NCBI GenBank assembly: GCA_028875125.1
Contig: JAPPGC010000015.1
Span: 1 to 33,776 of the forward strand
DNA length: 33,776 nucleotides
Reading direction: 5' to 3'
DNA from: Bacteroidota bacterium
GTDB lineage: Bacteria; Bacteroidota; Rhodothermia; Rhodothermales; Bin80
Positions 1 through 33,776 of the stretch are shown here, piece after piece (positions within the stretch are counted from its first letter, which is position 1; each line of letters begins with the position of its first letter). Below the pieces are notes generated by a model. It was not told where the DNA came from. It saw only the letters and a list, made by a program, of their open reading frames with translations, and searched no databases. Position numbers and translations under genes: made by a program.

Positions 1-23
1 TGATTAAGTGAGCAATTTAAATC

Positions 24-470
24 TCACCAGGTGGGCAAATTCATCTCAATACACATATAGCACCACACGATTTCATTCCGGTGATTATTCTTGCCAAATA
101 ATGCATCCATCAAGAGCCGTAAGTATGAGTTTGCAGTTGGATCACAATACAGGTAGATACTGCCAGTTGGTTTAAGTACCCTACGCAGTTCCATGATCCG
201 TATGGCCATATAGATCGGGTAGGACATCATGGAATGCCCGTGAATCTCACCGTGCCATGCAAGGTCGATGTCTGATATTCCCCATGTGTCTTTATACTCT
301 GCTCCGGCTGCCTGACAGCCGATAGGCGCGGCGTAGTTTGCATTGGAGTTGAACGGCGGATCAAGATAAATCAGGTCTATGCACTCCGAGTTGAAACCGC
401 GAAGTGTATCCAGAATATCCCCCGTCCAAATGGTCTGATGCTGGAAGTTGGGTTTGCCTGTCGCCCTCAT
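24..470 (-). pseudogene. Truncated site-specific DNA methyltransferase (N4/N6 class)
   Basis: This frame encodes the N-terminal part of an S-adenosylmethionine-dependent DNA amino-methyltransferase. The catalytic motif DPPF (within LIYLDPPFNSNANY) lies near residue 38, followed by the family-typical VLKPTGSIYLYCDPTA block and NEIVWCY near residue 130. Having the DPPF motif ahead of any FxGxG AdoMet motif suggests a beta-class enzyme. Family members usually run 300-450 residues, but here the recognisable sequence stops after EIVWCY and the frame ends 11 codons later. The target-recognition and AdoMet-binding parts are therefore missing, or lie beyond the left edge in another frame. It starts 16 nt after the stop of the small basic protein, on the same strand, so the two probably formed one operon. 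It is most likely a dead remnant of a restriction-modification or phage-type methylase. Confidence 0.75.
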
Positions 471-486
471 GCGGTCAGGTCTTGAC

Positions 487-633
487 CTAGCGAGGAGGCG
501 TGGACAAAATTACCTTAGCAAGCTTTTCAGGCGTAGCAGGTATAGTACCCTGCAATTTCATAATGTCATTCTTGACTGGCCGACCACGTTTGGCCGGTTG
601 CTTTTTGAGTGCAGGAGGCTTCGGTTTAGGCAT
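487..633 (-). CDS. Small basic protein with RGRP motif, upstream of the methyltransferase
   Basis: This 48-residue frame starts with ATG (633) and ends with TAG just ahead of the methyltransferase. It is rich in Lys and Pro (MPKPKPPALKK) and carries the AT-hook-like sequence KRGRPVKND near residues 17-25, then a second segment with ATPEKLAKVI near residues 37-46. Short Lys/Pro-rich proteins of this kind are often found beside phage-type methylases; that is recollection of context, not a search result. The same DNA read on the plus strand gives the start of a longer frame that matches nothing, so I prefer the minus-strand reading. A DNA-associated role is only suggested by the RGRP core. It may itself be truncated, since it ends abruptly after TPPR. 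Confidence 0.5.
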   Translation of the reverse strand: MPKPKPPALKKQPAKRGRPVKNDIMKLQGTIPATPEKLAKVILSTPPR

Positions 634-651
634 CGGTTTGGGTTAGTCACG

Positions 652-885
652 ATGTTCAATATAGGGAATCCTATTGCGTTTATCACGTTTGGCCCTTACG
701 AAGTGCCTAAAATTGAAAACTTTACGTCCGATCAAGTTCAATATCATATCCGAATGTGCGAAGAAGCCGGATGGTTGCATCCGGGTAAAAAGATGACTGG
801 AAACGGACGCTCTAAGAATGCCCATGTTGGTGAACTTACTTGGAGTGGACATCAGTATCTTCGCAAGTTCAAAGGGGCTGATTAG
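652..885 (+). pseudogene. DUF2513-like protein, N-terminally truncated fragment
   Basis: The 77-residue frame from ATG 652 contains the C-terminal half of a DUF2513-type protein. It has a helix-turn-helix-like FTSDQVQYHIRMCEEAGWL near residues 25-43 and the closing ELTWSGHQYLRKF near the end, which matches the family pattern of YHLxLLxEAG followed by LTWxGHxFL. The usual N-terminal segment (a basic Met followed by DxDLxRxIL) is absent. The frame stays open back to 448, but that upstream part is antisense to the small RGRP protein and looks like non-coding shadow. The gene was probably cut at its 5' end by the rearrangement that placed it against the methylase unit. The function of the family is unknown; it is common in prophages and accessory DNA. 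Confidence 0.55.
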
Positions 886-906
886 TCACAGTGCTTATAG
901 TTGAGA

Positions 907-1425
907 CTATTCGCATTTTTCATTGTTTGCCCGTCTTGCATCGTTCATTTTTTGTCGATTCACACCGTTAGCATTTCCCTTGTATGCGTTCACTGCATCC
1001 ATTTCCTTGCGCTCCAGAATGTCACATTCCGTCAATTCTACGTAATCAGCGTCATGTAGCCGAATTGCTATTGCGTCTTGGTTTCTGTCAGAACCGAATC
1101 CTGTTAAGTATCCCACAATCTTTTCGCCGGAAAAAGACTCCTCAACTTCGCCAATAATGACTCCGTTGGCTCCCAGTTGACCGGCTCTACGGCGCAGATG
1201 TTCAAGTAACTGTGATCTATTCGACTACTGACCAGATCCTGATCCCGCCCAAATTGCTACCCAATCGTGTGGAGGAATAGAATCCCCAGAGAGAAAAATT
1301 TGCACATTTTCTGGAAACACAGGAGGTAGATTCGGCATCAGTATGGTATGACTGACGGAAGTGCATCCTGCCAAGATCAATACGAGCAGTGCAATGGTGC
1401 TGATAAATGTGTGGAGGTTCTTCAT
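907..1425 (-). pseudogene. Lipoprotein gene interrupted by in-frame TAG
   Basis: Read from ATG 1425 to the TAG ending at 907, this is one 172-residue frame broken at codon 67 by a TAG (1225-1227); no frameshift is involved. The N-terminus is a lipoprotein signal (ALLVLILAGC, lipobox LAGC at residues 18-21) and an AGGTG ribosome-binding sequence sits 6 nt before the ATG, which decides the start over GTG 1434. After the stop the frame continues with LLEHLRRRAGQLGANGVIIG, the segment typical of small envelope lipoproteins with an LRxxAxxLGANAVI pattern. Both halves are clearly parts of the same protein. The function is unknown. The likeliest reading is a nonsense-inactivated gene; sequencing error is possible. 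Confidence 0.7.
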
Positions 1426-1741
1426 TGAATTCACCTTGTTTGTAGTTACGGACGCACCTATACAGCTGTCGGGCTATGCGTACACCCGTAACGGTAAGCT
1501 CAATGATGGTACGGAGAATTCCTGCACCATGCCCTGCCTATTCACCTACCCAAGTAGCTATTCTGGGCTGTTCAAGGCTATTCTATTTAGCAGGTGGCCC
1601 GACATGTGCTGAAGCTCACGATTACGGATACGCAGGGGCAGTACACAAACCTTTTTTGGGATGATTACGTATATATGCGTAATAATGTTGTATTGTATAC
1701 GCACACATCACTAATCGAACCGCCCGGACGGGCTTTGTCAA
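1426..1741. other. Intergenic stretch with a GC hairpin before the next start
   Basis: I see no convincing gene in this 316-base gap. Near its right end are AT-rich sequence with GTATTGTATAC (1692-1701 area), resembling the promoter block found before hicBA, and a 5-bp perfect GC hairpin (GCCCG, loop GA, CGGGC; 1722-1733) followed by TTTGT. That hairpin ends only 8 nt before ATG 1742. It could be a weak terminator or could mask the ribosome-binding region. Confidence 0.3.
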
Positions 1742-2113
1742 ATGGAAGTTTTTGCTTATGTACCTGAATTTATATGGATAGCATCCCTAAGTTTTTTAGG
1801 AGGTACTTTGGCCGTACTTATTGCACATCGGTTGTCTGTGCAAGAGCGTAGATATAACAGGAAATTAGATGCTTTATTCCAAATTACACGTAACTTGACC
1901 GCCCATTATTATAAAGAACGAAAGTCTTTGACATACTTAGATCATTCTCTGAATGATGCTATGATCATATTTTCTTCTAAAAAGATCAGATTAGCTATTG
2001 ACAATGTTCTCTCAGAAAAAGGTGAGACTGTTAGTATCCACAAGGTGCATGAAGCAATAAAACTCATGTGTAAAGATATTGACCCAACATTAGAATATCG
2101 TATTCGTAATTGA
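1742..2113 (+). CDS. Small membrane-anchored protein of unknown function
   Basis: This is a 123-residue protein with one N-terminal transmembrane segment (about residues 8-28, IWIASLSFLGGTLAVLIA) followed by a basic, mostly helical cytoplasmic part beginning RLSVQERRYNRKLDALFQI. The layout (membrane anchor, charged helix, then a hydrophilic domain with KKIRLAIDNVL) loosely recalls DUF6680-type accessory proteins, but I cannot confirm a family. The start lies directly behind a GC hairpin and no good ribosome-binding sequence is visible. It precedes hicBA on the same strand, separated by a recognisable promoter, so it is probably its own unit. AT-rich codon use like that of the hicBA genes suggests acquired DNA. 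Confidence 0.55.
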   Translation: MEVFAYVPEFIWIASLSFLGGTLAVLIAHRLSVQERRYNRKLDALFQITRNLTAHYYKERKSLTYLDHSLNDAMIIFSSKKIRLAIDNVLSEKGETVSIHKVHEAIKLMCKDIDPTLEYRIRN

Positions 2114-2119
2114 GTCTGT

Positions 2120-2148
2120 TTGGAATGTTTTTTGCGTATTCGTATACT
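2120..2148 (+). promoter_or_regulatory. Sigma70-like promoter of hicBA, inside a repeated block
   Basis: TTGGAA (2120-2125) and TATACT (2143-2148) are separated by 17 bp, a good sigma70-type arrangement, 49 nt ahead of the hicB start. The block GTATTCGTATACTAGTA (2137-2153) recurs almost identically before the protease gene (2789-2805). The semi-palindromic GTATAC could also be an operator for the antitoxin, which is usual for hicBA autoregulation; this is inference. Confidence 0.5.
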
Positions 2149-2196
2149 AGTAACTGCTAGGCCTCAGCCCAAGACCTACACCATCAAGCCTGACCA

Positions 2197-2523
2197 ATGA
2201 GTGAGCCACAAATCTTTTTCATACCTGTTTTATCCTACGAGGACGGCACACTGGCTGTCGTTGATAGTGATATTAAGGGATTGATAATTGAGGTTAGTTC
2301 ATATGATGAGTTGATAATTGAACTCCCACGGGTTGCTTATCGCTTGTTGAAATCAAACCATCAATTAACGGATGAACAAATGGCACAAGCTATACTGGTT
2401 TCTGAGATTTCACCATTTCAAGTTCAGGACACGGTTCACAATAAGGAAACCAGTTCACTTCCTTCGTTACCAAGGATGTTATGGGGAGATAAGAAACATT
2501 CGCAGTATTTGGAATATGCGTAG
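2197..2523 (+). CDS. hicB: HicB-like antitoxin (DUF1902-type fold)
   Basis: This 108-residue protein has the partial-RNase-H/HicB-like N-terminus of the DUF1902 type: a beta hairpin with VDSDIKGLIIEVSSYDELI (about residues 22-40), matching the usual pattern of WxAxSxDIPGLVxEADTxEEL, then a helix ELPRVAYRLL. The C-terminal third is hydrophilic and shows no clear DNA-binding motif. The stop is followed 3 nt later by the start of a HicA-like toxin, so the two are surely co-transcribed and probably translationally coupled. In this family the antitoxin neutralises the HicA mRNA interferase by direct binding. The antitoxin-first order is the reverse of many hicAB loci but is known. The family assignment rests on pattern recognition; the pairing with HicA raises confidence. 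Confidence 0.7.
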   Translation: MSEPQIFFIPVLSYEDGTLAVVDSDIKGLIIEVSSYDELIIELPRVAYRLLKSNHQLTDEQMAQAILVSEISPFQVQDTVHNKETSSLPSLPRMLWGDKKHSQYLEYA

Positions 2524-2526
2524 TTA

Positions 2527-2715
2527 ATGGCGGGGTACGAGAAGACGGTTCGTAAGACGTTGAAGAAGAACGGATTTTCTGTGGAGCGTAATCCCAGAGG
2601 TAGTCATGTAATTTGGAGTAATGGGCAAATTGAAGTATCTGTTCCGGCAAAGATAAAATCACGTCATACAGCCAATGGAATATTTAAACAAGCAAACATT
2701 AGAAAAAAGGTTTAA
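2527..2715 (+). CDS. hicA: HicA-like mRNA interferase toxin
   Basis: This 62-residue protein has the double-stranded-RNA-binding-like HicA fold: the helix EKTVRKTLKKNGFSVE, then NPRGSHVIWS with the catalytic histidine in GSH at about residue 27, then VSVPAKIKSRHTANGIFKQA, corresponding to the VPxHxxxxxxxGTLxxILKQA end of HicA toxins. The length is normal for the family (55-80 residues). HicA toxins cleave mRNA and tmRNA in the cytoplasm when not bound by HicB. It starts 3 nt after hicB. The gene ends 6 nt before a fossil piece of an IS1595 transposase, so the pair sits in mobile DNA. The toxin looks intact. Confidence 0.8.
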   Translation: MAGYEKTVRKTLKKNGFSVERNPRGSHVIWSNGQIEVSVPAKIKSRHTANGIFKQANIRKKV

Positions 2716-2721
2716 GATCTG

Positions 2722-2780
2722 ATCAACTCCTGATACTTCAACTGCTTCCCGACCTGCCCCTTGCTGTTTGCTCCATTGGA
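2722..2780 (-). mobile_element. Fossil 3' end of an IS1595-type transposase
   Basis: Read on the minus strand this stretch encodes, with a one-base slip, SKGQVGKQLKYQELI. It aligns with the tail TKGLVGKRLKYEELIG of the transposase that ends at 3769. At the DNA level it is a direct repeat of 3776-3831, by eye about four-fifths identical with one indel. Only about 58 bp remain, starting 6 nt behind the hicA stop, just as the larger copy starts 7 nt behind the 66-residue gene. This indicates two related element ends, each placed behind a small gene unit. Confidence 0.6.
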
Positions 2781-2812
2781 TTTTTTTCGTATTCGTACAC
2801 TAGTAGCTTGCT
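2776..2812 (+). repeat. Second copy of the hicBA promoter block
   Basis: TTGGA, a T run and CGTATTCGTACACTAGTAG repeat the block at 2120-2155, where the matching part is CGTATTCGTATACTAGTAA. The copy begins exactly where the fossil transposase tail ends and lies 18 nt before the protease start. TACACT (2796-2801) may serve as the -10 element; the spacing to TTGGAT is short at 14 bp, so promoter strength is uncertain. The block may alternatively be an element end. Confidence 0.45.
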
Positions 2813-2829
2813 CTATCCATAATTCTTGA

Positions 2830-3548
2830 ATGTTTCAAGACGCTTGCAATGCTGCATTGAAATTCATGCAGCCTGCCATAACTGTGTGGGCAGACAATAA
2901 CAACGAAGTTAATTACTCTATCGGTGCGGGTGTACTCTTGAATGATGAAGGCTGGTTTCTGACTGCTGGACATATATTGAAGGCATTCATTAACTCGGTC
3001 CATGACAAGAGTGCCGGCAATATCAAAGACTATCAATTTGAATTTGGTCAAATTGGCAAGGGCTTGAAAAAATCCACATACAAGACCCGATTGATTTTGG
3101 TGTTGGGCAAGTTTCAACATATACTCCCAGAGAGGATCAGCAGTGTGCCGTCCTGAGAAAACGACCAGTAAGACAAGGGGAGTTATTGTGCCGAATTGGA
3201 TACCCCTTTTTGGCCGGGCCCAAAATAACATATGACACTAACGGATTCAAAAGTGATGATCCATTTAATCCATTTCCCTTCGTGAATGAAGCACTTGTTA
3301 GCCGATTCGTTTCCATTCCTCCAGGAAGGGTGATCGAGACAAGTTCTCCTGGGTTGAAAGGACAAAGTGGGGGGCCACTAATGGATAAAAGGCGATATAT
3401 ATGTGGGATACAGTCACGAACCATACCTTATCCATTAAACTTTCCTGGAGAAGGACGAAATCAGTTCCTGGATGTTGGGCGAGCTATTGATATTGATACG
3501 ATTAGGAACTACCTTGATGCACACAACGTTTCCTATTTCAGTGAATGA
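2830..3548 (+). pseudogene. Trypsin-like serine protease, frameshifted
   Basis: Two overlapping frames make one protease. The first (from ATG 2830) carries the catalytic-histidine region GAGVLLNDEGWFLTAGHIL, where GWFLTAGHIL is the classic TAGH motif near residue 47. The second frame is open from upstream of 3100 and ends at 3548; it carries GLKGQSGGPLMDKR with the nucleophile serine in GQSGGP. The shift falls around 3080-3095: behind KKSTYK the first frame turns into non-homologous residues, while the second reads PIDFGVGQVSTYTPRED. A single indel there would restore about 240 residues, a normal size for a small S1-type protease. There is no signal peptide, so it would be cytoplasmic. Its place between a repeated promoter block and a transposase tail suggests passenger DNA. 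Confidence 0.65.
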
Positions 3549-3567
3549 CCACTTTCAGCCACGCAAG

Positions 3568-3768
3568 ATGAATAAGTACGATGTTGAGACATACGAATTT
3601 GACCCTTCGGATCAGCAGGGTTCTATTAGGGTTATTGAAACAGATAAGCCAGATTGGAAAAAGCAATGGTGGGCAGGGATTGACGATTTAATTGAGGCAG
3701 ATGATAAGGCAAAGGCACAGGAGAAAATAAAAAAACAGGGCGAGAAAACAACAGTCCTTGATGACTGA
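3568..3768 (+). CDS. Small acidic hypothetical protein behind the protease
   Basis: From ATG 3568 this gives 66 residues, highly charged and without signal or membrane segment: MNKYDVETYEFDPSD, then RVIETDKPDWKKQWWAGIDD and a Lys/Glu-rich helical tail ending TTVLDD. The frame stays open to 3472 but that part overlaps the protease end; ATG 3568, 20 nt after the protease stop, is the more natural start. I do not recognise the family. The placement suggests it belongs with the protease, perhaps as a regulator or immunity partner, which is speculation. Its stop codon abuts the transposase stop on the opposite strand. Confidence 0.5.
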   Translation: MNKYDVETYEFDPSDQQGSIRVIETDKPDWKKQWWAGIDDLIEADDKAKAQEKIKKQGEKTTVLDD

Positions 3769-4719
3769 TCACCCAATCAACTCCTCATACTTCAACCGCT
3801 TCCCGACCAGTCCTTTTGTCATCTGCTCCATCTGCTTTACAGTGTCCAAATGACGAGCATTGTGCCGACCAAAAAACTCATCCACGTAATGGTGTAAGTG
3901 CTTGGCAGGCACCTTGTGATAGGTGCGTTAGTAGCCCGGTTTCAGCAAAGCCCAAAAGGATTCAATACCGTTGACGTACGCCATACCATCCACATACTAT
4001 TTGGCAGAGTGCTTAACGGTCGCGTGTGCTACTCTCTTCAACGCCTGGTACGCTTTAGCGTCATCAGAATAGGTTTGTGCCTCCTCGCGGGAAGTGCTGT
4101 ATACGAATTCTGTGAGCGTCTCTGCCGTAGTATCTGATACTACTTGTGCTTGCACTTGCTTTGTGCTACGGTCTTTCGTTCCTACTACGGCCATCTTGCC
4201 TACGGTGCCACATCCGACGTTCGACTTCTTGTTGGCATGTTTGTTCTTCTCTTTGCCTCCTATGTAGGTCTCATCCACTTCAATCGGGCCTGCAAACGGT
4301 TCCATCTTATCGTCCCAGGTTTCCCGAATCCTGTGAGCCAAATGCCAAGCTGTTTTCTGTGTGATATTCAGATCACGGTGCAGCTTCATGCTGGATACGC
4401 CTTTGATGCCCGTACTCATGATGTAAATGGCTATTGCCCATACTTGATACCCCAAGTTGCTACGTTGCATAACGGTTCCTATACGCACACTGAACCGCTT
4501 CCGGCATTTTCTTTCTCTGCAACGATACGGCATAGTCGGGTGGGAAGCCCCAGTCTGGACGTTGGTTGATCCGCAATGAGGGCAGACCGGTTGATTGCCC
4601 CAACGCTGTTTTGCAAACCATTTTTCTACAGTTGCATCGTCGGGAAACATCTGCATTAGTTTGATCCATGAAATGCCTTTTCGGTACGATTTGCCGGGGC
4701 CTGTTCTTTGTTTTTCCAA
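3769..4719 (-). pseudogene. IS1595-family (ISXO2-like) transposase with two in-frame stops
   Basis: The full frame from ATG 4719 to TGA 3769 is 316 codons, the normal size for this family. It begins with a zinc-ribbon (CPHCGSTNVQTGASH, later CRERKCRKRF) and continues with the DDE domain: PIEVDETYIGGKEK holds the first Asp, YSDDAKAYQAL the second region, and NGIESFWALLK the third acidic residue. Codon 241 is TAG (3997-3999) and codon 264 is TAA (3928-3930). Reading through both gives continuous, family-like protein up to KGLVGKRLKYEELIG. Translation would stop before the last catalytic residue, so the enzyme is dead. I could not identify a matching pair of terminal inverted repeats. Confidence 0.85.
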
Positions 4720-4724
4720 CGTAT

Positions 4725-4745
4725 AGTACCTGTGTCTGGGGTACT
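4725..4745. repeat. Short inverted repeat upstream of the transposase
   Basis: AGTACC (4725-4730) and GGTACT (4740-4745) form a 6-bp perfect inverted repeat just ahead of the transposase start on the minus strand. It may be an operator of the transposase or part of the element terminus. A partner at the other end was not found. Confidence 0.3.
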
Positions 4746-4878
4746 AAAATATACGAAATTAAAATTAAGTAGTTCCAGATTTTGCTAACTTTTGGGATGC
4801 TTAGGTATATAATTCCCAATCGTAATAATGAAACTCCGACACGCGGAAAAACTCTCATCGTTTACTCTCTTTCTGTCG

Positions 4879-4900
4879 TATAGTGCAGGCTAAACCTGCA
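4879..4900 (+). promoter_or_regulatory. Possible -10 box and hairpin ahead of the HAD gene
   Basis: TATAGT (4879-4884) could be a -10 box; the -35 region is poor. It runs into a 6-bp perfect hairpin (TGCAGG, loop CTAAA, CCTGCA; 4884-4900) 22 nt before the GTG start. The two elements overlap, so at most one may be functional. Confidence 0.25.
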
Positions 4901-4922
4901 AGTAACCACTCCCACGAGCACT

Positions 4923-5579
4923 GTGCCTTTTCTTAACTGTAACGCCTTACTCTTTGATCTGGATGGTGTCCTCGTAGATTCAAACCCAGTCTACGAAACT
5001 CACTGGCTGATCTGGGCCCAAGAACGGGACGTGTCTTATCAGCACATTCTGGAGGTTCATCATGGCAGGCCTGTTTCTGATACAATTCGGGTTGTTGCAC
5101 CGCACTTGGATCCGATCGCAGAGGCAGAGGCTTATCGGCAGTCCGTTATAGCCGACAACCATCTAGAGCGTGTGCGATCGTTTCCCGGCGTTCCAACGAT
5201 GCTCAGAGAACTCCCGCCTGACCGATGGGCCATTGTCACAAGCGCACCACGGGCGTTCGCACTCAAAACACTCCACTATTTGGACTTACCCATGCCGAAA
5301 GTATTCATTAGCAGTGAAGACATTGGCGTGGGTAAACCGGCCCCCTATCCGTATTTAAGAGCTGCATGGGGACTCAATCAATCTATCGAGGACTGTGTCG
5401 TAGTTGAGGATGCACCCGCGGGCATAAAGTCTGCTAAGTCTGCTGGCGCTCGCATAATCGCAGTTCAAACCACCAATAGTCCGAATGCCCTCCAAGAAGC
5501 GGATTTCCTCGTCAATGAGGTTTCAGATTTAACAATAGGGTTTAACGGCTCCAGTCTGAGGGTCTCCCTGGACTTGTAA
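4923..5579 (+). CDS. HAD-superfamily hydrolase (subfamily IA sugar-phosphatase type)
   Basis: This 218-residue protein has all four HAD motifs. Motif I is FDLDGVLVD with nucleophile Asp12 and Asp14; motif II is the IVTSAP block near residue 100; motif III is the Lys of GVGKPAPYPYL; motif IV is VVVEDAPAG. An alpha-helical cap between motifs I and II (residues about 20-85) places it in subfamily IA with beta-phosphoglucomutase and glycerol-3-phosphatase-type enzymes. It probably hydrolyses a small cytoplasmic phosphate ester; the substrate cannot be told from sequence. The start is GTG (4923); there is no strong ribosome-binding site, but the HAD core begins only 8 residues later, so no later start fits. 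It stands alone between the transposon region and addB. The family call is firm, the substrate open. Confidence 0.88.
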   Translation: MPFLNCNALLFDLDGVLVDSNPVYETHWLIWAQERDVSYQHILEVHHGRPVSDTIRVVAPHLDPIAEAEAYRQSVIADNHLERVRSFPGVPTMLRELPPDRWAIVTSAPRAFALKTLHYLDLPMPKVFISSEDIGVGKPAPYPYLRAAWGLNQSIEDCVVVEDAPAGIKSAKSAGARIIAVQTTNSPNALQEADFLVNEVSDLTIGFNGSSLRVSLDL

Positions 5580-5732
5580 CGGGAATGCTCAAAACTCAGT
5601 CGGTAGAAGGCCTGCATTATGATTTTTCAGATCGGCGTAGCGCCAAAGTTAGGTTTTCTTGGATTGCGGCCGGTTTGAGATTCCAAATCTTTCAATTATA
5701 AAAAATTGCGATAACATCATGTGCAGATCAAA

Positions 5733-5808
5733 TGAGTTTTTTCATCTGGACCTCACACTTGGCGGGGCTGGGGAAGCCCTGCGACTGAGGCCAGATCAAA
5801 AAACTGAG
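5733..5808. repeat. Large imperfect stem-loop upstream of addB
   Basis: The left arm 5735-5755 (AG, six T, then ATCTGG and CCTCA) pairs with the right arm 5786-5807 (TGAGG, CCAGAT, six A, CT), about 19 base pairs with one mismatch and one bulge. The 30-nt loop contains its own small hairpin (GGGCT/AGCCC around 5765-5779). It ends 29 nt before the addB start. It lacks a trailing U run, so it does not look like a simple terminator. A leader structure or a REP/MITE-like relic are the alternatives. Otherwise I see nothing in the 257-base gap. Confidence 0.45.
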
Positions 5809-5836
5809 TAACGTTCCCCCTCGGTGTGCAAACCAG

Positions 5837-8563
5837 ATGAACTCCAGAACGAAAAAAACAATCGTTGTGCTTGATCGCCATGCAGCCTTGGCGCAACGCC
5901 TTGCCAGCGCACACGAACGCGCGCACGGTACTCAAGTCATTACGATGAACGATTTTGTCGCCCGACTCGCAGGAGGGTTTACGACAACTATCGATAATAT
6001 GCTACTCCGCAAAACCGTGCACGAGGTACTAAGCGAAACAGATCTGGGAGACCTAGACACAATAAAAGACCTTCCAGGTTTTGTCCATGCAGCGACACAC
6101 ACGCTCCACAAGGCCTGGTATAGCAGCTTTGATCTGCAACAAAATCATCCCCGTGTGCAGGCTATTGCACGCCTGGAGCGCGCCGTTTTGGAAAAACTTC
6201 CGGCCTCCATGCTGCGACCATCAGCCCTTATTGAGGCTGCCAGAGCCAGAATAAAACATGCACCTGCCATTTTTGGGTCGGTACGCATCCTGGGCATGAC
6301 AGAACTTCACCCTTGCTGGTGGCCACTGATTGAATTACTGTGCCAACACATATCGGTTACCTGGGTGGCCGGCCCTAGGCATATCCCAGCCAGACTACCG
6401 AAGACTTGCAACCTTGAATCCGCCCGCGAAGAAAACCCCGAAATCACTGCGGTTAGCGCCTCTACTCCATACCATGAAGCCATAGAAGCAATTCGGTGGG
6501 CACGCCAGATGGTGGTGCAGAAGCATGTTAAACCTGGAGACATTGCCATCGCATCTACGGATACTACCGCGTACGATGACTACTTCATCGCACTGCGCGG
6601 AGAGTCCGACCTTCCACTGTGTTTTGCGCATGGCGTATGCGTTACTAATAGCCCCCAAGGACAGGCTACGGCCGCTTTGGCAGATATGCTGCTGCGCGGA
6701 ATATCGGCAGATCGGCTGAATCGGCTAAGTGCCCACAAGCGTTTTTTAGCCGATGATGTAAAGGGGTTTGGAACGACCTGGCGCCAGCTATCCCGGGAAA
6801 TTGATGATGTTCATACACTTTCGCATGAACAGCTCGGTGCACGCCTTGAAGCTCTGGCCGCCTCGGATGTAGCTAACGAACAACACGCTCTATCCAGACT
6901 GCTGTCCGAAGTAACCAACAGTTACTCTGTTTCTCCTGAACGGAACCCCACAATGAGTCTTGCCGATCATGTGACCATGAAGCGCATATGGTTGCGAGCA
7001 GGTGAGAATCTGCTCAAGGATGCGGCCCTAACTCTTTGGAAACGTGCACTACAATCTGCGTCGGCTGCCTCATTTGAGCAAACAGTTGCCGGTATTTCAA
7101 TACAGGAGCCTCCAGAATTCTGTGAGAGAGTAGCCTGGATGCCCGCAAAATCTCTGGCTGCATCACCCCGCCGGTACGTTCGGCTTCTGGGATTGAACTC
7201 GCGTCACTGGCCCCGGGAAAATACTGACGATCGCCTCCTCACAGGTCCTGGCCTGGAAGATGCAGCCAAAGCACTGGATCCACTGCCTGTGGCAGATGCA
7301 GACCGAAGAGATTTCACTACGATATGTAAAACTACAACCGACTCCGTGACCTGCTCCTTTGCACGACAGGACGGAGACGGAAAGGTACTCGGAAAAAGCC
7401 ATCTTCTGTCAGCTGATCTGCTCGAACAAACAACAGATCTGTTTCGGAATGCTAAACCGCTTCACGCAATGAGTGAGGCGGATCGACTGCTGGCACAGCC
7501 TGAGGATCTCAGTGAGGATCCATCAGCCAAACGGGCACTTGCATGCTGGCAAAATTGGCGGGCCGGTCATGTCACTGAACACGACGGACTGATTCGAGCC
7601 AATCATCCTCTCATAAATCACATTCTCAGTAAACCAGCATCCGCTACTTCGCTTACACGAATGCTGCGCGCTCCCCTAGGTTATGTGTGGTACTATGGAT
7701 TAGGTTGGCGGGGAACCGATATAGACACAGATACACTGACCTTAAATCCAAAACTATTTGGAAAGCTGGTACACAGTGTGCTGCAAATGGTGCTGCAAAA
7801 GCTGAACGTTAACCGAGGTGCCCCAAACCAGAAACCCTTGGAAGAGGGCATCAGAGAAGGCGTCCAGTCTGGAATGGATGCTTGGGAAACGCTGCACGGA
7901 ACACCACCAAGACTGCTTTGGGGGCACATGCAGGAACACATGATGGAAATCGCTTCGCGCGTATTTCTTAGCCAGAGCGGCATTGAAAATGGAGTTTCAT
8001 ATGCGGAAATCCCCTTCGGCTCCCAGTCCGCAGATGTAGAGGATGATTTCCCTTGGGATGTAACGGCATCTGTTATCCTTAAAGGGACAGACCTACAAGT
8101 CACTGGATCAATTGACCGTCTGGATATTGATCCCGACAATGAAAGAGCTTATCTGTTGGATTACAAGACTGGTAAACCACAACAGGAGGCTGGATTAAAT
8201 GGCGGCCGTGAAGTGCAACGCTGCATTTATCTTGTAGCCGCACAGGCACTACTCGGACAGAATATAGAAACCAGCGCCAGACTGCTATTCGTGAATACCG
8301 GAGATCAATTGGAACTGCCTGAAACACAAGGTTTCATTATTGATGAGCTTGCAAGTGGCATCAATGAAGCGGTCAGTAGACTTAAAAATGGCAATGCCCT
8401 ATTCGGGGCAACTCCCGAAAACCAGGGCGACTGGGGTATCTACGGAGGTCTTAGGCTGGCTTTACCAGCTGATTTGCGCAGAGGATACATCTCCAGAAAA
8501 GAGGTTGACGTAAAAACCCGGCTTGGACATGATCTGTGGAGTTTTTGGAAAACAGATACATGA
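5837..8563 (+). CDS. addB: AddB-like helicase-nuclease subunit (PD-(D/E)XK nuclease family)
   Basis: This 908-residue protein is the partner of the AddA-like helicase that follows. The long N-terminal part is a degenerate UvrD-like fold without a recognisable P-loop (it begins KKTIVVLDRHAALAQRL). The C-terminal third is a RecB-type nuclease: SATSLTRMLRAPLGYVWYYG near residue 605, FGKLVHSVLQMVL around 640, then the catalytic GSIDRLD (Asp760) and LLDYKTGK (Asp775, Lys777), with VQRCIYLVAA as the following Gln helix. The complex resects double-strand breaks for recombination in the cytoplasm. Unlike Bacillus AddB, no cysteine quartet for a [4Fe-4S] cluster is present: the usual Cys ahead of the nuclease domain is replaced and there is no C-terminal CxxYxxC. 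The stop overlaps the addA start (ATGA), implying coupled translation. Confidence 0.8.
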   Translation: MNSRTKKTIVVLDRHAALAQRLASAHERAHGTQVITMNDFVARLAGGFTTTIDNMLLRKTVHEVLSETDLGDLDTIKDLPGFVHAATHTLHKAWYSSFDLQQNHPRVQAIARLERAVLEKLPASMLRPSALIEAARARIKHAPAIFGSVRILGMTELHPCWWPLIELLCQHISVTWVAGPRHIPARLPKTCNLESAREENPEITAVSASTPYHEAIEAIRWARQMVVQKHVKPGDIAIASTDTTAYDDYFIALRGESDLPLCFAHGVCVTNSPQGQATAALADMLLRGISADRLNRLSAHKRFLADDVKGFGTTWRQLSREIDDVHTLSHEQLGARLEALAASDVANEQHALSRLLSEVTNSYSVSPERNPTMSLADHVTMKRIWLRAGENLLKDAALTLWKRALQSASAASFEQTVAGISIQEPPEFCERVAWMPAKSLAASPRRYVRLLGLNSRHWPRENTDDRLLTGPGLEDAAKALDPLPVADADRRDFTTICKTTTDSVTCSFARQDGDGKVLGKSHLLSADLLEQTTDLFRNAKPLHAMSEADRLLAQPEDLSEDPSAKRALACWQNWRAGHVTEHDGLIRANHPLINHILSKPASATSLTRMLRAPLGYVWYYGLGWRGTDIDTDTLTLNPKLFGKLVHSVLQMVLQKLNVNRGAPNQKPLEEGIREGVQSGMDAWETLHGTPPRLLWGHMQEHMMEIASRVFLSQSGIENGVSYAEIPFGSQSADVEDDFPWDVTASVILKGTDLQVTGSIDRLDIDPDNERAYLLDYKTGKPQQEAGLNGGREVQRCIYLVAAQALLGQNIETSARLLFVNTGDQLELPETQGFIIDELASGINEAVSRLKNGNALFGATPENQGDWGIYGGLRLALPADLRRGYISRKEVDVKTRLGHDLWSFWKTDT

Positions 8564-11500
8564 CCCCTCAGGGAAATCAACTCCCCGACGCTAAGGCCAG
8601 GTACCGCGCGCTCACGGCCATTGATCAGTCGTTGGTTGTTGAGGCGGGTGCAGGTACAGGAAAAACCACAATTCTAGCCGGACGAATTGCTGTCCTGCTG
8701 GCCCGTGGCAAGAACCCCGAAAATATCGTCGCCGTTACTTTCACGGAGTCCGCCGCGAGCGAGCTTTTGCTGCGCGTTCGGGAATACATCAGAAGACTTC
8801 GACAGGATGATTTTCCACCTGGCCTGAAAGAAGTTTTCAAAAGTGGAATTTCCGCACAGGAAAAGACTTGTTTAGAAAAAGCTGAGGAGAGTCTTGACAA
8901 CCTCGTTTGCTCTACTATTCATGGCTTCTGTCAGCGCATACTCAAAACCTTTCCGGTAGAAGCCAACATTGATCCCGGTGCTTCCATTATGGACGAGCGC
9001 CACTCTAACCGGGTATTCAAGGAAATGCTGGATAATTGGCTACACAAGACACTCTCAGACGAAAATGGAGCATTAATTGCAGGGTTGATGACCCGCTACG
9101 GAAACAACTACCTGTCTGGATACCGCCACATCCAGGGTGTAGCAATCAGGGTACGGCCCCACCGCAATGTTAGAACTGCGAGTCCTGAAGGGTTCGACGA
9201 AAAACTGGAAGAATTCCGGAATGCACTTCATTCATACGTGGCGTATATCGAGACTTTACCCGTTCCCGAGCCCAAATCGAAGATTGTTGCCGATTCATTT
9301 ACCCAGTGGCGCGAACTGGCCCAAATTAAATCCAACGGCAATGTCAACCAGCTTCTAGCTCTGATTGACTTTCCGTCAGCACATGGCTTGGTAACAAAGA
9401 AATCCCGCACAACCGTCACTGCCTACTCCCGCAAATCACGTACAGTTGATTGGTACAGTGCGCTGGAAGGAACGAAAAATTCAATAAATAATGCCCGAAG
9501 GCAAGCGAGCACCGCATACGAACGCGTCAGATCACTATGGAACGGTAAAGTCCGGCTTGCACTTGCAGACCAGCTTCTAGCAGACCTTGTAGATAACTTG
9601 AAAGACTTACTGAATCACTATCAGCTCTACAAACGATCGGCCGGTCTGCTTGACTTTGATGATTTGATTATTGGTACGAGAAATCTACTTCGCCATGAGA
9701 CACACGGTCTTGCCGTCCGACGGGCACTCGCCCGGCAGTATCAATACATCCTGGTAGACGAATTTCAGGACACAGACGCACTTCAGGCCGAAGTTTTCTG
9801 GTGCCTCTCCAGTGACGACGACAGCCATGACTGGACCAGTTTTGCGCTTCGTCCAGGGGCACTGTTTATCGTTGGGGATCCGAACCAGTCTATTTACAGG
9901 TTTCGCGGGGCAGATGTGGATATCTATACTAGAGCACGGGAAACTTTTGCCAATGATCGAGTCCTGAGCATTGTAACGAATTTTCGGTCCAGCGCGTCCG
10001 TTCTTGACTTTGTGAACAACCGATTCAGTCAACCGCTCTCGGAACCAGACCAAGCCGGATATAAAGAGTTGCAACCGTTCAGACGGGATTCAAGCAACTC
10101 ACAGGCTGTGGTCTCTGTGGTCTTCAACACTGAAGAAAAGGGGCCTGCCTCCATTCATGAGCATGAAGCACAGATTGTGGCGCAAATCTGCCATGAGCTG
10201 ATAAGCACTGGCTACTCTGCAAAGGACATCGTATTGCTCACCCCCGTTGGAACCGGAATCCACTTATATGAGCGCGAACTCCAGAGTCGCGGCATCAGTT
10301 TTGTAACTCAGGCCGGTAAAAGCTTTTTTCTACTGCAGGAAACGCAGGACCTGGTGACACTGACATGCATCTTGGCCAACGCCTACGATCATCTTGCACT
10401 CGGAGCGTTCCTGCGCGGTCCAATTGTGGGGCTTACAGATGAGGAACTCCTTGATATTGTTTGGAACTTGGAGCGGGACCCCGACGAACCGGACAGGGTG
10501 CCCAGGCTAAATGCCCTCGTTGATCTGGATCAAATCAAGAATGAAGCAGCGGAAAAAGCTCTTGGACATCTCCAGTCCCTGTTAAGAATTGCCCATACGG
10601 TAACCCCGCACGCACTGCTGTCAGCAGCAATCGATGTCTTCCATATTCGAGCCTTATTGCAACAACGCTTTAACCGGCAATCGGCACGGGCGCTCGCAAA
10701 TGTGGACCTGTTTCTTGAATGGGCGAGAGCCTACAGTGTGCGAGGCCTGAAAAGTTTCGCGCGGGCCATGTACAATAATTGGGAGCAGGAATCCAAAAAA
10801 CCCGAAGCCAAACCGGACACAATACGCGATGCGGTCACCATAAGCACAATGCACAATGCCAAAGGGCTGGAATGGTCAGTTGTGATACCGATAAATACTT
10901 GGAGGAAGTTTAGAGGGCCGGAAGGTATAGCTATTGATGGATCCGATCAACGGCTTTCTGCCAAGGTACTTTACATTCCCACAAGCGGTCACGAGACATT
11001 CGTGAAAACCGAGCAAAAACAAGAGGACCGCGAACGGGTCCGCCTCTGGTATGTTGCCTCAACACGTGCCAGAGATCTCCTTGTACTCACACTTCCAGAC
11101 TCGCAGCAGAACCTAAAAAGATCTTGGCGCTCAGTTGTTGACCTTCGTGTGGATGAGTTGCCGAAAATGAATCTTGAATCACTGCCGAGTGCCCCCAGCA
11201 GGTCGGAGGACAGCAGACAGGAGCCCCAACCCCACGTACAGTCACGTGACCAGTATCGAAGAGAATCAAACAAACTCAATCAATTATCCAGTCAGCTCAC
11301 ATGGGTGACTCCCAGCAAGGATGAAGTGCCTGTAACTGACCTGGACACAGCATTTCTTGATCTTGGCGAATCGACCCTTCATGAGGCTGAATTGCCGCCG
11401 ATTACTGGGCCCGGACTCGTACGAGGACAAGTAATTCACCGATTGATTGAAGAAATTCTTACCGGGGAGACTACCCTTGACCAAGCCACGGAACGGGCTG

Positions 11501-11874
11501 AAATCCTCGTAACACAGATTCAGTCCTATCCCGAATTTGAATCTCAGGACTCAATTGATCCCGTTGAGATTAGTCTTCGGGTAGATAGAGCATTAAAGCT
11601 TCCCCAAATCCGTCCAATTATCGACTCACTTGTCCCCGAATGCCCGGTCTACAACTTCGAATCAGAAAACGGAGCATCCTCTGTCGTTGTGGGCATTGCT
11701 GACGCAATCAGCTTTTCCTCGGATAGCACACCACAACTGATCATCGACTGGAAGAGCGGCCAAGTTGAGGCACATCATGAAGAACAGATTGCTGCCTATT
11801 TGAGAGCAACCGGAATAAACCGCGGCCTGTTGGTCTATGTTGACAGTGCACAAGTCAAGGAGGTACAGATATAG
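8560..11874 (+). CDS. addA: AddA-like UvrD-type helicase with C-terminal nuclease
   Basis: This 1104-residue SF1A helicase shows the motifs in order: Walker A EAGAGTGKTT (Lys35), motif Ia VAVTFTESAA, motif II ILVDEFQDTD, motif III VGDPNQSIYRFRGAD, motif IV VTNFRSS, motif V TMHNAKGLEW and motif VI LWYVASTRARDLL. The last 170 residues form a PD-(D/E)XK nuclease: GQVIHRLIEEIL with its His, VVGIADAI with Asp, IIDWKSG (Asp1063, Lys1065) and HEEQIAAYL. It would unwind and degrade DNA ends together with the AddB-like protein. I chose ATG 8560 because it overlaps the addB stop by 4 nt; the frame also allows ATG 8536, which would overlap by 28 nt. It ends 37 nt before convergent hemL; only a weak 5-bp inverted repeat (11876-11894) lies between them. 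Confidence 0.9.
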   Translation: MTPQGNQLPDAKARYRALTAIDQSLVVEAGAGTGKTTILAGRIAVLLARGKNPENIVAVTFTESAASELLLRVREYIRRLRQDDFPPGLKEVFKSGISAQEKTCLEKAEESLDNLVCSTIHGFCQRILKTFPVEANIDPGASIMDERHSNRVFKEMLDNWLHKTLSDENGALIAGLMTRYGNNYLSGYRHIQGVAIRVRPHRNVRTASPEGFDEKLEEFRNALHSYVAYIETLPVPEPKSKIVADSFTQWRELAQIKSNGNVNQLLALIDFPSAHGLVTKKSRTTVTAYSRKSRTVDWYSALEGTKNSINNARRQASTAYERVRSLWNGKVRLALADQLLADLVDNLKDLLNHYQLYKRSAGLLDFDDLIIGTRNLLRHETHGLAVRRALARQYQYILVDEFQDTDALQAEVFWCLSSDDDSHDWTSFALRPGALFIVGDPNQSIYRFRGADVDIYTRARETFANDRVLSIVTNFRSSASVLDFVNNRFSQPLSEPDQAGYKELQPFRRDSSNSQAVVSVVFNTEEKGPASIHEHEAQIVAQICHELISTGYSAKDIVLLTPVGTGIHLYERELQSRGISFVTQAGKSFFLLQETQDLVTLTCILANAYDHLALGAFLRGPIVGLTDEELLDIVWNLERDPDEPDRVPRLNALVDLDQIKNEAAEKALGHLQSLLRIAHTVTPHALLSAAIDVFHIRALLQQRFNRQSARALANVDLFLEWARAYSVRGLKSFARAMYNNWEQESKKPEAKPDTIRDAVTISTMHNAKGLEWSVVIPINTWRKFRGPEGIAIDGSDQRLSAKVLYIPTSGHETFVKTEQKQEDRERVRLWYVASTRARDLLVLTLPDSQQNLKRSWRSVVDLRVDELPKMNLESLPSAPSRSEDSRQEPQPHVQSRDQYRRESNKLNQLSSQLTWVTPSKDEVPVTDLDTAFLDLGESTLHEAELPPITGPGLVRGQVIHRLIEEILTGETTLDQATERAEILVTQIQSYPEFESQDSIDPVEISLRVDRALKLPQIRPIIDSLVPECPVYNFESENGASSVVVGIADAISFSSDSTPQLIIDWKSGQVEAHHEEQIAAYLRATGINRGLLVYVDSAQVKEVQI

Positions 11875-11911
11875 CCTCGTCACACCACCACGAGACAACT
11901 GTCCTCCAACA

Positions 11912-13204
11912 TCATCCAACAGCTTCCTTTAGGGCTTTGTCAAACGCATGCAGCGTGTGGGTTACAGCGGCAGCATCATGGGCTGTGGACATGAACCAGG
12001 CTTCATATTGAGACGGGGCAAGATGAACGCCAAACTTGAGCATTGCATTGAAAATCTTGGCGAACAAATCAGTGTCTGATGTGGAGGCCGTTGTCCAGTC
12101 GGTTACTGCTGCATCCGTAAAGAAACAGCTGAACATAGTTCCCAAACCATTCACCTGCATCGGAACCGACCAGCGCGTAGCAATGGATGCTAGTTCCTCC
12201 ATTAACAACGCGGTCTGAGAAGCCGTGCCCGCCCACATATCTTTGTTCAACCCCAAGTCCAGCGTAGCGAGACCTGCCCGCACCGCAACCGGATTCCCAG
12301 AAAGTGTGCCCGCCTGGTACACTGGCCCCTCAGGGGCAACCCAGGACATTATGTCCGCTCTTCCTCCGTAGGCACCAATCGGAAGCCCTCCTCCGATCAC
12401 TTTACCGAGTGTGGTTAAATCCGGGGTCACGCCAAACAGGGATTGTGCACCACCTGGATGCACCCGGAAGCCCGTCATTACCTCGTCGAAAATCAGGAGT
12501 ACATCGTGCTCCTTCGTGACCCTCCGCAAACCTTCCAAATAGCCGTTCACCGGTGGAATCACACCCATGTTGCCTGCCACCGGTTCAACTATCATCGCCG
12601 CAATCTGCCCGGCGTACTGATACAGGACTGTCTCTACCGCGGAAAGATCGTTGAATGGCACAACCAGCGTGTCCTTTACCGTACTGTTGGGAACCCCTGG
12701 ACTGTTCGGTAATCCCAGAGTAGCGACTCCGCTGCCTGCCTGCACCAACAGACAATCCGCATGCCCATGATAGTTGCCGGCACACTTAATGATCTTATCC
12801 CGTCCGGTAAAAGCTCTTGCCAACCGAAGCGCACTCATTACAGCTTCCGTTCCTGAATTCACCAATCGCAGTCGATCGATCCGTGGCATGACCGTCCGCA
12901 CTTTGTCAACAAGCGCCGATTCATACTCATTACAGGCTCCAAAACTCGTTCCTTTTGCAGCTGCATCTTGCACAGCAGCAACTACCTCTTCGTGGGCGTG
13001 TCCCACAAGTAATGGCCCATAGGAGAGTACATAATCAACGTACCGGTTGCCATCTACATCTTCGATCCATGCTCCAGCCCCTCGCGTAACAAAAACCGGC
13101 GAACCACCAACTGCTTTAAAGGCGCGAACTGGTGAGCTTACCCCTCCGGGCATGCGGGTTTTCGCAGCTGCGAAGAGTGCTTGTGAGCGTGCATGTGTAT
13201 GCAT
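11912..13204 (-). CDS. hemL: Glutamate-1-semialdehyde 2,1-aminomutase
   Basis: This 430-residue class-III PLP aminotransferase converts glutamate-1-semialdehyde to 5-aminolevulinate in the C5 route of tetrapyrrole (heme, corrinoid) synthesis, in the cytoplasm. Diagnostic segments are the N-terminal MPGGVSSPVRAF, DGNRYVDYVLSYGPLLVGHA, LRLVNSGTEAVMSALRLARA, YHGHADCLLVQAGSGVATLG, the PLP-ring aspartate segment LIFDEVMTGFRV, and the Schiff-base lysine in TTLGKVIGGGLPIGAYGG (Lys268). Length and all blocks match the family, so the gene looks intact. It is a single-gene unit read toward addA. A TATAAT candidate stands 43 nt before the ATG. Its presence next to no other heme gene is usual. There is no strong alternative assignment. 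Confidence 0.96.
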   Translation of the reverse strand: MHTHARSQALFAAAKTRMPGGVSSPVRAFKAVGGSPVFVTRGAGAWIEDVDGNRYVDYVLSYGPLLVGHAHEEVVAAVQDAAAKGTSFGACNEYESALVDKVRTVMPRIDRLRLVNSGTEAVMSALRLARAFTGRDKIIKCAGNYHGHADCLLVQAGSGVATLGLPNSPGVPNSTVKDTLVVPFNDLSAVETVLYQYAGQIAAMIVEPVAGNMGVIPPVNGYLEGLRRVTKEHDVLLIFDEVMTGFRVHPGGAQSLFGVTPDLTTLGKVIGGGLPIGAYGGRADIMSWVAPEGPVYQAGTLSGNPVAVRAGLATLDLGLNKDMWAGTASQTALLMEELASIATRWSVPMQVNGLGTMFSCFFTDAAVTDWTTASTSDTDLFAKIFNAMLKFGVHLAPSQYEAWFMSTAHDAAAVTHTLHAFDKALKEAVG

Positions 13205-13246
13205 GATTTTGGTTTGTACTGACCTTGTGATAATTATGTAATGGGA

Positions 13247-13252
13247 ATTATA
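13247..13252 (-). promoter_or_regulatory. Candidate -10 box of hemL
   Basis: On the minus strand this reads TATAAT, 43 nt upstream of the hemL ATG. The region 17 bp further upstream does not match TTGACA well, so this is a candidate only. Confidence 0.3.
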
Positions 13253-14047
13253 TCCTTAGTCACGAACGTTGGCCTGTTTGCGCGTTTTAGAATGGGGTCA
13301 CGGAATTCAAGTGGGTCGTCTTCAAAAGGGCGATAATATCCCTATGTGCCCATAAATCTCGTGAAATGTGTTGCATAAGAAGTCTGATGAATAAGCCGGG
13401 CGCTATCTTCTGCCCGTCGCATACTCATTAAACCTCCACATCTCGATTTGTTTTGAAAGAAGCTTCCGGTCTCACGCCGTGCGCCAGTCGATATGGCGAT
13501 TGCAATTTTTCAATGCGCTGGTCCGAAGATACAATCCGGCATGAATTAACGTCATGTAATAAGTATTTTCCACTATATAACTTATAAAGAACATTATTGA
13601 CGGAATAATATCTGAGGCATTACTATCTTAACAAAAGGAATTTGCCTGTAACGGTGTGATGGTCCGCTGGCTATACAGTATTCACAAGGCGAGTGCAGTG
13701 TGGCCATCAAATTGAACAGCCAAATCAATTGGTCTAATGGGAGGCCAATCCGTCGCACACAAGGCAGATTTACAGAAATAATTTTGAATTGATTCGAATT
13801 ATGCCACTCTGTATCTGCATAAATGGTAGGCGGTCTCCCGGTTTTGGGTTTGGGGTTTTGTAGGAGGCCCATGCTTCAAACTTATATCACATATTGGGCA
13901 CACAGCAACGCGAAAACAGAGCAACTGACCGCAAGCGGACTTGCGGGGAAACAGTTCACTCACATGATGCTCATCCGGAATGTGGGGCAAGCAACGCAGA
14001 TCTGACCCCCCTATACCGGTTTGCGCATTCCGACAACGGATTCAAGA
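13253..14047. other. Long intergenic region without a recognisable gene
   Basis: Nearly 800 bases between divergent hemL and the large methyltransferase show open frames under 95 codons on both strands (for example minus 13594-13872 and plus 13823-14005) without signal peptide, domain motif or ribosome-binding site. A G-rich run (13839-13867; GG, GGG, GGGG and GG separated by T-rich spacers) could form a quadruplex on the plus strand. The region may hold the methyltransferase promoter or decayed genes; I cannot assign more. Confidence 0.3.
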
Positions 14048-16879
14048 ATGCCCCGAAATGTTGAGGCAACGGTAAACACTAAGTTGGGCGAGTTGCTCTG
14101 TCTGAGAAACCCCCATTGGGTTCTTAACAGGACGTTGTTCACGGAGTGTTCAGATATGATCCTTGGAAGTGCAGGATCGAGGATAGATATCCTAGTGCAC
14201 CCTGATGGTGGTCAACCTGTCGCAATAGAAACCGAATTCAGAGAAGGCCCGCAGGTAGAACGGGAGGCTAGATCTCGACTAGGAAAGGTGGTCAAGCCAA
14301 AACATGAGGTTATTGAATGCTCAATGGCAGTTGCCATGCCGTCCGAACTTAGGCAATCCGTCGAGTATTTGGATCGTGCAGAATTCACGTTCTCAACACA
14401 CCAGTTGGACGAGCAAAATGCTCCGATCCGGTGGCCCACACACGATTGGATCACCGGAAAGATAGATCGTCTAGCCGATGCTATTGAATACATTTCCCTG
14501 TCTGAGCGCCGTCTTCAAATTGGGGCAAACATCCTTGAAGAAGCAATCGAAGGAATTGCAGAAGTAATACGTCGAGAAGCTGACCAATCCACTCTTGAGT
14601 TAATTGCAGATTGTCTACATCAAAAGAACTCGAAGCAAACGGTTCGCATGGCGGTTGCTATACTGCTGAATGCAGTAGTATTCCATTACAGTATTGATGA
14701 AGATGAAGTTCCAAGAGTAGTTGAGATTCGGGATCAAGAGTTTTCACTTTCAAGTATTGAACGGGCATGGAATCAAATCCTGAATATTAATTACTGGCCA
14801 ATTTTTAGTATCGCAAAAAATATCTTGCGGGAAATTCCTGTAAGACTTGTAGGCCGCGTTTTTGAAAAACTAAATGAATCAGCAGAGCGCTTGGTTAGAC
14901 TTGGATCTGGTACGTTCCATGACCTGTCCGGCCGCATGTTTCAGCGACTAATTGTCGATCGCAAGTTCCTCGCCACCTTCTACACCTTACCGGCGTCTGC
15001 CCAATTACTTGCTGAATTGGCCACAGACAGACTGGATGTAGACTGGTCAGATCATGAAGCAATATGCAACCTTCGGATTGCAGATTTTGCCTGTGGAACT
15101 GGAGCGCTCCTGTCTGCTGTACAAAGAGATCTCTATCGTAGATTTCGGAGGGCTGGAAAGGATGACAGGACCATTCACCGCCATTTGCTCGAGCAGGTTC
15201 TGATAGGCTTGGATATTATGCCAGCGTCTACGCACATTACGGCCTCAATGCTTTCCAGTCCGTATCCTCGAACAACGTACGGATCGTCTATGATTCATAC
15301 ATTGCCCTATGGTCAGCACTCAGAAGATTTTACTCCTATTGGATCCTTGGATCTCCTGGATCGAGATTATACACCTACGCTCTTTGATACAAGGCCAAAA
15401 GTAAATCGGCTTGATGGAACGGTCGTGAATCAAGAGAAAAAAGGGGTGGATGACCTGAGGTTGCCAGATGGGTCGTGTGACATTGTGATTATGAACCCCC
15501 CATTTACACGACCCACGAACCACGAGATCGCGAATGTACCAGTGCCATCATTTGCTGGGTTTGGCACAACGGGGGAAGAGCAGAAGGCCATGTCGGAAAA
15601 GTTGAGAAAGATTATCCCCAAAATACGTAGAACCCGTGGCGGGAAGTTTGGTGATGGTCGTGCTGGACTAGCCTCCAACTTTATGGATCTTGCACACAGC
15701 AAACTGAAGCCAAAAGGCATTCTGGCCATGGTGCTTCCATTCTCTTTTGTTGCAGGTGCTGGTTGGGCAAATGCACGGAGAATGCTTCGCAAATGTTATG
15801 ACAACATTCGAATTATTTCCATCGCAACTTCAGGATCACATGACCGAGCTTTTTCTGCGGATACCGGCATGGCCGAATGCTTATTGGTTGCGACCAAGGT
15901 TAAAGTAGATGTGATGAGTGAAGGAACTACTGGTGGGGCACAATTTTCGACGCTCCTTTCTCGTCCATCTACTTTTCTTGAGGCCAGTGAGTACCGTGAT
16001 AGTATCTGGAAAGAGAACGCCTACAAGGACTCAATCTTAGAAGCCGGAGGCGTAGGAGTCCGTGATCAAAGCATCTTGAACACGATACAGCAACTATGTG
16101 AGGGGGTTCTTGCCTTTCCCCGTGCCGACGAAACGACTCCATTGCCCATTATAAGCCTCGGAGAAGTTGCCGGTCGTGGTGTCGTGCATAGAGAGATCGT
16201 AAACAAGCGACAGGGAGCATTTATTAAGCGCTCCCCTTATGCAGGGGAGGTGCCAACCTATCCAATGTTATGGTCCCACGATTGCGATGAAGAACGCTCA
16301 TTGATAGTATCCTATGATGCCTGTGGAGAAATACGGTCAGGGTTTGAAGATCAAGCGCACAGGATTTGGAGAAAAGCCTCCCGGTTACACAGTACCCTAG
16401 ATTTCCGGATCAATTCCCAAAGTCTTGCCATGTGCTTGACACCGGAACCATGTATTGGGGGAAGAGCGTGGCCAAATGTAATTCCCAATGATGTTGACCA
16501 TGAAATCCCTTTGTTGCTTTGGTCCAATTCCACGTTGGGACTGATGATGTTTTGGTATAAAGGTACACGTCCACACCAAGGACGGGCCGGTCTAACTATT
16601 TCTCGTCTTTCGGGGCTCCCCGTCTTGGATGTTCGGACTCTGACAGAGGCACAACTTAAACAATGCTACGAGATCTTTCAGGCATTCAAGGATCGTCAAT
16701 TTCTGCCAGCTAATGAAGCCTATCGCGATCTGGTTAGGAAGGAGTTGGATACTGAACTGTTTCGTATGCTTGGAATCAAAAAATCTTTTTCGGATGGGCT
16801 TGAACTATTGCGCCGCAAGTGGTGTGCCGAGCCAAGTGTTCACGGAGGTAAGTCCACACGTATTACGCTAGATTCCTGA
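14048..16879 (+). CDS. Large N6-adenine DNA methyltransferase, possibly with N-terminal nuclease fold
   Basis: This 943-residue protein has a gamma-type adenine methyltransferase core: AdoMet motif I ADFACGTGALL (Asp346), the LIGLDIMPAS acidic-loop segment, and catalytic motif IV IVIMNPPFTRP (Asn483), followed by a long segment (ARRMLRKCYDNIRIISI, DTGMAECLLVATKV) like type I/IIG methylases. The C-terminal 250 residues probably recognise DNA. Near the N-terminus, SRIDILV (Asp47) and PVAIETEF (Glu61, Glu63) recall a PD-(D/E)XK nuclease core with Glu in place of the usual Lys, so a combined restriction-modification enzyme is possible but unproven. ATG 14048 is preferred; TTG 14021 is an in-frame alternative. 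The frame continues past the TGA at 16877 to 17029, where it overlaps the next gene by ATGA, so the C-terminus may be shortened. Confidence 0.8.
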   Translation: MPRNVEATVNTKLGELLCLRNPHWVLNRTLFTECSDMILGSAGSRIDILVHPDGGQPVAIETEFREGPQVEREARSRLGKVVKPKHEVIECSMAVAMPSELRQSVEYLDRAEFTFSTHQLDEQNAPIRWPTHDWITGKIDRLADAIEYISLSERRLQIGANILEEAIEGIAEVIRREADQSTLELIADCLHQKNSKQTVRMAVAILLNAVVFHYSIDEDEVPRVVEIRDQEFSLSSIERAWNQILNINYWPIFSIAKNILREIPVRLVGRVFEKLNESAERLVRLGSGTFHDLSGRMFQRLIVDRKFLATFYTLPASAQLLAELATDRLDVDWSDHEAICNLRIADFACGTGALLSAVQRDLYRRFRRAGKDDRTIHRHLLEQVLIGLDIMPASTHITASMLSSPYPRTTYGSSMIHTLPYGQHSEDFTPIGSLDLLDRDYTPTLFDTRPKVNRLDGTVVNQEKKGVDDLRLPDGSCDIVIMNPPFTRPTNHEIANVPVPSFAGFGTTGEEQKAMSEKLRKIIPKIRRTRGGKFGDGRAGLASNFMDLAHSKLKPKGILAMVLPFSFVAGAGWANARRMLRKCYDNIRIISIATSGSHDRAFSADTGMAECLLVATKVKVDVMSEGTTGGAQFSTLLSRPSTFLEASEYRDSIWKENAYKDSILEAGGVGVRDQSILNTIQQLCEGVLAFPRADETTPLPIISLGEVAGRGVVHREIVNKRQGAFIKRSPYAGEVPTYPMLWSHDCDEERSLIVSYDACGEIRSGFEDQAHRIWRKASRLHSTLDFRINSQSLAMCLTPEPCIGGRAWPNVIPNDVDHEIPLLLWSNSTLGLMMFWYKGTRPHQGRAGLTISRLSGLPVLDVRTLTEAQLKQCYEIFQAFKDRQFLPANEAYRDLVRKELDTELFRMLGIKKSFSDGLELLRRKWCAEPSVHGGKSTRITLDS

Positions 16880-17029
16880 GTCAGGACTTGGCAGACATCA
16901 ACAATCAAGAAAAACTCCGGTCTGTCCGTAGATCCACAAGAACATGAAGCATTGCGCCAGTTCCTGATGAGCTACGACGATGGCAGGATGAAAGTGCCAC
17001 AGTGCAATACTCAAATAACTGAATTATGA
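16880..17029 (+). other. Open read-through extension of the methyltransferase frame
   Basis: Beyond the TGA at 16877-16879 the same frame runs open for 49 codons to TGA 17027-17029. The second half reads like real protein (SVDPQEHEALRQFLMSYDDG, then KVPQCNTQITEL). Its terminal TGA overlaps the ATG of the PH-domain gene (ATGA at 17026-17029), the typical junction of coupled genes. The simplest explanation is that the methyltransferase once ended here and a nonsense change shortened it. A separate decayed small gene is an alternative, though it has no start codon before codon 30. Confidence 0.45.
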
Positions 17030-17406
17030 TTGACGGAACACAAACAACCTTATTCTTTCATTTGGAGCCCATTGCTGAGGAGGATGTCTACGCCCCTATC
17101 ATCGATTTTCTGATTGATGGAGAAACGATTTTTGCAGCATTCCAGACGGTTCGGGATCAGCTTGTCTTTACAAATAAAAGAATCGTATTTGCAAACAAAC
17201 AAGGGCTCACAGGAAAGAAGATAGACTACTCTTCTATCCCGTACGGCAAAATTCAAGCGTTTTTCGTAGAAACATCAGGTACGTTTGATCGGGATGTCGA
17301 TTTTGACATCTTGATGAGCGCATTCAAGAATCCGATGAAGTTCAGAATTAAAAAAGGATTTGACGTTTTGAAATTTACTCGAATGATTAGCGAACATATT
17401 TTATAG
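17026..17406 (+). CDS. Bacterial PH-domain protein (bPH_1 type)
   Basis: This 126-residue single-domain protein matches the bacterial pleckstrin-homology family of the YvbH/PF08000 type: DQLVFTNKRIVFANKQGLTG (residues about 44-63), GKKIDYSSIPYGKIQAFFVE, then SGTFDRDVDFDI, and a final helix with FTRMISEHIL. There is no signal peptide or membrane segment, so it is cytoplasmic; the family forms ring-like oligomers and its role is not established. The start overlaps the end of the methyltransferase read-through frame by 4 nt, suggesting a shared operon. The family call is confident because the TNKR...QGLTGKK...IPY...ETSGTFD order is diagnostic. Confidence 0.85.
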   Translation: MIDGTQTTLFFHLEPIAEEDVYAPIIDFLIDGETIFAAFQTVRDQLVFTNKRIVFANKQGLTGKKIDYSSIPYGKIQAFFVETSGTFDRDVDFDILMSAFKNPMKFRIKKGFDVLKFTRMISEHIL

Positions 17407-17457
17407 ACTTACTGTGTAGGTCTGACAAAACGAACGATTACCAAAACCTCCTGTGTA

Positions 17458-17463
17458 TATAAT
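17458..17463 (+). promoter_or_regulatory. Candidate -10 box ahead of the DUF4268 gene
   Basis: A perfect TATAAT lies 64 nt before ATG 17527; the expected -35 position (CGATTA) is weak. Between it and the start is a 5-bp hairpin (CGCGG, loop AGAG or similar, CCGCG; about 17508-17521). The DUF4268 gene may thus have its own promoter in addition to any read-through from the methyltransferase. Confidence 0.35.
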
Positions 17464-17526
17464 GGGAGCAGGACGGGGATACTCCTGAACGCATTCATTA
17501 ACTAAACGCGGAGAGCCGCGAATACG

Positions 17527-18513
17527 ATGATGAAGGGTGAAATGCCAGCTATTCACATACTAGAGCCTGTTAATAGCTTGTGGAAGGTATGGCGCAATGA
17601 GACCCATGACTTTACGCCGTGGCTGGTCAAAAACATGGGCAGCTTCGCGACTGCACTGAACTTGAACCTGAAAGATGTGGAGACGGAGAAAACGCTATCT
17701 GGTGCTGGCCGTGTAGACATCTACGCTCTGGAAGAAGAGACCAATGCTCCTGTAGTTATTGAGAACCAACTTGGATGGTCGGATAACGATCATTGCCTCC
17801 GATTGCTTGGGTACGCAGCCAGCGCAGAAGCCAGCATTTTGGTATGGGTAGCGGGCGAGTTTACCTCCTATCATCAGAGCATTCTGAGATGGTTGAATGA
17901 AACCGGCAAGATTGATGTATATGCTGTTGTGGTTCGAGCCTATCACGCTGGTGAAACCTTGGGACTGACTTTTGAAACATTGGTCGAACCAGATCAATCA
18001 AAAGAGGTGGAAATCCGTCCCATCAAAAGAACCATGAGTACCATCTGCGCGGAGTTCTATCGGCCCGTAGTAAAGCAGTTGAGACAGAAGGGAATGCCTA
18101 CCATGGGGCGAAGAGGATGGGCAGGCCGGTATCGATCATTTCAGGCCGGGCTTGGAGATTCATTATATGGCACCCGCGTTGAAAATGGGGTGGCCCAAGT
18201 GTTTCTCCGCCTCGGCGGGGAACGTCGTCACGAAAGGCTCAAGGCACTACAGACACACCGAGAAAAGATAGACGGCAAGATCCCAGGATCAGCCTCTTGG
18301 GCAGAAGATGGTGAGCATTGGTGGACGTTGAAAGACACCTGCCATATCTTGCTTGAAAACAGGGGGCCGTTTAGCTTGACTGACCCGACGGAGGGATGGG
18401 CAACTACGCGCAAGTGGATGGCTGACAGTCTTTTTTCGCTTTGGAGTGTTCTTGAACCATATCTGGCTGAACTAAGACGAGAAGAGGAAGCTACGTCTGG
18501 CAAAGAGAATTAG
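17527..18513 (+). CDS. DUF4268 protein with PD-(D/E)XK nuclease-like core
   Basis: This 328-residue protein shows the family hallmark order: LWKVWRNETHDFTPWLVKN (residues about 18-36), then GAGRVDIYALEE with Asp64, then PVVIENQLGWSDNDHCLRLL with Glu79 and Gln81, and ASILVWVAGEFTSYHQSILRWL. The spacing Asp...Glu-x-Gln followed by a helix is the restriction-endonuclease-like fold in which Lys is replaced by Gln, common in this family. The C-terminal half is the DUF4268 domain proper (GRYRSFQAGLGDSLYGTRVE, FLRLGGERRHERL). Such proteins are often found near methylases and in defence regions; the activity is unproven. ATG 17527 is the longest start, but ATG 17542 has a better-placed AAGGG sequence. 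The gene follows the methyltransferase and PH gene on the same strand. Confidence 0.82.
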   Translation: MMKGEMPAIHILEPVNSLWKVWRNETHDFTPWLVKNMGSFATALNLNLKDVETEKTLSGAGRVDIYALEEETNAPVVIENQLGWSDNDHCLRLLGYAASAEASILVWVAGEFTSYHQSILRWLNETGKIDVYAVVVRAYHAGETLGLTFETLVEPDQSKEVEIRPIKRTMSTICAEFYRPVVKQLRQKGMPTMGRRGWAGRYRSFQAGLGDSLYGTRVENGVAQVFLRLGGERRHERLKALQTHREKIDGKIPGSASWAEDGEHWWTLKDTCHILLENRGPFSLTDPTEGWATTRKWMADSLFSLWSVLEPYLAELRREEEATSGKEN

Positions 18514-18522
18514 CGTGTATCC

Positions 18523-19617
18523 ATGATTCACCACGATAAGGTGAACGGGGTAATATTCCTGCTTTTGGCAACTGTAGTGCTCGGAGGGTGCACACCTGAT
18601 CCGCAACAGCAAGTTGTAGAACCACTACTTGTGCCCTTTGAAGAACTGTTCGTCCTCGAGGACACCATCAGTCTGCATCCCTCCGTGATTATAGGCCTAA
18701 TTTCGTTTATGGATACCAATCCAGAGGGAAACCTCCTGATCACCGATGGTATCTCAGACAGTGTCTTCCTGTTCTCCCCAACGGGTGAACACATCAGGTC
18801 CTACGACCCCCTCAAATGCCTTATTGGAAGAGAGAAATTCCACCCCTGGAATTCATTGTTCATGAACGAAGGCAAAATCATGACTACACAACTCCCATAC
18901 GGATCAGTGGTGTTCAATCCCGATGGGAGTTGTTTCAGTACAGTGCAATACACCCCCACACCCTATTGGAATTCCTGCGCACATGATGACTCTCTCTTCT
19001 TCTATAGCCCTGTTGCGATTAGATCCTCGGATGCTTCCTTAGTCTTGTACTCGTCCAAACTCGTAAAACTGCATGATATCCCCGTCAAACCAACCATCTT
19101 TCCTGAGCTCAATGACGGACGAATGGGAAGACGGGGACGCAGCATTGCTTGTTTTGATGACGGACCATACTTCGCCTATCAGGAAAGCATGGATGCAATG
19201 CCGGCATATGCAAAGACAGAATTAATACTGCAACGCCCGAAATTCTTCGTTGACCGACCACGGGATCTGCCCGGAAACTGGTCAAGGGATCAGCAAAGAG
19301 AGGAATGGAATAAATACCCCTCATTCTTTGGCGTTTTTGCATTGACCCACCAAACAAGGATGGTTATCCATTATAGTTTGGGAGACCGGTGGCGTCCAGC
19401 AACTCTGGATGACCGAACCTTTGTTGTAGGTATCGGCATTGTTAGCAACACCGGACTATTTCCTCCCCGTAGCACCATCACCACCGTCACGCCAATGGCT
19501 GCGGGATATGGTTACATGTATTACATAGGGGATAATGAACTACTCCCCGATGGCGAGCTTGGAAACCCCCTGATCCTCAAATACCGCTTCGCTCAACCGG
19601 AAAATACTGATGACTAA
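18523..19617 (+). CDS. Lipoprotein, probable six-bladed beta-propeller
   Basis: This 364-residue protein starts with a lipoprotein signal (IFLLLATVVLGGC, lipobox LGGC at residues 20-23), so it should be anchored in the envelope. The mature part has short repeated strand patterns such as NPEGNLLITDGISDSVFLFS and the DNEL...LILKYRF end, resembling the six-bladed beta-propeller lipoproteins abundant in Bacteroidota and Rhodothermota. No catalytic motif is visible. It begins 9 nt after the DUF4268 stop but is functionally unrelated in appearance. A binding or signalling role at the cell surface is only a guess. The fold assignment is tentative; the lipoprotein assignment is solid. Confidence 0.65.
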   Translation: MIHHDKVNGVIFLLLATVVLGGCTPDPQQQVVEPLLVPFEELFVLEDTISLHPSVIIGLISFMDTNPEGNLLITDGISDSVFLFSPTGEHIRSYDPLKCLIGREKFHPWNSLFMNEGKIMTTQLPYGSVVFNPDGSCFSTVQYTPTPYWNSCAHDDSLFFYSPVAIRSSDASLVLYSSKLVKLHDIPVKPTIFPELNDGRMGRRGRSIACFDDGPYFAYQESMDAMPAYAKTELILQRPKFFVDRPRDLPGNWSRDQQREEWNKYPSFFGVFALTHQTRMVIHYSLGDRWRPATLDDRTFVVGIGIVSNTGLFPPRSTITTVTPMAAGYGYMYYIGDNELLPDGELGNPLILKYRFAQPENTDD

Positions 19618-20110
19618 ACGCTCGTAATTTATCCCGTGGTTCGGTGCGCCATTCATGCTACGTTGACTGCATTGTTAGGCAGCGTCTATGGCACACGGAC
19701 GCGAAAACTGTTCCACGGAAACCCAGTCCTTTCTATGACACTTCATCCCTCATAGGGCACGCAATTTCTACTACTGAGCTTTTCGAAGCACGCCCCCGTA
19801 ACCCAATTACATAGCTGGGGGTGAGTATTCCTGATCCTGCGATAGTCATCCTCCTGGGTGAAGCGACTTGCTCACAAATCAATTGAATTTGCTTCGCTGT
19901 TGGTTCGAAACGAGGCCAAAACCCGGTCTTCCGATTATCCGTGGAAAAACTCCTGATCTTGCTGCTGCTGCATAAAGGCATCGCTTCTTGGCAGACGCAG
20001 TCGAACACGAGATTGCCAGTGAAGCCGATGAATTGGGGTCCATTCCGGCACTATGCTCCCAGCAGGACTTCAGATTCTTTATCTTGCTAAATAAACCGTC
20101 TCTAACTCTT
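19618..20110. other. Intergenic region before the sialate esterase
   Basis: Almost 500 bases hold no gene I can defend. The frame of the following esterase stays open upstream to 19988, but its lipoprotein signal begins at 20111, so that part is non-coding. A minus-strand frame (19733-20008, 91 codons) contains FEPTAKQIQLICEQVAS, which slightly recalls the start of a small helix-turn-helix protein. It has no partner context and is left unassigned. Confidence 0.3.
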
Positions 20111-22030
20111 ATGCGCTCCAAACTTGCTTTTACGCTCTTTCTCATCTGCCTCGCCGGATGCAGCGGCCCGATCAGCAATGAACCCCTAACCGTAAGCAAA
20201 CTTTTTCGAACAGGTGCCGTGCTGCAACGCAATACAACTGTTCCTGTCTGGGGAACCGCTGCACCAAGCACTACGGTCACCGTTTCCCTTGACTACGCCG
20301 AACAATCCGTTCGTGCAACACGTTACGGAACCTGGATGGTCGAATTGGAACCACGCCCCGCCGGTGGCCCACACCAACTCATGGTAGCGACGAGCACGGA
20401 TACCCTGATCGCTGAAAATATCGTGTTTGGGGATGTCTGGATCGCATCAGGACAATCCAATATGGAGTGGACCGTGGCGAATTCAGCTGACGCCGAAAAT
20501 GAAATCGCCTCCGCTGGTGATTCACTCTTGCGCCATTACAAAGTCCCCCGCACCTGGTCCTATGATCCCGAAGATACACTCGCAGGTGGTGAGTGGCATC
20601 ATGCCAATCCAGAGCATGTGGCCGCCTTCACAGCAGTTGGATATTCCTTCGCCAGAGAGCTCCGTACAGCAACTAATATACCTATCGGCATTCTGAACAC
20701 CTCATGGGGTGGAAGTAGAGTGGAGGCATGGATGGACCCCACCGCTCTTGAAATGGATGAAACGCAAATCGCACAGCTCCTAGATGCTCCACGGGCTCGT
20801 GCAGATAGTCTGATGCAGGTTTTCATTGAAGAACATGGTGCATCTGCTGACACAGATCCAGGCTTTGATGGCGATGAACCAATTTGGGCCGACCCCGAAT
20901 TGGACTCATCGGAATGGATGAATATTGCTGTCCCGGGCTCATGGGAAGCAGGCGGACTGGAAGGGTTAAATGGCATCGTCTGGTACCGTACCACCTTTGA
21001 ACTTGAGTCTGTCCCTTCCGAAGCGGTACTGCGTCTCGGCACAATAGATGATCGCGATATGACCTGGATTAACGGCCAACTGGTGGGAGAAACCGGCCGG
21101 TATATGGTTGAACGAGCCTACACTGTTCCCGAAGGTGTTCTGCGTGCCGGTACCACTCAACTGACCGTACGCGTACATGATACGGGCGGCAACGGGGGGA
21201 TAGTAGTTGGGGATTATCCTCTTGCACTTCAGTGGTCAGACGGGGAGGTGCAACTGGAGGGGATGTGGAAAATCAGAGTTGGACAATTCCAGATTAACCC
21301 AGGAGGTAACCCCAATCAGCAGCCGACACTGCTTTACAATGCAATGATTCATCCGATTGTTGACTACCCCGTTACAGGTTTCATATGGTACCAGGGAGAG
21401 TCTAACGCAAACGATCCCGAGACTGCCACTGCGTACACCGGCCAATTCCAGTCAATGATTCTCCGGTGGCGTGAGCTTTGGGATAATGATGCTGCACCTT
21501 TCCTATTTGTGTCTTTGGCTAGCTTTCGTGCAGCACAAGAGGAACCTGGAGAGAGCAACTGGGCCATTATTCGCGAGTCGCAGGCTGCTGCACTGGAATT
21601 GCCCTTGGTGGGACAGGCCATCACGCTGGATATTGGCGAAGCCGATGATATCCATCCCAGAAATAAACAGGATGTGGGGTATCGGCTTGCACTTTGGGCA
21701 CGAAACCTCGTATACGGAGACGAGCTCGTATACTCGGGTCCAATTTATCGTGACCACCTCATAGAAGATAGGAAGGTCTACATCACGTTTGATCACACTG
21801 GTGGAGGGCTTGTCTCGCGTGACGGTCCTCTTGGAGGGTTTGCTATTTCGGGACCAGATGAAGTCTATGTCTGGGCGGAAGCCCAGATTCAAGGAGACTC
21901 AGTCGTTGTCTCTCATCCCGATATACCAGACCCGGTCGCAGTACGCTATGCTTGGGCAGACAACCCGGATACAGCTAATCTTGTTAATGTTGAGGGATTA
22001 CCTGCAGCTCCATTTCGAACGGGACGATAA
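20111..22030 (+). CDS. Sialate O-acetylesterase-like lipoprotein
   Basis: This 639-residue carbohydrate esterase of the SGNH/GDSL type has a lipoprotein signal (LFLICLAGC, lipobox LAGC, Cys17), which fixes the start at ATG 20111. The catalytic serine is in ASGQSNMEW (Ser116) and the Asp/His pair in DDIHP (Asp512, His515). Further family blocks are GILNTSWGGSRVEAWM and FIWYQGESNANDPETA. Between about residues 245 and 385 lies a jelly-roll-like insertion (SEWMNIAVPGSWE, IDDRDMTWINGQLVGETGRY) typical of this family. It would remove O-acetyl groups from sialic acids or other acetylated glycans at the outer membrane or in the periplasm. No other glycan-use genes are in the window, so the substrate is open. 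Confidence 0.88.
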   Translation: MRSKLAFTLFLICLAGCSGPISNEPLTVSKLFRTGAVLQRNTTVPVWGTAAPSTTVTVSLDYAEQSVRATRYGTWMVELEPRPAGGPHQLMVATSTDTLIAENIVFGDVWIASGQSNMEWTVANSADAENEIASAGDSLLRHYKVPRTWSYDPEDTLAGGEWHHANPEHVAAFTAVGYSFARELRTATNIPIGILNTSWGGSRVEAWMDPTALEMDETQIAQLLDAPRARADSLMQVFIEEHGASADTDPGFDGDEPIWADPELDSSEWMNIAVPGSWEAGGLEGLNGIVWYRTTFELESVPSEAVLRLGTIDDRDMTWINGQLVGETGRYMVERAYTVPEGVLRAGTTQLTVRVHDTGGNGGIVVGDYPLALQWSDGEVQLEGMWKIRVGQFQINPGGNPNQQPTLLYNAMIHPIVDYPVTGFIWYQGESNANDPETATAYTGQFQSMILRWRELWDNDAAPFLFVSLASFRAAQEEPGESNWAIIRESQAAALELPLVGQAITLDIGEADDIHPRNKQDVGYRLALWARNLVYGDELVYSGPIYRDHLIEDRKVYITFDHTGGGLVSRDGPLGGFAISGPDEVYVWAEAQIQGDSVVVSHPDIPDPVAVRYAWADNPDTANLVNVEGLPAAPFRTGR

Positions 22031-22085
22031 CCCATGCACTGTGACACATATTGTCATAAGCAACAAATAGATGTGGTGACTTCTC

Positions 22086-25000
22086 GTGAACCACAAGCCC
22101 TTTTCAGAATCTAAACCCGAGACGAAAAGCCGCAAAAAAAGAACGGTATTGAAATACTTTGGAGCAGCCGCAGCCTTCCTTCTTGCAGGCTGCTTCCTTG
22201 CATACCTTGGCCTCACGCACACAGAAGTAGGGCGTGACTCCCTACGCCAAGAACTCGAGCGCTCGTTTGCCGAATCCTTCAACGGGCGCCTCGCCATTGG
22301 TAATATTTCCGGCAACTTCCGCCCGATCGTTCGCTTTCAGGATGTGGAGTTTTATGACGAAAAAGATCAACTTTGGTTAAGCGCAGAGGAAATAACCAGC
22401 CACCCAAGTTGGTGGGCATTGCTCAGCCGTAAAATAGACTTGAGCACACTCAGCATTGTGCGCCCATCACTAAACCTTGAGTATCGAGTCGACAGCACTT
22501 GGAATCTGGTCACTGTACTGAAGCGGGAGCGAGCGGGAGCATGGGCATTTGAGTCTACACAAATTTCCATCACTGAAGGAACCCTAAACGTATCGTATGA
22601 AGAGCACGCGCCGCCCGCAATTGAGTCGGGATGGCTGTTCGACCTGGCCGCAGCAAATGTATCCGACGTGTCACTCCAAAGCGAGATCAGACTGTATCCC
22701 GACAGGCGACTCCTTACAATTGATTCGTTTGAGGCTTCAATAGACACTCTTCACGTGGAAGCTGCCGGAGAGTTGGTACTAGAGCACGGACTATTGCATG
22801 TAAATGCATTACAGCTGTCAAGTTCACTGAATGAGGCTGAGGTTGTAGGTGTTTACTCCGGTGAGGAACAACTCATGAACCTCTCGCTGGCCCGGAGCTT
22901 CATTACCCCTGGCTTTGCCAATGCGCTCATCCCAAATCTGATGCTTCCGGACTCGCTATCCCTGAGCGTTGATATAGAAGGTGATGGAAAACAATGGAAT
23001 CTGAAAGATCTCAGCGCGAAAACGAAGCGCTCACAAATTGCCCTCAACTCCTCAGACATCAGTTTCGACAGGGACCAGTTGTCATTCAACGCTACGATTG
23101 GACCCAGCGTGTTAGATCCCATGGATGCACTTGCCCTCCTTGGCACAGACACCTGGAGCGAGCGAGCCATACAACTTGAAGGCCAACTGAGAGGTCTGAA
23201 AACCATTGATAGTACCTGGATTGCGGGAGTGCTTGATATTGCCACCGAAGCAAGTGGTCGCGGGCAACTCGAAATATCAGCCTATCATGACACAACGTGG
23301 AGTTACACTGCACAGTTAACGGCGACAGAGGTCGACCTACAGAGCCATACAGGCCGACTAGAGCTTAACAGCACCATTAATGGCCAATTAACGATTGAAG
23401 GAAAGGGGATTCGTAAGCCATCCCTTTACACCTCTCTTACGATTGCTCCGTCCACAATCGCTAACCGTTCGATAGACAGTCTTTGGATTGCGGGCACTAT
23501 CGTCGACCACCAATTAAAGCTCAGTGGCTTTGCAATAGAGCAAGACGCTCGCCTCGAATCCGATCTTATGGCCTCTTGGGCAGACAGCGTCCTCGCCTAC
23601 GAAGCTCAAGGCAACTTGACAGCGGTTGATCTCGGAACAATCCTTGCAATCCCTGAACTGGAAACAAGCGTGAATGCGGGATGGACACTCAATGGATCAG
23701 GGACCGATTTGTCTACACTTTCCGCCGCACTAGTAATTCAAACCGACTCATCTACGGTCAACTGGAACGACGTGCAACGGTCTGCCCCCCCTACTCAATG
23801 GTCTATTTCTGTAACTGATCCAGCGGCAATGGGCCCCCGCCTGACAATCGGAGGAACCGTATTACACCTGGAAGCTTCTGGGACACTTCACGCTAACCTG
23901 CTTGAAAGTATTGGAAGCGCATGGATGGGGGCGTTTTCTGAATTGTTTGACCGATTCGCTGTCAAATTGAAAGACAATCCGCCGACGACATTTGCAAGTG
24001 GACCCTCACTGGATCAACTCAACGCGGCCCTCCAGATAGAGGGGGTCTTGACATCTGCCCAATTAGCTTCATTAGATCTGGACATAAACTGGAGGCTATT
24101 TGAACATCCAGCCACCAGTGCATTACTTCCCATGCTGCCCGAGCTATCGAGCAACATACAGGGTGACGCAATCATTCGCGTGGATTCTGACAAACTCCGT
24201 TTACGTTCTCAAATCCAGAACGAGGTACTGGTTTTCGGCAATGTTACAGCGTACCAACCTAGAGGTACGCTTACGCTTGAGGCGGACCTGAACCAGATAC
24301 TCGAATCATCATGGCAGATTGATCTCAGCCTGTCAGCCGACTCTCTTACCAATAGCGGAATTGCCCTTCTGCAACCCGATGTATTTGTTAAACAAGACGG
24401 ACTAACCGGAACAGTGGATATTAGTGCATACGGCAGAGACACAAACCAGCCTGGCCACCTGTTCTCAAATATCCAACTCCTTCCGGATCGAACTAGAATC
24501 CAAATTCAACAGGTAGTGCTCCCACTTGTGGAAACCACATGGGAAACATCCCAGCCCGCCAGTATCGACCTGTTTGCTGATGCAACTGTAATTACCCCAT
24601 TTCGTCTCGAAAATGTCGGACCTTTTCTTGATGAAGTACAAGCAATTACTGTTTACGGCAGTTTATCGAGCCAACCCACGGACACGCTTAATCTTGACCT
24701 AAAGGCCGTAGACTTGAATTATCTCTCAAGCACATTCAACCTAAGGCGACCACTAGGGGGGCAAGTCAATGCAGACTTGCGGTGGACTGGACTCTGGCAA
24801 CCTGAAATCACCGGGACCTTGGAGGTTGATACGCTTACGTTCGACAACACGGCGATTGGTCAGGTAAAGGCCTCCAGTACCTTGTTACCCGGTCAATCCG
24901 ATCTGCAGGTTTCCATGGTCGTGGATTCAATTCGATCTGCACCTGCCGGGTATGAGAGTGCTAGTAATCAACTATTGCTCACCGGCAATATGACTGTTCC

Positions 25001-26669
25001 CAGTAAAGAGAGTGCCGGAGCGCTTGATTTTTCACTCGACGTGCAGCGGCTGGATGCATTTTTTCTGAAGCTGTTTCTGAGAAGATTCGGAGATTTTGAG
25101 GGCGGCTTCAACGGAGAAATTACACTTAGCGGCCCTCCTGATGATCTGATGCTTGGCGGAAAACTGGTTTGGGAAGACGGCCACTTTGACATTCCAAAAT
25201 TCAATACCTCCTATGAAGCTGATGCGTCTGTCACGCTTCTGGACGACAAAATCCTCGTGGATGAACTGCTGGTGCAGGATGGGGACGGTGGTTCGGCCAC
25301 TCTTTCTGGAATGCTTGATCTCAATGGCTTCAGATTTCTTTCCTTCGATGCATTTGCGGAGGTTGATGCACTACAGATATTAAATGTTGTCAACTTTACG
25401 CGCGATCTATCCTTCTATGGTGACATTCGCGTATCCGGTGATGCCACATTAACCGGACCTGTTCACACTTCCTTTCTTCGTTCGGACAACCTAGTCATAA
25501 CACCACAAAGCGAGATATACATTCCGGTTCGTGAATCCGATTCTGTCCACGACCCGGGATTCATCGTCTATATAGATCCTGAACGGCCTGTTGAGGATCA
25601 GTTGGCCTCTTTCCAGCAGCGTGAAAATATTTTGGCAAGGCGCCCCGAAGGTGAGCGGGAGTTTCGGGATGGACTGGATATGGATCTCAATATCGTGGGG
25701 CCTCCTGGATCAACAATTCGCCTGGTAATTGATCCATTGCTGGGTGATGTGATCAATGGCGTCGGAAGTGCCCGCGTTCAGATCCAGCTAACGGGCGGAG
25801 ATGTCGCAACGTTCGGCTCATTTGAATTATCCTCCGGGGACTACCTTTTCACGGCAGGTGAGGTATTCGTACGGCGTTTCCTGATTGACTCCGGCACGAT
25901 CACCTGGACTGGCGAACCACTCAATCCTGCGCTTGATATTGATGCGGCCTACCGCACCCGCGCTTCGCGTAGCGGCCTACCTGATGATGTGGGTGGATCA
26001 ATAAGAACAAGTTTGCCGCTGTTCGTCAATCTGAACGTTGCTGGCACACTGAATGCGGTCTTGATTGATTTGTCGCTGGAGATTGATCAACGACAGGAAG
26101 CCATCAGCGATACACCACTGCTGGATTCCTATTTGAATCGACCAGATCTTGCCGCAGAACACGCTACCAGCGTATTGCTCACGAACTCATTTCTGCTTTC
26201 AGCAGACGGAACACGAAGCGGGATTTTGACCAGTTCTGCGGTCAATAGCGTATCCAGCCTCGTAGCTAGCCAACTCAACCGTTACTTGAATCAGGTTATT
26301 CCGAAAGCGGATTTCACGCTTGGGGTTCAGAGCGACGAAGACATACAGGACCTGGACGTTGCCGCGGGAATTGCGGTAAGGCTTTTGAATGAGCGCCTGA
26401 TTATCCGCGGTGAGGGCGTGTACCGCGGACTAAATGCTGAGGAAACAGTTTCAAAGGGCCTTGAAGGTGAGTTCGTTGTAGAGATCCGATTAACGCCTTC
26501 GGTAGCCGTGGAAGTTTTTTACCGACGTGAAGGAGATGTCCTCAGCGAAACTCTCATCACGAACGAAACCGGACTTGGTCTAAACTATCGCACAGAATTT
26601 ACCTCTTGGCGGAAGTTGTTTGGGCATCAAGTTTCCGAGCCAAAAGAACTTGCAGACAGAAACCAATAG
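22086..26669 (+). CDS. tamB: TamB/YtfN-type translocation and assembly module protein
   Basis: This 1527-residue protein has a basic N-terminus and one transmembrane anchor (YFGAAAAFLLAGCFLAYLGL, about residues 26-45). A very long region of short beta strands follows, as in the AsmA/TamB bridge proteins that span the periplasm and move lipids or help insert outer-membrane proteins. The C-terminal 450 residues are the conserved TamB (DUF490) domain: LDMDLNIVGPPGSTIRL, GGDVATFGSFELSSGDYLF, a segment ending RRFLIDSGTITWTGEP with LNPALDIDAAYRTR, LTNSFLLSADG and YRREGDVLSETLITNETGLG. The start is GTG (22086), 55 nt behind the esterase. No tamA/bamA-like gene is in the window. The domain call is firm; the mechanism is inferred from the family. 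Confidence 0.9.
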   Translation: MNHKPFSESKPETKSRKKRTVLKYFGAAAAFLLAGCFLAYLGLTHTEVGRDSLRQELERSFAESFNGRLAIGNISGNFRPIVRFQDVEFYDEKDQLWLSAEEITSHPSWWALLSRKIDLSTLSIVRPSLNLEYRVDSTWNLVTVLKRERAGAWAFESTQISITEGTLNVSYEEHAPPAIESGWLFDLAAANVSDVSLQSEIRLYPDRRLLTIDSFEASIDTLHVEAAGELVLEHGLLHVNALQLSSSLNEAEVVGVYSGEEQLMNLSLARSFITPGFANALIPNLMLPDSLSLSVDIEGDGKQWNLKDLSAKTKRSQIALNSSDISFDRDQLSFNATIGPSVLDPMDALALLGTDTWSERAIQLEGQLRGLKTIDSTWIAGVLDIATEASGRGQLEISAYHDTTWSYTAQLTATEVDLQSHTGRLELNSTINGQLTIEGKGIRKPSLYTSLTIAPSTIANRSIDSLWIAGTIVDHQLKLSGFAIEQDARLESDLMASWADSVLAYEAQGNLTAVDLGTILAIPELETSVNAGWTLNGSGTDLSTLSAALVIQTDSSTVNWNDVQRSAPPTQWSISVTDPAAMGPRLTIGGTVLHLEASGTLHANLLESIGSAWMGAFSELFDRFAVKLKDNPPTTFASGPSLDQLNAALQIEGVLTSAQLASLDLDINWRLFEHPATSALLPMLPELSSNIQGDAIIRVDSDKLRLRSQIQNEVLVFGNVTAYQPRGTLTLEADLNQILESSWQIDLSLSADSLTNSGIALLQPDVFVKQDGLTGTVDISAYGRDTNQPGHLFSNIQLLPDRTRIQIQQVVLPLVETTWETSQPASIDLFADATVITPFRLENVGPFLDEVQAITVYGSLSSQPTDTLNLDLKAVDLNYLSSTFNLRRPLGGQVNADLRWTGLWQPEITGTLEVDTLTFDNTAIGQVKASSTLLPGQSDLQVSMVVDSIRSAPAGYESASNQLLLTGNMTVPSKESAGALDFSLDVQRLDAFFLKLFLRRFGDFEGGFNGEITLSGPPDDLMLGGKLVWEDGHFDIPKFNTSYEADASVTLLDDKILVDELLVQDGDGGSATLSGMLDLNGFRFLSFDAFAEVDALQILNVVNFTRDLSFYGDIRVSGDATLTGPVHTSFLRSDNLVITPQSEIYIPVRESDSVHDPGFIVYIDPERPVEDQLASFQQRENILARRPEGEREFRDGLDMDLNIVGPPGSTIRLVIDPLLGDVINGVGSARVQIQLTGGDVATFGSFELSSGDYLFTAGEVFVRRFLIDSGTITWTGEPLNPALDIDAAYRTRASRSGLPDDVGGSIRTSLPLFVNLNVAGTLNAVLIDLSLEIDQRQEAISDTPLLDSYLNRPDLAAEHATSVLLTNSFLLSADGTRSGILTSSAVNSVSSLVASQLNRYLNQVIPKADFTLGVQSDEDIQDLDVAAGIAVRLLNERLIIRGEGVYRGLNAEETVSKGLEGEFVVEIRLTPSVAVEVFYRREGDVLSETLITNETGLGLNYRTEFTSWRKLFGHQVSEPKELADRNQ

Positions 26670-27190
26670 AACATTGGGGGAATTATGAGTCTGAACGACC
26701 AGATCTCTTTCTGTGCCTGACTGAGGGTTCCCCTGTTTTGAGATTGGTCGGAGTGTTGCGAGGACTCTTTAATGCCCTCCTGAGGATTGAGCTACAACGG
26801 GAGGTGATGCAGCGCCATAGTCATGCCCGATTGCTCTGATAGGATAATGGATGGTTCTGAATAGAGCCCTCCGACCTTCGGCCCAACTGCCAAGAGGAAT
26901 GTCAGACCTAAACAGTTCGTCACGGACCGTGCATGACCTCGGTGTATAACTACCTTGAAGTGAGCGATCCGATGTACCCATCAGGCTTACTTAGAGTGCC
27001 GGATAGTACGGACCAGGCACGGTAGCCATATTGCAGCCGACCTTGAATCGATAGTCAGGCCAAATACGACCATTGGGGCCGCTGGAACCGGACCCCATCC
27101 AAAATGCGCAGCTGTACGGACCGAATGGAAGGGTATCGTCAGCATGGCTTACACTCAATTTTCGAGAACTTCCCATTGAATGGTTCCCCT
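26670..27190. other. Intergenic region between tamB and the B12 unit
   Basis: Open frames here (for example minus 26991-27176 and minus 26769-26981) are short, lack signals or domain motifs and are not preceded by a ribosome-binding site. I see no RNA gene or clear terminator. The stretch may hold decayed sequence. Confidence 0.3.
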
Positions 27191-27191
27191 C

Positions 27192-27222
27192 TTGACATGG
27201 AATACCTAGTTATTCGTATATT
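27192..27222 (+). promoter_or_regulatory. Candidate promoter of the cobalamin riboswitch unit
   Basis: TTGACA (27192-27197) is a perfect -35 hexamer and TATATT (27217-27222) a plausible -10 with a 19-bp spacer (18 bp if GTATAT is used). Transcription would begin right at the 5' side of the riboswitch, which supports the call. Confidence 0.5.
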
Positions 27223-27224
27223 GG

Positions 27225-27470
27225 GGCCATTGCGCCTTCGGTCTGGGCATTTCGCCTGGGTAAAGGGGAATCCGGTGCCTTCTTGCTGCAAGAACAACCC
27301 GGAACTGTACCCGCAACTGTAGGCCGTACGGAAGTTGAAATACTTCCAGGAAAGAGGAGAGAGGGAGTTCATAGTCACTGTCCGCGTTGATGGGAAGGCT
27401 ATGAACACCGCCTCTTCGGGCACACTGAGTGTGCGTACGGCGAGTCAGGAAACCTGCCGACGGGAAAACG
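27225..27470 (+). promoter_or_regulatory. Cobalamin (adenosylcobalamin) riboswitch
   Basis: The conserved cobalamin aptamer pieces occur in order. GGGTAAAGGGGAATCCGGTG ends at 27276, ACCCGCAACTGTA lies at 27309-27321 (the CCCGCxACTGT core), and the B12 box AGTCAGGAAACCTGCC lies at 27443-27458. The ends TCGTC (27238-27242) and GACGG (27459-27463) can close the outer stem. The B12 box lies 113 nt before the BtuB-like start; that spacer contains AACGC/GCGTT and AGCTG/CAGCT repeats that could form the expression platform. Binding of cobalamin should shut down expression of the receptor and the gene behind it. The outer limits are approximate to about 15 nt. Confidence 0.92.
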
Positions 27471-27571
27471 CGCCACCAACCTCCGGGCGTTGAGGTCTGT
27501 TGTCGGCATCAGCTGGGATGATCAGCTAGACGCGGCGATCTGGATCTCTCGAATGGGGTTCAGGCACTTAC

Positions 27572-29398
27572 ATGCTGCGTATCCTACTTCTTTGTGCGCT
27601 TCAGCCGCTTCCGGTCATTGCCGAGCAAGTAGCCGATGGCACTGTTACGCTTCCTCCGATTACGGTTACCGCTTCGCGGATACCCGTTTCCGTTGTGCAC
27701 GCCCCCGTACGGACGCAGGTGCTTGATCGTAGTGCCATCATTGAATCTGGGTCGCTGACCGTGGCTGATCTACTGCGCCAACGTTCTGCGTTGTATGTTC
27801 GACATTACGTAGGAGGGCTGTCAACATTATCTCAGCGCGGCGGATCGGCCTCGCAAACTCTTGTTCTGCTGGATGGCCATCGAATCGCAAGTCCACAAGC
27901 TGGACAACTGGACCTGTCCCTCTTACCAACGATACTGTTGAATGCAGTGGAGGTCACCTCCGGCGCGGGTGGAGTTCTTTACGGCACCGACGCCATTGGC
28001 GGTGTGGTAAACCTCCAAACGGCATCCTCCGAAAACCTCTTCACAGTACATGCTGAGACAGGAGCATGGGGAAAACGCAACGGTGCATTCTACGCCACCA
28101 TGCGTCGTGGACGCTTGGCAGGTACAGTGGCAGGCGAGATAGATCGCTATAAGGGTGATTATCCCTACTTGAATCGTGCACTTTTCCCCCCGGAAGAATC
28201 GCCTCGTGAAGGAGGCGACCAACAAAAGCATTCGATCTTTGGGTCAATGACATTGACGCGACCCAATGACGAATGGCGGGTAAGTGCGTGGTACAATAAC
28301 GCGGAACGTGGGCTGCCGAGCATTAATTCCTCGCTGCTTTCCGGTGAGCGCCAGTGGGATGAGCACCTGCGTGTCTGGACGCAGGTCAGGCGGAAATGGC
28401 CATGGGGTTCATTGAAGGCCGGCGGCCTCGCACAAGTGGGGGCGCTCCGTTACATGAATTCACGTACGGACATTGATAACACTGGTCGAACGACTTTATC
28501 ATCTGTCCATGCCAATATTGATCTAAATCCAATCCGTGCCTGGCAACTGGGTGGAGGAGTAGAAGCAGGATTCGGTCAAGCAGACCACCCAAGCCTGCAG
28601 CAGGGCAATATGGAGCGTCGTTACGCCGCGTATGCTCACGCGATAGGGAGCTGGGGGCCAATGTCCATTTACCCAGCCCTGCGTCTGGATCATTATGCCC
28701 GACCAAGAAGAGTTAGTCCCGTCATTTCCAGCCTGGGAATAAATGTCCGTCTGAAGCCCAACCTCCATCTCAAGGGCTCGGCAGCCTCGGCATTTCGGAT
28801 GCCCACCTTTAATGACCGGTTCTGGTTACCGGGAGGGAATCCAGATCTGAACCCTGAACGTGGTGAGTCTTTCGATGCCGGTCTGATATGGCTGTATGGT
28901 GGGCTACAGATTGAAATGACCACGTTCATGAACCGACTACGCGATCAAATTGTGTGGCAGCCCACATCGGCCGGGTACTGGGCGCCGATGAACGTCAGCC
29001 GTGTGACGAATTACGGACTAGAAGCCTCTGTTGATTTTCAACGGGCTCTGACTAGACGGATGGAAACTCGAGCGGGTTTAGTGTGGACGCGTGTGGCACA
29101 GAAGGGCGATTCGTTTTTGCGGCTTATCCCGCGTAATGCGATCAAAGGCCACTTGAACCTCCGCTGGAGATTCTTGGCAGCCAGTATTGCCACAAGCTAC
29201 ACCGGCGCCCTTGCAATTACGTCGGTTACCGAATCGGATCCCTTTTTTCTAGTACATGGCCAACTGAAGACGCATGCAGGCCCTGTTTCCTTAGGTGTCC
29301 ACGGGGAAAACCTTCTGGATGCCCGCTACGAATATCTGCCGGCCAATCCAATGCCTCCGAGGCAGGTTCGGCTGATTCTGACCCTCACATTTCACTAA
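27572..29398 (+). CDS. btuB: BtuB-like TonB-dependent outer-membrane corrinoid receptor
   Basis: This 608-residue protein has a signal peptide (MLRILLLCALQPLPVIA), a TonB box within TLPPITVTASRIPV (about residues 27-40), a plug domain (SLTVADLLRQRSALYVRHYV, then LVLLDGHRIAS and GAGGVLYGTDAIGGVVNL) and a beta-barrel ending in LILTLTFH. The size is close to BtuB (about 600 residues), smaller than SusC-type receptors. The plug motif GxxxxLYGxxAIGGVVNI and the B12 riboswitch in front make cobalamin or another corrinoid the probable ligand. It would import the ligand across the outer membrane using TonB energy. It is the first gene of a two-gene unit, with the BtuG-like propeller starting 12 nt after its stop. 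No btuFCD genes are visible, so the inner-membrane steps lie elsewhere. Confidence 0.9.
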   Translation: MLRILLLCALQPLPVIAEQVADGTVTLPPITVTASRIPVSVVHAPVRTQVLDRSAIIESGSLTVADLLRQRSALYVRHYVGGLSTLSQRGGSASQTLVLLDGHRIASPQAGQLDLSLLPTILLNAVEVTSGAGGVLYGTDAIGGVVNLQTASSENLFTVHAETGAWGKRNGAFYATMRRGRLAGTVAGEIDRYKGDYPYLNRALFPPEESPREGGDQQKHSIFGSMTLTRPNDEWRVSAWYNNAERGLPSINSSLLSGERQWDEHLRVWTQVRRKWPWGSLKAGGLAQVGALRYMNSRTDIDNTGRTTLSSVHANIDLNPIRAWQLGGGVEAGFGQADHPSLQQGNMERRYAAYAHAIGSWGPMSIYPALRLDHYARPRRVSPVISSLGINVRLKPNLHLKGSAASAFRMPTFNDRFWLPGGNPDLNPERGESFDAGLIWLYGGLQIEMTTFMNRLRDQIVWQPTSAGYWAPMNVSRVTNYGLEASVDFQRALTRRMETRAGLVWTRVAQKGDSFLRLIPRNAIKGHLNLRWRFLAASIATSYTGALAITSVTESDPFFLVHGQLKTHAGPVSLGVHGENLLDARYEYLPANPMPPRQVRLILTLTFH

Positions 29399-29410
29399 AT
29401 CTTTTCGAAA

Positions 29411-30769
29411 ATGACCAAGTTTTTTCGGTTTTGCACCTTGATGTTGTTGATCTCCGCTCCTGTTTCCGCGCAGGAAATTCTTGGCGTGTACATCGCTAAC
29501 CAAGGAAATTTTGCTGACGTTAATGCCTCAATTACATGGTACGATTTATCAACCAGACAGGCAGAACAGGTTCTATCTGACTTTGGCACTATTGCCCAAA
29601 GCATCACGCTACACGGAAATTATGGCTATATCGCATCAAATACATCAAACAATGTAGATATCTTGGACTTATCCACCAACATGCGTGTCGGCCAGATTCG
29701 TGAGGTTGCCAGTCCGCGATATATCAGCGTGGTTGATCAGAACAAAGCCTACGTATCTGAGCAGTTGGATCCGGGCAAGGTCAAGGTACTGGATCTGCAG
29801 TCGCGGACTGTGTCCGATTCTGTAGACGTAGGCTCCAGACCTGAGGACATTGCCGTGGTGGGCAACCGCGCATTTGTGGCCAACTCAGGGTGGAGTCACG
29901 ACTCTACGCTTACGGTAATTGACACCCAGACCGATACGGTAATTGAAACGATTGAATTGGGATGTGATGGTCCCCGGCACCTTGAAGTCGACCAGCAGGG
30001 TGATCTCTGGGCTTTTTGCACGGGCAAAACGGTCTGGAACGCGGACTTCACCGTGATAATCGAACAAACCAATGGCGTGGCTGTCGTACTGAATCCGCGG
30101 ACCGGCGACATCCTGAATCGCATTGAATTCAGTCATCAAGTCGGCTCAAGTGGGCCCGGCCAAGATTCCCATTACAGCCCTGAAAGCGATGAAATATTTC
30201 TGATTCGAAGCGACACCTCAATGGTATTGGTTTTTGATGCCACCACAAACACGTACAAGGAGTCTATCCCCTTCTCAGGGACTGAGAGAGTAGGTGGTCT
30301 GGCTTACGATGCGTCCGAGCGTCTGTTTTACATTGGCCGATTTGACAGGGACTTCAGCACAGCCTTTACACAACCAGGGTTTGTTCAGATTGCAAATCGG
30401 GATGATCTGTCAGAGGTTGGGCGATTCGCCGTGGGAATTGCTCCAGCACATTTGGCCTTGCATAAGTCTCCCCAGGCCACAGCCGTGGATGAAGTTGGCA
30501 TGCCTCAAGTCGGATGGTTTTCTCCAGCGTATCCGAACCCGTTCAATGATGCCACCACACTCACTTTTTCGCTTGAACGAACTCAACAGGTATCTCTGGC
30601 GATCTTTGATGCATTGGGTCGTGAGGTTGCCCGTCCCGTGTCCGGTTTGTTGTCGGCCGGAGAGCATCGCGTTGTATGGGAAGCGAACCATTTGCCAGCG
30701 GGGACTTATTTCAGCCGGCTGACGATTGACGGTCAGACAGCCACCGGAACGCTAGTGCGCACGCGCTAA
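29411..30769 (+). CDS. BtuG-like surface beta-propeller with T9SS sorting domain
   Basis: This 452-residue protein has a Sec signal (FFRFCTLMLLISAPVSAQ, cleaved near residue 20, no lipobox) and a YncE-like seven-bladed propeller (about residues 22-360). Blade repeats include YIASNTSNNVDILDLSTN, GKVKVLDLQSRTVSDSVDVG and STLTVIDTQTDTVIETIELG. The opening GVYIANQGNF...NASITWYDLSTRQA and SRPEDIAVVGNRAFVANSG resemble the BtuG family of Bacteroides, which binds B12 on the surface and caps BtuB. A type A T9SS C-terminal domain follows (PAYPNPFNDATTLTF, LGREVARPVSGLLSAGEHRV, LPAGTYFSRLTIDGQTATGT), so it should be secreted and fixed to the surface by T9SS instead of by lipid. The 12-nt distance to btuB and the shared riboswitch support a joint function. 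Ligand binding itself is inferred. Confidence 0.82.
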   Translation: MTKFFRFCTLMLLISAPVSAQEILGVYIANQGNFADVNASITWYDLSTRQAEQVLSDFGTIAQSITLHGNYGYIASNTSNNVDILDLSTNMRVGQIREVASPRYISVVDQNKAYVSEQLDPGKVKVLDLQSRTVSDSVDVGSRPEDIAVVGNRAFVANSGWSHDSTLTVIDTQTDTVIETIELGCDGPRHLEVDQQGDLWAFCTGKTVWNADFTVIIEQTNGVAVVLNPRTGDILNRIEFSHQVGSSGPGQDSHYSPESDEIFLIRSDTSMVLVFDATTNTYKESIPFSGTERVGGLAYDASERLFYIGRFDRDFSTAFTQPGFVQIANRDDLSEVGRFAVGIAPAHLALHKSPQATAVDEVGMPQVGWFSPAYPNPFNDATTLTFSLERTQQVSLAIFDALGREVARPVSGLLSAGEHRVVWEANHLPAGTYFSRLTIDGQTATGTLVRTR

Positions 30770-30770
30770 T

Positions 30771-31055
30771 CGTATCCGTACGAAAATCGCCCAGCACCCA
30801 GATGAACTTCCAACATGTGAACAAAATACTTCACAGATTTTCCAACTAATTGGATCCCCTACTGGCTGGGGGCTTCGTACAGAATTGGCTGTACCTCCCC
30901 CCAATATCTCACCAAACGTTCAATTGGTCGTTGTCCGCAGTTCAATCAAGCAGACACCGGAGAAGAACGGTATCGGGGAACTTAATCAGGGGCGTATTTC
31001 TGATCCGCTGACCGACAGTTCCATTGTCGTTGAATTACAGGAAGATCAGGTCTGA
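30771..31055 (+). other. Unassigned open frame without a start codon
   Basis: Directly behind the propeller gene one frame is open for 94 codons and ends with TGA 31053-31055. Its last part reads like protein (LVVVRSSIKQTPEKNG, then GRISDPLTDSSIVVELQEDQ). There is no ATG or GTG in it; a TTG at 30885 would give 56 residues. It could be a decayed secreted-protein tail or chance. A 12-bp hairpin (TGGGGG and GTACAG against CTGTAC and CCCCCA; 30867-30903) lies inside, without a U run, so it is at best a weak terminator. The bases 31056-31203 that follow show nothing. Confidence 0.3.
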
Positions 31056-31203
31056 ACGTAGCTTGAAGCCTCTAGAAAGAAAGGATCCGGGGAGCTCTCC
31101 ACATGGGCTTGATTCTACGGTCCTCGCTTTGGTCGCAAGTTGACGAGATAGAAACTACTTGCGGATAACCATGAGATTAAAGGACAAGTGCCCAATAATC
31201 GAA

Positions 31204-32031
31204 TCAGAAATAGAGAATCGCTTTTACCGAAAAACCAGTTTCACTTCCGTCAAGTGATATGGGAACCGTGGCTTCTTCCCCCGAAAAGGCTTCCCATTCT
31301 TCTTCTCCGTACTGTGTGTGATGCACTTCACCGCGGATCCCTAACCTATCTCCGATCATCTTTTCAACTCCTCCACTTACAGTAAATGTGTAGAATGTTT
31401 CGTCGTAGGAATCCATGCCTGAACCAAATTCCCCTGGCCCGCAAAGTTCAAGTGGATTAAAGCATCCGTTGTAGTTGACGGTTAAGTCCGCGTCCAAGCG
31501 GCGTAGTCTGCCGAGAACGTATACACCGGTATCCGGGCCAAGAAGCGAGACTATAAATGAGGGGCTTACACGGAACATCAACGCGGCACCATAGCTGTTT
31601 TTTCTCTCCACACTCCACTCATCGGGCCAGGCCTCTCCATACTGGTTTCTACTCTCGGATTGTCCGTCTCCGGGAAACGTACCATTTGCCGTGCCACTGT
31701 GGAGTTGCACATCAATCTCAAGTCCTATGTCAAAGGTGTTGCCTGGATCCAAATCTAGGCGGTAGCCGACAAGGAATCCCGTGCTAAAACCTGACTCGTT
31801 CGCTGAAGCGCTCGTACTGTAGATATTTCCTCTCTGCAAGTAATTCGCCGGTACACCTGTATTGTCTACAGTTTTTGCATGTTCAAAGCTAACCCCCTCA
31901 ACTCCGACGAAAGTACCGGCGTAGAATCTGCTGTTCTGTGCAACTGCGATCTCAGAAATACCGACCATCATCGCAGTCAAGATCATTACGCTCCCAATAC
32001 CTGCCTTCCGATTATTGGACATTCCACTCAT
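31204..32031 (-). CDS. Outer-membrane beta-barrel protein
   Basis: This 275-residue protein has a Sec signal (SVMILTAMMVGISEIAVAQ, cleaved near residue 32). The barrel shows alternating strands such as FYAGTFVGVEGVSFEH, STGFLVGYRLDLDPGNTFDI, SYGAALMFRVSPSFIVSLLG and LGIRGEVHHTQYGEEEW, and ends with GFSVKAILYF, whose terminal Phe is the usual barrel-insertion signal. It resembles the small OmpW/OmpA-like barrels. The start is set at ATG 32031, preceded by GGCGAG; the frame is open upstream to 32118 but that portion lacks signal-peptide character. The ligand or role is unknown. It is transcribed toward the B12 unit and is not part of it. Confidence 0.75.
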   Translation of the reverse strand: MSGMSNNRKAGIGSVMILTAMMVGISEIAVAQNSRFYAGTFVGVEGVSFEHAKTVDNTGVPANYLQRGNIYSTSASANESGFSTGFLVGYRLDLDPGNTFDIGLEIDVQLHSGTANGTFPGDGQSESRNQYGEAWPDEWSVERKNSYGAALMFRVSPSFIVSLLGPDTGVYVLGRLRRLDADLTVNYNGCFNPLELCGPGEFGSGMDSYDETFYTFTVSGGVEKMIGDRLGIRGEVHHTQYGEEEWEAFSGEEATVPISLDGSETGFSVKAILYF

Positions 32032-32118
32032 GGTTTCTCGCCACTCAAAATGAATCGTGATTTTCTTATACGGAGTTATTGGTGTCGTGTGCCGCTGCAT
32101 GGTCGGCATTCCAGTCAT

Positions 32119-33064
32119 TTACCGACTCACCTGAAATGTCAGAAGTACTAAATAGAATACCCATATTACGTATATCCAGGAGTGAATAATGTAAACCTCA
32201 TGCACGTTCGATCAACTATTCGATGCTTCACTCCTTTGTCTATACGGAATCTTCTGATTATGTTGAACCAAATTGTATTTATTCGCAAGGGCAATCTGCT
32301 AGACAATCCCAATAACCCGGTAATGCGCCGCCCACGGCACCAGCATACTAAACTGTGGCACCAATATACACCGAGGCCCATCCATCGTACCCAAGCTGTG
32401 CAAGCGGGCGGCGATGCTACATAGGTACCGCTAATCTTCAAAAACCTTCAAGATGTATCTGGCCTTGCATCTTTCTTCCGTGCTTGGCTATAACTCAATG
32501 ATGGATGATGGAGTACACTGCTGCAAGTGCGGAAGAAAAAACGATTCGAGTGAAAAGCCAAGATCTTTACGGTGCAAGTGGTTTGCTTGACCAACTACAT
32601 GTTGTCGATTTCAGGGATCGATTTAATTCATGGACTGCTACAGCAGGCATTGATGCCCTTGACGGGGATACGTTTACCTGAACATTGCGCCACGAGAGAT
32701 GCCCGCCCGCTCAATAAGATGGCTTGATAGCACCCGGAATCTACCCGGTGTTCAGTGATTATTGTACGGACTCGGCAGTATCCACGACAAATAACAATGG
32801 GGTTGGCGACAACTCGTTTGAATAGATTTGTTCATAATAAATCGACCAGAATCATTTGAATCAATTATGATTTACCAAATTCCTGGATCGGAGCATACCT
32901 TCCCCCTAGTCAGACTACTTGCTGATTCACCTACACCTGCCTCCATCTGGGTAACACGGTGCCTTCATTTCGGCCGCGACCAAATAGAAAGCGCGCACGA
33001 TGACAAACACCGTGCGCGCTCAATCTTGCAATCCAACCGGCGAGGCTGGACCAAAGTCTGACGG
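32119..33064. other. Long sparse region with one possible short frame
   Basis: Over 900 bases show no secure gene. A 58-residue frame from ATG 32505 to TGA 32681 (MMEYTAASAEEKTIRVKSQD at its start) has protein-like composition but no ribosome-binding site or family. An 8-bp inverted repeat GGAGTGAA/TTCACTCC (32179-32186 and 32227-32234) lies near the left end. Longer frames (minus 32166-32441, plus 32828-33061) look like chance. Confidence 0.3.
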
Positions 33065-33499
33065 CTACCCAGTGACTGGATTCTGATGATTATTATAATA
33101 GTCGTTCAACACTGATGCCACCGTCAACCGCCCTTCGTCAAACTCCGCCTGCGTCGTATTACGAGCGAGAAAATCCTGAGCACGATTGCCTCCAATAGCC
33201 TGGAGCAAAGCTACAGCCAGTTTTCGGTTCTTTGGGGACTTTGATTCTTCGTAGATCTTGTTTAGGAGTGACCTCTGGCCAGCCAGATCAACCTTGTCTC
33301 GGTAGAGCGTGGCCAACACTATTGCATTCTTGAGTGTCTGCTCACGAACCGACTGGTATTCAGAGTCCAACGAAGTTTCAAGTTGAGCGATTGCCAGATT
33401 CTACCGAACGGTTTCGTCTGCAAGTATTGGAGTGCTGTCCTGTGCGAGGAGGGGTGCTGCGAACAACACCAGGAGACAAAAAGCGAGAAGTTGTTTCAT
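33065..33499 (-). pseudogene. Secreted small helical protein interrupted by in-frame TAG
   Basis: From ATG 33499 a clear Sec signal (MKQLLAFCLLVLFAAPLLAQ) leads into DSTPILADETVR, then TAG at codon 33 (33401-33403), and the same frame continues to the TGA at 33065 for a total of 144 codons. The downstream part (NLAIAQLETSLDSEYQSVRE, KNRKLAVALLQAIGG) is a run of amphipathic helices like the HEAT-like small periplasmic proteins known from this phylum. Signal and domain fit one protein, so this is a nonsense-interrupted gene and the annotatable piece alone (101 residues from 33370) is misleading. A CAG to TAG change is the simplest cause. The function is unknown. Confidence 0.65.
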
Positions 33500-33578
33500 T
33501 GTATTAGGAGGATTGAGTTTGAATGTGAACCTGCGTATCAGTACGGAAAATGCTTAGCATAGGTTACATTTATCTAGC

Positions 33579-33621
33579 GACAGTTAAAATTACGGTATGA
33601 CGACAATTAAAATTAGGGTAT
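33579..33621. repeat. Two imperfect 20-bp direct repeats near the window end
   Basis: GACAGTTAAAATTACGGTAT (33579-33598) and GACAATTAAAATTAGGGTAT (33602-33621) differ at two positions and are 3 nt apart. Multiple short direct repeats around a GACAGTTAAAATT core resemble the termini of IS21-family elements. A transposase would have to lie beyond 33776, so this remains a hint. Confidence 0.4.
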
Positions 33622-33656
33622 GGGGGATCTCGTCCAACGTACCTTCTCGCACCTGG

Positions 33657-33688
33657 GTTCCGTTCCATCGCTGGCGATGGAACGGAAC
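33657..33688. repeat. Perfect 15-bp inverted repeat with 2-nt loop
   Basis: GTTCCGTTCCATCGC (33657-33671) is followed by TG and its exact reverse complement (33674-33688). The stem is very stable, but no T run follows, so it is not a standard terminator. Together with the direct repeats at 33579 it may belong to an insertion element reaching past the window edge. Confidence 0.6.
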
Positions 33689-33776
33689 GTCTATGGGCAT
33701 GATTTTGGGGGGCCTGGGCGGGGGGGCTTGTCCGTCTCAAGGTCTCACGATCCCTCTTCTCTCTTGGCCCTTTTAC

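Follow-up and report, generated by a model that had tools for sequence, protein, structure and literature searches.

The lids of TonB-dependent corrinoid transporters are known from Bacteroides thetaiotaomicron. BtuG proteins have been described as lipoproteins, with a lipobox cysteine in nearly all homologues (PMC6143338), and lid-capped TonB transporters have been published as lipoprotein-capped, with the N-terminal lipid linker proposed as the hinge. In BtuB2G2, this linker makes bonds with EL2 and EL11 of the receptor. The Asn54–Thr64 loop of BtuG2 holds cobalamin. EL8 of BtuB3 contributes Tyr538, replaced by Trp in BtuB1 and by Phe in BtuB2, which contacts B12 and has been proposed to expel it from BtuG (PMC10404256).

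Here we describe a BtuG-type lid with T9SS export signals, encoded in a 33,776-nucleotide stretch of a Rhodothermales genome (the window; contig JAPPGC010000015.1, assembly GCA_028875125.1). Known type A T9SS cargo consists mostly of enzymes and adhesins. We found no paper naming the lid of a TonB-dependent transporter among this cargo, and no description of a T9SS-exported BtuG in the full-text literature outside subscription papers and preprints. The DUF5074 plus Por_Secre_tail architecture is probably already visible in sequence databases, so the novelty lies in its interpretation and in the repeated exchange of anchors reported below.

Organization of the btuB–lid locus

The riboswitch, btuB and the lid gene follow one another on the forward strand (Table 1), with 12 nt between the btuB stop codon and the lid gene. 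A riboswitch search returned a single RF00174 match in the genome, the one upstream of this pair. A first-pass annotation had recognized the cobalamin riboswitch at the right coordinates, with the aptamer itself beginning at 27222 rather than 27192. Folding of the riboswitch and leader revealed no unusual extra stability (z = −1.33). Upstream of the operon, a TamB-like protein (PF04357) is encoded at 22086–26669 on the same strand; the gap of ~550 nt between this gene and the riboswitch holds no long forward-strand open reading frame.

The receptor, rightly called BtuB-like in the first pass, combines a plug and a barrel, and its best PDB matches are BtuB2, BtuB3 and BtuB1 of B. thetaiotaomicron (E = 5e-32), followed by Escherichia coli BtuB. 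Its score against the curated equivalog model TIGR01779 counts against this assignment, at 119.5 bits versus a cut-off of 599.7 bits. Of 84 BtuB sequences aligned, 76 have an aromatic residue at the EL8 position. A comparison of loop lengths found no shortening of EL2 or EL11 with the T9SS-form lid and no co-variation.

Table 1 Features of the btuB–lid locus (window coordinates)
Feature	Position	Strand	Basis
Cobalamin riboswitch aptamer (Rfam RF00174)	27222–27475	+	71.1 bits versus gathering score 31.5
BtuB-type TonB-dependent corrinoid receptor, 608 aa	27572–29398	+	Pfam Plug and TonB barrel
BtuB Trp470, EL8 aromatic position	28979–28981	+	Aligned with Tyr538 of BtuB3
Lid gene, 452 aa (DUF5074 and type A T9SS sorting domain)	29411–30769	+	
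Lid Sec signal peptide, predicted cleavage VSA/Q, without lipobox	29411–29470	+	Sequence reading
BtuG-type beta-propeller (lid)	29471–30466	+	Sequence profile, AF2 model, Foldseek
Ligand-holding loop NQGNFADVNAS	29498–29530	+	Aligned with BtuG2 Asn54–Thr64
Disordered linker from propeller to CTD; presumed tether after PorU cleavage	30473–30514	+	pLDDT <50, mature residues 335–348
Type A T9SS C-terminal sorting domain (CTD)	30515–30766	+	PF18962 and TIGR04183 above cut-off

The lid is a BtuG homologue

The first-pass annotation had described the propeller as YncE/BtuG-like; both a profile comparison and Foldseek place it with BtuG and not with a non-corrinoid family. The closest solved relatives of the lid sequence are the Bacteroides BtuG lids (E = 3.5e-18). 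A profile built from 35 relatives is collinear with BtuG1, BtuG2 and BtuG3 over positions 2–324 (E = 2e-30), a whole-length alignment obtained for BtuG chains only, other propellers giving partial matches. In the AlphaFold2 model of the mature lid (mean pLDDT 90.6), a disordered linker joins the propeller to a C-terminal domain that is all beta. When this model was searched against the PDB with Foldseek, BtuG accounted for 16 of the 17 top matches, most with bound cobalamin; BtuG3 and BtuG2 ranked best, and TM scores normalized on BtuG length were 0.74–0.86 for chains lacking the additional BtuH domain. Propeller identity to BtuG2 and BtuG3, at ~20%, counts against the assignment.

The residues of the ligand-holding loop are among the most conserved of the family. 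The SPRY motif and the Trp194 equivalent of the BtuG2 pocket also align with the lid, the latter position being Trp in the window's lid and usually Phe in relatives. Sequence alignment is weak over the C-terminal half of the pocket and does not resolve the contacts from blades 5–7. The lid is a BtuG homologue, as a variant without a lipobox rather than a standard BtuG lipoprotein; by analogy with the Bacteroides lids, its propeller is predicted to bind corrinoids and to cap BtuB.

Export signals and the T9SS of the host

The lid starts with the Sec signal MTKFFRFCTLMLLISAPVSA, followed by Q at the cleavage site, and has no lipobox. Its residues 374–449 match PF18962 at 34.8 bits (cut-off 27) and TIGR04183 at 37.1 bits (cut-off 23); because both scores exceed the curated cut-offs, we classify the CTD as type A. 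The propeller 12 nt beyond btuB, with its plain Sec signal and type A CTD, is therefore as first annotated. The genome (98% complete) matches this CTD at 52 places, that of the lid included. The 51 others, together with the T9SS core component SprA and the sortase PorU, establish that a T9SS is present. The CTD is predicted to be cleaved and the lid covalently attached to lipopolysaccharide; 'T9SS-attached', as first annotated, is an inference, given that CTD cleavage by PorU sets some T9SS cargo free (PMC10202324).

The same genome encodes one BtuG and has three places with B12-binding domains, and a search for CobS gave no match. This gene content fits a corrinoid scavenger dependent on the operon, the absence of CobS being by itself no proof of auxotrophy. 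As this is the sole BtuG system found in the genome, B12 acquisition would depend on the T9SS. Judging by the bin names of the nearest relatives, the host is probably a sponge-associated Rhodothermales bacterium.

Conservation of the operon

The propeller occurs in 44 of 59 related genomes. Contigs of relatives were also searched with a profile from an alignment of 11 closer propeller sequences. Those relatives that carry names are MAGs of the Rhodothermales; Roseithermus sacchariphilus MEBiC09517, a genome-sequenced strain, likewise encodes a T9SS-form lid. At the level of the order, 40 loci were sampled. The order riboswitch, btuB, propeller is kept in all 36 loci with enough flanking sequence, so that the pairing in the window extends to its relatives; the remaining 4 loci are cut off by a contig end, either inside btuB or ahead of it. 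A phylum-wide sample comprised 40 loci, chosen partly by reading-frame length, and proportions among them, those of the two anchor forms below included, are not to be read as frequencies. The riboswitch is found in 39 of these loci. Most of the phylum loci have a BtuB-like gene, which adjoins every T9SS-form propeller, and in a few the riboswitch directly precedes a lipobox propeller.

Several loci have unusual layouts. In L148 (628–3107, reverse strand), a riboswitch precedes two propellers, the first BtuG-like with a lipobox and the next with a T9SS CTD, placing both anchor types side by side under one riboswitch; BtuB was not found within that stretch. Two cobalamin riboswitches ~0.9 kb apart lie upstream of btuB–btuG in L152 (4957–6076) and L154 (4493–5626), both on the reverse strand. 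Downstream of the T9SS-form btuG in L139, an opposite-strand pair of Acido-Lenti-1 RNA matches occupies 742–966.

Two anchor forms of one lid

Among 90 homologues, 29 have a CTD, none of them with a lipobox at the cleavage site, and 59 have a lipobox and no CTD. The other two, L047 and L052, were rejected as exceptions: a frameshift in L047 has left the CTD in a different frame, and L052 ends at a contig edge. In L047 (1–3254, reverse strand), btuB is also split into two overlapping frames, indicating assembly errors or decaying genes. A third candidate exception, L172, does have a lipobox, YLGC, which the pattern missed only because it lay outside the stretch searched. Propellers of the lipobox form begin ~13 residues past the cysteine and end 0–9 residues before the stop codon. 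In the T9SS form, the propeller begins ~2 residues past a signal peptidase I site and is followed by 23–27 residues leading to the PNPF motif of the CTD. The proposal that the T9SS replaces the lipid anchor thus holds more broadly than first claimed, with the two anchors alternating across the phylum.

Every intact homologue without a CTD has a lipobox, which indicates that some surface anchor is retained. Mutual exclusion of the two signals is expected of alternative export routes; the notable point is that homologous lids of a single type, in the same operon, rely on one or the other. Presence of the T9SS was rejected as the cause of anchor choice, since all 59 relatives have SprA, those of the lipobox type as well as those of the CTD type.

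We reconstructed a maximum-likelihood tree of the propeller, leaving out the CTD. The tree requires five anchor changes, at least three of them forced by strongly supported branches. Constraining all T9SS-form sequences to group together lowered the log-likelihood by 171 (AU test, P = 1e-8), rejecting a single origin. Several gains or losses of the T9SS form are therefore required, and relatives across the phylum appear, from their sequences, to have changed the lid anchor several times independently. The lipobox form is seen more often and is that of Bacteroides, which suggests that it is ancestral.

Proposed mechanism and alternatives

The best explanation for the computed operon, homology, fold, pocket loop, EL8 residue, anchor signals and repeated anchor exchange is a BtuB–BtuG pedal bin whose lid is delivered by the T9SS and held by its C terminus, the locus being the organism's riboswitch-controlled corrinoid uptake operon. 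We assign this reading as a whole a probability of about 0.8. Under scarce corrinoid, the riboswitch would permit expression of BtuB and the BtuG lid. BtuG would leave the cytoplasm by Sec export, be cleaved by signal peptidase I and fold in the periplasm, and its CTD would take it through the T9SS translocon across the outer membrane. PorU would then trim BtuG and join its C terminus to surface lipopolysaccharide. There, BtuG would cap BtuB and take corrinoid into its central pocket, from which EL8 of BtuB would displace the ligand for handover to the receptor, as in the Bacteroides pedal-bin model.

The propeller might instead be released after CTD removal and act as a diffusible scavenger that returns corrinoid to BtuB in the manner of a haemophore. 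A significant subset of T9SS substrates is indeed freely released after PorU cleavage (PMC10202324). Several observations weigh against release here: all intact homologues lacking the CTD have a lipobox and are hence predicted to be tethered, the lid shares a one-to-one operon with BtuB, whose conservation of the EL8 aromatic likewise suits a docked lid, and PorU is encoded in the genome. We regard release as unlikely. Less probable still is a surface protein of the YncE/YVTN family that has another function and happens to lie in the operon. Matches to YVTN repeats are unspecific, and the archaeal S-layer propeller 1l0q reached the highest summed profile score; this score came from four repeat stretches, none longer than 118 residues, whereas collinearity over the whole profile was confined to BtuG chains. 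The structural matches are to BtuG with bound cobalamin, the ligand loop is conserved, and linkage to the riboswitch and btuB is near universal, all of which argue against an unrelated function.

For the tethered pedal bin, the hinge is the point at which the Bacteroides model must change. The N-terminal linker is essentially absent from the window's lid, so the hinge lies elsewhere or is replaced by the C-terminal linker, and the motion of the lid cannot be identical to that proposed for BtuB2G2. Both termini of a propeller usually lie in one blade, which would make a swap from an N- to a C-terminal anchor feasible. We consider it fairly probable that lids of TonB transporters are modular, BtuG having repeatedly exchanged its N-terminal lipid for a C-terminal T9SS/lipopolysaccharide attachment with no change visible in BtuB. 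If so, the N-terminal-linker hinge is not general, and the lid must open with its tether on the other terminus. The repeated natural swap would separate lid function from the lipoprotein route and put the hinge model to an evolutionary test, and vitamin uptake would join the likely tasks of the T9SS in environmental Bacteroidota.

Comparison with known systems

The locus resembles BtuB1G1, BtuB2G2 and BtuB3G3 of B. thetaiotaomicron in its cobalamin riboswitch and adjacent btuB and btuG genes (PMC6143338, PMC10404256), and shares with them the propeller lid fold, the Asn54–Thr64 loop and the EL8 aromatic of BtuB. Bacteroides BtuG is a surface lipoprotein with lipid on its N-terminal cysteine and a ~13-residue linker bound to EL2 and EL11 of BtuB; the window's lid, in contrast, has no lipobox and almost no N-terminal linker, and carries a C-terminal linker and T9SS sorting domain instead. 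In its Sec signal and type A CTD, with SprA and PorU in the genome, it is like type A T9SS cargo (PF18962, TIGR04183) such as the gingipains. Close counterparts are also the lipobox BtuG proteins of other Rhodothermales (for example, L053–L068 and L070–L076), which have the same operon, propeller family and BtuB EL8 motif, but differ in having an N-terminal lipid anchor, a ~13-residue tether and no CTD.
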